A DNA stretch of 64,000 nt from Methanocella paludicola SANAE (GTDB lineage Archaea > Halobacteriota > Methanocellia > Methanocellales > Methanocellaceae), in assembly GCF_000011005.1 (NCBI RefSeq), contig NC_013665.1, forward strand, positions 2,643,501-2,707,500. Reading direction: 5' to 3'. The stretch's first letter is position 1. Each line of letters begins with the position of its first letter. Positions 1 through 64,000 of this stretch are shown piece after piece. Below the pieces are notes generated by a model. The model saw only the letters and a list, made by a program, of their open reading frames with translations. It was not told the DNA's origin and ran no database searches. A program made the position numbers and the translations under genes.

Positions 1-534
1 ATGCTCGCAGTCCTCTTTTAAAATACCGTAATCTATGAGGCAGCCGCCGATCACGAGCTTTTCCAGCTCGCTCAACGGAACGTTATACATCCGTGCCATG
101 CCGTCCGTAGCCCAGCCCATGTACAGCCAGCGCTTACCTGGCTTACCATAGATGATCTGCATGACCGGGAAGTTGCCCTCGGAGCGCGCCTGGAGCTTTT
201 CCCGGAAGTGCTTCTTAATGCTCGGGTCGCTGTACGGCTCGACGATAACGTAGGCGTCCATGGCCTGGACCACGCCCATCATGATCTTGGGCATCTTCTT
301 GAGCTGCTGGACCGTGCACGTATCCAGGAGGCGCTTCTGGTAATCGTTGGATACTGCGGTGATGAACGGCTGGCCGCCGCGCTTCGCCACGGCGATGCCG
401 ATCTCCTCCAGGAACTTCTGTTCGTGCGTTCCCCCGCTTATTAAAACAGCGTCGCCCTCCTGCACGTCGAGCGAGCCCAGGACGTCCTCCGCCAGCTTCG
501 GGTATATCTTCTCGTCGATCATCGTGAACACCAT
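1..534 (-). CDS. M29-like aminopeptidase (C-terminus outside window)
   Basis: The reverse strand is open from the window edge to an ATG at 534, giving 178 codons with the C-terminus cut off. The N-terminal part contains an ISGG segment typical of a Rossmann-like start. The segment WATDGMARMYNVPLSELEKL, followed by a GGCLIDY stretch, resembles the region of M29 (aminopeptidase T/PepS) family proteins that precedes the metal-binding residues. Those metal ligands lie mostly downstream of what is visible, so activity cannot be judged. An in-frame ATG at 522 is an alternative start. It lies 46 nt after the Clp-like ATPase gene on the same strand and may belong to that transcript. The family call rests on sequence resemblance only. 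Confidence 0.6.
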   Translation of the reverse strand, partial: MVFTMIDEKIYPKLAEDVLGSLDVQEGDAVLISGGTHEQKFLEEIGIAVAKRGGQPFITAVSNDYQKRLLDTCTVQQLKKMPKIMMGVVQAMDAYVIVEPYSDPSIKKHFREKLQARSEGNFPVMQIIYGKPGKRWLYMGWATDGMARMYNVPLSELEKLVIGGCLIDYGILKEDCEH

Positions 535-580
535 GCATTCATTTAGACTAGATTGTCTCTCCGTAATCAATAATGTGTTC

Positions 581-2929
581 TCACGTTTCGTCGGGCACGA
601 TGGTGATGCCGTCATCGTCGTACACGGCGAGCCAGCGCCGGTGGGCTTTGAGCTCGCCCGTCAGGATCAGGCGGCTCAGGGGCACGTAGATGAACTGCCG
701 CACGACCCTCCTGAGCTCCCTGGCCCCGTATTCGGGGCTGTACCCGGCACGGGCCAGATAATCCTCCGCCTCATCGCTGAGGCGAAGGGCCACGTGGTGC
801 GTCCGCTCAAGCTCTGCGAGGGTCTCGGTCAGCGTCTTTCTCAGCAGGCGCCTGACGGCGTCCACGTCCAGCGGCCTGAACGAGACGATCTCGTCGATGC
901 GGTTGATGAGCTCCGGCTTGAACGTTTCCAGCCCCTTCTTACGCGGCCTCCGCTTCATGCCCTCTTCCATCTCCTCGTAGCTCACGCCCCCGCCGGGCTC
1001 CAGGTTGGACGTGAGGATGAAGATGGCGTTCCTGGCGTCCGCCGTCCTTCCCTTGGAGTCTGTAATCCGGCCCTCGTCAAAAAGCTGCAGGAACACGTCG
1101 AACACCCGGGGGTGGGCCTTCTCAACCTCGTCGAACAGGGCGACCGTATAGGGCCGTGCCCTAAGCATGCGGACCAGCAGGCCGCTCTCCTCATAGCCGA
1201 TGTATCCGGGCGGCGAGCCGATGAGCCGGGCCACGCTGTTCTCCTCCGAGTACTCCGAAAGGTCCAGCCGGATCATCTCCGACGGGCTGCCGAATAAAAA
1301 CTCCGCCAGGAGCCTCGCCGTCTCGGTCTTCCCCACGCCAGTGGGGCCGGTGAACAGGAAAACGGCGAGCGGCCCCTGCCGCTTCTCGATGCCGGAGTAG
1401 GCCACCATGAGGCGCTTGCTGACTTTCGCTATGGCCTCCTCCTGTCCCGCCAGCCTGCCCCTTAAAAATCCTTCGAGCCCGAGCAGCCGGGACGTGGTGG
1501 GGCCCTCGAGGTGAGAGGCGGCCAGCTCGAGCGGCATGCCGGCGCTGCCGGCCAGCGTTTCCGCGATGGAGCGGGCGTCCACCTGCCTGCGGGGCTCGTC
1601 CATGGAGCCCATGCTGAGCACAGGTATCCTTGCCCCGGAGCACGCCATATCCAGCAGGTCCACGGCCTTGTCCGGCAGCATGTGCTCCGCGTCGAACCGC
1701 ATGGATAGGTCCACAGAAGCCTCGAGCGCTTCGTCCAGGATGCGCACGCCGTGGTGCTCCTCCAGCTTAGGCCTGAGCGTGCCCAGCATGGCCAGCGCCT
1801 CTTCCCGGCAGGGCTCTTCGACGAGTATCGTCTCGAAACGCCTTTCAAGGGCGGGGTCGGCCTCGATGTGGCGGTGGTACTCGGCGATGGTGCTCGTCCC
1901 GATACACCGGAGTCCCCTTACGAGGTAGGGCTTGAGAATGTTCGAGGCGTCGAGCGCCGAGCCGTCGCTCCTTCCCGCGCCGACGACGGTGTGGATCTCG
2001 TCGATGAACAGTACGATGCCCGGGTCAGCGACTGCCTCGTCCAGGACGCCGGTCAGCCTCTCCTCCAGGTCTCCCCGGTACTTCGTGTTCGCCACCAGGG
2101 ATGCCATGCTAAGCTGGATTATGCGCTTCCCTCCGAGCACGTGGGCATCCTTGCCCCGGGCGATGCGCATCGCGAGCGCCTCCACGACGGCCGTCTTTCC
2201 GACCCCGGCCTCCCCGATAAGCACCGGGTTATTCTTCGCCCGCCGCCCCAGCACCTGTATAAGCTGTAAAAGCTCCTTTTTTCGCTCCGAGAACGGGCCC
2301 AGCCTGCCGGCCATCGCTTCCCTCGTAAGGTCCCGGCCATGCTTTTCAAGGTATCCGCCATGCTTCAGCCCCAGCCAGTCGTTCACGGCGCTGGAGATCT
2401 CCTTCTTTTCCATGGAGCGCTGGAACTGCTTATCGCCGCCCTCCAGTATGGCTATCCACGCGTACGCGGGCTCCATCATATCTCTAAAATCGATGCCGGC
2501 GCCCGAGAGCGCCGCCTCGATGGCCGGGCCGGGGCACTCCAGGATGGCCGCCAGCAGGTGCAGGCTCGATATTTCGTTCCTGGCGTAGGAGAGCCCTCCC
2601 GCCCTCCGGAACAGCGCCTTGCACTCCTCGCTCCGGTGGAACACCCTGGGCTCCTGCGACTTATCAGCGCTTCCCAGCGCCTTCCTGACGCCGCGCCTGA
2701 TCACAGCCGCCGGGGACGGCCTGTCGCACGCGCCCTCGAGCACGTTACGGATGGCGTCCATCTCAGCCTTGATAGGCCCGGGGTCCGCCGTGTCGACGGC
2801 CTTGTCCAGGCTCATGATGCCGATAAAGAGGTGCTCCTTCTCGATGACACGGCTCCTCGACCTGGAGGCCTCCTCCGCAGCGATGTCCCATGACCTGGAT
2901 GCGCCCGCTGTCAGCCTTATCGTGTCCAT
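581..2929 (-). CDS. ClpA/ClpC-like AAA+ ATPase (two AAA domains)
   Basis: A 782-residue protein with an N-terminal double Clp-N-like region (about residues 1-150) and two AAA+ modules. The first has Walker A GEAGVGKT near residue 240 and Walker B FIDEIH. The second has Walker A GPTGVGKT near 527 and Walker B LFDEVEKAH, followed by a ClpB-type C-terminal domain (YGARELRR). The long coiled-coil middle domain of ClpB is absent, so it is ClpA/ClpC-like in build. I see no IGL, IGF or LGF loop, the ClpP-docking tripeptide, between the second Walker B and the NRIDEIV segment, so it may remodel proteins without ClpP. It starts 4 nt after the stop of the TPR kinase gene, which strongly suggests co-transcription and a shared regulatory task. 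The substrate is unknown. Confidence 0.88.
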   Translation of the reverse strand: MDTIRLTAGASRSWDIAAEEASRSRSRVIEKEHLFIGIMSLDKAVDTADPGPIKAEMDAIRNVLEGACDRPSPAAVIRRGVRKALGSADKSQEPRVFHRSEECKALFRRAGGLSYARNEISSLHLLAAILECPGPAIEAALSGAGIDFRDMMEPAYAWIAILEGGDKQFQRSMEKKEISSAVNDWLGLKHGGYLEKHGRDLTREAMAGRLGPFSERKKELLQLIQVLGRRAKNNPVLIGEAGVGKTAVVEALAMRIARGKDAHVLGGKRIIQLSMASLVANTKYRGDLEERLTGVLDEAVADPGIVLFIDEIHTVVGAGRSDGSALDASNILKPYLVRGLRCIGTSTIAEYHRHIEADPALERRFETILVEEPCREEALAMLGTLRPKLEEHHGVRILDEALEASVDLSMRFDAEHMLPDKAVDLLDMACSGARIPVLSMGSMDEPRRQVDARSIAETLAGSAGMPLELAASHLEGPTTSRLLGLEGFLRGRLAGQEEAIAKVSKRLMVAYSGIEKRQGPLAVFLFTGPTGVGKTETARLLAEFLFGSPSEMIRLDLSEYSEENSVARLIGSPPGYIGYEESGLLVRMLRARPYTVALFDEVEKAHPRVFDVFLQLFDEGRITDSKGRTADARNAIFILTSNLEPGGGVSYEEMEEGMKRRPRKKGLETFKPELINRIDEIVSFRPLDVDAVRRLLRKTLTETLAELERTHHVALRLSDEAEDYLARAGYSPEYGARELRRVVRQFIYVPLSRLILTGELKAHRRWLAVYDDDGITIVPDET

Positions 2930-2933
2930 AGTA

Positions 2934-4709
2934 TCACTGCTTCTTATTGTTTAGTGCCCGCATGCATGCCTCGGCCACTTCGGAGGGAGTTCCCGATCGC
3001 TCGAGCGCGTTCCTGAACTTCCCCGCCGCGCCGGGCTCGCCAGGATTCAGGCGAAGCGCCGACATGTACTCGCTGATGGCGCCCTGTAGGTCTCCCATTT
3101 CATCCAGGGACAGCCCGAGCTGGTAGTGCGCCCGGGCGTTCATCGGGTCGATGCCCGTGGCGATGCGATATTCGTCCACGGCGTCGCCTATCCGTCCCGT
3201 GGCCCGGAGCGCGCTGGCCAGGTTGAAGTGCAGGACCGCGTCGTCCGGGCTCAACACTGCCGCCTTCCGGTATTCCTCGATGGCCCTGTCGAAGCAGCCC
3301 GATATCGCCAGCGCAAGGCCCAGGTTGATCCTCGCCTCCACGAATGCCGGCTTGAGCCGCAGCGCTTCCCGGTACTCCCCCATCGCGTCGCCAAGCTCTC
3401 CCCGGCAGGCGTATGATAGGCCCAGGTTGTGGTGAGCCATCGCGTACTCTGGCCTGGTGGCAAGAGCTTCCCTGTATTCCTGTATGGCGCCATCGGACTG
3501 GCCTTTCGCCATGAGGGCGGTGCCCAGGTTATTATGGGCGTCAGCCAGGCCCGGGTCGAGCCGCAGGGCTTCCCGGTACTCCCCTATGGCAGCGTCCACC
3601 TGCCCCCGGGCATCGTATGCGACTCCCATGTTGTTGTGGACCATGGCCAGGCCGGCGCCGTGCTGGCCGGCCAGCATGGGCTCTAATTTTAGCGCCTTAC
3701 GGTATACCCATATGGCCTCGTCTAACAGCCCCACATTATACAGGGCCAGCCCGCGGTTATTGTAATCCCACGCGTCGGGCTCTATGCGGGAGGCGGGCGC
3801 CGGGGGCTCCATCCCGGACCGGGAGCGATAGAGGCGCTCCAGGTCAGCCCTGAGGGAACGAAAATCCCCGTACCTTTCTCCGGGCGATTTTTTCATGCAC
3901 TTCCGGATGATGGGATACAGCCTGCTGTTTACTCGTGGCACCGGGGCCTTGCAGTGCATCCGCCGGTATTCGTCGATGCAGTCCGAGGCGAACGGGGCAC
4001 GGCCTCCGGAGGCCATCTGGTAGAGGATGACGCCGAACCCGTAGATATCGCTCCGAAGGTCGCTCGTGCCGTCGAACTGCTCGGGCGCCATCCAGGGAAG
4101 CGTGCCCGCTATGGCGCTGCCGGGATATCCGTCCATATCGTATGAGCGTAGCGTCCCCTCCCAGAACCTGGCCAGCCCGAAGTCGGTGATCTTGAGCGTG
4201 CCGTCCTGCGATATCATGAGATTATCGGGCTTGATGTCCCGGTGGGGAGTGACGCCCTGGGAAGCGGCGTAGGCCATCCCGTCGCAGAACTGTATGGCCC
4301 ACCCCAGAGACTGGATAAGAGGTATTGGGCCTTTAATGAAATGGGCGAGCGTGTTCCGCCCCATGCTATCGGGCTCAATATACTCCAGAACGATGAACAG
4401 GCGGTTATCGAGGGCCTCCACGCTGACGGCCTGGACGATGTTCGGGTGGGCGTCCAGCAGCACCCAGGCCAGCGCCTCGTGCTGAAAATTATTCTTGATA
4501 CGGTCGGAGTAAAGGTATTTGTCCTGGAAGGTCTTCAGGGCGTACATCTGCCGGGCACGGCGGTCGTAGCACACGTACACGACGCCCATGCCGCTCTTCC
4601 CTTCGCCGCCCAGAACTTTATACACCACGTACTGGTCGCCTATCACCGAGCCCACCCCGATCTTCAGCTCGTCGGGAATGGCCGGCCGTGCTGTGCCTCC
4701 TTCGATCAT
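2934..4709 (-). CDS. Eukaryotic-type Ser/Thr protein kinase with seven TPRs
   Basis: An N-terminal Hanks-type kinase domain shows every key element: a Gly-rich loop (GGEGKSGMG, about residues 34-42), catalytic Lys in YALKTF (about 59), HRDIKPDN (156-163), DFG (176-178) and APEQF. About seven tetratricopeptide repeats of 34 residues follow, each ending in a version of EYREALRLDP, and a short helical tail closes the protein. No transmembrane segment is evident, so it is probably cytoplasmic. I chose ATG 4709 because GGAG lies 6 nt upstream; in-frame TTG codons at 4778 and 4808 would add 23 or 33 residues. The Clp-like ATPase gene follows after 4 nt, and its product is an attractive phosphorylation target or partner. 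A bare promoter region separates it from ilvN. Confidence 0.88.
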   Translation of the reverse strand: MIEGGTARPAIPDELKIGVGSVIGDQYVVYKVLGGEGKSGMGVVYVCYDRRARQMYALKTFQDKYLYSDRIKNNFQHEALAWVLLDAHPNIVQAVSVEALDNRLFIVLEYIEPDSMGRNTLAHFIKGPIPLIQSLGWAIQFCDGMAYAASQGVTPHRDIKPDNLMISQDGTLKITDFGLARFWEGTLRSYDMDGYPGSAIAGTLPWMAPEQFDGTSDLRSDIYGFGVILYQMASGGRAPFASDCIDEYRRMHCKAPVPRVNSRLYPIIRKCMKKSPGERYGDFRSLRADLERLYRSRSGMEPPAPASRIEPDAWDYNNRGLALYNVGLLDEAIWVYRKALKLEPMLAGQHGAGLAMVHNNMGVAYDARGQVDAAIGEYREALRLDPGLADAHNNLGTALMAKGQSDGAIQEYREALATRPEYAMAHHNLGLSYACRGELGDAMGEYREALRLKPAFVEARINLGLALAISGCFDRAIEEYRKAAVLSPDDAVLHFNLASALRATGRIGDAVDEYRIATGIDPMNARAHYQLGLSLDEMGDLQGAISEYMSALRLNPGEPGAAGKFRNALERSGTPSEVAEACMRALNNKKQ

Positions 4710-4865
4710 AGAGCGCTCCAGCCTGCCCGGTACGTAAACGGTCTCCTCTCCGGCCTGCTCCGGCCTGTCGCCTAGCAATATATTACCCCAGAAGTAAAAG
4801 AAGAGCAATTAGAATAAAAAAGTTACTATAGGGATATTAAAAATAATTAAAAGAGCCGTGCGGGC

Positions 4866-5378
4866 TCATTTATCGAACTGCGTGGGCTTTGCGCCCCTTA
4901 CGAGGGCCACTTTGCCCGTACGGACCATCTCCTTGATGCCGAAGGGCCTCATGAGCTCCTCCAGGGCGTTGATCTTGTCGGTGCTGCCCGTCACCTCGAT
5001 GATTAGACTTTTAGCGCTCACGTCCACGATGCTGGCCCGGAAGATGTTCACGATCTGGATGATTTCGGCCCGAGCGGTGGGGTCGGCCGTTACCTTGAGT
5101 AGGGCCAGCTCCCGGTCGACGGACTCGAGGGGCGAGATGTCGACGACCTTGATGATGTCGATCAGCTTGTTCAACTGCTTCGTGACCTGCTCGATGACGT
5201 GCTCATCGCCATGGACTACGATGGTCATCCGGGAAATATCTGGATTCTCGGTCACGCCCACGGTGAGGCTGTCGATGTTATAGCCCCGCCGGCTGAACAG
5301 GCCGGAGACGTGGGTGAGCACGCCGGGCTTGTTGGCGACCAGCACCGAAAGGGTGTGGTAATTGTTGCCGTTGGCCAT
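4866..5378 (-). CDS. ilvN: Acetolactate synthase small (regulatory) subunit
   Basis: A 170-residue protein with an N-terminal ACT domain (about residues 8-80, [20 protein letters not shown]) and the C-terminal ALS_ss_C region ending around [10 protein letters not shown]. In known systems this subunit binds valine and activates the catalytic large subunit, which performs the first common step of valine/leucine/isoleucine synthesis. The length is normal for the family. Its ATG overlaps the stop codon of ilvB by one base (TAATG), so translation is very likely coupled and the subunits made in fixed proportion. It is the last gene of the leuA/cimA-ilvB-ilvN group. Confidence 0.96.
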
Positions 5379-7078
5379 TACTTGAACCCCCTTTGCTCGA
5401 CGAACTCGTTGATGGACGCGCCCGCGGGGACCATGGGGAAGACGTTCTCCTCCTTGGACACGCGGAAGTCAATGAAGACGGGCTTATCGCTCTTCATGGC
5501 CGACTTGATGGCGTCCTTCACGTCGCCCTGCTTTTCGACCCTTATTCCTACGGCATGATAGGCTTCCGCCAGTTTCACGAAGTCCGGCTGGCCGCTCATG
5601 TCCGTGTAGGAGTAGCGCCGGTTATAGAACAGCTCCTGCCACTGCCGGACCATGCCCAGGTACTCGTTGTTCAGGATGGCCACGCGCACCGGGATGTCGT
5701 TGCTCACGGCGGTCGCCAGCTCCTGAATGTTCATCTGGATGCTCCCGTCGCCGGCGATGTCCCAGACCTCATTGTCCGGGCAGCCGACCTTGGCGCCGAT
5801 GGCCGCGGGGAGGCCGTAGCCCATGGTGCCCAGGCCGCCCGAGGATATGAACGTCCTGGGGCGCTTGCACTTGATGTAGTGGGCGGCCCACATCTGGTTC
5901 TGGCCCACCTCGGTGACGAATATGCCGTCTTTGACGAGCTCGTTGAGCCTCTCCACGATGCACTGGGGCTTCAGCTCGCTGCAGTCCTTATCGTAGTCGA
6001 GCGGGTACTCCTTCTTCCAGTGCTCGATCTTCTGGTTCCAGGCCGAGGACTTCGGGAGCTTTATTTTGAGGGTGGCGTTCAGCTTCTTGAGGACGGCCCT
6101 GGCGTCTCCCACGATGGGCACGTCCACCCGGACGTTCTTGCCCAGCTCCGCAGGGTCGACGTCGATGTGTATGACCCTGGCGTTCGGGGCGAAGCTCTCT
6201 AGCTTGCCCGTGACGCGGTCGTCGAACCGGGCGCCGATGGCTATGAGAAGATCGCAGTCGATGATGGCGTAATTGGCGTACCTCGTGCCATGCATGCCCA
6301 GCATGCCAAGCGACAGGGGGTGGTCTTCGGGGAAGACCCCTTTGCCCATGAGCGTCGTGGTCACCGGCGCCATGATGGTCTCCGCGAGCTGCCTGACCTC
6401 GTCGGCCGCGTTCGCCGCGATGGCGCCGCCGCCCACGTAGAGCACCGGCCTCTCCGCGCTCTCGATGAGCTGGCAGGCCTTCTTGATCTGGAGCGGGTGG
6501 CCCGCGTAGGTCGGCTTGTAGCTCTGGAGCTTGGCCTCCTTCGGGTACTCGAACTCCATCATGGCGGCCTGGACGTCCTTGGGGATGTCCACGAGGACGG
6601 GGCCCGGCCGGCCCGTTGAGGCGACGTGGAACGCCTCTTTGATCGTGAGTGGCAGCTCCTTTGCGTCCTTGATGAGGTAGTTGTGCTTCGTGATGGGAAT
6701 GGTGATACCGGTGATGTCTGCCTCCTGGAAGGCATCGTTGCCGATGAGCCTCGTCGGCACCTGGCCAGTGATGGCCACCATCGGGATGGAGTCCATGTAA
6801 GCGGTAGCGATGCCCGTTACCAGGTTCGTGGCCCCCGGGCCGCTGGTGGCGAGGCATACGCCTACGCGCCCCGTGGCCCTGGCAAAGCCGTCTGCGGCGT
6901 GCGCCGCTGCTTGCTCATGCCTGACCAGTATATGGCGAATGCTCGAATCGTAGAGCTCGTCATACACGGGCAGGATCTGGCCGCCCGGATACCCGAAGAT
7001 GGTATCCACGCCCTCGGCCTCGAGCGACTTTATCAGTGCCCTCGCGCCGGGGATCCTCTGGGGTGCGTTCGCGCTCAC
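5378..7078 (-). CDS. ilvB: Acetolactate synthase large (catalytic) subunit
   Basis: A ThDP-dependent enzyme that condenses pyruvate with pyruvate or 2-oxobutyrate. Visible hallmarks are the N-terminal [14 protein letters not shown] with the catalytic Glu in [12 protein letters not shown], the FAD-binding middle domain, and the ThDP/Mg motif starting GDGSIQMN and ending NNEYLGMV. Start choice: an in-frame ATG exists at 7102, but a near-perfect Shine-Dalgarno (AAAGGAGGT) lies just after it and 6 nt before a GTG at 7078. I therefore take GTG 7078, giving 566 residues starting with [10 protein letters not shown]. It is followed by ilvN with a one-base overlap and preceded by leuA/cimA on the same strand 87 nt away. 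Confidence 0.95.
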
Positions 7079-7082
7079 TTCT

Positions 7083-7096
7083 TGACCTCCTTTGTT
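7083..7096 (-). promoter_or_regulatory. Strong ribosome binding site deciding the ilvB start
   Basis: On the reverse strand AAAGGAGGT is followed by six bases and GTG (7078). It pairs with nearly the whole archaeal anti-Shine-Dalgarno (CCTCC) and falls inside the coding frame of the longer ATG-7102 reading, which argues against that longer start. Confidence 0.7.
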
Positions 7097-7165
7097 GTGC
7101 ATGGCTTGTAAGAAAATAGGGATATTAATAGTTTATCATTATTGTTCATATCAGACCCCGTGCCC

Positions 7166-8699
7166 TCACGGCTCCGCCGCTTTCTTTACGATGCCGTTCT
7201 TCTCTTCGATGAGGCGGTTCATCCCGTCGATGAACGCCTGGACCGAGGCCATGATGATATCGGGGCCGGCGCCGCGGGCGCTTATTACTCTGCCGTCCCG
7301 GGACATCTTGACCCACACCTCGACTAAAGCGTCCGTGCCTCCGGTGATCGCCTCGACTCGGTAGTCGTCAAGCTTTACGTCCGCTACTCCGGATATGGAC
7401 CGCCTCAGGGCGTTGAGCGCCGCGTCCACGGGGCCCACGCCGACTCCGGATTCGACGACCTCCTGGCCGTCGATGGTCAGCTTGACGGAGGACGTCGGGG
7501 TCGCGTGGTTGCCCGACAGGATGGTGCAGTCAATGAGCTTAATTCTCGCCACGGTGTGGTTGCCCAGCACGCTGTCGGCGATGGACATCAGGTCCACGTC
7601 GGTGACGTGCTTGCCCATATCGCCCAGGCTCTTCACGCGCTTCGTGATCTCGTCGAGCTGGGGGCCGGTCGCGCTCAGCCCGAAGCCCTGGAGGGCCAGC
7701 TCCACGGTGGAGCGGCCGGCGTGCTTCCCGAGCATGATCTGCCGCTTTCTCCCGATCGTCTCGGGCGTGATGGGCTCGTAGGTGGCCGCGTTGGCCATCA
7801 GCCCGTGCACGTGGATGCCGGACTCGTGCATGAAGGCGTTGTCGCCCACCAGCGACTTGTTGGGTGCGACGGGGATGCCCATGAGCCGGCTGACCAGCCG
7901 CGACGCGGGATATAAATTCTCGAGGACGATGCGGGTGTTGACGCCGTATAGCGACTTGAGCACGATGGCGACCTCCTCGAGCGAGGTGTTGCCGGCCCTC
8001 TCGCCCACCCCGTTCATGGTCACGTGGGCCTGGCTCGCCCCGGCCCTGAGCGCCGCTACAGTGTTCGCAGTGGCCAGGCCGAAGTCGTCGTGGCAGTGGA
8101 TGCTCACCGGGGCCTTTACGCCCGTAACGAGCTTTCGGAAGATATCGTACGTTCGCTCCGGGTTGAGGACGCCGACCGTGTCGCAGAAGCAGAGCCTGTC
8201 GGCGCCCGCCTCCACGCCCGCCCGGTAAACGTCCAGTACATAGTCCAGGTCGGCCCGGGAGGCGTCCTCGCCCGACAGTTCGACGATCAGCCCGTGCTTT
8301 TTCGCGTACTCGACCATGTCCACGGCAGTGCGCTTGACCTTCTCCCGGTCCTTCTTTAATTTCTGCGTGATGTGGAGGTCCGAGATGGGCACGACGAGGT
8401 GCACCGAGTCGACGTCGCAGTCGATGGCGTAGTCTATGTCGCTTTTGACGATGCGCGCAAAACTGCATATTTCAGCCTTCAGGCCTTCGCGGACGACGGC
8501 CCTGATGCCGTCGCGCTCCCCCTGAGAGGTGATGGCCGACCCGGCCTCGATAACGTCTACGCCGAGGGCGTCCAGATTTCGGGCGATCCAGACCTTTTTC
8601 TCCGGCTCCAGGCTGACGCCCGGGGTCTGCTCGCCGTCTCTCAACGTGGTGTCAAGGAACCTGACATCGGTGAATAAAAAGATCCCTTCTGTTTTCCAT
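7166..8699 (-). CDS. leuA: 2-isopropylmalate / (R)-citramalate synthase, frameshift at 5' end
   Basis: An HMGL-like TIM-barrel acyltransferase with a C-terminal LeuA allosteric domain (about the last 130 residues). Hallmarks are FLDTTLRDGEQTPGVSL, HCHDDFGLATAN and NGVGERAGNTSLEEV. It makes either 2-isopropylmalate (leucine) or citramalate (isoleucine); the motifs do not let me decide, though the position beside ilvBN fits both. The catalytic LRDGEQ frame has no ATG, GTG or usable TTG upstream: TTG 8644 lies inside the active-site motif. ATG 8699, with AGGA nearby, opens a frame one base off. Removing one T from the T5 run at 8676-8680 would join the two and give a sensible N-terminus, MENRRDLLFTDVRFLDTTLR. 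This is either a sequencing indel, a slippage site or a real mutation. About 510 residues if joined. Confidence 0.88.
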
Positions 8700-8847
8700 A
8701 GAAGATTCCTAAGTCGTAATCGCGCTCGTTATATTTTAACCTTTGGGTTTTTATTGGCCTGTAATCGTCGCCCAAAAGAAAGAAAATGAAAAAGAGTTAA
8801 GCCCCGTGCATGGGGAACCGTATGACGGCCTTTACACGCCCGGCCCT

Positions 8848-9804
8848 TTATATCTTCGGCGGCTTCGGGCCATCATCCTTCTTCTGGCCGCTCAGCCCCT
8901 CGCGCTCCCTGCGCTTGCGCTCCATCCACTCGTAAATGCCGATGGAGCCGGCGATGACCGCGATGAGCGACGAGACCGTGCCCACGCAGAGCGCGGGGTT
9001 ATACATGAGTGAGACCCATGAGTCTATGGGATTTACCGTGGGGGTCGGCGTCGGCGTCGTTGTCGCCACGGATATCGACTTTATCCCGATGGCAGCGACC
9101 GTCGCGTCCCCGGTGATCTTGCCGTTCGTGGTCAGGGAGGCGGGCTGATACCCGCTGGCGCTGATGGTCATCGTGTACACGTCCGGGTACATTTTGGGAG
9201 AAGTAAAGGACCCGTCGCTTCCGGTCTTGACCGGCGGGTAGGTCTTTTCGTATGACACGGACCTGAACGTGATCGTTGCGCCCGATACCGCTTTGCCCGT
9301 GGACTCGTCAACCACGACGCCCGCAATGCTCGCGCTCTCCGGCGGAAGCGCGGAGGGTGTCGGGCTGGTGATGACCGCGATCGTCTTCGTGTACGAGTCG
9401 ATGAGCGTCCCGTTCTCATAGGCTTCAAAGCCGAAGGTCACGACCTGGCCGTTCTGGGCCTCGATGGACGGCGTCGACACCGTCAACGACTCGTTGGCCC
9501 CGACCGAGATGGTCACGCTCTGCGAGCGTTCCTCAATCCAGGCGATGATGGTTATGGGCTTGCCAGTATTGGATACGGTAATGCTCTCGTGGTCAACGCT
9601 CCATCCTGCCGTGGCCGTGTTGAAGACCTTCCTCGGGGCAGGCGTCGGCACGGGAGTGGGGGTTACAGAGATGCCCGGCGTGGGCGTGATGCTCTGGTTG
9701 TCAGTGGAATTGTCGTGCCCGGCGGCGGAAGCCGAACCCATGCACGGTAATGAAATAACGATTAACAGGAGTAAGATCGTCGCAGTCTTGTAGAATTTGT
9801 GCAC
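8848..9804 (-). CDS. Exported surface protein with carboxypeptidase-regulatory-like domain
   Basis: The N-terminus is a clear signal peptide (ATILLLLIVISLP ending near ASAAG). A TP-rich linker follows, then a beta-rich domain about residues 60-150, another TP linker, and a carboxypeptidase regulatory-like/PEGA-type beta-sandwich (SIAGVVVDESTGKAVSGATI). The end has TP repeats, one transmembrane helix near 280-300 and a basic charged tail. This is the build of a membrane-anchored, probably glycosylated, cell-surface protein; function unknown. I chose GTG 9804 with GGTGG upstream because a TATA-like CTATATAG at about 9864-9871 predicts a transcript start near 9840; in-frame ATGs at 9825, 9846 and 9852 are alternatives. 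It stands alone before the glycosylation island. Confidence 0.72.
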   Translation of the reverse strand: MHKFYKTATILLLLIVISLPCMGSASAAGHDNSTDNQSITPTPGISVTPTPVPTPAPRKVFNTATAGWSVDHESITVSNTGKPITIIAWIEERSQSVTISVGANESLTVSTPSIEAQNGQVVTFGFEAYENGTLIDSYTKTIAVITSPTPSALPPESASIAGVVVDESTGKAVSGATITFRSVSYEKTYPPVKTGSDGSFTSPKMYPDVYTMTISASGYQPASLTTNGKITGDATVAAIGIKSISVATTTPTPTPTVNPIDSWVSLMYNPALCVGTVSSLIAVIAGSIGIYEWMERKRREREGLSGQKKDDGPKPPKI

Positions 9805-9910
9805 GTTGATCCCACCGACGCCCATCGAGCGTTTCTTTTCGCTCATAAGCATTTATTTGACTATATAGTTTTTCATTAGTAAAAATACGGAGTAAAAATA
9901 AGGAAGAAGC

Positions 9911-10219
9911 TCACTTTTTCTTGAGCTTCTTCATCATGTCCTCGACTTCCTTGTACCCCTTCTGGTACGACTCTTCCTCGTCGGGCTGAAGGTACTTCAG
10001 CAGCCTGAGGAACTCCCCGGCGTGGACGACCTCCTCCTCGGCGATGTCCTCCAGGACGGCCTTCGCCACTTTGTCGTCGGTCGAGTCGGCGAGCTGTCTA
10101 TACAGTTGCACGGCCTCGTACTCGGCCGCGATGTCGAAGCGTATGGCCCTGACCAGCTCGTCCTTCGTCAGCTTTCTCGGGGCGTTCATGCCCGCGAATG
10201 GGTTTGCGAACTCTGGCAT
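9911..10219 (-). CDS. Half-size ferritin-like protein (EncFtn/rubrerythrin-like)
   Basis: A 102-residue, two-helix protein with one set of iron ligands: Glu33 in helix 1 (AAEYEAVQLY) and Glu63 plus His66 in helix 2 (EEEVVHAGEF). The spacing matches encapsulated ferritins (E32, E62, H65 in the Rhodospirillum protein), in which two subunits together build one di-iron site. The C-terminus is lysine-rich (MKKLKKK) and lacks an encapsulin-targeting peptide, and no encapsulin gene is in the window, so it may act free in the cytoplasm in iron storage or oxidant defence. AGGTG lies 7 nt before the ATG and TATATAAT is further upstream, indicating its own promoter. Confidence 0.8.
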   Translation of the reverse strand: MPEFANPFAGMNAPRKLTKDELVRAIRFDIAAEYEAVQLYRQLADSTDDKVAKAVLEDIAEEEVVHAGEFLRLLKYLQPDEEESYQKGYKEVEDMMKKLKKK

Positions 10220-10224
10220 CTAAA

Positions 10225-10250
10225 AACACCTAAAATAATTATATATCTCG
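10225..10250 (-). promoter_or_regulatory. Promoter and RBS of the half-ferritin gene
   Basis: On the reverse strand an AT-rich TATATAATTA box is followed by AGGTG and the ATG at 10219. The short spacing leaves only a brief 5' leader. Confidence 0.45.
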
Positions 10251-10259
10251 AAATATTTA

Positions 10260-11159
10260 TTAGCGTTTCCTCAACTCTCTCAGGGTCTCGCGCTGCACCT
10301 GGACGATCATGTCGCTCAGGTACCCGAAAATGAATATCTGGACGCCGGTGATGGTGAGCAGCGCCGTGAGGATCGTGAGCGGAAGGTGGTTGATGCCCTT
10401 GAACCAGTCCCAGGTCACGTATGTGCCGACCGCGATGCCCGCGGCGACGAAGATGGCCCCCACGATGCTTAAGTAGAGCATGGGGTTGTACGTCTTGCCC
10501 AGCTTGTAGATGGTGTAGCCGATCTTGAAGCCGTCCTCGAGCGGGTTGAGCTTCGTCGGCGCCCCGGCGGCCCTGGCCCTGTACGAGATGGGCACCTCGA
10601 GCATCCTGAGGTCCTTCTTTATGCTTTCCACCGTGAGCTCGACCTCGATGCCGAATCCGGACTGGTTAAGGTCCATCCGCTTGATGGCCTTATTATCAAA
10701 TGCCCTGTACCCGGTCAGAATGTCTTCAAGGCACACCTTATAGTCGATGTTGAACAGCTTGTTCAGCACCTTGTTCCCGAAAAGGTTCAGGCCCGTGAAG
10801 GCGCCTTTCTCGTAGTTCGCAAAGCGGTTGCCCATCACGTGATCGGCCTTGCCGGCGGCGATGGGCTCGATGAGCTTCTCCACCTCTTCGGGCAGGTACG
10901 TCCCGTCCCCGTCGATCATGACGGTGATGTCCCTGTCGATGAGCCCGAACGCCTGCTGCACCGCAGTCCCTTTCCCCTTGCCATCCTGGGAGATGACCCG
11001 GGCGCCGGCGGCCTTCGCCTCCGACACGGTATCGTCGGAGCTATTGCCGTCGATGACGAGCACGTCCTCGTAGCCAAGTGCCTTGAACCGGGCCACGAGG
11101 TCACGTATCGTCTTGCCCTCGTTCAGCGTGGGGATCAGTATGCACACATTGTCTTTCAT
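10260..11159 (-). CDS. aglJ: AglJ-like dolichol-phosphate glycosyltransferase (GT2)
   Basis: A family-2 glycosyltransferase of 299 residues. The catalytic domain (1-210) has PTLNEGKTI, LVIDGNSSDDT, the DxD motif in MIDGDGTYLPEE, and GNRFANYEKGAFTGLN. Two transmembrane helices (about 230-285) and a basic tail follow. The pattern closely resembles haloarchaeal AglJ, which loads the first sugar of the N-glycan onto dolichol phosphate at the cytoplasmic membrane face. It lies 8 nt after the aglB1 stop on the same strand, so first sugar transfer and final oligosaccharide transfer are probably co-expressed. The sugar donor cannot be read from sequence. Confidence 0.85.
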   Translation of the reverse strand: MKDNVCILIPTLNEGKTIRDLVARFKALGYEDVLVIDGNSSDDTVSEAKAAGARVISQDGKGKGTAVQQAFGLIDRDITVMIDGDGTYLPEEVEKLIEPIAAGKADHVMGNRFANYEKGAFTGLNLFGNKVLNKLFNIDYKVCLEDILTGYRAFDNKAIKRMDLNQSGFGIEVELTVESIKKDLRMLEVPISYRARAAGAPTKLNPLEDGFKIGYTIYKLGKTYNPMLYLSIVGAIFVAAGIAVGTYVTWDWFKGINHLPLTILTALLTITGVQIFIFGYLSDMIVQVQRETLRELRKR

Positions 11160-11166
11160 ACTAGCT

Positions 11167-14040
11167 TTACGTTATTTGTACGGTCGAGCCGCTCATGACG
11201 GCGCTCTCGGGCACGTCCACGGTCTTCGTGACGTTGCCCACGGTGATCATGTACTTGGTCTGGGGGAGAATGCCATACGAGTACCCGTCGCCCTTCATCT
11301 CCTCCGTCGAGTATGGCACGACGAACGAGTACGAGCCGTTATGCGCCACCGTGGACGCCGTATAATTGAACACGCGGCCGTAATCGGTCTTGAGGGTGAG
11401 CATGGCGGTGACGTTCGTGCCCTCCGGGGCGCTGCCCACTAAGGTGGCGCCGTCGACCTTCTCGAAGATCTTCACCCACTTGGCTGGCGGCCTGGCATCA
11501 TAGCCATACATCGTGCCCAATGAGTCCGTCGATACGACAAAGTTACTGTACATCTGGTAGATGTCCGTGGCATTCTGCAGGTTATTGAACGACAGCGGGT
11601 TATTGTAGCCGACGTATCCCTGCTCGCGGTTGACCACCTTCAGGTTCACGTAGTACGGGCCCGCGGACTCGTACACGAGCCGGTAGTGGCTCATCTTATC
11701 CGCGTCGTGGTAGTACAGGCGGTTCATGGTGGATTTGTCCCACTTGCTCGTATCCGCCAGGATGGGCACGGTGTTGTTGTTCTGGTACATGGCGGTGCTA
11801 TCCATGTAGATGAAGGTGCTGTTGGTCACGTACTCCCATCCGTCGGAATCGCCGATCCATTCCTGTATCGCCGGGAACTTGCCGGTCGCCATCTGGTTGT
11901 CGATGGCCACGTACCTGGAGCCCAGGGCGTCGAGCATCTTCACGCTCGTATCCTCGTCAATGGAGCAGAAGAACGGCGACGCTCCGGTGGTCCCGTTCTC
12001 CTCGGTGATGCCCGCCTGGAACGGGTTGGCGTTGGGTATGCGCTGGGCCACGTACTCGATCATGTGGCCGTAGTCCCACCAGCTCATGACGCCGTATGCG
12101 CTCGACGGATAATCGTATGTCTTCTTCAGCGGCGACTTATAGTACTGTCCGCTCGCATAATTGAAAGTGGAGCTTACGGTCGTGCCCTGGGGGTCGGGAG
12201 TGTGGTTCCTCATCCAGGTCAGGGCGTCGTACCACTCGTAGGCCATCCCTGACGACGCCGACTCGGCGGTCTGGAAGATGACGCCCTTGGAGTTCGCTCC
12301 CGTGGAGTCGCTCAGGGGCAGTGCGGGGTATACGGCGATAAGGCCGAATACCAGCACGATGAACACCAGCGCGAGGCTTGCGCCCATGTTCTTCTTCATG
12401 TAGCGCTGGAAGCCCTCCATGCTGTCGACCTTCTTCTTGAATCCGGCCAACAGGCCGTCCAGGTCGATGATCTGGAACATCTCGAACGCCAGGTACGCCG
12501 TCAGGAGGGCGGCGTTGACCGCGAAGTAGTATGTGAAGCGGTTCTGCGCCATGAGGGCCCAGGCCATCACGATGTTCCATATGAGGAACATGAGCTCCGC
12601 CGGGCGCTGGGTCCGGAATACCCGGACGATGAGCAGGAGCAGCCCCACGACCGCGGCCGGGAAGGCCCAGTAGTACATGGCCCATAGCGTGGCGAAGCTG
12701 ACCTGGCCGGTGGACCGGTCGATGAACGTCGGGTAGGCTTCCTCGATCGTGAGCGTCCCTCCGCTGGGGATGAGCTGGGTCATGCTGTACTGGAGGATGC
12801 CGAAGAGGCCCGGAACGATGAGGTATACCAGGATGATGCCGATGGCGGCGATCCCGACGATGGCCACAGGGAACGCCCATTTCTCCGATTTGCTCTCCTT
12901 CAGGGCGCGGGCCACGCCATATTCGACGCACACGCCGGCGAAGGCGAATATGAACAGCAGGGGCTGCGTGAGCGAATAGTACACTGCCTGGAACGTCATG
13001 TTGGACACGGAGTAGGGCAGCACCATGAGCACCGGTATAAGGAAGACGAGGGCGGCCAGTATGACCAGGTAGTCAAGCGAGCGGCCCCTGTAGTTGTCTA
13101 TGAACGCCTGTAGCGTGAAGTATACGAACAGGCCGAACGCGAGCAGGAGGGCGCCGATCCAGTTTAGCAGGTAGCAGCCCATGAATATGCCCGCAAGGGC
13201 GCCGTAGACCAGAGGCATCTTGAGCGAGCCCCAGTCCTTGTTCTTGATCTGCTCCAGGCTGAGTTTCGACGTTCTCGCGGCATCCAGGGCGTAGACGAGG
13301 CATGCGACGGTGCACGCCATGAACAGCACTTCCGCGATGTGGTGGTCGAAAGAGCCCAGCATTGACCGGTAGAAGAAGGCGCCGGGCATGAACGCGATGG
13401 CCAGGGCGCCGATGAGCCCCGCCGGCCTGCCGAACAGCTTCTTGCCGATGTAGTAGACCGGGATGATGACCAGGGTGCCCAGCACCGCCGGATAGTAGGC
13501 GGCCACGGCCTGGATGAGCGAATCGCCCGGGTTCCCCAGGCCTAAGATGAGAAGCAATGCCGCCGGTATGAGCTCGAAGAGCGGCCCGAAGTGGATGGTA
13601 TTGCCGTAGGGGAAGTGGGTGAACGGGTCATATAATATCCTGAACGGGAAGTGCTCCAGCGTGTTATACAGCAGCCTCATGTGGTAGACGCCGTCGTCCG
13701 CGGCGATGTTGGCGTAGGTGGAGCCGTTGAGCCACCCCCAGTTGGTGAAAACCGCGGCGTGGACGGGCACGGTCCTGATGTAGAACATGACGCCCATTAA
13801 AATTATAATGGCTATAGTGAATATCGTGAAGTTTGACTTTATGAAGCCGACCGCCCTGTCGGCGAAGCTTGCCTGTTTTACCGGCTCCGGGGTTGCCAGC
13901 TCTGCCGTTTGCATGCCGTTTGTCGGTTTATCCGCCGGTACCGCCTGCTCGACGACAGGCTTCTGGGGGACCGCCTTTTCCTGCTCGGCGGCCTTTTGCG
14001 TTGATTTCAATGCCTTCTTCCCTTTCGATGGTTTTGCCAT
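11167..14040 (-). CDS. aglB: Oligosaccharyltransferase AglB/STT3 (copy 1)
   Basis: A 957-residue STT3 protein. A Lys/Ala-rich cytoplasmic start precedes about 13 transmembrane helices. Catalytic loops contain ADDGVYHMRL in the first external loop, SFDHHIAEVLF in the second and TIEE in the flexible fifth loop. The C-terminal external domain carries the acceptor-sequon motif SWWDYG, and a beta-sandwich follows at the end. The enzyme transfers the dolichol-linked glycan to Asn in N-x-S/T on the outer face of the membrane. AAGGTGAG just before the ATG supports the start. aglJ follows after 8 nt. A second, diverged aglB lies at 32751-35201. Confidence 0.95.
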   Translation of the reverse strand: MAKPSKGKKALKSTQKAAEQEKAVPQKPVVEQAVPADKPTNGMQTAELATPEPVKQASFADRAVGFIKSNFTIFTIAIIILMGVMFYIRTVPVHAAVFTNWGWLNGSTYANIAADDGVYHMRLLYNTLEHFPFRILYDPFTHFPYGNTIHFGPLFELIPAALLLILGLGNPGDSLIQAVAAYYPAVLGTLVIIPVYYIGKKLFGRPAGLIGALAIAFMPGAFFYRSMLGSFDHHIAEVLFMACTVACLVYALDAARTSKLSLEQIKNKDWGSLKMPLVYGALAGIFMGCYLLNWIGALLLAFGLFVYFTLQAFIDNYRGRSLDYLVILAALVFLIPVLMVLPYSVSNMTFQAVYYSLTQPLLFIFAFAGVCVEYGVARALKESKSEKWAFPVAIVGIAAIGIILVYLIVPGLFGILQYSMTQLIPSGGTLTIEEAYPTFIDRSTGQVSFATLWAMYYWAFPAAVVGLLLLIVRVFRTQRPAELMFLIWNIVMAWALMAQNRFTYYFAVNAALLTAYLAFEMFQIIDLDGLLAGFKKKVDSMEGFQRYMKKNMGASLALVFIVLVFGLIAVYPALPLSDSTGANSKGVIFQTAESASSGMAYEWYDALTWMRNHTPDPQGTTVSSTFNYASGQYYKSPLKKTYDYPSSAYGVMSWWDYGHMIEYVAQRIPNANPFQAGITEENGTTGASPFFCSIDEDTSVKMLDALGSRYVAIDNQMATGKFPAIQEWIGDSDGWEYVTNSTFIYMDSTAMYQNNNTVPILADTSKWDKSTMNRLYYHDADKMSHYRLVYESAGPYYVNLKVVNREQGYVGYNNPLSFNNLQNATDIYQMYSNFVVSTDSLGTMYGYDARPPAKWVKIFEKVDGATLVGSAPEGTNVTAMLTLKTDYGRVFNYTASTVAHNGSYSFVVPYSTEEMKGDGYSYGILPQTKYMITVGNVTKTVDVPESAVMSGSTVQIT

Positions 14041-14168
14041 CCGCTCACCTTCCGTGGATAGATTATGGGGTGAATGAGCACCATTTTACATATACCTTTC
14101 GTACAATGAGGTTGACGTGCTTGTGCTCGCCGCTTTTTATGCTTAAAATATAGGTCGGGCCTCATCAT

Positions 14169-15335
14169 TTAAACTTTATCGTGATATCGTCCAACCGGCC
14201 GCAGCGTGGAGATGAGGGCCCCGTATTTTTCCCTGATCGTGTCCCAGCCGCGCTTCGGAGGCTCGTACGGTCCCGGCTTTTCGGCGTACACCCGCACGAG
14301 GGCGTCCCTGATCGCGCCCACATCGCCGGGAGGCACGAACAACGTGCCCGCGTAGTCGGCCATGGATTCCTCGAGCCCTCCCACCTTTGACACGACGATG
14401 GGCTTGCCGAAGGCCATGGCAATGTGGGCGACGCCGCTCTGCGATGCCCTCAGGTATGGCAGCGACACCACGTCCGCCGCGTTGAAGTATAGCGGAATGG
14501 AATCGTCCGGGATATAGGAGTCCACGAGCGTGATGCGGTCCCGGTAGGGGCTGCTCGCGATGGCCTGCGTGACCGCCTCCCTGTCCTCCCATATCTCCCC
14601 GGCGATCAGGAGCCTGGAGCTGTTCGCGATATCGGCCGGCATGTCGCCGAAGGCCTTAATGAGGTTAGGTATGCCCTTGTAGGGGCGGATGAGCCCGAAC
14701 GTCAGGATCACGTATTCGCTGTCCAGCCCGAGCTTTTGCCGGGCCTCTGCCTGCGGCACCTGCCTGTACTGGTCATACAGGCCGTGCGGGATGACCTGCA
14801 CTTTCTCCTCGGGTATGCGGTACTTTGAGACGACGAGCTTTTTATCCGACTCGGAGTGGGTCACGTATTGCGCGGCCCTTCTCACCAGGAGCCGGCCCAT
14901 GGCCCGGGAGTATAGCCTTATGGGCAGGATGGACTCCTCGAGCGGGTCGACGACCTCGTGGAACTCGAGCACGGTCTTCGCCCTGGTGGAAAAAAGGCTT
15001 ATGATGAGATGCATGTGTGCTACCGATGAGGTCCACCACTGGAGGATGACCACGTCGGGGGCTTCTCGCTTTAAGAACTGGTACGCGCCATACCATGTCA
15101 GCGGGTTGTTGTAGTCCATGCCGTTGAAGACCTTTACATCGCTTCGGTAGTCCAGGTCGGAGAGGTCCTTGCCCACGTGCTTGCTCCCGGGGAACATGAA
15201 CTTCGGCAATAGATCCCTGAAATTGACGACCGAGACGCCGTAGCCGTCGGCGAGCGAGTTCGCCAGGCGTATCGTATAATAGCTGATGCCGCTCAGGAAC
15301 TTTTTCGAGGGACCCACGATGCAGATTTTGGTCAT
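14169..15335 (-). CDS. Glycosyltransferase family 4
   Basis: A 388-residue GT-B fold enzyme. The N-terminus has GPSKKFLSGISYYTIRLANSL, the nucleotide-binding half starts near ILTFGLIRPYKGI, and the donor-site segment LRASQSGVAHIAMAFGKPIV takes the place of the usual E-x7-E motif. No transmembrane segment is seen. It probably adds a hexose to the lipid-linked glycan on the cytoplasmic side. It is divergently transcribed from the next glycosyltransferase pair, with TATA-like elements for both directions in the 126-nt gap. Confidence 0.85.
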   Translation of the reverse strand: MTKICIVGPSKKFLSGISYYTIRLANSLADGYGVSVVNFRDLLPKFMFPGSKHVGKDLSDLDYRSDVKVFNGMDYNNPLTWYGAYQFLKREAPDVVILQWWTSSVAHMHLIISLFSTRAKTVLEFHEVVDPLEESILPIRLYSRAMGRLLVRRAAQYVTHSESDKKLVVSKYRIPEEKVQVIPHGLYDQYRQVPQAEARQKLGLDSEYVILTFGLIRPYKGIPNLIKAFGDMPADIANSSRLLIAGEIWEDREAVTQAIASSPYRDRITLVDSYIPDDSIPLYFNAADVVSLPYLRASQSGVAHIAMAFGKPIVVSKVGGLEESMADYAGTLFVPPGDVGAIRDALVRVYAEKPGPYEPPKRGWDTIREKYGALISTLRPVGRYHDKV

Positions 15336-15365
15336 AGGCGCTTCAAAGGCGTCTATCCGCCCTGC

Positions 15366-15421
15366 CGATATAAATAACTTTATTACTTCGTCGAAGCGCC
15401 CGCCTCAAGAAAATATATTTA
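15366..15421. promoter_or_regulatory. Divergent promoter region between glycosyltransferase genes
   Basis: GATATAAATAA at about 15367-15377 can serve the minus-strand gene starting at 15335, and AAAATATATTTA at about 15410-15421 the plus-strand gene starting at 15462. Both distances suit archaeal TATA boxes with short leaders. Confidence 0.45.
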
Positions 15422-15461
15422 TGGGCGCCGGGCAATGGTAAGCCAGTAGTTGAGGCATCGG

Positions 15462-16502
15462 ATGAGGATAGCGCAGGTATGCCCGCGGTACAGGCCTTAC
15501 ATCGGAGGCGTCGAGACGCACGTGGAGGAGCTGAGCAGGCGCCTTGTACGCCTGGGGCACGAGGTCACGGTCATTTCGACGGACCCTTCGGGTAAGCTTC
15601 CGGCGTCCGAGGTCATCGATGGAGTGAAGGCCGTGCGTTTCCCCGCCTTCGCGCCGGGCGACGCATACTATCTTTCATCGCAGCTGCGCTCGTACATGAA
15701 AAAGGCCGACTTCGACGTGGTCCACGCCCACGGCTACCACGCCTTCCCCGCGCTGTTCGCCGCCTCCTCGAAGGCCCCGAAGTTCATTTTCACACCTCAT
15801 TATCATGGCAAAGGCCATACTCCCCTGCGGAACCTGCTGCTGAAGCCCTACGCCTATCTCGGGAAGAGCATCTTCGAGAGGGCCGGCCGGATCATATGCG
15901 TTTCGGAGTTCGAGAAAAGCCTTGTATGCAGGGACTTCAAGTGCGACGGCAAGGCCGTCGTCATCCCGAACGGCGTCAACAAGGCCGAGTTCAAGGGCCT
16001 GGAGCCTTTCCCTAAAGGCCTAAAAGTTATACTATACGTGGGCCGGCTGGAGGAGTACAAGGGAGTCCAGTACGCCATCCGGGCGATGCCCTATCTGCCG
16101 TTCTACAGGCTGCTCATCATCGGCAAAGGGCCGTACATGGAAGCCCTCGTAAAAGAGGCGCAGGATGCGGGCGTTAAGGACAAGGTGGGATTCATGGCCG
16201 ACCAGTCCCGGGCAGACCTGCTGAGGTGGTACGCCACGGCTGACGTGTTCGTCATGCTTTCCACGGCCGAGGCGTACGGCATCACGGTCGCCGAGGCGCT
16301 CACTGCGGGCGTGCCCTGTATTGTGGCGAACGGCTCCGCGCTCTCCGAGTTCGTGGGGGATTCGTGCCGGGGCGTAGACGTCCCTATCGGCGGCGAGAAG
16401 CTCGCCCAATACATAAAAGAAGCACAGTTCAACGGCATGCCACGCAACGTGCTCGACTGGGGCGAGGTCGCGGAGCGGGTGCTCAAAGTATACGGGGAGT
16501 AG
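15462..16502 (+). CDS. Glycosyltransferase family 4
   Basis: A GT-B enzyme of 346 residues. It begins MRIAQVCPRYRPYIGGVETHV, the glycine-rich acceptor loop typical of GT4, and carries the donor-site segment AEAYGITVAEALTAGVPCI with the E-x7-E pattern. I start at ATG 15462 because GAGG lies 7 nt upstream; a TTG at 15450 is an alternative. The next gene begins 4 nt after the stop, so the two form an operon. It probably acts in assembling the lipid-linked oligosaccharide. Confidence 0.87.
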   Translation: MRIAQVCPRYRPYIGGVETHVEELSRRLVRLGHEVTVISTDPSGKLPASEVIDGVKAVRFPAFAPGDAYYLSSQLRSYMKKADFDVVHAHGYHAFPALFAASSKAPKFIFTPHYHGKGHTPLRNLLLKPYAYLGKSIFERAGRIICVSEFEKSLVCRDFKCDGKAVVIPNGVNKAEFKGLEPFPKGLKVILYVGRLEEYKGVQYAIRAMPYLPFYRLLIIGKGPYMEALVKEAQDAGVKDKVGFMADQSRADLLRWYATADVFVMLSTAEAYGITVAEALTAGVPCIVANGSALSEFVGDSCRGVDVPIGGEKLAQYIKEAQFNGMPRNVLDWGEVAERVLKVYGE

Positions 16503-16506
16503 CGGG

Positions 16507-17607
16507 ATGGATACGGCGATCGTCATCAAGCGGCTTGTCGGCCAGGACGCGATGAGCAACTTCACGATGGCGTCTGCCGAAGCGCTAAAGAAGACCGGAA
16601 AGGTCACCGTATTTACTTTTGCTTACGAGCGCCCTCCCGTAGAGGGCGTGGAAATTCGACTTATGGGAGGCAAAAACAGCCACAGCATGGGCACGAACCT
16701 GGAAGCCCTGGCGGGCGCAGTCGGCCTGGCCCGTGAGCTTTCGAAGTACGACGTGTTGTTAATGGTCGACCCGGATGTGGGCCCGATGCCCGCGTGCCGT
16801 CTGGCACTGCGCTATAACCCTAAGCTGAGGGTCATGTGGACCTTCCATGGCCTCACGCCCGTGCAGTACGTGAGCGGCGCCAGGGACCGGTGGCTCATGC
16901 GGATCAGGAAGTTCTTTTATGTCCGCTCCATGAGGAGGGCCGACATGGTACAGGTATTCAGCCAGTTCATTAAAAAAGAGGTATTGCATTGGGGGATCGA
17001 TCCTTCCCGGGTCGTGGTCATGCCACTGGGCGTGGAGCCGGGCGGGATGCGGGGCGACGGGGGCAAGGTCAGGAGCAGGTACGGCATCGGCGACAAATTT
17101 GTGGTCCTGTACGTGGGGCGCCTGGCCAATTTCAAGCACGTCGACGAATTAATTAAGGCCGTATCCACCCTGGATGATGCCTGCCTCCTGATCGTCGGGG
17201 ATGGCCCTGAGCGTGAAAATCTGCGGAAACTGATCAAGGAGCTTCACATGGATAGCCGGGCCTGGCTCGCAGGGAGGGTCCCTGACGGGGAGCTGCCCGA
17301 CTATTATGCGGCATGCGACGCGTGGGCCACGGCGAGCCGGCACGAGGGGTTCTGTGTCCCGGTCATCGAGGCGATGTCGGCCGCGAAGCCCGTGGTCGTG
17401 CCCGATACGGGCGCCATGCCCGAGACCGCGGGCCCTGCCGGACTGGTATACAGGCCCGGGGACGTAGCGGACCTCGCGAAAAAGCTCGGCATGCTCATTA
17501 AGGATAAAGCGCTCTACTCTTCGCTAAGCAGCCGGGCGGAGGAGAGAGTTCGTGAGTTCGATATGCAGGCGGTGCTCAGGCAGTACGTCGGCCTGTGCTC
17601 GCGCTAG
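16507..17607 (+). CDS. Glycosyltransferase family 4
   Basis: A 366-residue GT-B enzyme. The C-terminal nucleotide-sugar half shows VVLYVGRLANFKHVDELI, VGDGPERENLRKLI and the E-x7-E donor motif in HEGFCVPVIEAMSAAKPVVV. The N-terminal acceptor half (IKRLVGQDAMSNFTMASAEALKK) is less conserved. Translation is probably coupled to the gene before it (4-nt gap). Its last 4 nt overlap the 3' end of the convergent GT2 gene. Confidence 0.87.
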   Translation: MDTAIVIKRLVGQDAMSNFTMASAEALKKTGKVTVFTFAYERPPVEGVEIRLMGGKNSHSMGTNLEALAGAVGLARELSKYDVLLMVDPDVGPMPACRLALRYNPKLRVMWTFHGLTPVQYVSGARDRWLMRIRKFFYVRSMRRADMVQVFSQFIKKEVLHWGIDPSRVVVMPLGVEPGGMRGDGGKVRSRYGIGDKFVVLYVGRLANFKHVDELIKAVSTLDDACLLIVGDGPERENLRKLIKELHMDSRAWLAGRVPDGELPDYYAACDAWATASRHEGFCVPVIEAMSAAKPVVVPDTGAMPETAGPAGLVYRPGDVADLAKKLGMLIKDKALYSSLSSRAEERVREFDMQAVLRQYVGLCSR

Positions 17608-18500
17608 GGCTCGAGCTTTCCGTACTTTTTGTTGATGAAGTCGCCGATGCCCCGGGCTATGTACCGGCTCCTTCCGGGCCGTCCCCTGAGCAGGTTCACT
17701 AAATACGATAGGCCATACCGTATAAAAAAGAGCGGGTAAAAGATGAGCTTGTGGTACCACCGGCCGTTCACGCTGACGAAGAGGGGCAGGTTTCTCGGGC
17801 CATAGTAATAATCGGAGTCCTTCACTTTGCCTGTAGATATCCCGGCCTTGTGGAATATGCGCGCGTCGTAGTCCACCACGGAACGGTAGCCGGCCGAACG
17901 TGCCCGGAGGTTCCAGTCGGTCTCCTCGAAGTAAAGGAAGTAACGCTCCTCCATAGGGCCGATGCGCCTCGCCACCTCCGACTTTATTAATAGCGCGCAG
18001 CCGCTCACGTAGTCGACCTCCCGCACGCCGGCAAAGTCTTTTTCTGGCAGCCCCTCTCCCATGTTCCCGATCTTACCTGTGAACATGTTGATCCTGCCCC
18101 CGGCCGACCATATTTTTTCAGGGTCGCTGTACATGCATATCTTCGGGCCCACGATGCCTATGCCCGCGTCACTTTCGGCCGTGCCTACCATCCTGCCCAG
18201 AAAGCCGGGCTCGACGGTCGTATCGTTATTCAATAATAGCAGATAGTCGGCGCCTTCCTCCAGGGCTCGCTTTATGCCTGCGTTATTCCCTCCGGCAAAC
18301 CCCAAATTCTCCTGGTTCACCAACAGCTCTATGTCCGGGTACTTCTGCCTGAACAACTCGACGGACCCGTCGGTCGAGGCATTATCGACGAGCAGTATTT
18401 TATAGTTCGGGTAATCGAGAGATATGAGCGAATCCAGGCACTCGGCTGTGTCGTCCGTGCCGTTCCAGTTTAATATGATGATGGTGACGCAGGGCTTCAT
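17604..18500 (-). CDS. Glycosyltransferase family 2 (rhamnosyltransferase-like)
   Basis: A GT-A enzyme starting MKPCVTIIILNWNGTDDTAE, with the nucleotide-sugar Asp motif NNDTTVEPGFLGRM and ASTDGSVELF near the N-terminus. The C-terminal region contains FLYFEETDWNLRARSAGY, as in bacterial rhamnosyltransferases and related WcaA/RfbF-like enzymes. With dTDP-rhamnose genes in the same island, a deoxyhexose donor is plausible but not shown. I chose ATG 18500 because TTATATAG at about 18533-18540 places the transcript start near 18510; a GTG at 18518 is the alternative. It overlaps the convergent GT4 gene by 4 nt. Confidence 0.84.
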   Translation of the reverse strand: MKPCVTIIILNWNGTDDTAECLDSLISLDYPNYKILLVDNASTDGSVELFRQKYPDIELLVNQENLGFAGGNNAGIKRALEEGADYLLLLNNDTTVEPGFLGRMVGTAESDAGIGIVGPKICMYSDPEKIWSAGGRINMFTGKIGNMGEGLPEKDFAGVREVDYVSGCALLIKSEVARRIGPMEERYFLYFEETDWNLRARSAGYRSVVDYDARIFHKAGISTGKVKDSDYYYGPRNLPLFVSVNGRWYHKLIFYPLFFIRYGLSYLVNLLRGRPGRSRYIARGIGDFINKKYGKLEP

Positions 18501-18592
18501 ATCTAAGAACGTTGACACATTTGCCTGAAAGCCTATATAACTTCCCCGGCCAGGGTAAAAGCAGGTTTATATCGTATGCATATTATATGTGA

Positions 18593-19822
18593 ATGCGTTG
18601 GCCGGATGGTGAGAGAAGTTTGAGGATCGCGCTGGTGAGGGGAAATAACCTGAATCGTTTTGAGATGCAGAGCTATAAGCCCCTATCCCAAAGGCACGAG
18701 ATCACGGGATATTCCTCCTACACGAATAAGTTCGAGACCGTAGACATGGGATTCCCCGTAAAAAAGCTGCACACCACCGAGGAACGTTATGGTTTTTTAC
18801 CATCACCGCTGAGAGGCATGGCGTATGGATTATCTCTTCCCAGGGGCTTGAACGAGAGGATGGCTGGCCTGGAGAAGGAGCTCGAGGATAAGGATATCGT
18901 CCATACGGCAGAAACATTTACTGGCTATTCTTACCAGGCCGCCAGATACAAGGCCGTAAGTAAGGTCAAGCTTGCCCTGACCGTATGGGAGAACATACCA
19001 TTTTTATCCACGCACCTCTTCCGGGGATTTGATGGTATATCGGAGACGATGCGAAGAGCCCTGACCGGTAATGACCGCATTGTCGAATATACTAAAAGCC
19101 GGGCCGATGTCTTCATTGCCGTGACTGATCGGGCGAAGGCTGCACTGATGATCGAAGGGGTTCCCGAAGACCGTATCCGGGTCGTCCCGGCGGGCATTGA
19201 CACCGGGCGCTTCAAGCCTGCGCCCGCCGATCCGGAATTGAGGAAAAAGCTGGGCGCTTCTGACGATGACCTTCTAGTATTATACATGGGAAGACTGGTT
19301 AAGGAGAAAGGCGTCTATGACCTGCTCCACGCGGCCATGCTGATAGCCCGAGACCCTGAGCTGAAGAGCGTGAAGATTGCGATGGTGGGCACAGGGCCGG
19401 AAAAGGACGCCGTGGCCGAAAGGATCGCGCCCGCCGGCTTAAGGGAGCGGGTGTTGCTTGCCGGAGGCTTTTCTTATAGTGCCGTACCAGATCTATACAA
19501 TGCGGCCGACACTTTTATACTCCCCAGTATTCCTGCGCCTTTCTGGCAGGAGCAGTTCGGCATGGTACTGGTCGAAGCCATGGCCTCTGGCCTCCCCGTC
19601 ATTTCAACGATGAGCGGCTCAATACCCGAGGTAGTGGGCGATGCCGGCATATTGATACAGCCCAATGACCCGTTATCCATCTACAACGAGATCAAGAGGC
19701 TGGCCGCAGACGCATCGGCCAGAGAAGCGTATGGAAAGCGGGGCAGGCGGAGGGCTCTGGAAAAGTTCGATACCCGTATCGTCTCTGAGCAAGTCGAAGC
19801 TATTTATCGGGACCTGATGTAG
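18593..19822 (+). CDS. Glycosyltransferase family 4
   Basis: A GT-B enzyme of 409 residues. The C-terminal half is clear: LVLYMGRLVKEKGVYDLL, VGTGPEKDAVAERI and the donor motif FWQEQFGMVLVEAMASGLPV. The N-terminus (LRIALVRGNNLNRFEMQSYK) is unusual for GT4. Start is uncertain: ATG 18593 or an in-frame TTG at 18620 preceded by GGTGAG. The gene is more AT-rich than those to its left, as are the next genes. Its 3' end overlaps the convergent flippase gene by 23 nt. Confidence 0.84.
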   Translation: MRWPDGERSLRIALVRGNNLNRFEMQSYKPLSQRHEITGYSSYTNKFETVDMGFPVKKLHTTEERYGFLPSPLRGMAYGLSLPRGLNERMAGLEKELEDKDIVHTAETFTGYSYQAARYKAVSKVKLALTVWENIPFLSTHLFRGFDGISETMRRALTGNDRIVEYTKSRADVFIAVTDRAKAALMIEGVPEDRIRVVPAGIDTGRFKPAPADPELRKKLGASDDDLLVLYMGRLVKEKGVYDLLHAAMLIARDPELKSVKIAMVGTGPEKDAVAERIAPAGLRERVLLAGGFSYSAVPDLYNAADTFILPSIPAPFWQEQFGMVLVEAMASGLPVISTMSGSIPEVVGDAGILIQPNDPLSIYNEIKRLAADASAREAYGKRGRRRALEKFDTRIVSEQVEAIYRDLM

Positions 19823-21290
19823 TACTGGCCTGATCATTTTTTACTGGAGCCGCGTACTTTCCTTTGAGGATAGACCGGACCAGCGATAGGTCCTCACTAT
19901 CGATCCCTCCTGCGGCATAAAGCGAGACAAAATACACTAAAATACCGCATGGTATCAGGACCAAGATGTTCCAGCTTTTCAAGAGCCAGAGGAAGGCTCC
20001 CATGACCATACTTGCGGCCGCCACCCTGCTCAAGATCTGTACGATGATAGCGCCCTTGATACCAAATCCCAGCCTTGTGGCGTAATAAAAGCTGATCACC
20101 AGCATCGTTAGCTCAGACATCACCAGCGCAAAGCTAGAGCCGATATAGCTTAAGAGAGGTATTAATATGATGTTCAAGGCGAAGTTCACGAGCATGCCTA
20201 TCCCGATTATCACCGTCGTGAGCCTCTGATGGTTGGTAGAGCTGAATGTCTGCAGGAATGGCGTGTATACGAAGGACAAAAAGACGGACCATATCACTAT
20301 TTGCATGACGACTATGGATGGAGAATATCCATCGCCATATATTGTCCATATGATCTTATCCGCCAGCACAGTTGCGCCAACTGCCATCGGCACGCCTATT
20401 ACCAGCATGAACTTCATGTACTTCTCATAGATCAGCTTCAGGTTATCCGGAGAAGAAATGAAGAACCTGGACATCGCGGGAAATAACGCGGTGTTGACCA
20501 TCAAGGGCACAACCTGGAGGTAGTGTACAAGCCTCGATGACGCTGAGTACCAGCCCAGCACATCCTGCGCCTGCATGTTGAATAATAGCAAGGAGTCAAT
20601 AGAATAATAGATCGTCAGAAAAAATCCCCCAATGCCAAACGGCAGGGATTCGATGATGATTGTTTTTAAGAACCGGGGGTCTAGCTCCATTTTCGGTTTG
20701 ACGATAAAAAGTGCGCTGACTATTAAGCTATAGATTATGACGAGCAGGTTCGTTGCTAGGTTGATGAATGCAAACCCCATAAGCCCGAGGTCAAAATGTA
20801 TGGCCAGAAAAGTGCCCGAGAACATCAGGACGCTGTATAACACCGTACCGATGGACTGGTATTCCATCTTTTCGAACGCCTGGAAAAGCGAGTTGAACAG
20901 CCCGTTCAATACGTATAACACCGTCGATATGGCGATGATATAAACGACCTGAATGGTCTGCTCAGGATAATCACCGACATTTATGACTACGGCCATAACC
21001 AGTACCAGGAGCACGGACAGGAATATCCTGAGCGCGGCCAAGTTACCGAGGTACTTGCCGGCCTGTGACTTATCCCTGGCAACCTTCATCGCCGTCAGGG
21101 TACTGAAACCGAAGTCGGCAAAATAGGCGAATACGGTGGTAAACGACAGGGCGAAGCTCATGATGCTGAAGCCATCGGGCGTCAAATATCGCGCTGAATA
21201 AGAAAGGTATGTCAGGCTGACGGCTATGCTGATGATCTGCGCCGCCAGCAGGACGGTCGTGTTCTTGGCTAATGTTCTCGCCGTAGACAT
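19800..21290 (-). CDS. Wzx-like polysaccharide/lipid-linked glycan flippase
   Basis: A very hydrophobic 496-residue protein with 12-14 predicted transmembrane helices. It has the MATE/MVF-like N-terminus of the polysaccharide biosynthesis (Wzx/RfbX) family: KNTTVLLAAQIISIAVSLTY, then YLTPDGFSIMSFALSF. Such proteins flip undecaprenyl- or dolichol-linked sugars across the membrane, here plausibly moving the finished lipid-linked oligosaccharide to the side where AglB works. It is flanked by glycosyltransferases and overlaps the preceding convergent gene by 23 nt. Confidence 0.86.
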   Translation of the reverse strand: MSTARTLAKNTTVLLAAQIISIAVSLTYLSYSARYLTPDGFSIMSFALSFTTVFAYFADFGFSTLTAMKVARDKSQAGKYLGNLAALRIFLSVLLVLVMAVVINVGDYPEQTIQVVYIIAISTVLYVLNGLFNSLFQAFEKMEYQSIGTVLYSVLMFSGTFLAIHFDLGLMGFAFINLATNLLVIIYSLIVSALFIVKPKMELDPRFLKTIIIESLPFGIGGFFLTIYYSIDSLLLFNMQAQDVLGWYSASSRLVHYLQVVPLMVNTALFPAMSRFFISSPDNLKLIYEKYMKFMLVIGVPMAVGATVLADKIIWTIYGDGYSPSIVVMQIVIWSVFLSFVYTPFLQTFSSTNHQRLTTVIIGIGMLVNFALNIILIPLLSYIGSSFALVMSELTMLVISFYYATRLGFGIKGAIIVQILSRVAAASMVMGAFLWLLKSWNILVLIPCGILVYFVSLYAAGGIDSEDLSLVRSILKGKYAAPVKNDQASTTSGPDK

Positions 21291-21410
21291 CTATCTCAAC
21301 CATCACGGGCCATGAATCAGGTGCCCGTAAGGGGCAATGGATCTAGCCCCTAGAAGTATGAATTAGTTCACCTGTGCATCTTTGATAAATCTTTTGGTGT
21401 TATCCGGTTT

Positions 21411-22913
21411 TTATGTCGGGCGGTAATAGACCGATGCCCTGGATACCGTGGCACGTAACTGCATATGCTCGTTCAGCAAGGGCAGTACGTCTTCGTTCCC
21501 GGGATTATCCCGAATATCAGATACGATAGCCCATACAATGCCGCTATCGTCACTTATTATGTCGTCATAGCTCGAATTTTTTTCGACCATATCCTGGATC
21601 CCCAGCAAGCCGGCATACAAGCCCGGCGATATGCTGTCGCTATTGAATACTACGACCTTATCCCCTGAGCTCGAATGGTCCTTAACGTATTGCATGGCTC
21701 CCCTTATGTCTACGTTCGTGCCGCTGTACAACGGCGTAATGCTGAATGCTACGGCCAGGAGTATGAGCGCGATCATGCCGGCGAGCGTCATTACCCTATA
21801 TCGGGCATTACCCGCATGCTCTGCGAGCGATACGATGCCGTTGGACACGAGCGCGAGGTACGGAACGATTAAAAATAATATATACCTGAACCCGCAGAAC
21901 CTGGTAAAGTTAGATAGCAGGAGCGTGGCCATCGAAGCGATGATAAGTATCGTGAGCAGGTACGATAGCTCGCGGGACTTTTTCCTCCAGGCGAGGACGA
22001 TGCCGGCGGCGGATAGCGCCATGTATGCCGCGGTAAACGCCACTGTGAGGATGGTCCGGGGGTTCTTTATGCCACAGGCCGTCAGGAAATACGCTAACTT
22101 CGGGAAAAACATGAGGTTATCGGTTTGTAGCTGGCTGGCCACCATGCTCGATTGCGACTGGTGGTACGCAACGGGAAGCTGGGGCAGGAAGGCCAGAAAG
22201 ATCAACGCCATGATGATGAGCAAATGCCGGAATGCCGCCGTGTTAAGGGCGTCCTTGCTTTTTGTCCTGAACGATATGGCGAGGCCATACAGGGCCAGCG
22301 TGCCCGTGAGCAGGAAACCGTAGTAGTGCGTGTACACTATCAATACGGAGGATATCGCGAAAACCGCCCAATCGGCCAGCTGGTCTCTCTTTATCGAGCG
22401 GTAAAAATAGTACATCTGGATGGCGCCCAGGAATACCATCATCGTGTACATGCGCGCCTCCTGCGAATAGGTAATGCCGGCGAAAGAGACCGCGTAGAGC
22501 AGCGAGGCCACGATACCCACGTTCTTTCCAAAAAGATCCTTCGCCAGGAAATAGAGAGGGAATATCGCAAGGACGCCAAATATCACAGAGGGCATCCTTG
22601 CCACGAGCTCGATCTGTCCCGGCAGGCTCAGGAAAAAGTGCAGGAGAAGATAATAAAGGGGAGGATGGACGTCTTCGCTTGCCAGCGCAATTATTCCCGT
22701 GAGGCTGTTTTGGGACAGAACGATACTAAACGACTCGTCCAGCCACAGGCTATCAAGCCCCAGATGATAAAGCCTCAGCACTAGCGTGAGGAGGGAAATG
22801 GCCGCCAGGCATATTGCGTAGCGATTATTCGCTACGACTTCTATCGGGCTATTGAATGATCGTTGACCAGCCATGCCTCGGAAATCCTGAGATCCTTTAC
22901 GCATCCCGGTCAT
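21411..22913 (-). CDS. GT39/ArnT-like membrane glycosyltransferase
   Basis: A 500-residue multi-spanning protein. The first external loop has GLDSLWLDESFSIV, with the Asp-Glu pair used by PMT/ArnT-type enzymes, and EDVHPPLYYLLLHFF, typical of the PMT_2 (dolichyl-phosphate-mannose-protein mannosyltransferase-like) family. About 11-12 helices are followed by a small soluble C-terminal domain. Members use a polyprenyl-phosphate-linked sugar to modify acceptors outside the cell, so it may add a sugar after flipping. Codon and base use look more AT-rich than at the island edges. Confidence 0.8.
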   Translation of the reverse strand: MTGMRKGSQDFRGMAGQRSFNSPIEVVANNRYAICLAAISLLTLVLRLYHLGLDSLWLDESFSIVLSQNSLTGIIALASEDVHPPLYYLLLHFFLSLPGQIELVARMPSVIFGVLAIFPLYFLAKDLFGKNVGIVASLLYAVSFAGITYSQEARMYTMMVFLGAIQMYYFYRSIKRDQLADWAVFAISSVLIVYTHYYGFLLTGTLALYGLAISFRTKSKDALNTAAFRHLLIIMALIFLAFLPQLPVAYHQSQSSMVASQLQTDNLMFFPKLAYFLTACGIKNPRTILTVAFTAAYMALSAAGIVLAWRKKSRELSYLLTILIIASMATLLLSNFTRFCGFRYILFLIVPYLALVSNGIVSLAEHAGNARYRVMTLAGMIALILLAVAFSITPLYSGTNVDIRGAMQYVKDHSSSGDKVVVFNSDSISPGLYAGLLGIQDMVEKNSSYDDIISDDSGIVWAIVSDIRDNPGNEDVLPLLNEHMQLRATVSRASVYYRPT

Positions 22914-23083
22914 AGTAGTCTATGTGATAAAGTAGCTGAGGAATGATAATTCTTGTGATTTTCAATAAAGTACAGTCGGCGTCTGGCTTACTGGTTACAT
23001 TGACAGTCATACTTCCGGCCATGAAAGCGAATAGGTTAAATAAGCGCAGGATGAACTCACCTGATTGACTTTAACGTGATACC

Positions 23084-23914
23084 ATGCTGACCCTGTTTAC
23101 GATGCCAAAGCCTTTCCGGGGATACATCGGGACCATCCAGAGGAACGCCATTAAGAGCTGGACCCTGCTGCGCCCCGAATGCGAGGTCATACTATTCGGC
23201 GACGAAGAGGGCGTGGCCGAGGCCGCCCGCGAGCTGAACGTGAAACACGTGCCTTCCGTCGAGCGGAACTCCTATGGAACGCCTTTACTGGATGATATGT
23301 TCGAGCAGGCGGAGAAGATAGCGTCTAACGATCTAATGTGTTTTGTGAATTGCGACATAATTTTAATGGACGACTTTATGGCTGCCCTGGAAAGGGTAAA
23401 CGGCGTAAAACGACGGTTCTTAATGTGCGGGAGGCGCTGGAACGTCGACATCATGGAGCCATATGATTTCTCCGAGGGCTGGGAGGGACGGATGAGGGAG
23501 TTCGTAAAGGCCACTGGCAAGCTTGTACCTCCGAACTCTATTGATTTTTTCGTATATCCCAGAGGCCTCTGGGGAAATGTACCTGCCTTCGCTATCGGCA
23601 GGCCGCGGTACGATAACTGGATGATATACATAGCTCTGGATAGAGGCGCCATGGTCATCGATGCCACATCGGCGGTCATGTCGGTGCACCAGAACCACGA
23701 CTATTCACATGTACCGCAGGGAAAGAATAATAGCTGGGAGGGGCCCGAGGCCGAGGCCAATAAGGACCTGTATGGGAGAGAAAAGCCGCTGTACTCTCTG
23801 ATGGATGCCAGCTACGCGCTTACGGAAAGCTCGCTCAGGCGGGCTGTTAGCGTAACATCGGTTAAGCACATGGTCCAAAAATTCTTCCATCACAAATTTA
23901 TTTTCAAGGGCTAA
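23084..23914 (+). CDS. GT-A-like glycosyltransferase (family uncertain)
   Basis: A 276-residue soluble protein starting MLTLFTMPKPFRGYIGTIQ. The segment FVNCDIILMDDFMAAL looks like a nucleotide-sugar/metal site of a GT-A fold, and later DFFVYPRGLW, GRPRYDNWMIY and HQNHDY give a conserved pattern seen in uncharacterised glycosyltransferases. No transmembrane helix is present. GTGATACC before the ATG is a fair ribosome binding site, and GTTAAATAAG at about 23034-23043 could be the TATA box. The exact reaction is unknown; the surrounding island suggests glycan assembly. Confidence 0.7.
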   Translation: MLTLFTMPKPFRGYIGTIQRNAIKSWTLLRPECEVILFGDEEGVAEAARELNVKHVPSVERNSYGTPLLDDMFEQAEKIASNDLMCFVNCDIILMDDFMAALERVNGVKRRFLMCGRRWNVDIMEPYDFSEGWEGRMREFVKATGKLVPPNSIDFFVYPRGLWGNVPAFAIGRPRYDNWMIYIALDRGAMVIDATSAVMSVHQNHDYSHVPQGKNNSWEGPEAEANKDLYGREKPLYSLMDASYALTESSLRRAVSVTSVKHMVQKFFHHKFIFKG

Positions 23915-23938
23915 GCAATAATCTCGAAATTTCCCCGC

Positions 23939-25935
<1,997 letters not shown>

Positions 25936-26154
25936 CCTCGCAATATACGTTTTTATAAAGCCGTATAGCTCTGACAGAAGTGCATTATACGTGGTTCACT
26001 TGACCTACTAATCTTAGTATCGTAATATAAAGCCATTTTGTTCTTTTATTGTATTTAATTGTTGACCGGAGTACTCGGGGCGACAACATATCATATAACG
26101 CTATAGCCCGGTCATACAGGCTACAGGTTGCCGTACGCCTGGCTTGACGAGATA

Positions 26155-26202
26155 AGTTTTATATTGGCATATGCTAGTAAGCATCTTATCAGGAGAAATT
26201 GG
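26155..26202 (+). promoter_or_regulatory. Promoter and RBS of rmlC
   Basis: GTTTTATATTGG (about 26156-26167) is a TATA-box candidate and AGGAG at 26191-26195 lies 7 nt before ATG 26203. The RBS argues against the longer open frame that begins at 26128. Confidence 0.5.
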
Positions 26203-26682
26203 ATGCCTCAAAAATTAATCGATGGCGTCCACGTTAAGCAGCTAAGGCTGAACGTGGACGAGAGGGGATTTTTAATGGAGATCATGCGCCCGGACTGGGA
26301 AACGTACAAGAAGTTCGGGCAGGCCTACGTGACGTCCGCGTACCCTGGCGTCGTGAAGGGCTGGCACTATCATAAGAAGCAGTTCGATAATTTTGTGTGC
26401 GTCCGGGGCATGATGAAGGTCGTGCTGTATGACGGCCGTGAGAACTCGCCCACGAAGGGCGTTATTAACGAGTTCTTCATCGGGGAGCGGAACCCGGTGC
26501 AGGTACAGATACCGCCCTACGTGTACCACGGCTTCAAGTGCGTCGGCACCGAGGAGGCGCTCATCGTGAACGTGCCCACCGAGATGTACGACTACAAGGA
26601 GCCGGACGAGTACCGGCTGCCTCCGGACACGAAGGAGATCCCCTATGACTGGGGCCTTGCGCCCGGATTGAAGCACGGGTGA
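26203..26682 (+). CDS. rmlC: dTDP-4-dehydrorhamnose 3,5-epimerase-like cupin
   Basis: A 159-residue cupin. It starts MPQKLIDGVHVKQLRLNVDE with DERGFLMEI, then has the conserved GWHYHKKQFDNFVCV (catalytic-type His) and IPPYVYHGFKC. It is somewhat shorter than typical RmlC (about 180) and belongs to the WHYH-type subgroup often found next to rmlB. It probably epimerises the 4-keto sugar made by RmlB; a related sugar epimerase role is possible. rmlB follows after 5 nt. Confidence 0.85.
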   Translation: MPQKLIDGVHVKQLRLNVDERGFLMEIMRPDWETYKKFGQAYVTSAYPGVVKGWHYHKKQFDNFVCVRGMMKVVLYDGRENSPTKGVINEFFIGERNPVQVQIPPYVYHGFKCVGTEEALIVNVPTEMYDYKEPDEYRLPPDTKEIPYDWGLAPGLKHG

Positions 26683-26687
26683 GCCTC

Positions 26688-27647
26688 ATGTCTTTGATGG
26701 TTACGGGCGCCGCCGGGTTCATAGGCGCCAACTTCGCTCATTTTATTCTTAACAAGCACCCGGGCATCGACGTCCTGGTGTACGATAAGCTGACCTACGC
26801 GGGCAACCTGGATAACCTGAAGGACATTCGGGGCAGGATCAAGTTCGTTAAAGGGGATATTTGCGATGCTGAGGCGGTCGGCAAGGCCATCAAGGAGCAC
26901 GGCGTCGACGAGATCATCAACTTCGCAGCAGAGACCCACGTGGACAGGAGTATCGACAGCGCCTCGGACTTCCTTGAATCCAACGTGAAGGGCGTCTACA
27001 CCATGCTGGAAGCCGCAAGGAAGTACGACATTAAGAAGCTCCTGCAGATCTCGACGGACGAGGTATACGGGAGCATCCAGGACGGCTCCTTCTACGAGAC
27101 GTCCAACATCAATCCCTCGAACCCGTACTCGGCCGCAAAGGCCGCCGGCGACCTGCTCGCCCGCTCGTACTATAATACGTACAGGCTGCCCGTGCTCATC
27201 ACCCGGAGCAGCAACAACTTCGGCCCCTACCAGTTCCCCGAAAAGCTGATACCCCTCATGATCCTGAAGGCCATGAGGAATGAGCCTCTTCCGGTCTACG
27301 GCACGGGCATGAACGTGAGGGACTGGATCTACGTGGAGGATAACTGCGCCGGCATCGACACGGTCTTCCACAAGGGCAGGCTGGGCGAGGTCTACAACAT
27401 CGGCGGCGGCAACGAGAAGCCCAACCTCGAGGTCGTTCGGCTAATATTAAAGCAGCTTGGCAAGCCCGGGTCGCTCATCACGTTCGTCAAGGACCGGCCG
27501 GGCCACGACCTGCGCTACTCGCTTAACAGCGACAAGACTAAGGCGCTGGGATGGAAGCCCGCCTATACGTTCGAGGACGCGATGAAGAAGACCATCGACT
27601 GGTATGTAAATAATGAGTGGTGGTGGAGACCACTACTCAACAAATAA
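26688..27647 (+). CDS. rmlB: dTDP-glucose 4,6-dehydratase
   Basis: A 319-residue extended SDR with TGAAGFIGANF, DKLTYAGNLDNL, AAETHVDRSID, STDEVYG, YSAAKAAGD (Tyr-x3-Lys) and NNFGPYQFPEKLIP, all diagnostic for RmlB. It makes dTDP-4-keto-6-deoxyglucose. Start ATG 26688 has GGGTGAG just upstream; a GTG at 26679 would overlap rmlC. The gene faces rmlA, whose stop is only 7 nt away beyond a T-rich stretch. Confidence 0.95.
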   Translation: MSLMVTGAAGFIGANFAHFILNKHPGIDVLVYDKLTYAGNLDNLKDIRGRIKFVKGDICDAEAVGKAIKEHGVDEIINFAAETHVDRSIDSASDFLESNVKGVYTMLEAARKYDIKKLLQISTDEVYGSIQDGSFYETSNINPSNPYSAAKAAGDLLARSYYNTYRLPVLITRSSNNFGPYQFPEKLIPLMILKAMRNEPLPVYGTGMNVRDWIYVEDNCAGIDTVFHKGRLGEVYNIGGGNEKPNLEVVRLILKQLGKPGSLITFVKDRPGHDLRYSLNSDKTKALGWKPAYTFEDAMKKTIDWYVNNEWWWRPLLNK

Positions 27648-27664
27648 CTTTTTTTTAAATTTTT
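27647..27664. terminator. T/A-rich bidirectional termination stretch between rmlB and rmlA
   Basis: The few bases between the convergent stops read T8 followed by AAATTTTT, giving U-runs in both transcripts. Archaeal RNA polymerase commonly terminates at such runs. No strong hairpin is visible. Confidence 0.5.
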
Positions 27665-28728
27665 AGGAAAGAGTTCTCGCCCACGATGAGCCGTGTGCCC
27701 TTTGGCAGGTCGTTGTTCGCGGAGGCGATGATGGCGTTCTTGCCGATGAGGCTGTCCACGATGCGGTTCTCACATGACACGGAGCACCCGGCCATGAGGA
27801 CCGACGACTCGACGTACGCGCCCTTCACCGTGCACCCGTCCCCGACGGCCGTGTAGGGACCGATATACGCGCCCGCCTCGATAGTACAGTCCTTGCCGAT
27901 CACTACGGGGCCCCTTATCACGCAGCCCGAGCGAATGACGGAGTTCTTCCCCAGAGAAACACGGCCGGCGACGCTGGCGCCCTCCTCCACCATGCCCTCG
28001 ACGAGGGGCTTCAGCTCGTCAAGCACCAGGCGATTAACATCCAGAATATCCTCGGGCTTGCCGGTGTCCTTCCACCATCCCGAGACGATGTGAGAGCGGA
28101 CTTTATACTTATTGTCCAGCAGCTTCTGGATGGCGTCCGTGATCTCGAGCTCGTTGCGCCAGGAGGGTTTTATTTGCCGGATCATGTCGAAGATGACGGG
28201 GGTGAAAAGATATACGCCGACGAGCGCATAGTTGCTCTTGGGCACTTTGGGCTTCTCCTCGAGGCCGACGACCCGCCCCTGCTTATCCAGCTCGGCCACG
28301 CCGAACTGGCGCGGGTTCGCCACCGCCTGCAGCGATATAGCGGCATCGTACTGGCCTTCGGCGAAGTCATCCACGAGGCCCTTGACGCCGTCCTTGAGCA
28401 TGTTATCGCCCAGGTAAACGATGAAATCGTCGTCGCCCATGAAATCCCGGGCGCACTGGACCGCGTGGGCGATGCCCAGCGGGGCGCCCTGCTCGACGTA
28501 CGTGATGTTCACGCCGTACTGCTTGCCGTCCTTCAGCTCGGCGATGACCTGCTCCTTGCCGTTATTTCCCAGTATGACGCCGATGTCCGTGATGCCCGCG
28601 TCCCTCAGGTCCTCGATGACGTACTGGAGCACCGGCTTGTTGGCCACCGGTATGAGCTGCTTCGGGCCCGTGTGCGTCAGGGGCCTCAGCCTGGTGCCGC
28701 TGCCCCCGGATAAAACCAATCCCTTCAT
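27655..28728 (-). CDS. rmlA: Glucose-1-phosphate thymidylyltransferase, long form
   Basis: A nucleotidyltransferase of 357 residues with signature LSGGSGTRLRPLTHTGPKQL, GDNMLKDG and WKDTGKPEDILDVNR, followed by a left-handed beta-helix of hexapeptide repeats (about 250-350). The extra beta-helix marks the long RmlA form seen in archaea and actinobacteria. It makes dTDP-glucose, the entry to the rhamnose route. It overlaps rmlD by 4 nt (ATGA). Confidence 0.92.
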   Translation of the reverse strand: MKGLVLSGGSGTRLRPLTHTGPKQLIPVANKPVLQYVIEDLRDAGITDIGVILGNNGKEQVIAELKDGKQYGVNITYVEQGAPLGIAHAVQCARDFMGDDDFIVYLGDNMLKDGVKGLVDDFAEGQYDAAISLQAVANPRQFGVAELDKQGRVVGLEEKPKVPKSNYALVGVYLFTPVIFDMIRQIKPSWRNELEITDAIQKLLDNKYKVRSHIVSGWWKDTGKPEDILDVNRLVLDELKPLVEGMVEEGASVAGRVSLGKNSVIRSGCVIRGPVVIGKDCTIEAGAYIGPYTAVGDGCTVKGAYVESSVLMAGCSVSCENRIVDSLIGKNAIIASANNDLPKGTRLIVGENSFLKI

Positions 28729-29570
28729 TGTCTCACTTCTTCCATCTTTTTCAATCCGTCCATGATGTCGAGCATCTGATGATATTGACCGATCTTGCTG
28801 ACGTCCAGCGACGAGTCCGCCGGCCGCTTCGCCTTCTGCTTCAGCGTATCGCTGGTCACCGGCTCGATGAGCCCCGGGTCAAGGCCATAGAACCTCGCTA
28901 TCTTCACCGCAAAGTCGTACCGGCTGATCCTCTCGCCCCCTGCTGTGTGGTAAGTGCCCTCCGCGCCGTGCCTGATCAGGGCGGCGATGGCCAGGGCGCA
29001 GTCGTATGACAGCGTCGGCGAGTTAAACTGGTCGGTGACCACCTTGATCGTTTGTTTTTTTGCCAGCGAGTCCCTTACCCAGGTCACGAAGTTCTGCCTG
29101 GCGTTCCCGTAGACGACGCTGGTGCGGGCGATGGCGCTTCCCGGCAGCTCCTTCACCCGGTATTCGCCCATGAGCTTCGAGTAAGCATAAACAGAGATAG
29201 GATTTACCGGGTCCTCCTCCCGGTACATGCCCTTCGAGCCGTCGAACACGAAGTCCGTGGAGACGTAAATGAGCCTGGCCCCTGCCATCCGGGCGGCGTC
29301 CACGACGTTCTTCGTGCCCATATCATTAATGGAGGCCGCCTCGTCCGGGTGGTCCTCGCAGTAGTCGACGTTCGTGAGCGCGGCCGTGTGCACGACGTAC
29401 TCGGGCTTTAGCTCTCCGACGGCCCGTATCGTGTTTCCCCGGTCGGTGATGTCCAGGCGCACGGCGCCCTCCTTAGGGTGCGAGCTGAAGGTGCCCGTGA
29501 CCTCGTGCTCTTTCCTCAGGACACGGATGACGTCCGAGCCCAGGAGGCCGCTGCCCGTTACCAGTATCAA
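28725..29570 (-). CDS. rmlD: dTDP-4-dehydrorhamnose reductase
   Basis: A 281-residue SDR with TGSGLLGSDV, HTAALTNVDYCEDHPDEA, VSTDFVFDG and YAYSKLMGEY (Tyr-x3-Lys), matching RmlD/RfbD. It reduces dTDP-4-keto-L-rhamnose to dTDP-L-rhamnose with NAD(P)H. ATGA overlaps join it to the UXS-like gene before it and rmlA after it, so these three are translated as one block. Confidence 0.93.
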   Translation of the reverse strand: MILVTGSGLLGSDVIRVLRKEHEVTGTFSSHPKEGAVRLDITDRGNTIRAVGELKPEYVVHTAALTNVDYCEDHPDEAASINDMGTKNVVDAARMAGARLIYVSTDFVFDGSKGMYREEDPVNPISVYAYSKLMGEYRVKELPGSAIARTSVVYGNARQNFVTWVRDSLAKKQTIKVVTDQFNSPTLSYDCALAIAALIRHGAEGTYHTAGGERISRYDFAVKIARFYGLDPGLIEPVTSDTLKQKAKRPADSSLDVSKIGQYHQMLDIMDGLKKMEEVRQ

Positions 29571-30526
29571 CGCTTTTTCTCCTTCTTTTTACTCATGCTG
29601 TCCTTGAACCACGCGATGGTGCTCTCGAGGCCCTCGTCCAGCCCCACTTCAGGCTCCCAGCCCAGCAGCTCCTTCGCCTTCCTGATGTCGGGGCGCCGCT
29701 GGAGCGGGTCGTTCTCCGGAAGGGGCCGGTAGTCGATGGCCGAGGAGCTGCCCGTCTTCTCTATTATTGTACGGGCGAACTCCAGCACGGTCATCTCGCG
29801 GGGGTTGCCAAGGTTGACGACCTGTCCCTTTACGGGGGAATGCATCATGAGGTAAATGCCCCTCACGAGGTCGGACACGTAGCAGAAGCTGCGGGTCTGC
29901 GAGCCGTCGCCGTAGACCGTCAGCGGCCTGCCGGCGAGGGCCTGGGTGACGAAGTTCGGGACGACCCGGCCGTCGTCGAGGCGCATCCTGGGGCCGTACG
30001 TGTTAAATATACGGATGATCCGGCCATCAAGCCCCTGGTGCCGGACGAAGGCCATGGTGAGCGCCTCGGAGAACCGCTTGCTCTCGTCGTAGCAGCTCCT
30101 GGGGCCGACCGGGTTCACGTGGCCCCAGTAGGTCTCGGGCTGGGGGCTCACGTCCGGGTCCCCGTACGTTTCGGAGGTCGAGGCCGTCAGGAACCGCGCG
30201 CCGTGCTCCAGCGCCGCGTTGACGGCGTTGTACGTGCCGACGCTGTTGGTCATCATGATCTCGACCGGATAGCGGTCGAAGTCCACGGGCGAGGCCCGGG
30301 AGGCCAGGTTATAGACGTAATCCACCTTCTCCCTGACCTTCAGCGGCTTCCGTACGTCGTGCTTGATAAAAGTGAAGCTGGCATTATTCAAGATGCCCTT
30401 GATGTTATCCTTGCTGCCGCTGCCCAGGTTATCGATGGCGATGACCCGGTCGCCCTTGCCTAATAAGTACTCGCAAAGATGAGAGCCGATGAAGCCGGCG
30501 CCGCCGGTCACTACTGATGTTGGCAT
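29567..30526 (-). CDS. UDP-xylose-synthase-like sugar-nucleotide decarboxylase/epimerase
   Basis: A 319-residue extended SDR with VTGGAGFIGSHLCEYLL, the signature ASTSETYGDPDVSPQPETYWG, then NPVGPRSCYDESKRFSEAL and NTYGPRMRLDDGRVVPNFV. These are the marks of UDP-glucuronate decarboxylase (UXS). Its reaction would give UDP-xylose, but no UDP-glucose dehydrogenase is present here to provide UDP-glucuronate. Close relatives include other nucleotide-sugar dehydratases and epimerases. It is the first of an ATGA-linked trio with rmlD and rmlA and lies 11 nt after the nucleotidyltransferase gene. Confidence 0.8.
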   Translation of the reverse strand: MPTSVVTGGAGFIGSHLCEYLLGKGDRVIAIDNLGSGSKDNIKGILNNASFTFIKHDVRKPLKVREKVDYVYNLASRASPVDFDRYPVEIMMTNSVGTYNAVNAALEHGARFLTASTSETYGDPDVSPQPETYWGHVNPVGPRSCYDESKRFSEALTMAFVRHQGLDGRIIRIFNTYGPRMRLDDGRVVPNFVTQALAGRPLTVYGDGSQTRSFCYVSDLVRGIYLMMHSPVKGQVVNLGNPREMTVLEFARTIIEKTGSSSAIDYRPLPENDPLQRRPDIRKAKELLGWEPEVGLDEGLESTIAWFKDSMSKKKEKKR

Positions 30527-30537
30527 GATCGTTAACC

Positions 30538-31542
30538 TCAGAATTCTATGGTGGACGAGTCCCCGATGTTGAGCGCGTTCGCCTTGCCGATGAGGATGGC
30601 GTGGTCGCCGATGATCGAGGAGTGCAGGGTCATGTACTTGACCTCGGCGTTATTGCCCACGATGCTGTCCTCGATGATGGAGTTGCTCACCACCGCGCCC
30701 TCCGATATGGACACGTACGGGCCGATGATGGAGTTCTCGATCCTGGCGTTCCTGCCGATGGATACCGGCTCGACGATGATCGAGCTCGTCGCGCCGTTCT
30801 CGGAGAGGCTTTTCTCGGAAAGCAGGATGCGGTTGACCTCGAGCAGGGACTGGGGCCGGCCGCAGTCGTACCAGCTGTCCACCTCGAACGTCTTGTAGAC
30901 GGAGCCCTGCTCCACGGACTTCTGCAGGGCGTCGGTGAGCTGTATCTCGCCATGGCCGTTAGAGCCGACGAGGCCCTCGAGCGCGTCAAAGAGGCGGGGC
31001 GTGTCCTCGATGAAGTAGACGCCGGCGATGCCGACGTTGGACGTGGAGCTCTTCGGCTTCTCCACGAGCTGGCGCACGGTGTGGTCCTTGTTTAAATAGA
31101 CGATGCCGTAGCGCTCCGGGTTGTCGATCGCCTTGACCCCGATGGAGCCGGAGCACTTGCCGTTCTCCCGGTGGTGCTTAAGGAACTCGCTGTAGCCGTC
31201 CCTGAAGATCATGTCCCCGAGCGCGATGAGGACGGGGCTGTCGCCCACCGCCTCCCTCGTAACGAAGATCGAGTGCCCCAGGCCAAGCTGCCGGTCCTGG
31301 TCCACGAAGGTGAGCTTCCTGAAAGCGTTAGAGTAATTCGCAGTGACATAAGAGACGATCTTGTCCTTCATGTAGCCGACCACGATGATGACCTCGTCGG
31401 GGTCGAGGCCGGCCATCCTGTCCAGGATGTGACCGATAATGGGCTTCCCGGCCACGAATACCATTGGCTTGGGCTTCGTGTACGTGTGAGGGTAAAGCCG
31501 CTTTCCCGCTCCGGCCGCCGGTATGACCACCTTCATCGTCAT
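30538..31542 (-). CDS. Sugar-1-phosphate nucleotidyltransferase with beta-helix
   Basis: A 334-residue protein with PAAGAGKRLYPHTYTKPKPM, GDMIFRDGY, a Tyr-Gly-Ile-Val loop and a C-terminal hexapeptide left-handed beta-helix (about 240-334). It resembles archaeal bifunctional sugar-1-P nucleotidylyltransferases (GalU/RmlA/GlmU-like). It may activate the sugar that the neighbouring UXS-like enzyme acts on. A full AGGAGG 7 nt before ATG 31542 fixes the start. It lies 12 nt after the PQQ-propeller gene, probably in one transcript starting at aglB2. Confidence 0.85.
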   Translation of the reverse strand: MTMKVVIPAAGAGKRLYPHTYTKPKPMVFVAGKPIIGHILDRMAGLDPDEVIIVVGYMKDKIVSYVTANYSNAFRKLTFVDQDRQLGLGHSIFVTREAVGDSPVLIALGDMIFRDGYSEFLKHHRENGKCSGSIGVKAIDNPERYGIVYLNKDHTVRQLVEKPKSSTSNVGIAGVYFIEDTPRLFDALEGLVGSNGHGEIQLTDALQKSVEQGSVYKTFEVDSWYDCGRPQSLLEVNRILLSEKSLSENGATSSIIVEPVSIGRNARIENSIIGPYVSISEGAVVSNSIIEDSIVGNNAEVKYMTLHSSIIGDHAILIGKANALNIGDSSTIEF

Positions 31543-31554
31543 GATATTGCCTCC

Positions 31555-32754
31555 TTATCGGCTCTTACGGCATAAACCTGCCGCAATCAGCGCGGCCACG
31601 CAGGCCAGCACGCCGGGGAAAGGCGTCGAAGCTGTCGCCGAAGGCGAGCTCGTGGGCGACGGGGTCGGCGTGGCCGTCGTCTCCCCGAAGGCCATGACCT
31701 TGCCGCCCATCGTGCCTATGTAGAGCCGGCCGCCGTCCACGGTCGGAGAGGCGAAGGCGCTCTCGCCCAGGTCGTAAGACCACAGCTCGTTCCCGGCCTT
31801 GTCGAGCGCGAACAGCGTCCCCTTCTGGGAGGCGCCGTAGAGCACGTCGCCCGATACCGTCACGGTCTGGTATATGGGCCCGTAATACGCCGATTCCCAC
31901 TTTAGCGTGCCGTTCTCGCCTAAGGCGAATATCCGCCCGCCGTACGTGCCCACGTATATGGTGCCGTCGGATGCGGAGGGCGTAGAGTCGGAGTAATAGC
32001 CGAGGTCGTACGTCCACCTGACCTGGCCGCCCTTCGCGTCGAAGGCGTACAGCGTGCCGCTGCGAGTCGTGATATAGACAGTGCCGTTGAAGGCGAGGGG
32101 CGAGGAATGGAACGTGTCGTTCGTCTGGTACGTCCAGGCCTGGCTGCCCGACGAGGCGTTCAGAGCGTAGAACGTGCCGTCCAGCGCGCCGACGTAAATC
32201 AAGCCGTCCTCTGCCGCGGGCGACGACTGGGCAGCCTTCGCGAGAGACCAGAGGCCGCCGCCCGTCCTGAAGTCGATCGCGTAGAAGCTGCCGTCGTCCG
32301 TGCCCACGTAGACCCTGTCCTGGTATATTAACGGAGAGGAGAGCACGCCGCTCTTCGCGTCGAACTTCCACTGCAGGGCGCCGGTGGCCGCGTCCAGCTT
32401 ATAGACGTAGCCGTCGTAGGAGCCGAAGACGACCGAGCCGTTCGCAGCGGCCGGCGTGGACTCCACGGACGCGTACGTGGCGTAAGACCATTTCTTATCT
32501 CCCGTCGCCGGGTCGAGCGCCAGGAGCTTTCTTTCATCGCCGCTGCCGACGAAGAGCGTGCCGTTGTACAGGACCGGGGAGGAGAATACCTCGCCTCCGG
32601 CGCTCGTCTGCCATTCCACCGCCAGGGGCGGGTTGAGCGGGGAGTCGGCCACGGACGTGTGGGCCGCGTCGTGCCTGGCCTGGGGCCAGTCCGCCATCGC
32701 AACGGCCGGGATCATGGCCAGCAGCATGAATATCGCGATAAACGATCTTTTCAT
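31555..32754 (-). CDS. Secreted PQQ-like beta-propeller protein with C-terminal anchor
   Basis: A 399-residue protein with signal peptide (IAIFMLLAMIPAVAMA, cut before DWPQ). About eight propeller blades follow, each with the pattern VYVGxxDGxxYALDxxTGxxxW, then a Thr/Pro/Ser linker. The end is TPFPGVL, a hydrophobic helix and CRKSR. That three-part C-terminus resembles archaeosortase-type sorting signals (PGF-CTERM-like), although the motif reads FPGV rather than PGF. Several N-x-S/T sequons make it a likely glycoprotein. Its start overlaps the aglB2 stop by 4 nt (ATGA), which ties it closely to glycosylation. Confidence 0.82.
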   Translation of the reverse strand: MKRSFIAIFMLLAMIPAVAMADWPQARHDAAHTSVADSPLNPPLAVEWQTSAGGEVFSSPVLYNGTLFVGSGDERKLLALDPATGDKKWSYATYASVESTPAAANGSVVFGSYDGYVYKLDAATGALQWKFDAKSGVLSSPLIYQDRVYVGTDDGSFYAIDFRTGGGLWSLAKAAQSSPAAEDGLIYVGALDGTFYALNASSGSQAWTYQTNDTFHSSPLAFNGTVYITTRSGTLYAFDAKGGQVRWTYDLGYYSDSTPSASDGTIYVGTYGGRIFALGENGTLKWESAYYGPIYQTVTVSGDVLYGASQKGTLFALDKAGNELWSYDLGESAFASPTVDGGRLYIGTMGGKVMAFGETTATPTPSPTSSPSATASTPFPGVLACVAALIAAGLCRKSR

Positions 32755-35201
32755 AGCTTACCACCTGCCACGGTCTCGCCGTTGTCCACGGCGGAGGCGG
32801 GCACCTGCACTTCGACGGACGAAGCGCCCGACGTAAGCACGTACGCCTGTGCCGTGCTCGTCGTGCCTATCGTGGCCGACGTCGGGTACGGTACGGTGAA
32901 GGAGAAGCTCCCGTCCGCCCCGGCTGTCGTCGAGGCGTAATACGTGTGCTCGCCGCCCTGGAAGGCCATGTTAAGGCTGGCCTTCACGACCGCTCCGGGC
33001 GATGCCGTGCCCGTTATCGTGGCCCCCTTCACGTACTCGAAGACCTTGACCGGGTCGGTGCCGTCGGTCGCATATATGAGACGGTAGCGCTGCAGGCCGC
33101 CGGCCTCGTGGCCGAGCCGGTCTCTGCCTCCCAGGCCGTCGTCATTGAATAGGCGGGAATACATCGAGCTATAGTACTTATCGCTGCCGTCGAGCACCGT
33201 CTGGCTGCCGTAGGTCACGGGCACGACGTAGCTCGCGTGGTAGCTGCTTGTATCCTCGCCGGCCAGGTATGGCATGTTCTCGAAGACGCCGGCGGTCACG
33301 CCGGCCCACGGGGAGCCCAGGCGGTAGTCGAGCATGACGTACTTCGCCTTGCGCTTATCCATGATCTCGCTCGCGCCGGCCTCGTCCTGCGCGATGAAGA
33401 ACCGGGCGGCATCGCCGATGCCGGTCTGGAAGTTGTTGGCCACGGCCGGTCGCTCGGCGCGGTATAAGATGTAATTGCCGTAGTCCCACCAGCTCATGAT
33501 GCCGTACTCGGGTTCCGTGCCTTTGTCCGCAGAGTACGTGTACGAGGTCTTCGGGGTGTTATCCTTGACCCACTGGCAGGCCTCGTTCCAGTCGAGGGTG
33601 TAGAACTCCTGCACGCCCGATACCGAATAGTCGCTCATCAGGATGGGTATGAGGAGGACGGCGAAGACGATGCCCATTGCCACCACCGGGGGCGTGAGCC
33701 AGGCGTCCCTGGACTGTGACGCTTTCTTATTGTTCTCCGTGCCCCTGTAGAAGCCCACCAGGTCGAGCGTCCAGTAGACGGCGAAGCCGGCGAATATGGA
33801 CACGTTCACCGCCAGCAGGTATACGAAACGCTTCTGGAGTAATCCGAGGGCCAGCACTACGAGCGTCCACACGAGGAGGAATACTTCGGCGTTCTTCATG
33901 CCGCCCCATTTCCTGGTAAGGAGGAAGATGGCCAGCCCCAGTATGGCGAGGAGGCCGCCCGTAGACAGGTACGCCCACGGGATGGCGATGGACAGGCCGC
34001 CGTCGTTGATGAACAGGGGCTCGACCTCGACGATGGTCGCCAGGACGTTGCCCGAGCCGAACAGGAACTGGACGCCTCCCGCAAGTGTATCAAAGACCTG
34101 TGGGAGGGCTAGCTTCACGGCTCCGGCCAGTACGGCGGCGCCGGCGACGGCGGTGAGCACGGTCGAGAACCACGGGGCCTTCATGCCCGAGTATAGCCGG
34201 GAGAGGCCGCCCATGGCGACGAAGAACAGGGCCATGGCGATGAGATAGATGACGTGGAACCAGGAGATATAGACGGCCGAGATCGTGAGGCTCTGCCCTG
34301 CGGGGCTCGCGAGCACGAACGGGGTCACCAGGACGGCCGCGGCTAGCGAGGCAATTGCGCCCGTGATGCTCAGGTATTCAGTGTCCTCTCGCCTGAAGCC
34401 ATCGTAAGCATACTGTGTCAGCGCATACAGGACGACAATGCCGATGAAGATCGGGGCGCCTTCCCAGGAGAAGACCATGCCGGCCATGCATGCCCCTGCC
34501 AGCAGCGCATAGGCCAGCGGCTTTTTGGGCAGTTTGGGCAGGCTCGGCTTTTCCTCCCTGGCCAGAGCCAGGGCCCGGGTAAAGCACAGGTACATGGCCA
34601 GTGATACGGCCACCTCAAGTGCGTGGTGGTCCGCGTACGCGAAGGCCGTGCGGAAGATGGACGCGGGCAGTATGGCCATGAACAGGGCGGCGAGCAGCCC
34701 GGCCTGCCTGCCCAGTGCGTCCTTGACGATGTAATAGAGAAGCACGATGGAGACGAGCCCCAGGATGACGGGCAGTGACGCGGAGACCGCCTCGATGATG
34801 GGCCGGGATGGGCTGCCCAGCCCCACGATGAGCGAAAGCCCGGCCGCGATAAGGTCGAACAGCGGTGGCCAGCTTATGCCGTAGCCGTAGGGATAGTTCA
34901 CGTACGAGTCGAACGAGTTGAGGTACGGGAAGTTGCCGGCGGCATACGTGATCCTCCGCAGGTGGTAGTACGGGTCGAACTCGGAGAACGCGATCTGGCC
35001 GCCTGACAGGCTGTACGTGAGAGGCAACAGCCTGAGGGCGAGCCCGATAAGCAGGATGCCCGCCAGCATGATCAGCGTGCGGTCCTTCAGTAGCCTGGAC
35101 AGCGCGCTTCCCTGCGTTTCGCTCGCTTTTCCTTCGTCCGCTTTGCGCCTGTCTTCCTGCTTTTTCCTTGTTTCGCCAGGCGCCTTCCGTTTAGAGCCCA
35201 T
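32751..35201 (-). CDS. aglB: Oligosaccharyltransferase AglB/STT3 (copy 2)
   Basis: An 816-residue STT3 protein with a Lys/Arg-rich cytoplasmic N-terminus (MGSKRKAPGETRKKQEDRRK) and about 13 helices. Catalytic loops are EFDPYYHLRR in the first external loop, YADHHALEVAVS in the second and TIVE in the flexible loop; the sequon pocket is SWWDYGNYILY. All key acidic residues are present, so it should be active. ATG 35201 is preferred over the TTG at 35213. It differs clearly from the copy at 11167 and is about 140 residues shorter, mainly toward the C-terminus. It heads the group aglB2, propeller, nucleotidyltransferase, UXS-like, rmlD, rmlA. Confidence 0.94.
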   Translation of the reverse strand: MGSKRKAPGETRKKQEDRRKADEGKASETQGSALSRLLKDRTLIMLAGILLIGLALRLLPLTYSLSGGQIAFSEFDPYYHLRRITYAAGNFPYLNSFDSYVNYPYGYGISWPPLFDLIAAGLSLIVGLGSPSRPIIEAVSASLPVILGLVSIVLLYYIVKDALGRQAGLLAALFMAILPASIFRTAFAYADHHALEVAVSLAMYLCFTRALALAREEKPSLPKLPKKPLAYALLAGACMAGMVFSWEGAPIFIGIVVLYALTQYAYDGFRREDTEYLSITGAIASLAAAVLVTPFVLASPAGQSLTISAVYISWFHVIYLIAMALFFVAMGGLSRLYSGMKAPWFSTVLTAVAGAAVLAGAVKLALPQVFDTLAGGVQFLFGSGNVLATIVEVEPLFINDGGLSIAIPWAYLSTGGLLAILGLAIFLLTRKWGGMKNAEVFLLVWTLVVLALGLLQKRFVYLLAVNVSIFAGFAVYWTLDLVGFYRGTENNKKASQSRDAWLTPPVVAMGIVFAVLLIPILMSDYSVSGVQEFYTLDWNEACQWVKDNTPKTSYTYSADKGTEPEYGIMSWWDYGNYILYRAERPAVANNFQTGIGDAARFFIAQDEAGASEIMDKRKAKYVMLDYRLGSPWAGVTAGVFENMPYLAGEDTSSYHASYVVPVTYGSQTVLDGSDKYYSSMYSRLFNDDGLGGRDRLGHEAGGLQRYRLIYATDGTDPVKVFEYVKGATITGTASPGAVVKASLNMAFQGGEHTYYASTTAGADGSFSFTVPYPTSATIGTTSTAQAYVLTSGASSVEVQVPASAVDNGETVAGGKL

Positions 35202-35383
35202 AGTAAAAACCAATGATTAATCCAGCTATGTCGTTATATGCTTATCGCTGGACATGCCTGCCATTTATAAGAAAGGGCGCCGGCCGCTTTCTTTATTGAG
35301 GGGAGCGTACGCACAATATCGGCCGCTATAATGGGCCATCACGTTTATTCCTGCCCGCCATAAAATTATGAGCGGGTGTAAAT

Positions 35384-35851
35384 GTGGCGCACGATATCAT
35401 CAAGTTCGCGCTTGCGATAGCCGTTCTCGTCGTTATCGCCGCGGTCGTCGGGCTGTTCGTCTCGGGGTACCTGACGGCCACCAAGCCCGCCAATAAGACC
35501 GCGCAGGTCACTCCATCGGGCATTTCCGGAGGCAGAGGTGCGGCCGCCATAGCCTCGCCGTCGCCCACGCCCGGGCCGGCCATGCCCCTGGGCATGCCTT
35601 ACGGCATGTACGAGCCGGCCCCCGTTCCCATGATCCCTGAAATGCCCGTGTCAGGCATGGATATGGCGCCCCGGCAGCAGCCCGTGCAGCAGCCCCTGCC
35701 CACGGCTCAGCCGACTATCGTGCCGACGTCGCCATCGATGACTCTCTGGTACTATATCCTTCAAGACCTTCTCAGGATGTTCCCGGGCCTTTTCTCTAAC
35801 TTGCAGAGAGCTTTTCCCCAGTGGCCTGTCGGGTGGTTCGGAACGGTATAA
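35384..35851 (+). CDS. Small proline-rich membrane-anchored protein
   Basis: A 155-residue protein of unknown function starting at GTG 35384. An N-terminal transmembrane helix (about residues 8-30, FALAIAVLVVIAAVVGLFVSG) precedes a long Pro/Met/Gln-rich, probably disordered outer region. A C-terminal amphipathic stretch (WYYILQDLLRMFPGLFSNLQ) follows. It is transcribed away from aglB2. The low-complexity middle makes homology hard to judge, but the open frame, hydrophobic start and codon use support a real gene. Confidence 0.6.
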   Translation: MAHDIIKFALAIAVLVVIAAVVGLFVSGYLTATKPANKTAQVTPSGISGGRGAAAIASPSPTPGPAMPLGMPYGMYEPAPVPMIPEMPVSGMDMAPRQQPVQQPLPTAQPTIVPTSPSMTLWYYILQDLLRMFPGLFSNLQRAFPQWPVGWFGTV

Positions 35852-35876
35852 GATACACTAAAAATATTATGTGACA

Positions 35877-36009
35877 CGAAGACTACTTTAGCCTCAAAGT
35901 TGCTCGAAGCCTGCTCAAAGTAACTCAAAGATTTAAGAAAATATTTATAATAAATTTTAGTGTCGCTTCAGGCCCTCTTCGTGTCGCTTCGTGGCTGAAA
36001 CAGTCTTCG
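35877..36009. repeat. Imperfect inverted repeat (intergenic hairpin family, copy 1)
   Basis: The left arm (from CGAAGACT at 35877) and right arm (to AGTCTTCG at 36009) are imperfect reverse complements around an AT-rich centre (about 35929-35960). The arms share CGAAGACT, TTYAGCC and CTCGAAG-type words. The right arm (TTCGTGGCTGAAA, then AGTCTTCG and GCGCTCTTATT) is nearly the same as the right arm of the element at 56878-57055. Confidence 0.7.
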
Positions 36010-36035
36010 AGCGCTCTTATTCTTTTTTGAGTGGC

Positions 36036-37304
36036 TTAAAATCCACACTGGAGGTCCAGAGGGCAGCCGCCGCCGCACATGGGGAACTGGATGCAGGAAC
36101 GGCACCGCTCGGGCGCAAAGCTATGGGCACGAAGCTGCTTGGCCAGGTCGGCGTCCCACATCTTCGGGAACTCGTCCGTGAGGGCGTTTCCCAGGGGCTT
36201 AAAGTATGACTGGCAGGGCAGCACGCTCCCGTCGGGCTCCACGGCCAGCGTGAGGCGGGCCGCCGAGCAGGACTTGATGCCCAGGCCCATCTCTATAGGG
36301 TTGAGCTTATGGTATTTCGTGGGCGTGTACCAGATGAACTCCATGCCAAGGGCGTTGGACTGGTTGATGATGTCGGGCAGCAGGCCTTTTAATTCTTCGG
36401 GCGTCAGGCCTTCGGCCTCGGTCCCCTTGCCCGCCCGTATGACGGCGTTGATGCCGAACTTGCGCACGCCCAGCGAATGCAGGAACGGCACAAGGCCATT
36501 GATGGTCCCGACGTTGTCCCGGGTGATGGTGGTGTTCGTGGTCGTGTAGAGCTCCCGGACGCAGTTCTTTATCCCCACGACCGTGTCCTCGAACGACGAG
36601 GCGCCGCACATCTTGTTGTGGACGGCCGGGTCGGGGGACTCGATGGTGATCTGGACGTAGTCCAGGCCGGCCTTGTTGAGCGATGCGACCCGCTCTTTCG
36701 TGAGCAGGCGGCCGTTCGTGATCAACCCGGTCACGATGTCCAGGCTCTCCGCGTAGGCGATCAGCTCCTCCAGGTCGTCCCTGAGCAGGGACTCGCCGCC
36801 GGTGAACACGACGTTGGGCACGTCGAATTCCACGGCCTTCTTTATGACCTTCTTCCACTCGTCGGTGGTGAGCTCCTTCGTCTGCCTGGGCCCTCCGGCG
36901 TAGCAGTGAGAGCAGTTGTTGTTACAGCGATAGGTAAGTGCCAGGTCGATGCGGATGGGGGACTTCATGAGGCCGTACTGGGGCTCCTTTAATTTTACGT
37001 CGAAGCACGTGAAGGGGCAGGCGTTGCCCTCCGTGACGCCCCAGATGATGGACTGGAGGCGGTCGTAGTCCTGTTCCGCGCGCTTCTTGCCCACCTTATA
37101 CTTGAGCATCATCTGCAGCACGACGGCGTCCCTGACGCTGCCGACCAGCGGCTTCTTTTTCGAGTACCGGATGTAGCGCTTCACGTATTCCACGCCGATG
37201 CGGTCCAGGTACAGGATCTGGGACGCGTTGATGATCAGCATGCCGGTGCCGTCGTTCTCCACCCGCAGGTGGAGCCGGGTATTATCGATCCTTGCCTTGA
37301 TCAT
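36036..37304 (-). CDS. Radical SAM/SPASM-like enzyme, candidate peptide modifier
   Basis: A 422-residue protein. Residues 1-100 look like a PqqD/RiPP-recognition fold (GMLIINASQILYLDRIGVEY, then helices to RAEQDYDRL). A CPFTC pair follows near 96-100, then the radical SAM cluster motif CNNNCSHC (Cys127, 131, 134) with GGE of the SAM-binding loop. The C-terminal auxiliary-cluster region has CSAARLTLAVEPDGSVLPCQ and CRSCIQFPMCGGGCPLDLQC, as in SPASM-type peptide-modifying enzymes. Its ATG overlaps the stop of the DUF2207-like gene by 4 nt, and that gene ends in a ten-cysteine tail, the natural candidate substrate. A longer Arg-rich reading from 37385 is rejected because it overlaps the neighbour's tail. 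Confidence 0.86.
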   Translation of the reverse strand: MIKARIDNTRLHLRVENDGTGMLIINASQILYLDRIGVEYVKRYIRYSKKKPLVGSVRDAVVLQMMLKYKVGKKRAEQDYDRLQSIIWGVTEGNACPFTCFDVKLKEPQYGLMKSPIRIDLALTYRCNNNCSHCYAGGPRQTKELTTDEWKKVIKKAVEFDVPNVVFTGGESLLRDDLEELIAYAESLDIVTGLITNGRLLTKERVASLNKAGLDYVQITIESPDPAVHNKMCGASSFEDTVVGIKNCVRELYTTTNTTITRDNVGTINGLVPFLHSLGVRKFGINAVIRAGKGTEAEGLTPEELKGLLPDIINQSNALGMEFIWYTPTKYHKLNPIEMGLGIKSCSAARLTLAVEPDGSVLPCQSYFKPLGNALTDEFPKMWDADLAKQLRAHSFAPERCRSCIQFPMCGGGCPLDLQCGF

Positions 37305-38995
37305 GTGCAGCCACCTCCTCCGCCGGCGCACGCGCAGGCACAGGCGCAGGATACGCACGCGCATGCGCACGAGACGCAGGCGCATGAGCCTCCCCCGCCC
37401 GAGTGCCCGCGTGCTGACGCAGGCGCGTACGACGTGGCAGCCGGCGGGGCGTTAGCCTCGTTCCTCACTCCCAGGAACTTCTCCACGCCTCCCACGACTC
37501 CGGCCGCGGTCGCTTCGACCGAGTTGGAGATGGAATTGGCGAAGCTCTCGACAGTGGTCGTGGTCCTGTTCGTCGGGGCCTGCGGGGCACCAGCCTGGGG
37601 GGTGCCGGTCTGAGGAGCGCCGGTCTGAGGAGCGCCGGTCGTGGGCGTACCATGCGTGCCCCAGTGGTGTGGCAGCCCGAAGTAATAGGGATACCACCAG
37701 TAATAGTTCGGCACGAACACGGTGTTGCTGCCCGGCGCGTCCGACACGTACTCCTTCGTCTTTTTCGTGAACTGCTCGTCAGCCATGAGCCAGAACATGT
37801 TCGTGTCGTACTTCTCCAGCTTCAGCTCGGGCGTGTCCACGGCCTTGATCTCGGCCCACGCCTCCTCGATCTTCGAGCGGTAGTAGTCTTCGGTGTCTTT
37901 ACGGCAGTAGGGCCGGGTCTTGTCGACCACGCGCCGTGCCAGCACCTTGAAGCATTCCAGCAGCTTATCCTCGTCGAGCTTATCGTCCACGATGGCGTCC
38001 ATGTAGAGCTTCTCATAATAGTTGAGGCCCTTTCGTGACACGGGCTCCAGCCGGATGGGGTCGGTGCCGAGGAGCTTGATGTTGCCCTTTTTCATGAGCC
38101 CGAACATGATCATGGTGAGCACGCGCTTCGGGTCTATGCGGAGCAGCGTGGCGGCCTCGACCGGGTCGAGGTTCTTGTTCACGCCGATGCCGTCCATGCT
38201 GACCACCGGCGAGTCGTAGGGCTTCCGCAGCAGCGAGCCCCCGATGCTGCCGATGATCATGATGAATATGAACGCCACGAAGATCATCGGGCAGGAGCAG
38301 GAGAACAGCGACTCCACGAGCCCCAGGCCGATGCCCGTTCCAGGGGTATAGCCGCCCTGCTTGTCGATGACTGCGCCGGAGGCCATGTAGCTGTCGGGGA
38401 AGCTCACGGCCACCTTGAACTGCTGGTTGGGCGAGAGGTCCTTGCTCTCGAAGTAGACCCATGTGCGGTTGTCCTCCACGCCGATATTATCGTACAGCTT
38501 GCTCCCGGTATACACCTGGTCTTTGGGCACGTTGCCGGGCAGGTAGAACTTGACCTGCGTGTCCGTGATGTCCATGTCCCACCAGGGCGGGATGAACTCC
38601 ACTATGTCATAGCCGGCCGTATCGGCCTTATAAACGAACCCGGGCAGGTTCGAGTTGATGCGCAGGTAAACGTTATCGCCGGGGTTGAGGTTCCACCCCT
38701 GCGTCTTGATCTGGCCGCCGCTGACGGTAAAGGCGTGCCTGTTGCCGCTGCCGTCGACCACCTCCTCCACCTGCATGCTCGATACGGTCACGGGTATCCA
38801 GACCTCGTTCCAGACCCCCTTAACGATGGTCGCATTGACCTCGTACGTCATGTACACGGAGCCCGAGGGGTCGATGTCGAGCACGACGTGCTGGTCGCTG
38901 ACCTGCCACCGGTACGTCTCCTGCGCATGAGCGTACGGCATCAGGGATAATGAAATGAGAACGATGAGCAGTAAACTTATGATTCTCCTGTGCAT
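37301..38995 (-). CDS. DUF2207-like membrane protein with Cys/Ala/Gly-rich C-terminal tail
   Basis: A 564-residue protein. A signal peptide (ends near AHA|QE, residue 24) is followed by an outer beta-rich domain (25-220). One transmembrane segment lies about 228-252 (FVAFIFIMIIGSIGGSLL). A cytoplasmic winged-helix-like region (LDPVEAATLLRIDPKRVLTM and on) and a GAPQ/GTPQ tandem linker follow. The last 29 residues contain ten cysteines in alternating CAC and CACAC units, then GGGGGCT. The tail is predicted cytoplasmic, where the co-encoded radical SAM enzyme acts, so it may be a built-in substrate for thioether or metal-cluster formation; this is inference. ATG 38995 is preferred over GTG 39001. 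Confidence 0.8.
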   Translation of the reverse strand: MHRRIISLLLIVLISLSLMPYAHAQETYRWQVSDQHVVLDIDPSGSVYMTYEVNATIVKGVWNEVWIPVTVSSMQVEEVVDGSGNRHAFTVSGGQIKTQGWNLNPGDNVYLRINSNLPGFVYKADTAGYDIVEFIPPWWDMDITDTQVKFYLPGNVPKDQVYTGSKLYDNIGVEDNRTWVYFESKDLSPNQQFKVAVSFPDSYMASGAVIDKQGGYTPGTGIGLGLVESLFSCSCPMIFVAFIFIMIIGSIGGSLLRKPYDSPVVSMDGIGVNKNLDPVEAATLLRIDPKRVLTMIMFGLMKKGNIKLLGTDPIRLEPVSRKGLNYYEKLYMDAIVDDKLDEDKLLECFKVLARRVVDKTRPYCRKDTEDYYRSKIEEAWAEIKAVDTPELKLEKYDTNMFWLMADEQFTKKTKEYVSDAPGSNTVFVPNYYWWYPYYFGLPHHWGTHGTPTTGAPQTGAPQTGTPQAGAPQAPTNRTTTTVESFANSISNSVEATAAGVVGGVEKFLGVRNEANAPPAATSYAPASARGHSGGGGSCACVSCACACVSCACACACAGGGGGCT

Positions 38996-38997
38996 GA

Positions 38998-39450
38998 TCA
39001 CACCTTCGCCGCCTTCTCGTCCTGCTCAAAGGGGATGAGCGTGGGGAACGAGTACGTGGTGATGCCGCTCGCCTCTGTGGCGTCCAGGTTGATGTCACAG
39101 ATGCCCTTCTTCGCCATCCTGTCCAGGACTTTCTCGGCCTCCGACGACTCGATGCCGACGTTGATGAGGTCGGCGACAGTGACGGTGCCGTTGTTCTTTT
39201 TCGCCAGCGTGAGCACCTGCCGCTCCATATTATGGTAGCGGGCGTCGCCCATCTTCTCCTGCCGGGTGGCCGTGTAGGCCATGTAGATGAAAAAAGCCCC
39301 TGCGGCCAGCATGATGAGCCCTACGAGCCCGGTCGCCAGCGACCACGAGCGGCCTGCGATGACCGCCATGAGCGTGATGAACAACACGAACAGGCTTACC
39401 AGTATGACGGCGGACCCGGCGATGGCGGGCAGGACGGCCTTAGAATTCAT
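38998..39450 (-). CDS. Two-helix membrane protein with winged-helix domain
   Basis: A 150-residue protein. Two transmembrane helices (about 8-33 and 38-60) precede a soluble region (70-150) that reads as a winged helix (VLTLAKKNNGTVTVADLINVGI, then SSEAEKVLDRMAKKG), similar to the cytoplasmic region of the next gene product. It is the first gene of a three-gene unit; its stop lies 2 nt before the chosen start of the DUF2207-like gene. Partner or sensor of that protein is a reasonable guess; no enzymatic motif is visible. Confidence 0.7.
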   Translation of the reverse strand: MNSKAVLPAIAGSAVILVSLFVLFITLMAVIAGRSWSLATGLVGLIMLAAGAFFIYMAYTATRQEKMGDARYHNMERQVLTLAKKNNGTVTVADLINVGIESSEAEKVLDRMAKKGICDINLDATEASGITTYSFPTLIPFEQDEKAAKV

Positions 39451-39489
39451 ATTGCATTAATTAGGCGATTAAGAGTATAGATATTTTGT

Positions 39490-40059
39490 TCACAAGAGGA
39501 GTGAAAGTATCGCCATCGTGAGGAATGAGGCCGCTGCCACCGATAAATTTTCCAGGCGCCTGGAGTACGCCTCGGCGGCCATGCCCGCCGCCGCCCCCGC
39601 GATGGCCAGGGGGCCCGCGAACAGGAACCCGACCGCAGACGCCGCGATGAACCCCGATATAGAGCCCTCCCAGGTCTTTTTACCTTGCGGTAGTCTGTGC
39701 CTGCCGAATGCCCTGCCGGCTATGCCGGCTAGGCCGTCCCCTACCGTGAGCACGATGATGGCCGTCAGGCATGCCCCCCGGTCGAATACCATCGACATGG
39801 CCAGCAGCATGGCTATGCACAACAAATAGAGAAGCGGCTCCAGTGCGATGCTCTTTCTCTCCGAGTCACGATACAGGGCCGATACGAACGGCAGGTCTGC
39901 GCGGCGCCGCAGCGCCTCCAGGGTAAAAAACGTGATAATACCGGCCATCACGATGAGAAGCGACAGCTGCCGGCTAAAAAGAGCTAAAAAGGCGAAGGCA
40001 GCGCCCGATATGTGCACGAGCTTACGGGGCAGCCACGACGTCGCCAGAGCGTGCCGCAA
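39490..40059 (-). CDS. Dolichol/phytol kinase-like integral membrane protein
   Basis: A 189-residue protein with about six to seven helices and the family motifs RKLVHISGAAFA near the N-terminus and GDGLAGIAGRAFGRHRLPQGKKTWEGSISGF in the second half. These match the CTP-dependent SEC59/VTE5 and CdsA-related superfamily (dolichol, phytol or diacylglycerol kinases). It could phosphorylate dolichol or geranylgeraniol, supplying the glycan carrier lipid or archaeal lipids. The best start is TTG 40059, in frame just after the purM stop; no ATG lies before the RK-x2-H motif. Confidence 0.75.
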   Translation of the reverse strand: MRHALATSWLPRKLVHISGAAFAFLALFSRQLSLLIVMAGIITFFTLEALRRRADLPFVSALYRDSERKSIALEPLLYLLCIAMLLAMSMVFDRGACLTAIIVLTVGDGLAGIAGRAFGRHRLPQGKKTWEGSISGFIAASAVGFLFAGPLAIAGAAAGMAAEAYSRRLENLSVAAASFLTMAILSLLL

Positions 40060-40071
40060 GTGCGTATCGCC

Positions 40072-41061
<990 letters not shown>

Positions 41062-41128
41062 GTGCTTCTCCTGCATAGTCGACCAATGGCCTTGAGCCTA
41101 AATAAAATTTGTTATTGCCCGAACTCAG

Positions 41129-41188
41129 GTAAAGCTTACTGGTCAAAAAGTAAAGCTTTATATACAATAAGTAAAGTATACTTTACAT
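41129..41188 (+). promoter_or_regulatory. Phased operator and promoter of the XRE/DUF2178 operon
   Basis: GTAAAG occurs at 41129, 41150 and 41171, exactly 21 bp (two helical turns) apart. The last copy forms the perfect 16-bp palindrome GTAAAGTATACTTTAC at 41171-41186, directly before ATG 41189. A TATA box (CTTTATATA, about 41156-41164) predicts transcription from about the ATG itself, i.e. a leaderless mRNA with the palindrome over the start site. This suits autorepression by the XRE protein. Confidence 0.75.
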
Positions 41189-41380
41189 ATGCGAAACCGC
41201 TTGAAGGAGCTCAGGGCTCGATTCAACATGACCCAGGAGGACCTGGCCGTGAAAGTGGGCGTGTCGAGGCAGACCATCAACGCCATCGAGACCGGGAAGT
41301 ACGACCCGTCTCTGCCGCTCGCCTTTAAGCTGGCCCGGTGCTTCGAGACGAATATCGAGCACCTGTTCATGGAGGAATAA
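41189..41380 (+). CDS. XRE/Cro-C1-like transcriptional regulator
   Basis: A compact 63-residue single-domain HTH protein: MRNRLKELRARFNMTQEDLA, recognition helix VSRQTINAIETGKYDPS and the C-terminal ETNIEHLFM typical of small XRE regulators. It likely binds the GTAAAG sites just upstream and represses its own operon. The DUF2178-like membrane protein gene starts 1 nt after its stop, the usual arrangement for such pairs. Confidence 0.93.
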   Translation: MRNRLKELRARFNMTQEDLAVKVGVSRQTINAIETGKYDPSLPLAFKLARCFETNIEHLFMEE

Positions 41381-41381
41381 G

Positions 41382-41753
41382 ATGATAAAGACTGAAGAAT
41401 CGAGGATAGCGGTCGTCATACTGGCGACGTTCGCGCTCCTGCTGGTCACGGGCATATTCCCGCAGTATGTGCTGTGGATGACTGTAGGGCTGATTGGATT
41501 GATCGTCGGGCTGGCAATATATGCGTACCTGACGAAGAGAAAAAGCACAGAGGTGCAGGACGAGCGTTCTGCGAGGTGCTCGCTTGCCGCGTCCAGGAAC
41601 GGGTTCATCGTTGCCATAGCGCTGATCGCCCTTATCGGGGCGGCCGTGAGCATCGGCGCGCCGTTCACCGTCATCGGGGCGACTCAGGTCGTATGGGGGC
41701 TGAGCATGGCCGCATATCTCCTGTCGTACCTGTACTATAAGAAATGGGCTTGA
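41382..41753 (+). CDS. DUF2178-like small membrane protein
   Basis: A 123-residue protein with four transmembrane helices in two pairs (about 8-28, 31-49, 72-92 and 97-117) and a short charged cytoplasmic loop (KRKSTEVQDERS). The DERS motif between helix pairs resembles DUF2178 proteins, which commonly follow small XRE regulators in archaea and bacteria. Function unknown; possibly a sensor or effector controlled by the regulator. Confidence 0.75.
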   Translation: MIKTEESRIAVVILATFALLLVTGIFPQYVLWMTVGLIGLIVGLAIYAYLTKRKSTEVQDERSARCSLAASRNGFIVAIALIALIGAAVSIGAPFTVIGATQVVWGLSMAAYLLSYLYYKKWA

Positions 41754-41812
41754 AGGATAAATAAGAGCAAAACGTAAAAACCTGAAAAGTCATTTTTTAC
41801 TATGGTGACGTC

Positions 41813-42295
41813 ATGAGTATCACCGTGAGTAAAGGTTTGACGATCAGCAGCAAGTCATTCGAGCCCGGCCGCGAGATCCCGGAGAAGTACACCTGCGACG
41901 GCGACGACCTGTCGCCCCATCTCTCGTGGGACGGCGCGCCGGAGGGCACGGAAACGTTCGCCCTCATCATGGACGACCCCGACGCGCCAGGCAGGACTTT
42001 TACACATTGGGTCGTATTCAACATACCAGCCCATAGGAACGAGCTACCCGAGGGAGTATTCGCCGAGAAGATGATGAAGAAAGGCTGCTACCAGGGGCTG
42101 AACGATTTCAGGCAGATGGGATACGGCGGCCCGTGCCCGCCCCCGGGAAAACCCCACCGCTACAGGTTTCACCTGTACGCGCTCGACCGCGACCTCGACG
42201 TCCCATCGGGCGTCCCCAGGAGCGCAGTACAGGGCGCGATGAAGGGGCACATCCTCGCGGAGGCCGAGATAGTGGGCCTGTATGGAAGAAAATAA
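41813..42295 (+). CDS. PEBP / YbhB-YbcL family protein
   Basis: A 160-residue phosphatidylethanolamine-binding-like protein with EKYTCDGDDLSPHLSW, the DDPDAPGRTFTHWVVFNI core, GPCPPPGKPHRYRFHLYALD and a short C-terminal helix. The conserved Asp/His ligand-pocket residues (DPDAP, THW, GPCPP, HRY) are all present. No signal peptide, so cytoplasmic. GGTGACGTC before the ATG is a fair RBS. Physiological role in archaea is not established. Confidence 0.92.
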   Translation: MSITVSKGLTISSKSFEPGREIPEKYTCDGDDLSPHLSWDGAPEGTETFALIMDDPDAPGRTFTHWVVFNIPAHRNELPEGVFAEKMMKKGCYQGLNDFRQMGYGGPCPPPGKPHRYRFHLYALDRDLDVPSGVPRSAVQGAMKGHILAEAEIVGLYGRK

Positions 42296-42312
42296 AAAAT
42301 AGCGGGGCCCGG

Positions 42313-42903
42313 TCAGTAGCCGGGCACCAGATCGTTCCCTTTTTTGTAGTAGGGCAGGTAGACGAGCTTCCTGGAAGTGACCTGTAGACCGTAGTCGAGC
42401 TGCTGCAGCGTGCCGGGTTTCTCGGCCTCGATGGTGACGAAGAGGAAGTCGGCCATGCCGTCGGCCATTTCCGCCTCAACGGTGCAGGGCTCTCTTTTTA
42501 CGGTGGGGTCGAGCCTGTCCGGCGAGTACTTCGGCGGCGTCAGCGTGAGCTTCTCCGCCAGCTCCTTATAGCGGGATGTCTCCGTCTCGAACGCGGGCAG
42601 GAACATGTCCATGTGGCCGGCGTTCGAATTGCCGCTCAGGAAGCCGGCGAACCGGGAGATCGTCCCGCCTTCCACCCTCTGGCTGTTGATGCGGAAGTCG
42701 GTGCCGAGCTTCCAGAAGGGCAGGTAGACCTTCTCGCCCTCTGGCGGCTTTGCGAAGGCTCCAGCCTCGTACTCGATGATGGTGACCTTGCCGTCCCTGG
42801 CGTGCAGGGTGCCGCAGCCCTGACACAGGAACACCGTATCGTGGTCCTTGCCGTACATCGGGTTCTTGCAGCCCGGGCATACGATGGGCATGATCTTCGT
42901 CAT
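42313..42903 (-). CDS. Zinc-ribbon protein of the SPFH cluster
   Basis: A 196-residue soluble protein with one N-terminal zinc ribbon (Cys9/12 and Cys27/30) and a domain containing VYLPFWKLGTDF and LVYLPYYKKGND, a Y/F-P-F/Y-W-K pattern shared with the next two gene products. Unlike those it has no clear transmembrane helix. It is the last gene of a five-gene minus-strand operon and overlaps its neighbour by 4 nt (ATGA). No enzyme motif is seen. Confidence 0.75.
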   Translation of the reverse strand: MTKIMPIVCPGCKNPMYGKDHDTVFLCQGCGTLHARDGKVTIIEYEAGAFAKPPEGEKVYLPFWKLGTDFRINSQRVEGGTISRFAGFLSGNSNAGHMDMFLPAFETETSRYKELAEKLTLTPPKYSPDRLDPTVKREPCTVEAEMADGMADFLFVTIEAEKPGTLQQLDYGLQVTSRKLVYLPYYKKGNDLVPGY

Positions 42904-43937
42904 ATGTTACCTCCCCTCCCGAAGTTCATGGGGCCGCCGGTGCTCATGGCATTGATCAGTTCCTTTTCGACGCCGTCGCCCTTCCCGAGGCCCAGGTTGG
43001 TGTTGAAGCCCCCCTTCAGCGTGCCGGTGGTCACTTCAGAGCCGTACCGGAAGAACCGGTAGCTTACAAAAGCGATCAGCAGGCATATGATGATGGCGAT
43101 GACGCCCGCGGCGACGCCTTCCTCGTTCCCCAGGTAGCCCATGGCTATGATGCCCAGCGCGCTGCCGTAGCCGCCGGCGAGCATGCCCAGCGACATGGCG
43201 ATGGTCCGCATGAGCGTGTCGCCCGGCGCCCTGCCCGCGAGCACCTTGCCCGTGATGCCGTCGATGGTGCAGAAGTACATGCGGCCATTATACTTGTACC
43301 GCACGACCCAGATGGGGTAGAATACCAGCGCCAGGCCCCGGGGGAAGATGTGCATTTTGACGAACGTCCTGTGGGGCACTCCCGCCGAGGATATGGCCGT
43401 CTGCTCGATGGATGCCAGGCCCTTTGCGCGAGCATCAGTGGGCGACGTGGTCACCTCGAACGTGGGGATGCTGCCCTCGTCGTGGAGCCCGGCCGTGCCG
43501 TTGAGGCCGCTCAGGTGCTCCACGCCGATATCGCCCACGTCACAGGCGATCTCGTTCCAGTCGAAGTCGGACGCCACCATCTTTTCCATGGGCACCCGCT
43601 CAGTACGCTTATTCCTCTGCACCTGCCGGTACCCGCACACCCACCCGGCAGCCCTGGCATGGAGCTTCCAGAATGGCGCGTAAATGGGATAACATTCGGA
43701 GATCTCAGCCTTGCCCTTGAGGTCCCGGGCCTTCAGGCCTCCGCCCATCCAGCTCCTCGCGGCGGCGACAGCCCTGGCCTCGTCCAGGTTATTCTTATAG
43801 GTGATCTTCTCCACGCCGTCGTCGCCCTCGATGGCCAGGAGCGCGCTGCAGTACGGGCACGAGGTGGTCGCAGCCCCCTCGTCCAGCGACAGCGCTCCGC
43901 CGCAGTGGGGGCAGTTCAGCGATAGCGATATTCCCAT
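42900..43937 (-). CDS. Zinc-ribbon membrane protein of the SPFH cluster
   Basis: A 345-residue protein. A zinc ribbon (Cys9/12, Cys27/30) is followed by a soluble domain with CYPIYAPFWKLHARAAG and LVFYPIWVVRYKYNGRMYF. Two transmembrane helices (about 240-290) and a Gly-rich tail end it. The repeated YPIW-x-VxYKYxGR-x2-F pattern is also in the adjacent gene, so the two are distant paralogues. GGAGG upstream supports the ATG. It resembles YdjG-type bacterial proteins in layout; function unknown. Confidence 0.75.
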   Translation of the reverse strand: MGISLSLNCPHCGGALSLDEGAATTSCPYCSALLAIEGDDGVEKITYKNNLDEARAVAAARSWMGGGLKARDLKGKAEISECYPIYAPFWKLHARAAGWVCGYRQVQRNKRTERVPMEKMVASDFDWNEIACDVGDIGVEHLSGLNGTAGLHDEGSIPTFEVTTSPTDARAKGLASIEQTAISSAGVPHRTFVKMHIFPRGLALVFYPIWVVRYKYNGRMYFCTIDGITGKVLAGRAPGDTLMRTIAMSLGMLAGGYGSALGIIAMGYLGNEEGVAAGVIAIIICLLIAFVSYRFFRYGSEVTTGTLKGGFNTNLGLGKGDGVEKELINAMSTGGPMNFGRGGNI

Positions 43938-43938
43938 G

Positions 43939-44676
43939 TCAGAACCTCCTCACGATGGTGTAGGCGGCCACGAACACGACGGGCAGGGTGACGACGGCTG
44001 CCAGCAGGCCGCAGCCCGCCAGGAGCGTCAGGAACCCCTCGATAAAGAATACGATAAATGCGGCGGCGGCCAGCGCGAAATACGGTGCCGACGAGCGGCC
44101 CGGATAGTCGGCGGCGAATACCTCGCCGGAGGAGCCGTCGATGACCGCGTCGTAGTCCCGCCCGCTGAACTTATAGCTCACGGCCCATATGGGGAAATAG
44201 ACCAGCGCCTGCTCTTTCGGCTCGCCCGGCAGGCGGGGCAGGTATGCCGTCATATCCATGTCCGGCTTCAGTAGCTCAACGTCGACCTTGTAGTTCTGGT
44301 CGAAGACCTTGATGTCGCCGGCGGGCACCTTCAGGCTATGGAGGCCGGGAAGTGTCGTGGACCGGGCGGGCTCGAGCATGACCTTCTCCTGGCCGTTCAC
44401 CGTGCGCTTAAAAAGATAGACGGGGAAGTACTGCTGCCGGATGTTCGTCACCTGCGCCAGCCGGTCCAGGTCCTTTGCCCTCTCCGGTGCGGCCGCCCAG
44501 CGCTTGAACGTGCCCTCGGCGCCCGACCGGTCGAGGAAGTAGGGCATGATATAGAAGAACCCTGCCCCGCTCCGGTCGATGTAGAGCTGCGTGTCGCAGT
44601 AGCCGCACTTGACGAACCGGTCGCCCGGCTCGAAGCCGATGGGCGCGCCGCACTTCGTGCACTTGATCTCGGCCAT
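43939..44676 (-). CDS. Zinc-ribbon membrane protein of the SPFH cluster
   Basis: A 245-residue protein with an N-terminal zinc ribbon (Cys6/9, Cys24/27) and a soluble domain with FPVYLFKRTV and VYFPIWAVSYKFSGRDYDAVID. Two C-terminal transmembrane helices (about 200-242) follow. It is a shorter relative of its neighbour at 42900-43937. The stop lies 1 nt before the neighbour's ATG and its ATG 3 nt after the SPFH gene stop, so the operon is tightly packed. Confidence 0.75.
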   Translation of the reverse strand: MAEIKCTKCGAPIGFEPGDRFVKCGYCDTQLYIDRSGAGFFYIMPYFLDRSGAEGTFKRWAAAPERAKDLDRLAQVTNIRQQYFPVYLFKRTVNGQEKVMLEPARSTTLPGLHSLKVPAGDIKVFDQNYKVDVELLKPDMDMTAYLPRLPGEPKEQALVYFPIWAVSYKFSGRDYDAVIDGSSGEVFAADYPGRSSAPYFALAAAAFIVFFIEGFLTLLAGCGLLAAVVTLPVVFVAAYTIVRRF

Positions 44677-44679
44677 CGC

Positions 44680-45819
44680 TTATCCTGTCGGGTTGCCGCA
44701 GCTCGGACAGAATTTAGTCCCTGGCTCCAGTTTAGCGTTACACTTCGCACACGTCGCCTGCTGCGATGCGCCGCAAGAGGGGCAGAACTTTGCACCCGCG
44801 GGCAATGACGCACCGCACTTCACGCAGGCCGTTCCCTGGGGTGCGCCGCACGCCGGGCAGAACTTCGCGCCCTGGGGGACGCTGGCGCCGCACTTCACGC
44901 ACGGGGCCCCTGCCGGAGGCGGGGACGGAGGCGTCGCTACGACGGGGGGCTGCTGCCCTCCCGTCTGGCCCATCTGGTTCATCATCATGTAGCCCATGCC
45001 GATGCCGGCGCCGACTCCTACTCCTGCCCCGGCGGCCCCGCCGGAGGGATTGACCGCCGCCTCGCGCATCGCCTGGCCGGTCTGGTATCCCATGTAGTTC
45101 GTGCCCAGCACGGACATGGACGCTCTCGTGTCCACGGCCTTCTGCACCTCTTCGGGCAGGTTAATGTAAAGCCCCGAGATCTTGTCGATGACGATGCCGT
45201 AGGGGGCGAAGTCCGTCTTCGAGTCCTCTAAGAATATTTGCTCGATGTTCTTGAGGTTCGCGGCCAGGTTCACGACGCCCATGCCCTTTTCCTTGAGCTT
45301 GCCCAGGACGTTGTACATCGAGGTGACGACCTGCTCCTTGATGCGCTCCTCCACCTCGGGCGCCCTCGTGAGGCTCAGCGTGCCCACGAAGTAGTTGATG
45401 AAGTTCGAGGGCTCGGAGACCTTATACCGGAACTCGCCGAACAGGCTGAGCTTCACTAGCTGGAAGGTCTTGTCCTCGAACACGTAGGGCTGCTTGCTGC
45501 CGAACTTGCCGTCGAATACTTTTTTCTGTAAGTAGTATACTTCTGCCTGCTGCTGGACGCCGCTCAGGCGCTGCACGATCTTGCCCACGATGGGCGCGTT
45601 GATCGAGGTAAGCGCGTAGCGGTCCGGCCTGTCGATGTAGTCGAGCGCTTTGCCGTCCCTGAAGAAGACGGCGATCTCGTCCTCGCGCACGACGATGTTG
45701 TCGTTGAACTTGATGTTCCTCGGCACCTTCCACATGACGTTATTGCGCTTCTCGCCGTCCTCCCACAGTATTGTGGCCGCGCCGATGATGCTTCCCTTAT
45801 CGCCGGTGATGATCCCCAT
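44680..45819 (-). CDS. SPFH/YdjI-like protein with three C-terminal zinc ribbons
   Basis: A 379-residue protein. Residues 1-240 match the YdjI/virion-core-like SPFH family (ILWEDGEKRNNVMWKVPRNI, VVREDEIAVFFRDGKALDYI, then an SPFH core and a helical EEVQKAVDTRASMSVLG end). A Gly/Pro linker leads to three tandem zinc ribbons, each CVKCGASxPxGAKFCPxCG-like. Such proteins form membrane-linked scaffolds; in Bacillus the YdjGHI partners act with PspA in membrane stress. GGAGGTG lies before the ATG and the start overlaps the previous stop by one base. Confidence 0.88.
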   Translation of the reverse strand: MGIITGDKGSIIGAATILWEDGEKRNNVMWKVPRNIKFNDNIVVREDEIAVFFRDGKALDYIDRPDRYALTSINAPIVGKIVQRLSGVQQQAEVYYLQKKVFDGKFGSKQPYVFEDKTFQLVKLSLFGEFRYKVSEPSNFINYFVGTLSLTRAPEVEERIKEQVVTSMYNVLGKLKEKGMGVVNLAANLKNIEQIFLEDSKTDFAPYGIVIDKISGLYINLPEEVQKAVDTRASMSVLGTNYMGYQTGQAMREAAVNPSGGAAGAGVGVGAGIGMGYMMMNQMGQTGGQQPPVVATPPSPPPAGAPCVKCGASVPQGAKFCPACGAPQGTACVKCGASLPAGAKFCPSCGASQQATCAKCNAKLEPGTKFCPSCGNPTG

Positions 45820-46352
45820 TATGACACCTCCGTGCCCGTCACTGCCGTCATTCTTCTCTTGAACGTGGCCTCGAACGCCCCGGCTTTACCCGACATGGCG
45901 CCGATCGACTCCATGATGGCGGCCTTGTTGTCGGATGCGGCCGCTGCCTTTAATTTTTGCGCGTCCGCGGCCATCTCGGCCAGCGACGACAGTAGCGCAT
46001 AATCGTACTCGTAAAGCTTGTTTAATTCGGCCTCGCCGACCTTCGTTTTGGCGGATATGCCGGAATAGCCCTGCGCCGCGTGGGCGACTGCCTGCTCTAA
46101 TGTTTTAAGCCGGCCGATGAGCGCGCCCAGCCGCTCCATGTGCTCGAGCGAGCCGTTCTCGGCCATCACGGACCTGCAGCCCTCTGCGTCCTTCCGTATG
46201 GACGCCATGTTTCCCGCCATCTGCATGCGGAGCATGCTGTCCGCCGCACGCAGGTCCTCTTTCGCCCTGTACCCGCTGAACCCGGGGACGAATGCCTGTA
46301 TCTTCGATATGATGCCCCGGTCCTCCACGACTTTTTCCCTTAGATCTGCCAT
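45819..46352 (-). CDS. Helical (coiled-coil-like) protein of the SPFH cluster
   Basis: A 177-residue all-helical protein with no transmembrane segment. The N-terminal motif KIQAFVPGFSGYRAKEDLRAAD, followed by LRMQMA, marks a family of small helical proteins found beside SPFH genes. Long Ala/Glu/Lys-rich helices follow. It fills the position of PspA in the bacterial ydjFGHI operon but is shorter, and I see no PspA signature, so I do not call it PspA. It is the first gene of the operon (GAGGACAG before ATG) and overlaps the SPFH gene by one base. Confidence 0.7.
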   Translation of the reverse strand: MADLREKVVEDRGIISKIQAFVPGFSGYRAKEDLRAADSMLRMQMAGNMASIRKDAEGCRSVMAENGSLEHMERLGALIGRLKTLEQAVAHAAQGYSGISAKTKVGEAELNKLYEYDYALLSSLAEMAADAQKLKAAAASDNKAAIMESIGAMSGKAGAFEATFKRRMTAVTGTEVS

Positions 46353-46819
46353 GTTCTGTCCTCTTCGGGGAGCCTCTGCTCCCTGTGGCGATGCCCATTC
46401 ATCGCTAATTCCGTTACTACTGGCTCTAAGCTGATATATTTTTTTGTATGGCGGCGTCGAGGGCGGGTTTTTAGACTGGGCCGCCCGAACTTCGGGCTAA
46501 ACGGGCCTTATTTTTGGCGAATTGCCTGGAAACCTATATCTATAATGAATAATCATAATAGATTATTAAGAGAGGTAACGGACGATGCTCAGCGCGTTAC
46601 TTAAGAAGCTCGCAGATGCGGCAGGCAAATTTTACCAGTGGCGCCTGGCGTTCTGCATCCCCTCATAAAAACGGCCTTTTAGTAACATTGCCCAGCATAC
46701 GCTGTATTTTGTGGTTTTAATGGCGGCCCCTAAAATACTGTACATAAGTATAACAAATAATAATTAACAATGCAAACATTTAATTATAATGATTATTTAT
46801 TATGTATAGGTGCCATCTA
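46353..46819. other. 467-nt intergenic region with AT-rich promoters
   Basis: It holds a short inverted repeat (GCCCGAACTTCGGGC, 46483-46497) and two AT-rich promoter-like tracts sharing an ATAATCAT-type word (about 46541-46570 and 46785-46800). One is in front of the 27-codon open frame at 46585 and one in front of the transporter at 46820. No RNA gene is recognised. Confidence 0.5.
46585..46668 (+). CDS. Possible 27-residue microprotein
   Basis: A short open frame with ATG preceded by GAGAGGTAACGG and an AT-rich promoter-like tract. The product would start MLSALLKKLADAAGKFYQ and end FCIPS: an amphipathic helix followed by a hydrophobic end. Nothing else supports it, and it could be chance. 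Confidence 0.25.
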   Translation: MLSALLKKLADAAGKFYQWRLAFCIPS

Positions 46820-47437
46820 ATGGTTAACGTTCAAACACTTGACACTAAGGAAACGAAGCTTTCCGGCGCTATTGCGCCGGCGCTGGCGAACCCGGCCCCG
46901 CTGGGGCTCATGGGCTTCGGCATGACCACCGTGCTGCTGAACCTGCTCAACGCAGGCCTGATCTCATCGACGGCCTGGAGCATGATCCTGGCCATGGGCA
47001 TGTTCTACGGGGGAGTCGCCCAGATTATCGCGGGCATCATGGAGTTCAGGAAGGGCAACACCTTCGGCACGACCGCCTTTACATCCTACGGGCTGTTCTG
47101 GATATCCCTGGTCGCACTGCTGATATTCCCCAGGCTGGGTTGGTTCCCGGCCCCGGACGGCATTTCCATGGCCGCCTACCTGGCCATGTGGGGGCTGTTC
47201 ACGGCCTACATGTTCGTGGGGACGCTGAAAAAGAATAAAGCCCTCCAGTTCGTGTTCGCCAGCCTTGCCATCCTCTTCTTCCTGCTCGCCGCCGGCGACT
47301 TCACCGGGATCGGCTGGATAAAGACGCTTGCCGGGCTCGAGGGCATCGTGTGCGGCTTCTCGGCGATATATCTTGCCGCCGCCGAGGTGCTCAACGAGAC
47401 CATGGGCAGGCAGGTGCTGCCCATCGGCGGGGCCTGA
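46820..47437 (+). CDS. SatP/YaaH (GPR1-FUN34) family acetate/succinate transporter
   Basis: A 205-residue protein with six transmembrane helices and the family signature [14 protein letters not shown] near the first helix, followed by [15 protein letters not shown] and FTSYGLFW. These carry acetate or other small monocarboxylates with protons. AGGTG 7 nt before ATG 46820 supports that start over ATG 46802. A long AT-rich leader suggests a dedicated, possibly regulated promoter. For a methanogen, acetate uptake as carbon source would fit. Confidence 0.92.
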
Positions 47438-47478
47438 CGCAAGCATACTTTTTTTATTTATATGACCTATTTCTTAAC

Positions 47479-47856
47479 ATGGCTCTTAAGGAAGACATCT
47501 GCTCCGCAATGGAAAACTATATGATGACGTCTCCGCCAGACTGGAACGTGGTCAGGGTAGGCGAACTGAAGAAGGCCCTGGATGCCGGCCAGAAGATCTT
47601 TTTACTGGACGTGAGGGAGCCGGCCGAGTACCAGGCTGGCCATATCGAGGGAGCCGTGAACGTATCGGTCAAAGAGCTGCCGAAGCGGGTGGCGGAGCTT
47701 CCGCAGGACCGTGACGTAAAGATGGTGGCCTATTGTGCCAGCGGCATACGCTCCGCCTATGCCACGATGTTCCTGCGCGTGTACGGCTACAGGGATGTGC
47801 GCACTATGGAGCACGGCATCAGGGAATGGGTCTCGGCCGGATATCCAGTCGTTTAA
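47479..47856 (+). CDS. Rhodanese-domain sulfurtransferase
   Basis: A single-domain rhodanese of 125 residues: LLDVREPAEYQAGHIEGAVNV, the active-site loop YCASGIRSAY with catalytic Cys, and GIREWVSAGYPV at the end. It transfers or carries sulfane sulfur. The start at ATG 47479 fits the domain boundary; a longer open frame from 47350 runs into the previous gene in another frame and is not used. Its last 4 nt overlap the convergent MFS gene. Confidence 0.93.
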   Translation: MALKEDICSAMENYMMTSPPDWNVVRVGELKKALDAGQKIFLLDVREPAEYQAGHIEGAVNVSVKELPKRVAELPQDRDVKMVAYCASGIRSAYATMFLRVYGYRDVRTMEHGIREWVSAGYPVV

Positions 47857-49046
47857 ACGGCGCTCTTCCTTATTTTTATCACAAGGTAGGCCACCAGCGG
47901 CACCATGAAGGCCAGCAGCCAGAGGAACGCCGTCGAAAGCGACGCCCGCTCGGCGAAGAATCCCACGGCGGGGAAGAGCACCAGGACGCCGGCGCTGGAG
48001 AGCTGGCTCTTGAACGCGGTTATCGTGGCCCTGTTCTCCGACGGCACCCGTGCGTTCACCAAATCGCTCACGATGGGCCAGAAGGCGACCACGAAGATAG
48101 TGCCCAGCCACAGCATGGGCACGCCCAGCGGGCTATTGAGATATGCGAGCAGCAGGTAAGCGCCGAAGATGATGCCCGGTATGATGACGATGAAGGTCTT
48201 TGCCGGGAGCCTGGCCAGCGCGTAGGAGTATTTGCCCCCGAGGGCGGCGAACAGCGAGTCCACCGCGAGGATGACGCCGATGGCGAAGACGGGTATGCCC
48301 ATCGTCTGGAAATACTTCTGGCAGTACATGTAGACGGTCATGTCCACCGTGGATATGACGGCGAAAAGCACCAGGACGTAGAGCACCAGAGGGCTGCCGG
48401 AGATGACCCTCAGGGACTCGCCGAATAGCCGGAGAACGCTCCTTTTCCGGCCGTTCACGACGACGCCCCTCGTCTCGGTGAAGAGGTAGGCCGGCACGAG
48501 GGCCGCCAGCATGATCAATATCCCGGCATAGTAGACGTTCTCGTAGCTGTTCTCCGCCAGGAAGCCCCCGACGAAGACGCCCAGAGCCGCCGCGATGAAG
48601 GCAAGCGCCAGGATGTTCCCGTAGATCTGCTTATAGCTTTCTCCCTTGCCAACGATGCGGCAACTTTCGTAGGTGATGGACTCCGAGGCCGAGTTATAGA
48701 GGACCCAGGAGATGGCGCCGAACACGAAGCTGGCCGAATAGCCCAGGAAGTCGCCCGATATGAGGATGAGCACGTAGCTCAGTATTTTCGTGACGATGCT
48801 CAGGTAGAGGCTCGCCTTTCTCCCGATCAGGTCGCCGATGGCCCCGGCCGGCAGCCCGAACAGCAGGTAGGCAAGCTGGTAGACCGACTCCACAAGGCCG
48901 ATCTGCACAAGGTCCAGGCCCCGGTAGCTCAGGAACAGCATCCAGATGCCCTTCTCGAGCATCGTGTTCATGAGCATCGTATAAACGTAGTTGAGCTGGA
49001 TGTTCCGCTCGATCTTCGACGTGAGCACGTCGACGCTAAGGGCCAT
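47853..49046 (-). CDS. Major facilitator superfamily transporter
   Basis: A 397-residue protein with 12 predicted helices. The helix 2-3 loop shows the MFS signature GLPAGAIGDLIGRKASLYLS. A short central loop (ETRGVVVNGRKRSVLRLFGE) separates the two six-helix halves. Substrate unknown; the sequence resembles drug/multidrug-type exporters of archaea and firmicutes. It stands alone and runs head-on into the rhodanese gene. Confidence 0.88.
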   Translation of the reverse strand: MALSVDVLTSKIERNIQLNYVYTMLMNTMLEKGIWMLFLSYRGLDLVQIGLVESVYQLAYLLFGLPAGAIGDLIGRKASLYLSIVTKILSYVLILISGDFLGYSASFVFGAISWVLYNSASESITYESCRIVGKGESYKQIYGNILALAFIAAALGVFVGGFLAENSYENVYYAGILIMLAALVPAYLFTETRGVVVNGRKRSVLRLFGESLRVISGSPLVLYVLVLFAVISTVDMTVYMYCQKYFQTMGIPVFAIGVILAVDSLFAALGGKYSYALARLPAKTFIVIIPGIIFGAYLLLAYLNSPLGVPMLWLGTIFVVAFWPIVSDLVNARVPSENRATITAFKSQLSSAGVLVLFPAVGFFAERASLSTAFLWLLAFMVPLVAYLVIKIRKSAV

Positions 49047-49110
49047 GGTAAAGCCAGAATATGTACCAAGACGTATAAAGCTTACTTAAAAAGGATAATA
49101 AGAAAAAGGA

Positions 49111-49332
49111 TTAAACTTCCTTGATAACGACCTGATTGCCCTTCTTGGGGGCGCTCAGCATGACCTTACGGCCGTTAGCCAGGACGATATTCCATGTCTC
49201 GTTATTCTTGTCGTTCGAGGTCATCGACATCGTCTTCGCTTCGAATCCCTGGGAGGTCAGGACGGCCCTTACGGCCGCTTCTCCGCCCTTGAACTTGCCG
49301 ACCGTTACGGTCTTATCGATCTTTCCAGCCAT
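49111..49332 (-). CDS. Small conserved-looking protein of unknown function
   Basis: A 73-residue, Lys-rich, predicted alpha/beta protein (KTVTVGKFKGGEAAVRAVLT, then a beta-rich half ending QVVIKEV). No cysteine, signal peptide or helix-turn-helix is present. Good codon use and a clear open frame favour a real gene. A perfect 20-bp palindrome sits 37 nt upstream and could control it. I do not recognise the family. Confidence 0.6.
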   Translation of the reverse strand: MAGKIDKTVTVGKFKGGEAAVRAVLTSQGFEAKTMSMTSNDKNNETWNIVLANGRKVMLSAPKKGNQVVIKEV

Positions 49333-49368
49333 TGCATCATCTTCTTTTTAAAGCTCGCCGGGCATATG

Positions 49369-49388
49369 GTGCCAACTAAAGTTGGCAC
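49369..49388. promoter_or_regulatory. Perfect 20-bp palindrome upstream of the small protein gene
   Basis: GTGCCAACTAAAGTTGGCAC is a 9-bp inverted repeat around AA, followed by a second overlapping inverted pair (TTGGC, ACGAA, GCCAA). It is 37 nt before the start of the minus-strand gene, at a place suited to an operator or a leader hairpin. Confidence 0.5.
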
Positions 49389-49613
49389 GAAGCCAAACTT
49401 AAAGCCTGCCCGACGATCGGACAATATACGCACAGTATGAGGGCTTAAACCTATCGCTCCCTTGCCGAAAAAATCAGCCTCTGCCGCAGATTCCAAAAGA
49501 TTTAATATGAAACTAACCATACGACTAAATACACCTATTTAGCACCCCAATGCTCAGTTATGCTCTGCCATGCTATGGCATAACAACGGTAGGTGTATAG
49601 GAGGCTTAGACTA

Positions 49614-50453
49614 ATGACCAAGAATATGACTAAAGCATTGTTGTTATTGCTTATGATCAGCATGGTCGTCGTCGCTATCAGCGGATGTACAACGTCCCCT
49701 GCCGTAACGCCGACGCCCGCGGCGAACGCGACCCCGACCGCGACGCCCGCGCAGAACATGACCCTGCTGACCCCCGGCACCCTGTATGTAGCGACGGAAG
49801 CGCACTACCCGCCGTTCGAGAACATTAACACGACCACGACCGCCTTCGAGGGCTTCGACATCGACGTCATGAACGAGATCGGCAAGGAGCTCGGGCTTAA
49901 CGTGACGTACTCGGACCAGGCGTTCGACACCATCATCACCGGCGTCCAGGCCAAGAAGTTCGACTGCGCCATATCGGCGTTCACCATAACCCCGAAGAGG
50001 CAGGAGACCATCGACTTCACCGACTGGTACTACGAGTCCCCGGGACAGGCCATCAGCGTCAGGGCAGGCGAGACCGCCATTAAGAACGCCTCCGACATCG
50101 TCGGAAAGAAGGTAGGCGTCCAGATGGGCACGGTCGGCCAGGACGCAGTCAAGGCGTACCCGAACGTCAGCGCTGAGGATGTCAAGGCATACGCGACCAT
50201 GAACGAGGCCTTCATGGCCCTGAAGAAGGGCGAGGTCGACGCCGTCGTCGGCGACCAGCCCGTCTCCGAGCCGTACATCAAGAACTATCCGGGCGACTAC
50301 AAGTTCATCGGCGAGCCCCTGACGGCCACCGAATACTTCGGCATCGTCGTGAACAAGGACAACCCAGGCCTGACCGCCGCCATAAACCAGGCCCTCGCCA
50401 AGATGAAGGCCGACGGCAGGCTGCAGAAGTTCCACGACAAGTGGTTCGAGTAA
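49614..50453 (+). CDS. Amino acid ABC transporter substrate-binding lipoprotein
   Basis: A 279-residue type-3 solute-binding protein. The signal peptide ends in a lipobox AISGC, so it is lipid-anchored outside the cell. A Thr/Pro linker is followed by two-lobe binding-domain motifs GTLYVATEAHYPPFE, GFDIDVMNEIGKELGL, FTITPKRQETIDFTDWYY and VGVQMGTVGQD. It likely binds a polar amino acid such as glutamine or arginine. GGAGG 9 nt upstream fixes ATG 49614. The permease and ATPase genes follow downstream. Confidence 0.93.
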   Translation: MTKNMTKALLLLLMISMVVVAISGCTTSPAVTPTPAANATPTATPAQNMTLLTPGTLYVATEAHYPPFENINTTTTAFEGFDIDVMNEIGKELGLNVTYSDQAFDTIITGVQAKKFDCAISAFTITPKRQETIDFTDWYYESPGQAISVRAGETAIKNASDIVGKKVGVQMGTVGQDAVKAYPNVSAEDVKAYATMNEAFMALKKGEVDAVVGDQPVSEPYIKNYPGDYKFIGEPLTATEYFGIVVNKDNPGLTAAINQALAKMKADGRLQKFHDKWFE

Positions 50454-50460
50454 ATTATCC

Positions 50461-50490
50461 GGGGCACGTCATAGCACGCGCCCCTTTACT
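50461..50490 (+). terminator. Hairpin with T-rich tail after the binding-protein gene
   Basis: GGGGC at 50461 pairs with GCCCC at 50480-50484, followed by TTTACTTTT. It could partly end transcription so that more binding protein than permease is made. Confidence 0.5.
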
Positions 50491-50588
50491 TTTATAAAAC
50501 AAGCATAGAGTGATTATTATTCAATAGATGCCGAATAAAAAAACTTTTTAACGGTTGGGTGTGTACTAACTAACTTGTTAATCAAATG

Positions 50589-50611
50589 AGGGGCGCTATC
50601 AAGCCGCCCCT
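50589..50611 (+). promoter_or_regulatory. Second GC hairpin in the permease leader
   Basis: AGGGGCG at 50589-50595 pairs with CGCCCCT at 50605-50611, 28 nt before the permease start. Its stem resembles that of the hairpin at 50461, so the two may be alternative or repeated control structures. Confidence 0.4.
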
Positions 50612-50638
50612 ATTGTAAAAATGTTGCGGTGATGGGGT

Positions 50639-51963
50639 TTGAACAGAAGAAATGGATCGTTGTGGGCATTAATACTGATATTATTGATGATTATCCCGGC
50701 CTTTTCCGTGCCGGCCGTCTCCCAGGGCGAGAACGTGATAATCACTATAAACATTAAGGATTACATGCTTCGGTCGGTGCCGAACGCCTCAGTATCCGTG
50801 GACGGCAGCTATATCGGCACCACGGACGCCGACGGCGTCATCATAGTATCCAGCTTCACCGCCGGCATGCATAATATCACCGCGTCAGCGCCGGGGCTCA
50901 CTGAGCGCACCGCCGAAAGAGAGTTCATCAACGGGGAGAACGTCAACGTCCAGCTCAACAGGGAGAGCACGGTAAGCGACCCTGACATCGTTACTTTCAT
51001 CGTACTCGACAGCGGCACGTCGCAGAGCAAGCTCGCGGGCGCCTCGGTCTACATCGACGGCGTCGAGATAGGCAAGACGGACACGAAGGACGGGAAGGTC
51101 CAGTTCCTGGTCCCGCAGGGCATCCACCGGGTGAAGGTCTCAAAGAACGGCTGGCAGGATAACGAGACCGTCATGGAGATCGCACCGGGCGCGACCTACA
51201 CGATGACCCTGGCGACGGCGGGAAAATTCTCCATCTTCAATTTCAACCTGTTCACCTATGCCCTCGGAAAAGAGGTCACCAGAGGTTTGCTCGTGACCAT
51301 TCAGCTATCGCTCGTGGCCATGTCCATCGGCCTCGTCATCGGCCTCGTCATGGGGCTCGGCAGGGTCTCGACGAACTTCCTGTTCAGGGCCGTCGCCTCG
51401 ATATACGTCGAGGGCATTCGCGGCCTGCCCATCCTGTTACAGTTACTTTTCGTCAACTTCGGCCTTCCGTTCCTGATATCGGACCTGACGGGCGGCCAGT
51501 TCAACATCGACGGTTTCACCGCCTGCGTCATCGCCCTGTCCATCAACAGCGGCGCCTACATGGGCGAGATCTTCAAGGGCGGCATCGAGGCCGTCCACAA
51601 GGGCCAGATGGAGGCGGCCAGGTCCCTTGGCCTGTCCTACAACCAGTCGATGCTCTTCATCATCCTGCCCCAGGCCTTCAAGATCGTGCTCCCAACGCTG
51701 GGCAACGAGTTCATCGCGCTCATCAAGGACTCATCGATAGGCATGGTCATCTCCGTCATGGAGGTCGTCTGGTGGTCCAAGTCCATTGGCGCCGAGTACT
51801 ATAACACGTTCACCCCGCTCCTTGCGGCGGGCATGGTGTACCTCTGTATCACCATACCGCTGGGCAGGGCCGTGCAGTACATCGAGAAGAAGTACAGCGT
51901 CCAGAATACCAGGACGACGGAGAAGGCCAAGAAAAAGGCTAAGCCCATCAGGGAGGACACGGC

Positions 51964-51967
<4 letters not shown>
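50639..51967 (+). CDS. Amino acid ABC permease fused to two N-terminal PEGA-like domains
   Basis: A 442-residue protein starting at TTG 50639 (GGTGATGGGG upstream). A signal-type helix (residues 8-28) is followed by two PEGA/carboxypeptidase-regulatory-like beta domains (about 35-110 and 115-190; [19 protein letters not shown]). A HisM/GlnP-type permease follows, with about five helices and the EAA loop [20 protein letters not shown]. Normal permeases of this family are about 220 residues and lack the outer domains. They may hold the binding protein or contact the cell wall. The last 4 nt overlap the ATPase gene (ATGA). Confidence 0.88.
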
Positions 51968-52701
<734 letters not shown>

Positions 52702-52755
52702 GGTCCTTCCTATTTTTTACTGTTCATAGCTTTACGCCATATACCCTATTTTTTA

Positions 52756-53071
52756 AGTCACTAAGCTTACAGAGGCACTATTTTCACCACAATGGCACTA
52801 AGCGCACTGAGTTTCACAAAGCTTTCTTTTAGATGGAGGTCACTAAGGCCACAGAGCAGGCTTTTTGGGTTAAGAGGCACGAAGGGGACGATGACACGAT
52901 GGCAAAAAGTGCTCTTGTTCATCCCATTGTGCCATTGTATCCTTTGTGCCCTATCGCCAATGAACCGGGCTTTGTGACCTCTGTGCCTCCATATAAAAGA
53001 AATCTTTGTGAGCCTTCGTGAACTCCGTGCCATTGTGGTGAAAAATAGTGCCTCCGTCAGCTTAGTGCCTC
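52756..53071. repeat. Large imperfect inverted repeat (intergenic hairpin family, copy 2)
   Basis: The outer 43 nt (52756-52798) match the reverse complement of 53028-53071 with only a few mismatches and one indel. The inner parts pair less well, through words such as CACAAAG, TTTCTTTTA, ATGGAGG and CACAGAG. The whole region is built from CTTTGTG/CACAAAG and CACTAAG-like words, so the RNA could fold into one long hairpin. No transposase and no convincing open frame lie inside. It fills most of the 463 nt between glnQ and the next gene. Confidence 0.8.
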
Positions 53072-53164
53072 AAGAAGAGGCCCACCGTATAAAAAACCTT
53101 ACTAAAAATTTTTAAACGATGAACTCGTATAGGGTTAATAAGGTTTATTTGTGTGGAGTATGGC

Positions 53165-53410
53165 ATGAACGGCATCCTCGAGGCGGGCCTCGTCCTTTCG
53201 CTGATATTTCTACTGCTGGCTGTCGATTTTATGATATGGATGATGGGCACGCTGTTCCTGCTTGGCCTGCTGGGCTGGCACCCGCCCGGGTGGCTCGCGA
53301 GCCCGGTGGCGCACGGGGTCAATACGGCAATGGCGGCCGCCGGAGGCGCGCTGGCCGTCGCCACGCCCATACTGGTCGACCTGGCGTTAAAAAAGACCAT
53401 GATCATATGA
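53165..53410 (+). CDS. Small two-helix membrane protein
   Basis: An 81-residue protein with two strongly hydrophobic segments (about 5-38 and 48-74) and a KKTM end. GGAG 6 nt before ATG 53165 supports this start over GTG 53153. No family is recognised. It stands between the inverted repeat and the regulator gene. Confidence 0.5.
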   Translation: MNGILEAGLVLSLIFLLLAVDFMIWMMGTLFLLGLLGWHPPGWLASPVAHGVNTAMAAAGGALAVATPILVDLALKKTMII

Positions 53411-53436
53411 TCACAGTTCACCTTTTCCAAAATTTA

Positions 53437-53475
53437 TCGACAATTGTCGATGCATACTACTAAAAAATTTATATA
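53437..53475 (+). promoter_or_regulatory. Palindrome and TATA box of the HMGS-operon regulator
   Basis: TCGACAATTGTCGA (53437-53450) is a perfect 14-bp palindrome. TTTATATA (53468-53475) lies 24 nt before ATG 53499, which predicts a leaderless transcript. The palindrome just upstream of the TATA box is a candidate operator for self-regulation. Confidence 0.6.
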
Positions 53476-53498
53476 CCAGAATCGCCTTTTAAGCGCTG

Positions 53499-54215
53499 AT
53501 GCAGAGCAACATCGTCGACCTCAGGGCGAGGCTCGCCGAGAAGATGGCGGGCGAGATAACCCTCTCCGGCAACCCGGGCGAGACCATAAAAAAATGGCGC
53601 AAGAGTTTTGAAGTCTCACAGATCGACCTCGCGAACGCCATCGAGGTGTCGCCTTCCGTGATAAGCGACTACGAGAGCGGCCGGAGAAAGTCCCCCGGGA
53701 CGACGATAATCAGCAAGATCGTGGAGGCCATGCTCGACATCGACGAGAAGGCCGGGTCCCGCAAGATCCGGGCGTACGAGAGCATGCTGTCCATCGCGAA
53801 CTCGAACGTCATACTCGACATTCACGAGTACCGCTCGCCCGTGCCCCTGGAGAAGTTCGCCAGGCTCATCGAGGCGGAGCATATCTCGGGAAGCATGGAC
53901 CGGCACATCAACGGCTACACGATCATCGACAGCATCAACGCTATTCTACAACTGTCCTCCGAAGAATTCTACCGGCTGTACGGCTGGAGCACGGAAAGGG
54001 CCCTCATCTTTTGTAACGTGAGCACGGGCCGCTCGCCCATGGTGGCGCTCCGCGTGTCCACGCTCAAGCCCGCCGCCGTGGTGCTCCACGGCCTGGAGGC
54101 CTCGAAGATCGACCCGGTGGCTAAAAAAATAGCGGAAGTGGAGACGTTCCCGCTCATTGCCAGCCGGATGGACATAGACACAATGATCAGCATACTAAAG
54201 GGATTGAAAGAATGA
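53499..54215 (+). CDS. Archaeal HTH regulator of the mevalonate-entry operon
   Basis: A 238-residue protein with an XRE-type helix-turn-helix (about 28-85; [20 protein letters not shown], then [11 protein letters not shown]) and a C-terminal domain (about 100-238) of the kind found in the archaeal COG1709-like regulators, possibly ligand-binding ([20 protein letters not shown]). Its stop overlaps the HMG-CoA synthase start by 4 nt, so it very likely controls this operon in response to a pathway compound. Target and signal are inferred. Confidence 0.82.
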
Positions 54216-55255
54216 CACTAGGGATCAGCGCATACGGAGCATACGTTCCGCGGTACCGCATCAAGGTCGACGAGATCGCGAAGGTCTGGGGCGACGATGC
54301 GGACGACTACAAGAACGGCTTAATGGTAACAGAGAAGTCAGTGCCGGACATGGACGAGGACACCGCCACGATCGCGGTCGAGGCCGCGAGGAACGCCATA
54401 CTGAGGGGAGCGGACCCGAAGAAGATCGGCGCCATCTACGTGGGCTCGGAGAGCCACCCGTACGCCGTGAAACCGACCGCCACGATCGTGGCAGCGGCGA
54501 TAGGCGCGGGCCCGAACATGACCGCCGCGGACTTCGAGTTCGCCTGCAAGGCGGGCACTGCGGCCGTCCAGACCTGCATGGGCGTCGTCTCGGCGGGGAT
54601 CGCCGAGACGGCGATGGCCATCGGGGCGGACGTATCGCAGGGAGCCCCCGGAGACGCGCTGGAGTACACGGCCGCGGCCGGCGGAGCCGCGTTCGTCATC
54701 GGCAAGACCGACCTCATCGCGACCATCAACCACACGTGCTCATTCACGACCGACACTCCGGACTTCTGGAGGAGAGAGGGCGCGGACTACCCGAGGCACG
54801 GCGGCAGGTTCACGGGCGACCCGGGATATTTCAAGCACGTCCTCTCGGCGTCGAAGATGATGCTGGAGAAGGCCGGCACGAAGCCCTCCGACTATAATTA
54901 TGCGGTGTTCCACCAGCCCAACGGCAAGTTCCCGACCAGGGCCGCCCAGACGCTGGGGTTCACCAAAGAGCAAATAAAACAAGGCCTGACCTGCCCGAAG
55001 ATGGGCAACACGTACTCGGGCGCCAGCATGGTGGGCCTGTCGGCAGTACTGGACGTCGCTAAGCCTGGCGACCGGGTGTTCGTCACCTCGTTCGGCTCGG
55101 GCGCGGGCAGCGACTCGTTCGACATAACGGTCACGGACCGCATCACGAAGGTACAGGACCTGGCGCAGAAGACGTGGGACTACATCAAGGACGCGAAGTA
55201 CATCGACTACGCCACGTATGCGAAGCACAAGGGCAAGATCAAGGTGGACAGCTAA
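54212..55255 (+). CDS. Hydroxymethylglutaryl-CoA synthase
   Basis: A 347-residue archaeal-type HMG-CoA synthase of the thiolase superfamily. The nucleophile Cys is in [13 protein letters not shown], the catalytic His in FHQPNGKFP, and [11 protein letters not shown] is also present. It condenses acetyl-CoA with acetoacetyl-CoA, the committed step to mevalonate and archaeal isoprenoid lipids and dolichol. In methanogens this enzyme forms a channelling complex with thiolase and a DUF35 protein, exactly the two genes that follow. Confidence 0.95.
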
Positions 55256-55267
55256 GGGGTGACAAAA

Positions 55268-56446
55268 ATGAGAGATGTTGCAATCATAGGCGTCGGATGT
55301 ACCAAGTTCGGCGAGATGTGGGAGAGGTCTTTCAGGGATATCGTCGTGGAGGCCGGCGCGCAGGCCATCGGCGACGCGAAGCTGAACGGCGAGGAGATCG
55401 AGGCCATGTACGTGGGTAACATGAGCGGCGGCCAGTTCGTGAGCCAGGAGCACATCGGCTCCCTCATCGCGGACTTCACCGGGCTGGCGTCGACGTTCCA
55501 CATACCGGCCACGAGGGTCGAGGCGGCGTGCGCCTCGGGCGGCCTGGCGTTAAGGAACGCCATCATAGCCGTCGCCTCGGGCTACCACGACGTGGTCGTT
55601 GCCGCGGGGGTCGAGAAGATGACGGACGTCGAGACGGGCGTGACCGTGGACGCGCTGGCGTCGGCGGCGGACCGCGAGTGGGAGGGCTTCATGGGGGCAA
55701 CCTTCCCCGCGCTGTACGCCATGGTCGCCAGGCTTCACATGCACCGCTATGGCACGACCCGGGACCAGCTCGCCCAGGTGGCCGTGAAGAACCACCACAA
55801 CGCGGTGAACAACCCGAGGGCCCAGTTCAGGAACGAGATCACGCTTGACACGGTCAAGAACGCAACGATGGTCTCGGACCCGTTCACATTATTCGACTGC
55901 TCTCCGATAACGGACGGCGCGGCGGCCGTAATAGTCGCCCCCGCCGAGGACGCGAAGAAGTACACGGACAGCCCCGTCTACGTGCTCGGCTCGGGCCAGG
56001 CGACTGACACGATATCGCTGCACAACAGGGCAGACTTCTGCACCTTTGGCGCCAGCGTCGCGGCGGGCCAGAGGGCCTACGAGATGGCCCACGTTACCCC
56101 GAATGACATCGACCTCTGCGAGGTGCACGACTGCTTCACCATCGCGGAAATACTCGCCATCGAGGACCTGGGATTCTTCAAGAAGGGCCAGGGCGGCCCG
56201 GCCACGCTGGCGGGCGAGACGGCCATCGGCGGCAAGATCCCCATCAACACGTCGGGCGGCCTGAAGGCGTGCGGCCACCCCGTGGGCGCCACCGGCATCA
56301 AGCAGGCCGTGGAGTGCGTCGAGCAGCTAAGAGGCACGGCCGGCAAGAGGCAGGTCGACGGCGCAAAGATCGCCATGACCCACAACGTGGGAGGCACCGG
56401 CGGCACGGCAGTGTGCCACATATTCTCGAACGAGAGGAGGAAGTAA
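55268..56446 (+). CDS. Acetoacetyl-CoA thiolase
   Basis: A 392-residue thiolase with active-site Cys in [16 protein letters not shown], His in [12 protein letters not shown] and the second Cys/His region [14 protein letters not shown]. It makes acetoacetyl-CoA from two acetyl-CoA. ATG 55268 has GGGGTGA 5 nt upstream and is preferred over GTG 55259. It lies between the HMG-CoA synthase and DUF35 genes, as in other archaea, where the unfavourable thiolase step is driven by direct transfer to HMGS. Confidence 0.95.
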
Positions 56447-56447
56447 C

Positions 56448-56837
56448 ATGGGAGTCCCAAGATTCTGGAGAGAGATACCGGCCCGCTATAATCTGATCGG
56501 CTCGAAGTGCGAGACCTGCGGCGCCTTTTATTTCCCGCCCCGGCGGTTCTGCCCCGAGTGCAGGCGCCAGGGCAAGATGGCCCCGTACCAGTTCAAGGGC
56601 ACCGGCGAGGTCGTCACGTACACGACCATCTACACGCCCGGCGATTCCTGGATCGGCGGCAAGCCCTACGTGCTCGCCATCGTGAAGCTCGACGAGGGCC
56701 CGCACCTTACCACCCAGGTCATCTGCGACCCGGCAGAGGTCAAGATCGGCATGCGGGTCAAGAAGGTGTTCCGCAAGATCGGCGAGGACGGCGATAAGGG
56801 CATGATCCACTACGGTACGAAGTTCGTGCCGGCGTAA
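56448..56837 (+). CDS. DUF35 zinc-ribbon/OB-fold scaffold protein
   Basis: A 129-residue protein with a zinc ribbon (CETCG and CPECRRQG) followed by an OB fold (GTGEVVTYTTIYTP, then PYVLAIVKLDEGP). It is the third member of the archaeal thiolase/HMG-CoA synthase complex, where DUF35 bridges the two enzymes and shares the CoA-binding site. It begins 1 nt after the thiolase stop. Confidence 0.94.
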   Translation: MGVPRFWREIPARYNLIGSKCETCGAFYFPPRRFCPECRRQGKMAPYQFKGTGEVVTYTTIYTPGDSWIGGKPYVLAIVKLDEGPHLTTQVICDPAEVKIGMRVKKVFRKIGEDGDKGMIHYGTKFVPA

Positions 56838-56862
56838 GGGGCTCGCATAAGCCCCCTTTTTT
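56838..56862 (+). terminator. Hairpin terminator after the mevalonate-entry operon
   Basis: GGGGCT (56838-56843) pairs with AGCCCC (56850-56855) across a 6-nt loop and is followed by a T6 run, directly after the DUF35 stop. Confidence 0.75.
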
Positions 56863-56877
56863 ATTTCCCTGTCAAGG

Positions 56878-57055
56878 CCCTCAAAAAAAATAAGCTTTCT
56901 CAAAGACGATTTCAGCCACCAAGCGACTCAAAGCCGGCTCCAAGCTACACCAGGATTTTTTAAAAAGTTCTAAGATATCTTCGTGTAACTTCAGGCATGC
57001 TTCGAGGCCTTCGTGGCTGAAAAAAGTCTTCGTGCGCTCTTATTATTTTTTGAGG
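56878..57055. repeat. Imperfect inverted repeat (intergenic hairpin family, copy 3)
   Basis: The left part (CCTCAAAAAAAATAAG, then TTTCAGCCAC) is complementary to the right part (GTGGCTGAAA, then CTTATTATTTTTTGAGG). The right arm nearly repeats that of the element at 35877-36009, including TTCGTGGCTGAAA and GCGCTCTTATT. In both places the right arm ends at the stop codon of a minus-strand gene. Confidence 0.7.
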
Positions 57056-57408
57056 AGCTTAATTGTTTCAGCCACGACCTCCTTTTGCCCTTTATACATC
57101 TCCACCAGGCCGGCGGCCTCGACCTCGCTGCCGGGCTTCGTGGCGTTGGCGGCCTCGAAGGCGCCGCTTCCCGCGGGCACGAAGACGTCCAGGGGCCCGG
57201 CGGAAGTCTTAACGCAAAGAATAACGTGGCCGCCCTGGTAGGTGTTCTCCTTAGCCAGCACCAGCCCGGTCACCGTTACTCTTGCGCCCTCGGGAGAGTC
57301 ATACGAGTAGGGGGCGCTGGCGCCCGTCAGCAGGAACAGGGCGCCGATGGCCACGAGAGAAAGGGCTAATATGACGATGGTAGCCAGCTCTTCATTCTGC
57401 AAGCGCAT
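57043..57408 (-). CDS. Membrane-anchored OB-fold-like protein
   Basis: A 121-residue protein. One N-terminal transmembrane helix (about 9-29, TIVILALSLVAIGALFLLTG) is followed by an outer beta-rich domain reading like a small OB fold (VTVTGLVLAKENTYQGGHVI, then EVEAAGLVEMYKGQKEVVAE). It may be a nucleic-acid-binding-like or ssDNA-like fold used outside the membrane; function unknown. I chose ATG 57408 over TTG 57417. The 3' end runs into the inverted repeat. Confidence 0.7.
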   Translation of the reverse strand: MRLQNEELATIVILALSLVAIGALFLLTGASAPYSYDSPEGARVTVTGLVLAKENTYQGGHVILCVKTSAGPLDVFVPAGSGAFEAANATKPGSEVEAAGLVEMYKGQKEVVAETIKLLKK

Positions 57409-57501
57409 GATGGACAATAGACGTCAAAGCAGATAATTGTTTTCATCAGCGTGAAATAATTCAAATATATATAACGTTTTATCGGGCATATCTTCGTTCA
57501 T

Positions 57502-58449
57502 ATGAGCCTGCGAGTCGTCTCCTATACGGAGAAGGAATTAAGGGAGATAACGCTCGAAGAGGCCGTAACATGCTCCGGATGCAATAAATGGGTCAGCATG
57601 CTCTCCCCGAGCCCGCAGGAATTCAAGGCAGTGGCCGACGCGTTCGAGCTACACCCGCTCGTCGTCGAGGACATGGCGAACGATAAGGAGCTTCCGAAGG
57701 TCAACGAGTACGCGCACTATACGTTCCTCATCCTGGACGTCCCGGAGCACGACGACGAGTTCGCCATAAGCAAGCTGTACATCGTCATCGGCCGGGATTT
57801 CCTGATATCCCTTACAGGCAACTGGGACGTTCTCCGGGCGGTCGATGCCACGCTGAACTCGAAGGACGACCCCATACAGAAACACGGGATCGATTACCTG
57901 GCCTATGCGCTCATCGACCGCTCAGTGGACCGTTTCTATCCAATACTGGACGACCTGGAGGACCTGGTCTCGGACGTGGAGGAGAGGGTCATGGGGAAGC
58001 CGGCGAAGGAGATCATCGGGACGATCTCGGAGGTCCGCCGCTTCCTGCTCAAGATACGGAAGGCCGCGTGGCTCGACCGGGAGGTGCTTTCGGCGCTGGA
58101 GCGCCAGGGCTCGCCGTATTTTACCTCAGAGACGGCGCTCTACCTGAGGGACGTCTACGACCACATCGTACAGGTAATGGACTTGATAGAGACGTACAGG
58201 GATATCCTGGGGGCCGCGAGGGATACGTACATGTCCTCAGTGTCCAACGCCCTCAACGAGACCATGAAGCAGCTCACCATCATCGCCACCCTCATGCTGC
58301 CGCTCACGTTCATCTCGAGCATCTACGGCATGAACTTCAAGAACATGCCGGAGCTATACTGGGAGTACGGGTACTATGCCGTCCTCGTCATCATGTTCCT
58401 TCTCGCCTCGGGCATGATCATCTACTTCAGGAAAAGGGAATGGCTATAA
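57502..58449 (+). CDS. corA: CorA-type magnesium/cobalt transporter
   Basis: A 315-residue CorA family protein. The large cytoplasmic N-terminal domain (1-250) is followed by two C-terminal helices. The channel signature GMN is in SIYGMNFKNMPE just after the first helix, and the final basic end is KREW. It forms a pentameric channel for Mg2+. An AT-rich TATATATAA stretch at about 57466-57474 probably drives it. Confidence 0.95.
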   Translation: MSLRVVSYTEKELREITLEEAVTCSGCNKWVSMLSPSPQEFKAVADAFELHPLVVEDMANDKELPKVNEYAHYTFLILDVPEHDDEFAISKLYIVIGRDFLISLTGNWDVLRAVDATLNSKDDPIQKHGIDYLAYALIDRSVDRFYPILDDLEDLVSDVEERVMGKPAKEIIGTISEVRRFLLKIRKAAWLDREVLSALERQGSPYFTSETALYLRDVYDHIVQVMDLIETYRDILGAARDTYMSSVSNALNETMKQLTIIATLMLPLTFISSIYGMNFKNMPELYWEYGYYAVLVIMFLLASGMIIYFRKREWL

Positions 58450-58501
58450 GGCCGCGAAGCTATTATACTATAAGCTAAATATTATATTTTTGAGGCAATG
58501 T

Positions 58502-58942
58502 ATGTTGGACGTCCTGATCATTTACGATACGAATACCGGGAATACGGAGAAGGCGGCGCAGGAGATCCTCGGCGGCGTTAAGGAGAGCGGGGCCAGCGTC
58601 GAGATGAAGAAGGTCGACGATACGACCGTGGAGGACCTGAAGGCCGCGAGGGGCATCATCCTGGGCTCGCCCAACATATACGGCAATTATTCGGGAAAGA
58701 TGAGGGACCTCGTGAACTCGAAGCTGGTGCAGGCGAAGCCGTCGGACAAGGTCGGCGCCGCCTTCGGCACGTACAAGTGGAACGACGATAACCTCAAGAA
58801 TCTGCAGAACGACTTACGGTGGAAGGGCGTGCGCATCGTGAGCGAGGGCGTCAACGTCCACAGGCACTCGAACGGCGATGTCGTGAAAAAACTAAGAGAG
58901 CTTGGCAGGAAAGTCGGGGAAGAGGCCAAAAAAGCCCGTTAG
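58502..58942 (+). CDS. Flavodoxin
   Basis: A 146-residue short-chain flavodoxin-like protein with the FMN phosphate loop YDTNTGNTEKAAQE and the isoalloxazine-binding loop SPNIYGNYSGKM, then AFGTYKWNDD. It carries electrons in place of ferredoxin. ATG 58502 has GAGG 6 nt upstream and a TATA-like ATTATATTTT before it. It converges on the MsvR-like regulator gene with a 4-nt overlap, next to other redox genes. Confidence 0.9.
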   Translation: MLDVLIIYDTNTGNTEKAAQEILGGVKESGASVEMKKVDDTTVEDLKAARGIILGSPNIYGNYSGKMRDLVNSKLVQAKPSDKVGAAFGTYKWNDDNLKNLQNDLRWKGVRIVSEGVNVHRHSNGDVVKKLRELGRKVGEEAKKAR

Positions 58943-59673
58943 AATATTTTTATCAGGAACTTACAGTGGTGATGGCCCGTCCCGTAGCACTCCACTTCCT
59001 CGATGGAGCACCTGACCTTCAGCTTTTCCTCGATGATGGCCTCCAGTATGCCCTCGTCCATGGAGCACTGTGTTTGGCCGATGTTCGGCATGGTGCTGCA
59101 GTCGAAGCAGTCATCGACGATAATAGTCGGCACGTCGCCCTTCACGATGCTGACCCGGCCCAGGCCCTGGGATTCCCAGAACTGCGATACCTCTTTCAGG
59201 AGAGCGTCGGCCGTGGTCGCCTTGAACCGGGGCGCCAGCACCCTGCCCACGTCCCGCCCGATCTTCTTGAGCGCCGGGCTCGTGTCGACGCCGTAGGACT
59301 CCATGCCCGAGCGCACGAGATGGAAAAGCGACTTTAAAAAGCCGTACTGGTCCCCGATGGTCGCCGGCACGGATTGCAGGATCTTATCGTAATGGGTGGT
59401 CACGGGCATCTTCGAGCTGGCCAGGAGGTCCGTGTTCAGGCCGAAATACTTCTTCCGGCGGTCCCGGGAGTCGACGCGCTTATACACTAAGCCCATGCTC
59501 AAAAGGTCATTAAGGTGCACGGACATCGTCGATCGGGCCTTGCCGCAGACCTCGATGAGCTCCTCGAAGGTGAGCTCCCGCTCGGCCAGTTTTTGCAATA
59601 TTCTGTTTTTTATGGGGCTCTCGATGGCTATCATGCCCTTCTTCGTGGAGTATATCTCGACCTGGTCTCGCAT
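58939..59673 (-). CDS. msvR: MsvR-like redox regulator (ArsR-type HTH + V4R domain)
   Basis: A 244-residue protein. The N-terminal winged helix (about 18-85; LTFEELIEVCGKARSTMSVH) is followed by a V4R domain (about 130-244) with many cysteines (DDCFDCSTMPNIGQTQC, RCSIEEVECYGTGHHHCKF). The layout equals MsvR, the methanogen V4R regulator that senses oxidants through thiols and controls its neighbouring oxidative-stress operon. Three palindromic sites lie between it and hcp. A TATA-like TATTTATAC about 27 nt before ATG 59673 predicts a leaderless transcript. Confidence 0.87.
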   Translation of the reverse strand: MRDQVEIYSTKKGMIAIESPIKNRILQKLAERELTFEELIEVCGKARSTMSVHLNDLLSMGLVYKRVDSRDRRKKYFGLNTDLLASSKMPVTTHYDKILQSVPATIGDQYGFLKSLFHLVRSGMESYGVDTSPALKKIGRDVGRVLAPRFKATTADALLKEVSQFWESQGLGRVSIVKGDVPTIIVDDCFDCSTMPNIGQTQCSMDEGILEAIIEEKLKVRCSIEEVECYGTGHHHCKFLIKIF

Positions 59674-59705
59674 CTATGCATACATGCACGCGCCGGTATA
59701 AATAG

Positions 59706-59810
59706 GTTCGCTATATACGAACTGTTCGCTAATTGCGAACCTATAGTTACATATAAAACGGCCATGCCACCAATATCTATTTATAATTAGTACGTATACA
59801 TACGAACTAA
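59706..59810. promoter_or_regulatory. Three MsvR-type operators in the msvR-hcp divergent region
   Basis: Sites: GTTCG-N7-CGAAC at 59706-59722, GTTCG-N7-CGAAC at 59724-59740 and a 24-bp near-perfect palindrome at 59787-59810. The last contains TACGTA-N4-TACGAA, one mismatch from the described MsvR box TTCGTA-N4-TACGAA. Sites 1 and 2 lie just upstream of the msvR TATA box; site 3 lies just after the hcp TATA box (TTTATAATTA, about 59780). Confidence 0.8.
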
Positions 59811-59844
59811 GGATACCTATAACGAATATCACCGGAGGAAAATT

Positions 59845-61476
59845 GTGACTGCGACCAGCATGTTTTGCTATCAGTGTGAACAGACGGCGAACGGAAAGGG
59901 CTGTACGAAGATGGGCGTGTGCGGCAAGACGGCCGACGTGGCGGCTTTACAGGACCTGATGATTTATGCCGTGCGCGGCCTGTCGGAGGTCGCCGTAGAG
60001 GCGCGTAAGGCCGGGGTCGTCGACCCCGAAGTCAACAGGTTCACCGTTAATGCGTTGTTCTCGACGCTGACCAACGTCGACTTCGACCCGGCGCGATTTC
60101 AGGTTCTCATCGGCCGCTGCGTGGAGCTGAGGGAACAGTTAAGGAATAAGGCAAAGCTTGGTACCTTCGACGGCGCGGCCGCGTTCCAGCCGGCGAAGGA
60201 CCCGAACGGCCTCGTCGACCAGGGCACGAAGGTCGGCCTGATGTCGGACACGTTCTCCGCCGACGAGAACATCCGGTCCCTGCAGCACACGACCCTGTAC
60301 GGCATCAAGGGCGTGGCGGCCTACGCGGACCACGCGCAGATACTGGGCCAGGAAGACGACAGGGTATACGCTTATATCCACGAGGCTTTAACAGCCATGG
60401 GCAACAAGAGCCTCGGCCTCAACGACTGGGTAGGCCTTACGCTGAAGTGCGGCGAGATCAACATCCGCACGATGGAACTTTTAGATGCGGGCAACACGGG
60501 CACGTACGGCCACCCGGTGCCGACGGCGGTTCCGCTGGGCGCGAAGAAGGGCAAGGCCATACTCGTATCGGGCCACGACCTCAAGGATCTAGAAGAATTA
60601 TTAAAACAGACCGAGGGCAAGGACATCTACGTATACACCCACGGGGAGATGCTGCCCACCCATGGATATCCGGGCCTGAAGAAATATAAGCACTTCTATG
60701 GCCACTACGGCACGGCCTGGCAGAACCAGGCGAAGGAGTTCGCCGCCTTCCCGGGCCCTATCGTGATGACCACGAACTGCATCCAGAAGCCCCGGGAGAG
60801 CTACCAGAATAGCATTTACACTATGGGCCCGGTCGGGTGGCCGGGGGTCGTGCACCTCAAAGACCGTGACTTCAGCCCCGTGATAAAGAAGGCGCTGGAG
60901 ATGCCCGGCTTCACCGAAGACAAAGAGGGCGGGTCTGTCATGGTCGGCTTCGGCAGGAACGCCGTCCTGGGCGTCGCCCCGGCGGTCATCGACGCGGTAA
61001 AAGCAGGCAAGATCAGGCACTTCTTCCTGGTGGGAGGGTGTGACGGCGCGAAGGCCAGCCGCAACTACTACACGGAGTTCGTGGAGAAGGTCCCGAAGGA
61101 CTGCGTTGTTTTAACGCTCGCCTGCGGCAAGTTCAAGTTCTTCGACAAAGAGCTGGGCAACATCGGCGGCATTCCGAGGCTGCTGGACGTCGGGCAGTGC
61201 AACGACGCCTACTCGGCAGTCAAGATCGCCATGGCGCTCGCCGACGCGTTCAAGATCGGCGTGAACGACCTCCCCCTGTCCATGATCCTGTCGTGGTACG
61301 AGCAGAAAGCGGCCGCGATCCTGCTGTCGCTGCTGTACCTGGGAATCAAGGACATCAGGCTGGGCCCCAGCCTGCCGGCGTTCATCACGCCCGCGGTGCT
61401 CGACGTGCTGGTGAAGAACTTCAACATCATGCCCATCACCACGCCGGACCAGGACCTCAAGGCCATCCTTGGGTGA
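59845..61476 (+). CDS. hcp: Hydroxylamine reductase / hybrid-cluster protein
   Basis: A 543-residue class-I-type Hcp. The N-terminal cysteine set CYQC, then GC, then GVC (C-x2-C-x8-C-x5-C) binds the proximal cluster. Hybrid-cluster ligands lie in the C-terminal half, e.g. TTNCIQKP, GGCDGAKASR, TLACGKFKF, DVGQCNDAYSAVKIA. It reduces hydroxylamine or NO and helps against nitrosative and oxidative stress. GGAGG 6 nt before GTG 59845 fixes the start. It faces away from msvR and shares the operator region, so control by MsvR is likely. Confidence 0.95.
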   Translation: MTATSMFCYQCEQTANGKGCTKMGVCGKTADVAALQDLMIYAVRGLSEVAVEARKAGVVDPEVNRFTVNALFSTLTNVDFDPARFQVLIGRCVELREQLRNKAKLGTFDGAAAFQPAKDPNGLVDQGTKVGLMSDTFSADENIRSLQHTTLYGIKGVAAYADHAQILGQEDDRVYAYIHEALTAMGNKSLGLNDWVGLTLKCGEINIRTMELLDAGNTGTYGHPVPTAVPLGAKKGKAILVSGHDLKDLEELLKQTEGKDIYVYTHGEMLPTHGYPGLKKYKHFYGHYGTAWQNQAKEFAAFPGPIVMTTNCIQKPRESYQNSIYTMGPVGWPGVVHLKDRDFSPVIKKALEMPGFTEDKEGGSVMVGFGRNAVLGVAPAVIDAVKAGKIRHFFLVGGCDGAKASRNYYTEFVEKVPKDCVVLTLACGKFKFFDKELGNIGGIPRLLDVGQCNDAYSAVKIAMALADAFKIGVNDLPLSMILSWYEQKAAAILLSLLYLGIKDIRLGPSLPAFITPAVLDVLVKNFNIMPITTPDQDLKAILG

Positions 61477-61512
61477 GATAAAACCGGAGCTCTCCTCCCC
61501 ATTTTTCTTTTT

Positions 61513-61851
61513 ATGAGCGATATCGCAGGGCTGAAGGACCGCGACCCCAAAGTCCGTAAGAAAGCCGTGATCGCAGTGGGCGACGCAGGTGGCTCCGGCG
61601 CCGTGGAAGAGCTTATCGCCCTGCTGGACGACCCCGATGATGACGTCCGCCTGGAGGCCGTGGTGGCGCTGGGAAAGATCGGCGACCCGAGGGCCGTGGA
61701 GCCGCTCATTAAAAAGCTAAAGAGCTATGACTATTTCTACGTGCGAAAGAAGGCAGGATATACGCTCTATACTTTCCTGAAGCAGGAACGCCTTGACGAA
61801 GGCCTGCGGCAAAAGATCCGTGCCAACTGGCGCTCCTGGTATCTAACCTGA
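61513..61851 (+). CDS. HEAT-repeat (PBS lyase-like) protein
   Basis: A 112-residue protein with three HEAT-like repeats (DRDPKVRKKAVIAVGDAGGS, DDPDDDVRLEAVVALGKIGD, SYDYFYVRKKAGYTLYTF). Such short repeat proteins bind other proteins or tetrapyrroles. No catalytic residue is visible. It follows hcp after 36 nt and may be co-transcribed. Confidence 0.85.
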   Translation: MSDIAGLKDRDPKVRKKAVIAVGDAGGSGAVEELIALLDDPDDDVRLEAVVALGKIGDPRAVEPLIKKLKSYDYFYVRKKAGYTLYTFLKQERLDEGLRQKIRANWRSWYLT

Positions 61852-61888
61852 AAAAGTATATTGGCGCGGAGGCCATTATTTTCATCAT

Positions 61889-62113
61889 ATGGCAGAAAAG
61901 AAGCTAACCATCGTCATCGAGGGCATGCACTGTAACCACTGCTCCCAGGCCATCGCCGACGGCCTGAAGAAGCTCAAGGGCGTTAAATCAGCGGACGTCA
62001 TATTCACGACCGGCAAGGCGAAGGTCGTATACGACCCCGACGTCGTCAAGGTCGACCAGATGCTCGCCGTCGTGAAGGAGCTCGGCTATACGGTAAAGGG
62101 CACGAAGGAGTGA
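61889..62113 (+). CDS. HMA-domain metal (copper) chaperone
   Basis: A 74-residue ferredoxin-like fold with the metal-binding GMHCNHC loop at the N-terminus (CxxC as Cys-Asn-His-Cys) and [20 protein letters not shown], as in CopZ/Atx1 chaperones. It probably binds Cu(I). The rubredoxin gene starts 5 nt after its stop, placing both in one redox-stress unit with hcp. Confidence 0.92.
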
Positions 62114-62118
62114 TATCG

Positions 62119-62283
62119 ATGGCAAAATGGCAATGCATCCCCTGTGGATACATCTATGATCCGGCGAAGGGCGACCCCGACGGCGGAGTGGAGCCCGGGA
62201 CGCCGTTCGAGAGCTTACCCGAGGACTGGGCCTGCCCCGTCTGCGGCGCCTCGAAGGACCAGTTCGAGAAGGTCGAAGAGTAA
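62119..62283 (+). CDS. Rubredoxin
   Basis: A 54-residue rubredoxin, too short for usual gene lists. Iron ligands are in CIPCGYIYD near the N-terminus and [12 protein letters not shown] near the C-terminus, with the central PEDWACPVC typical of the family. It passes single electrons, for example to oxygen- or superoxide-reducing enzymes. It lies 5 nt after the copper-chaperone gene in the hcp neighbourhood, in line with the MsvR-controlled rubredoxin operon known from other methanogens. Confidence 0.96.
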
Positions 62284-62345
62284 GCATTCCCTTTTTTAAC
62301 GTAATTTATTTGAGGATGATTGGAGATATTACCGCAGGATCCGTT

Positions 62346-62879
62346 ATGATCACCAAGGGCAAAGACATGGAGCAGAAGGCCGTCGAAGAGGTGGCGGCCC
62401 TCATGTGCGCGGCCGCCAGGACGGCGCCGAAGGGCAAGGGCGTGGACAACCTGGCGACGCTGGTCGTCACTGGCGAGGACAAGGACAGGCTCGCCAAGGA
62501 GATGCGGCGCATCGCGGAGGAATACAGCGCCGCGTTCTTCGCCCGGGACGCCGGCAACGTGGACTCCTCCGAGGCCGTCGTCATCCTGGGCCAGCGGCCT
62601 GTGCCGTTCTACCTGCCCGTCTGCGGCTACTGCGGCTTTGAGAACTGCGCCGAGAACAAGGAGAAGTCCGGCGTGTGCGCCGTGAGCGTGGGCGACCTGG
62701 GCATCGCCGCCTGTTCTGCTGCGGCTGTCGCGGGGCTGCACCACATTGACAACCGCATCATGTTCTCGGTGGGCCGGGCCGCGTTAAACTTAAAATTGTT
62801 CAACGACGACGGCATTGTAGAGGCCTACGGCATACCGCTGAGCGTGTCCGGCAAGAGCCCCTACTTCGACCGCAAGTAG
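62346..62879 (+). CDS. DUF2148 ferredoxin-domain-like protein
   Basis: A 177-residue protein with the DUF2148 pattern: EEVAALMCAAARTAPKGKGVDNL at the start and a cysteine set CGYCGFENCAENKE, then GVCAVSVGDLGIAACSAAAVA, suited to bind an iron-sulfur cluster. I use ATG 62346 (AGGA 7 nt upstream); ATG 62316 and TTG 62310 are other in-frame choices. Function unknown; probably redox, in line with its neighbours. Confidence 0.82.
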   Translation: MITKGKDMEQKAVEEVAALMCAAARTAPKGKGVDNLATLVVTGEDKDRLAKEMRRIAEEYSAAFFARDAGNVDSSEAVVILGQRPVPFYLPVCGYCGFENCAENKEKSGVCAVSVGDLGIAACSAAAVAGLHHIDNRIMFSVGRAALNLKLFNDDGIVEAYGIPLSVSGKSPYFDRK

Positions 62880-62946
62880 CGGCCTTCACGTCTTTTTCCC
62901 GGTTAAGTTAAATATCTAAAAATACCAGAATTATAGGGAGTTTACG

Positions 62947-63966
62947 ATGGGAGTCGACCTCACGGACCTGGTGCCGGAGCACGAGACAACTCTCGTGGAC
63001 CTTAATGGCAAGGTCATCGCCATAGACGCCTTTAACACCTTATATCAGTTCTTGAGCATTATCCGGCAGATGGACGGCACGCCTTTAGTAGACGACAAGG
63101 GGGAAGTGACGTCCCATCTTTCGGGCATCATCTACCGTGTGACGAACCTGGTCGAGCAGGGCATCAAGCCGGTCTTTGTGTACGACGGCAAGCCGCCCGT
63201 GCTGAAGGCCGAGACCATCAAGGCACGCCGGGAGGTCAGGGAGGCCGCCAGGCAGATGTACGAGGCGGCCAGGGCCGCGGGGAGCGCCGAGGCCTACAAG
63301 TACGCCCAGGCCTCCACGAGCATCAACGCCCAGATCATAAAAGACTCCAAAGAGCTTTTAGGCTACATGGGAATGCCGTTCCTCATCGCCCCATCGGAGG
63401 GCGAGGCGCAGGCCGCCTACATGGTGCAGAAGGGGGCCGCCGACTTCGTGGGCTCCCAGGACTATGACTCGTTATTATTCGGCGCGCCCCGGATGGTGAG
63501 GAACGTGACCATCACCGGCCGCCGAAAGATACCAAGGCGTGGGGTCTACGTGGACGTAAAGCCCCAGATCGTAGAGCTCAAAGAGGTCCTGGAAACGCTG
63601 GAGGTCACGCGGGAGCAGCTCATCGACATGGGCATCCTGGTGGGCACGGACTTCAACCCGGGCATCTATAAGGTAGGCCCCAAGACCGCCCTCAAGCTCG
63701 TGAAAAAGCACCCTGACATGCGGGCCATCTTAGATGAGCTCGGCCAGGATATTGAGAACTACCAGGAAATAAGGGAGTTCTTCCTTCACCCGCCCACTAC
63801 GGACGATTACAGCATCAAGTGGGGCAGGCCCGAGCCCGAAAAGATCAGGCACTTCCTCTGCGACGAGCATAACTTTTCCCCGGAGCGCGTGGATAAAGTC
63901 ATCGAAAGGCTCGACAGGGCCGTGTCGGAGACCGGCAAGCAGAAGACGCTGTCGGCGTGGTTCTAG
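62947..63966 (+). CDS. fen: Flap endonuclease FEN-1
   Basis: A 339-residue XPG/FEN-1 nuclease. The N-domain starts MGVDLTDLV with catalytic Asp residues in AIDAFNTLYQ and FVYDGKPP. The I-domain has APSEGEAQAAYM and SQDYDSLLFG, then an H3TH region (VGPKTALKLVKKHPDM). The last residues QKTLSAWF are a PCNA-interacting box. It removes 5' flaps in Okazaki fragment maturation and repair. Confidence 0.97.
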   Translation: MGVDLTDLVPEHETTLVDLNGKVIAIDAFNTLYQFLSIIRQMDGTPLVDDKGEVTSHLSGIIYRVTNLVEQGIKPVFVYDGKPPVLKAETIKARREVREAARQMYEAARAAGSAEAYKYAQASTSINAQIIKDSKELLGYMGMPFLIAPSEGEAQAAYMVQKGAADFVGSQDYDSLLFGAPRMVRNVTITGRRKIPRRGVYVDVKPQIVELKEVLETLEVTREQLIDMGILVGTDFNPGIYKVGPKTALKLVKKHPDMRAILDELGQDIENYQEIREFFLHPPTTDDYSIKWGRPEPEKIRHFLCDEHNFSPERVDKVIERLDRAVSETGKQKTLSAWF

Positions 63967-64000
63967 TGCTCTCACAAAGGCTTTAAGCTTTTAAGCTCAT

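Follow-up and report, generated by a model that had tools for sequence, protein, structure and literature searches.

In Methanocella paludicola SANAE, the gene of a radical SAM/SPASM enzyme with an N-terminal RRE adjoins that of a large membrane protein ending in a ten-cysteine tail, and the enzyme very probably modifies this tail, since the pairing recurs widely and each branch of the enzyme family has its own tail sequence. That the tail of a large membrane protein, and not a free small peptide, is the candidate substrate had been proposed in a sequence-only reading of the same DNA and is supported here by the RRE and by co-occurrence. On a broader scale, we regard as plausible a widespread and undescribed class of protein modification, shared by bacteria and archaea. 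Its radical SAM enzymes, guided by an RRE and in some cases accompanied by a degenerate partner that also bears an RRE, would act on portable Cys-repeat tails (CACAC...GGGR or CHSAC) that stay on large membrane proteins, and at least once on a soluble kinase, giving a new cytoplasmic thiol-derived module.

Gene layout and conservation of the tail

The genome consists here of a single contig of 2,957,635 bases, and the window is a stretch of 64,000 nucleotides of it. Three linked minus-strand genes encode a 2-TM/winged-helix protein, a DUF2207-like protein with the Cys tail, and the radical SAM/SPASM enzyme. Their linkage had been read correctly, as had the 4-nt overlap (ATGA) in which the tail gene stops and the enzyme gene starts; this overlap was found in 4/4 Methanocellaceae. 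A longer open reading frame for the enzyme, starting at 37385, was rejected; the start is at 37304 (422 aa). The features of the locus, in window positions, are the following.

36036..37304, minus strand: radical SAM/SPASM enzyme with N-terminal RRE, 422 aa (Pfam Radical_SAM, E = 8.7e-28; SPASM, E = 1.1e-8; CX3CX2C and complete SPASM Cys pattern)
37032..37304, minus strand: predicted PqqD-like RRE domain, enzyme residues 1-91 (TfuB1 profile match, PqqD matches of relatives, AF2, Foldseek)
36903..36926, minus strand: CNNNCSHC radical SAM cluster motif, enzyme residues 127-134 (sequence motif)
36045..36269, minus strand: SPASM domain with seven Cys (346, 364, 401, 404, 410, 414, 420) (Pfam and Cys pattern)
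37301..38995, minus strand: 564-aa DUF2207-like membrane protein that carries the Cys tail at its C terminus, counted from ATG; translation may instead begin with GTG at 39001
37304..37387, minus strand: ten-cysteine tail SCACVSCACACVSCACACACAGGGGGCT, proposed substrate (sequence, conservation)
37451..37561, minus strand: residues 479-515, a conserved helical linker that precedes the tail and is proposed to act as a leader-like recognition segment (two predicted helices; similar segment in relatives, the CHSAC class, and the kinase fusion)
38228..38293, minus strand: single transmembrane helix, residues 235-256 of the tail protein (predicted; position shared with relatives)
38921..38995, minus strand: signal-peptide-like N terminus of the tail protein (sequence)
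38998..39450, minus strand: 2-TM membrane protein with winged-helix-like domain, 150 aa (alignment with Methanocellaceae and Chloroflexi cluster neighbors)

SPFH/zinc-ribbon genes at 42.3 to 45.8 kb of the window were weighed as a further component and set aside, since housekeeping-type genes separate them from the three-gene locus.

The 564-aa protein ends in SCACVSCACACVSCACACACAGGGGGCT, with 10 Cys in the last 28 residues and 4 in the other 536 (binomial P of about 2e-12 for the excess at 1.3% Cys); the sequence-only reading had the count of ten right and the length, given as 29 residues, wrong. Among four Methanocellaceae species, tail identity was 93 to 100% compared with 54 to 65% in the rest of the protein, and 9 to 15 of the 28 tail codons differed synonymously between species, with 0 to 2 differing in amino acid. 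Selection acts on the protein sequence of the tail and is strongly purifying, and a chance origin was rejected because synonymous changes accumulate and the amino acids stay while the body diverges. The tail motif was invariant across bacteria and archaea in proteins sharing just 22 to 30% identity, and Cys was the most conserved residue of the tail in the alignment of relatives.

Co-occurrence of enzyme and tail

Within the phylum of M. paludicola, the enzyme and the tail DNA pattern were found in the same 4 of 295 genomes, all Methanocellaceae, and a protein search of the whole phylum returned Methanocellaceae only. Because these four genomes represent one lineage, the search was widened to 84,980 species genomes, which were scanned for DNA encoding CACACAGGG, and 80 loci among the matches listed were taken further. 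The motif was in frame in a longer protein at 75 of these 80 loci, nearly always at the C terminus; the 5 off-frame chance matches served as controls. Among the matches listed, a relative of the enzyme was encoded in the retrieved stretch at 62 of the 75 in-frame tail loci and at none of the 5 off-frame controls, and a few of the 62 (e.g., L016 and L079) held a degenerate paralogue only. Whole-genome searches of 12 further tail genomes found the enzyme elsewhere in 11, compared with 0 of 5 control genomes for the RRE-bearing form; the genome of locus L084 has a tail and no recognized enzyme. Chance as an explanation of the tail was ruled out by the codon pattern, the contrast between in-frame and off-frame loci, and these whole-genome enzyme searches. 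Hosts of the CACACAGGG tail among the matches listed included Chloroflexi, among them Anaerolineales, Lachnospiraceae and other Clostridia, Heimdall- and other Asgard archaea, Bathyarchaeia, Thermoproteota, Thermoplasmata, Methanomassiliicoccales, Aminicenantes, Zixibacteria, and Pirellulales.

In a sample of 150 Anaerolineae genomes, core enzymes (E ≤ 1e-158) were distinguished from a sister clade (E of 1e-91 to 1e-110) where the list of hits showed a gap, the limits being chosen by eye. A CACACAGGG-type tail was present in 17/20 genomes with the core enzyme and in 0/130 others (Fisher P = 1e-19, a value that overstates independence because the sampled genomes are related). In genome G309 the enzyme gene is well placed and no tail was found; G310 and G432 are also tail-less, but with enzymes located at the edge of a contig or on a short one. 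A looser tail pattern found nothing in these three enzyme-only genomes. A tail without a recognized enzyme was present in G422, and tail and enzyme were on different contigs in G404, G363, and G395. These tail-less enzymes, the enzyme-less tails of G422 and the L084 genome, and the split contigs count against modification of the tail by the enzyme.

Genes of the sister enzyme clade adjoin those of DUF2207-like proteins with a second tail, (CHSAC)n, ending CHSACV[SG][RN]F, the Cys repeats of which were invariant in six proteins, bar one Ser/Ala position. This tail was found in 18/19 sister-enzyme genomes of the 150 Anaerolineae compared with 1/131 others, and both tail types were together in none. 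The CACAC- and CHSAC-tailed membrane-protein families align from the signal peptide to the linker and then split into unrelated tails (hhalign E = 8.5e-38). In a tree of 73 enzymes, a quick tree with SH-aLRT support only, the tail types needed 12 changes (minimum, 11; mean after shuffling, 48). As judged from these comparisons, tail types track enzyme clades across phyla, and we read this match between tail type and enzyme clade on homologous proteins as the strongest evidence for an enzyme-substrate pair. The search for Cys-tailed DUF2207 proteins beside radical SAM genes, suggested by the sequence-only reading, revealed a pairing that recurs across bacteria and archaea; its concern that enzymes might occur without a Cys-tailed partner is answered by the partners found in 17/20 and 18/19 Anaerolineae genomes.

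The enzyme, its RRE, and further components

The CNNNCSHC (CX3CX2C) motif is intact in the window enzyme, and all seven Cys of the SPASM pattern (CX9-15GX4C ... CX2CX5CX3C ... C) are present. The last SPASM Cys is absent in many Chloroflexi relatives, and CX2CX5CX3C is absent in Clostridia. No curated NCBIfam cut-off was passed by the enzyme; the nearest models include PqqE, NirJ2, AhbD, MftC, and SkfB, with similar scores, the top model being PqqE (132 bits versus a cut-off of 381) and SkfB scoring 85.7 bits versus 300. Among solved structures (PDB), the best matches were SkfB (top) and PqqE.

In a check set beforehand, the first 100 residues of the enzyme had been expected to resemble PqqD or an RRE. 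A profile of the first 115 residues of 40 enzyme relatives matched TfuB1 (E = 7.4e-8), TbiB1 (E = 0.008), and PqqD (E = 0.12). Pfam PqqD was matched individually by 27 of the 40 relatives and not by the window sequence itself. The AF2 model of the N terminus (pLDDT 84) consisted of strands followed by three helices, and its best Foldseek match was TbiB1 with leader peptide (probability 0.98), with PqqD lower and with weak E-values (0.12). Since sequence profile and predicted fold agree despite the weak Foldseek E-values, and in line with the family matches of the relatives, the expectation held: profile and model confirmed the prediction of a PqqD-type RRE at the enzyme N terminus.

A 2-TM protein with a winged-helix-like region, a zinc ribbon, or both recurs beside both tail classes (identity of 13 to 21% beyond Methanocellaceae) and is a probable third component. 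The 150-aa gene of the window is its counterpart without a zinc ribbon, which relatives add at the C terminus. A second enzyme is encoded in many Chloroflexi clusters; it is degenerate, having an RRE but lacking CX3CX2C, and is probably a recognition partner.

Body and topology of the tail-bearing protein

The window protein did not match Pfam DUF2207 (PF09972), and no match was obtained in a search of its whole genome. One CHSAC-class homologue passes the gathering cut-off (28.8 versus 24.4 bits), and the family of the window protein matched the CHSAC relatives in the profile-profile comparison (hhalign E = 8.5e-38). The name DUF2207-like therefore rests on relatives, because the window protein has no Pfam match of its own; first given from sequence, it stands by way of this link and not as a direct assignment.

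By hydropathy only, relatives have a signal-like N terminus, a beta domain of about 200 residues, a main TM helix near residue 230 to 270, and a cytoplasmic-looking C-terminal part; both the outer domain and the TM domain are conserved across phyla. In the AF2 model of the tail protein (pLDDT 71, pTM 0.42), the outer domain was good and the tail unstructured and uninformative; Foldseek indicated resemblance of the outer beta domain to ribophorin I and the N-domain of M1 aminopeptidase. Outside Clostridia, the tail follows a conserved helical linker that often ends in TNPPP. Clostridial tails are without this linker and continue into conserved AGCSxKDFYxTxLKL-like extensions, so recognition there probably involves a segment after the tail. 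A single case, from a Chloroflexi genome, is a soluble Ser/Thr kinase-AAA protein with no TM helix that carries the last 154 residues of such a membrane protein, including linker and tail; the enzyme gene then follows. This fusion supports, at the level of sequence, a tail located in the cytoplasm and a substrate module that is portable, and the cytoplasmic position proposed earlier for the window tail is consistent with both the one-TM topology and the soluble kinase bearing the same tail.

Proposed mechanism and alternatives

We propose that a signal peptide and a single helix insert the DUF2207-like protein into the membrane, a topology that would leave the beta domain outside and the Cys-tailed part in the cytoplasm. 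In the cytoplasm, the enzyme would then use its RRE to hold the conserved helical linker that immediately precedes the tail, and its radical SAM center, together with the SPASM clusters, would modify the (A/S)-Cys repeats. The likeliest chemistry would join Cys sulfur to a backbone carbon in an intramolecular thioether, as in sactipeptide/ranthipeptide enzymes, an analogy on which we favor thioether formation tentatively. Once modified, the tail would serve as a stapled or metal/redox-active module at the inner face of the membrane. Clostridia weigh against modification of the tail by the enzyme: CX2CX5CX3C is absent there, and the recognition segment must be a different one.

Action on the tail by other chemistry (epimerization, C-C crosslinks, methylthiolation, Cys removal, or another new radical change, possibly of Ala) would replace the thioether step only, and we consider it a possible but somewhat doubtful alternative. 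The absence of a passed NCBIfam cut-off and the similar scores against PqqE, NirJ, AhbD, MftC, and SkfB would fit it, as would the alternating Ala-Cys, which is, to our knowledge, unlike described sactipeptide precursors; however, the best solved-structure match is the thioether-forming SkfB, and it is Cys that is most conserved in the tail.

Modification of the tail would be mistaken altogether if the tail were an unmodified metal (Zn, Cu, or Fe-S) or redox thiol module and the enzyme modified a different protein, such as the small membrane protein with the zinc ribbon, so that enzyme and tail were linked only by shared function. The CACAC or CHSAC repeats could indeed bind metal unmodified, having 10 to 15 regularly spaced Cys and, in the CHSAC class, His, and the zinc-ribbon protein recurs in the clusters. 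This explanation is nevertheless unlikely, given that tail type follows enzyme clade across phyla, that the small protein of the window has lost its zinc ribbon yet enzyme and tail remain, and that the enzyme also adjoins the tail on an unrelated soluble kinase. Release of the modified tail by a protease as the product of an ordinary RiPP pathway with an unusually large precursor would suit the logic of leader and C-terminal core, with the linker preceding the tail, but is improbable, as no protease or exporter was seen by eye among the window neighbors or in the inspected clusters, Clostridial tails run on into a conserved extension, and the outer and TM domains are retained across phyla.

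Relation to known systems

TIGR04222 membrane proteins with C-terminal Cys-rich segments were proposed as MNIO substrates in a 2025 survey (PMC12452194). That TIGR04222 ("near_uncomplex")/MNIO (DUF692) system likewise comprises large membrane proteins with C-terminal Gly/Cys tails and a neighboring RiPP-type enzyme (PMC12452194), whereas here the enzyme is an RRE-fused radical SAM/SPASM enzyme and the CACAC/CHSAC tails are predicted to be cytoplasmic, versus periplasmic there. TIGR04222 scores were 14.5 bits for the window protein and 39.1 for a CHSAC relative, the latter marking a distant relation; both are below the cut-off of 43. No MNIO gene (PF05114) was found in the M. paludicola genome or three other Methanocellaceae. 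Involvement of MNIO was rejected because the gene was lacking in 11 of 12 genomes checked, the twelfth having it on another contig.

Sactipeptide/ranthipeptide maturases (SkfB, AlbA, SuiB, and CteB-like) share the RRE, radical SAM, and auxiliary clusters and a Cys-rich substrate; they act on a short precursor peptide with leader and core, whereas the candidate substrate here is the tail of a 564-aa one-TM protein, and the window enzyme is far below the SkfB family cut-off (85.7 versus 300 bits). PqqE/PqqD and MftC/MftB share a SPASM radical SAM enzyme and PqqD-type recognition, but here the RRE is fused and the substrate unrelated. QhpD, of quinohaemoprotein amine dehydrogenase maturation, is a radical SAM enzyme that introduces thioethers into a protein subunit rather than a secreted peptide; set side by side by description, it likewise acts on a protein, whereas the candidate here is a membrane-protein tail with repeats. 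The DUF2207 protein SMU.243, which affects stress tolerance in Streptococcus mutans, likewise has a large outer N terminus, a membrane helix, and a low-complexity cytoplasmic C terminus (PMC10457818). Its C terminus is described as Gly/Ser rich, with no Cys tail mentioned (PMC10457818), and the window protein is below the Pfam DUF2207 cut-off. In the open-licence literature, we found no paper with the tail strings or linking DUF2207 to radical SAM, and no curated model names the system; RRE-guided radical SAM modification appears here with a substrate class that seems new.

RiPP enzymes have nearly always been studied on small secreted peptides. If the proposal is true, they would extend to permanent domains of membrane proteins in bacteria and archaea alike, with Asgard archaea and gut Lachnospiraceae among the hosts. 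With the candidate substrate sequence spelled out, two natural specificity classes among homologous proteins, and a substrate module that is portable, both the chemistry and the role of DUF2207-type proteins would be open to direct testing.

Variation in tails, enzymes and neighboring genes

At the Clostridial loci (L010, L012, L026 and others), the tail does not stop at GGGR; conserved sequence resembling AGCSxKDFYxTxLKL follows and may serve as a follower segment for recognition. The SPASM CX2CX5CX3C motif is absent from the enzymes at these loci. A Chloroflexi locus (L157:990-4409) codes for a soluble Ser/Thr kinase-AAA protein. Its C-terminal 154 residues match the cytoplasmic end of the DUF2207-like proteins plus Cys tail, and the enzyme gene lies immediately downstream.

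Features at other loci and in the window
L011:4168-5316, degenerate radical SAM paralogue (RRE present, CX3CX2C absent)
L055:3677-4903, degenerate radical SAM paralogue (RRE present, CX3CX2C absent)
L143:6298-7461, coiled-coil-rich protein (~390 aa), immediately after the enzyme in a CHSAC cluster
G422:C105:54217-54363, CHSAC-type repeat, Anaerolineae genome
Window 42313-45819, SPFH/Band 7 protein bearing zinc ribbons, plus a zinc-ribbon membrane protein

The degenerate RRE-bearing paralogues adjoin either the tail gene or the active enzyme; many Chloroflexi, and some bacteria of other groups, have further examples. For the coiled-coil-rich protein of the CHSAC clusters, no Pfam family was found; counterparts occupy the same place after the enzyme at L142, L144 and L146-L148. 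In G422, which carries the CHSAC-type repeat, the sister enzyme was not recognized at the threshold used (E of 1e-91 to 1e-110, limits set by eye).

The zinc-ribbon and SPFH genes of the window, ~3 kb away from the trio, recall the pspA-ydjGHI membrane-stress operon of B. subtilis (PMC8581546).
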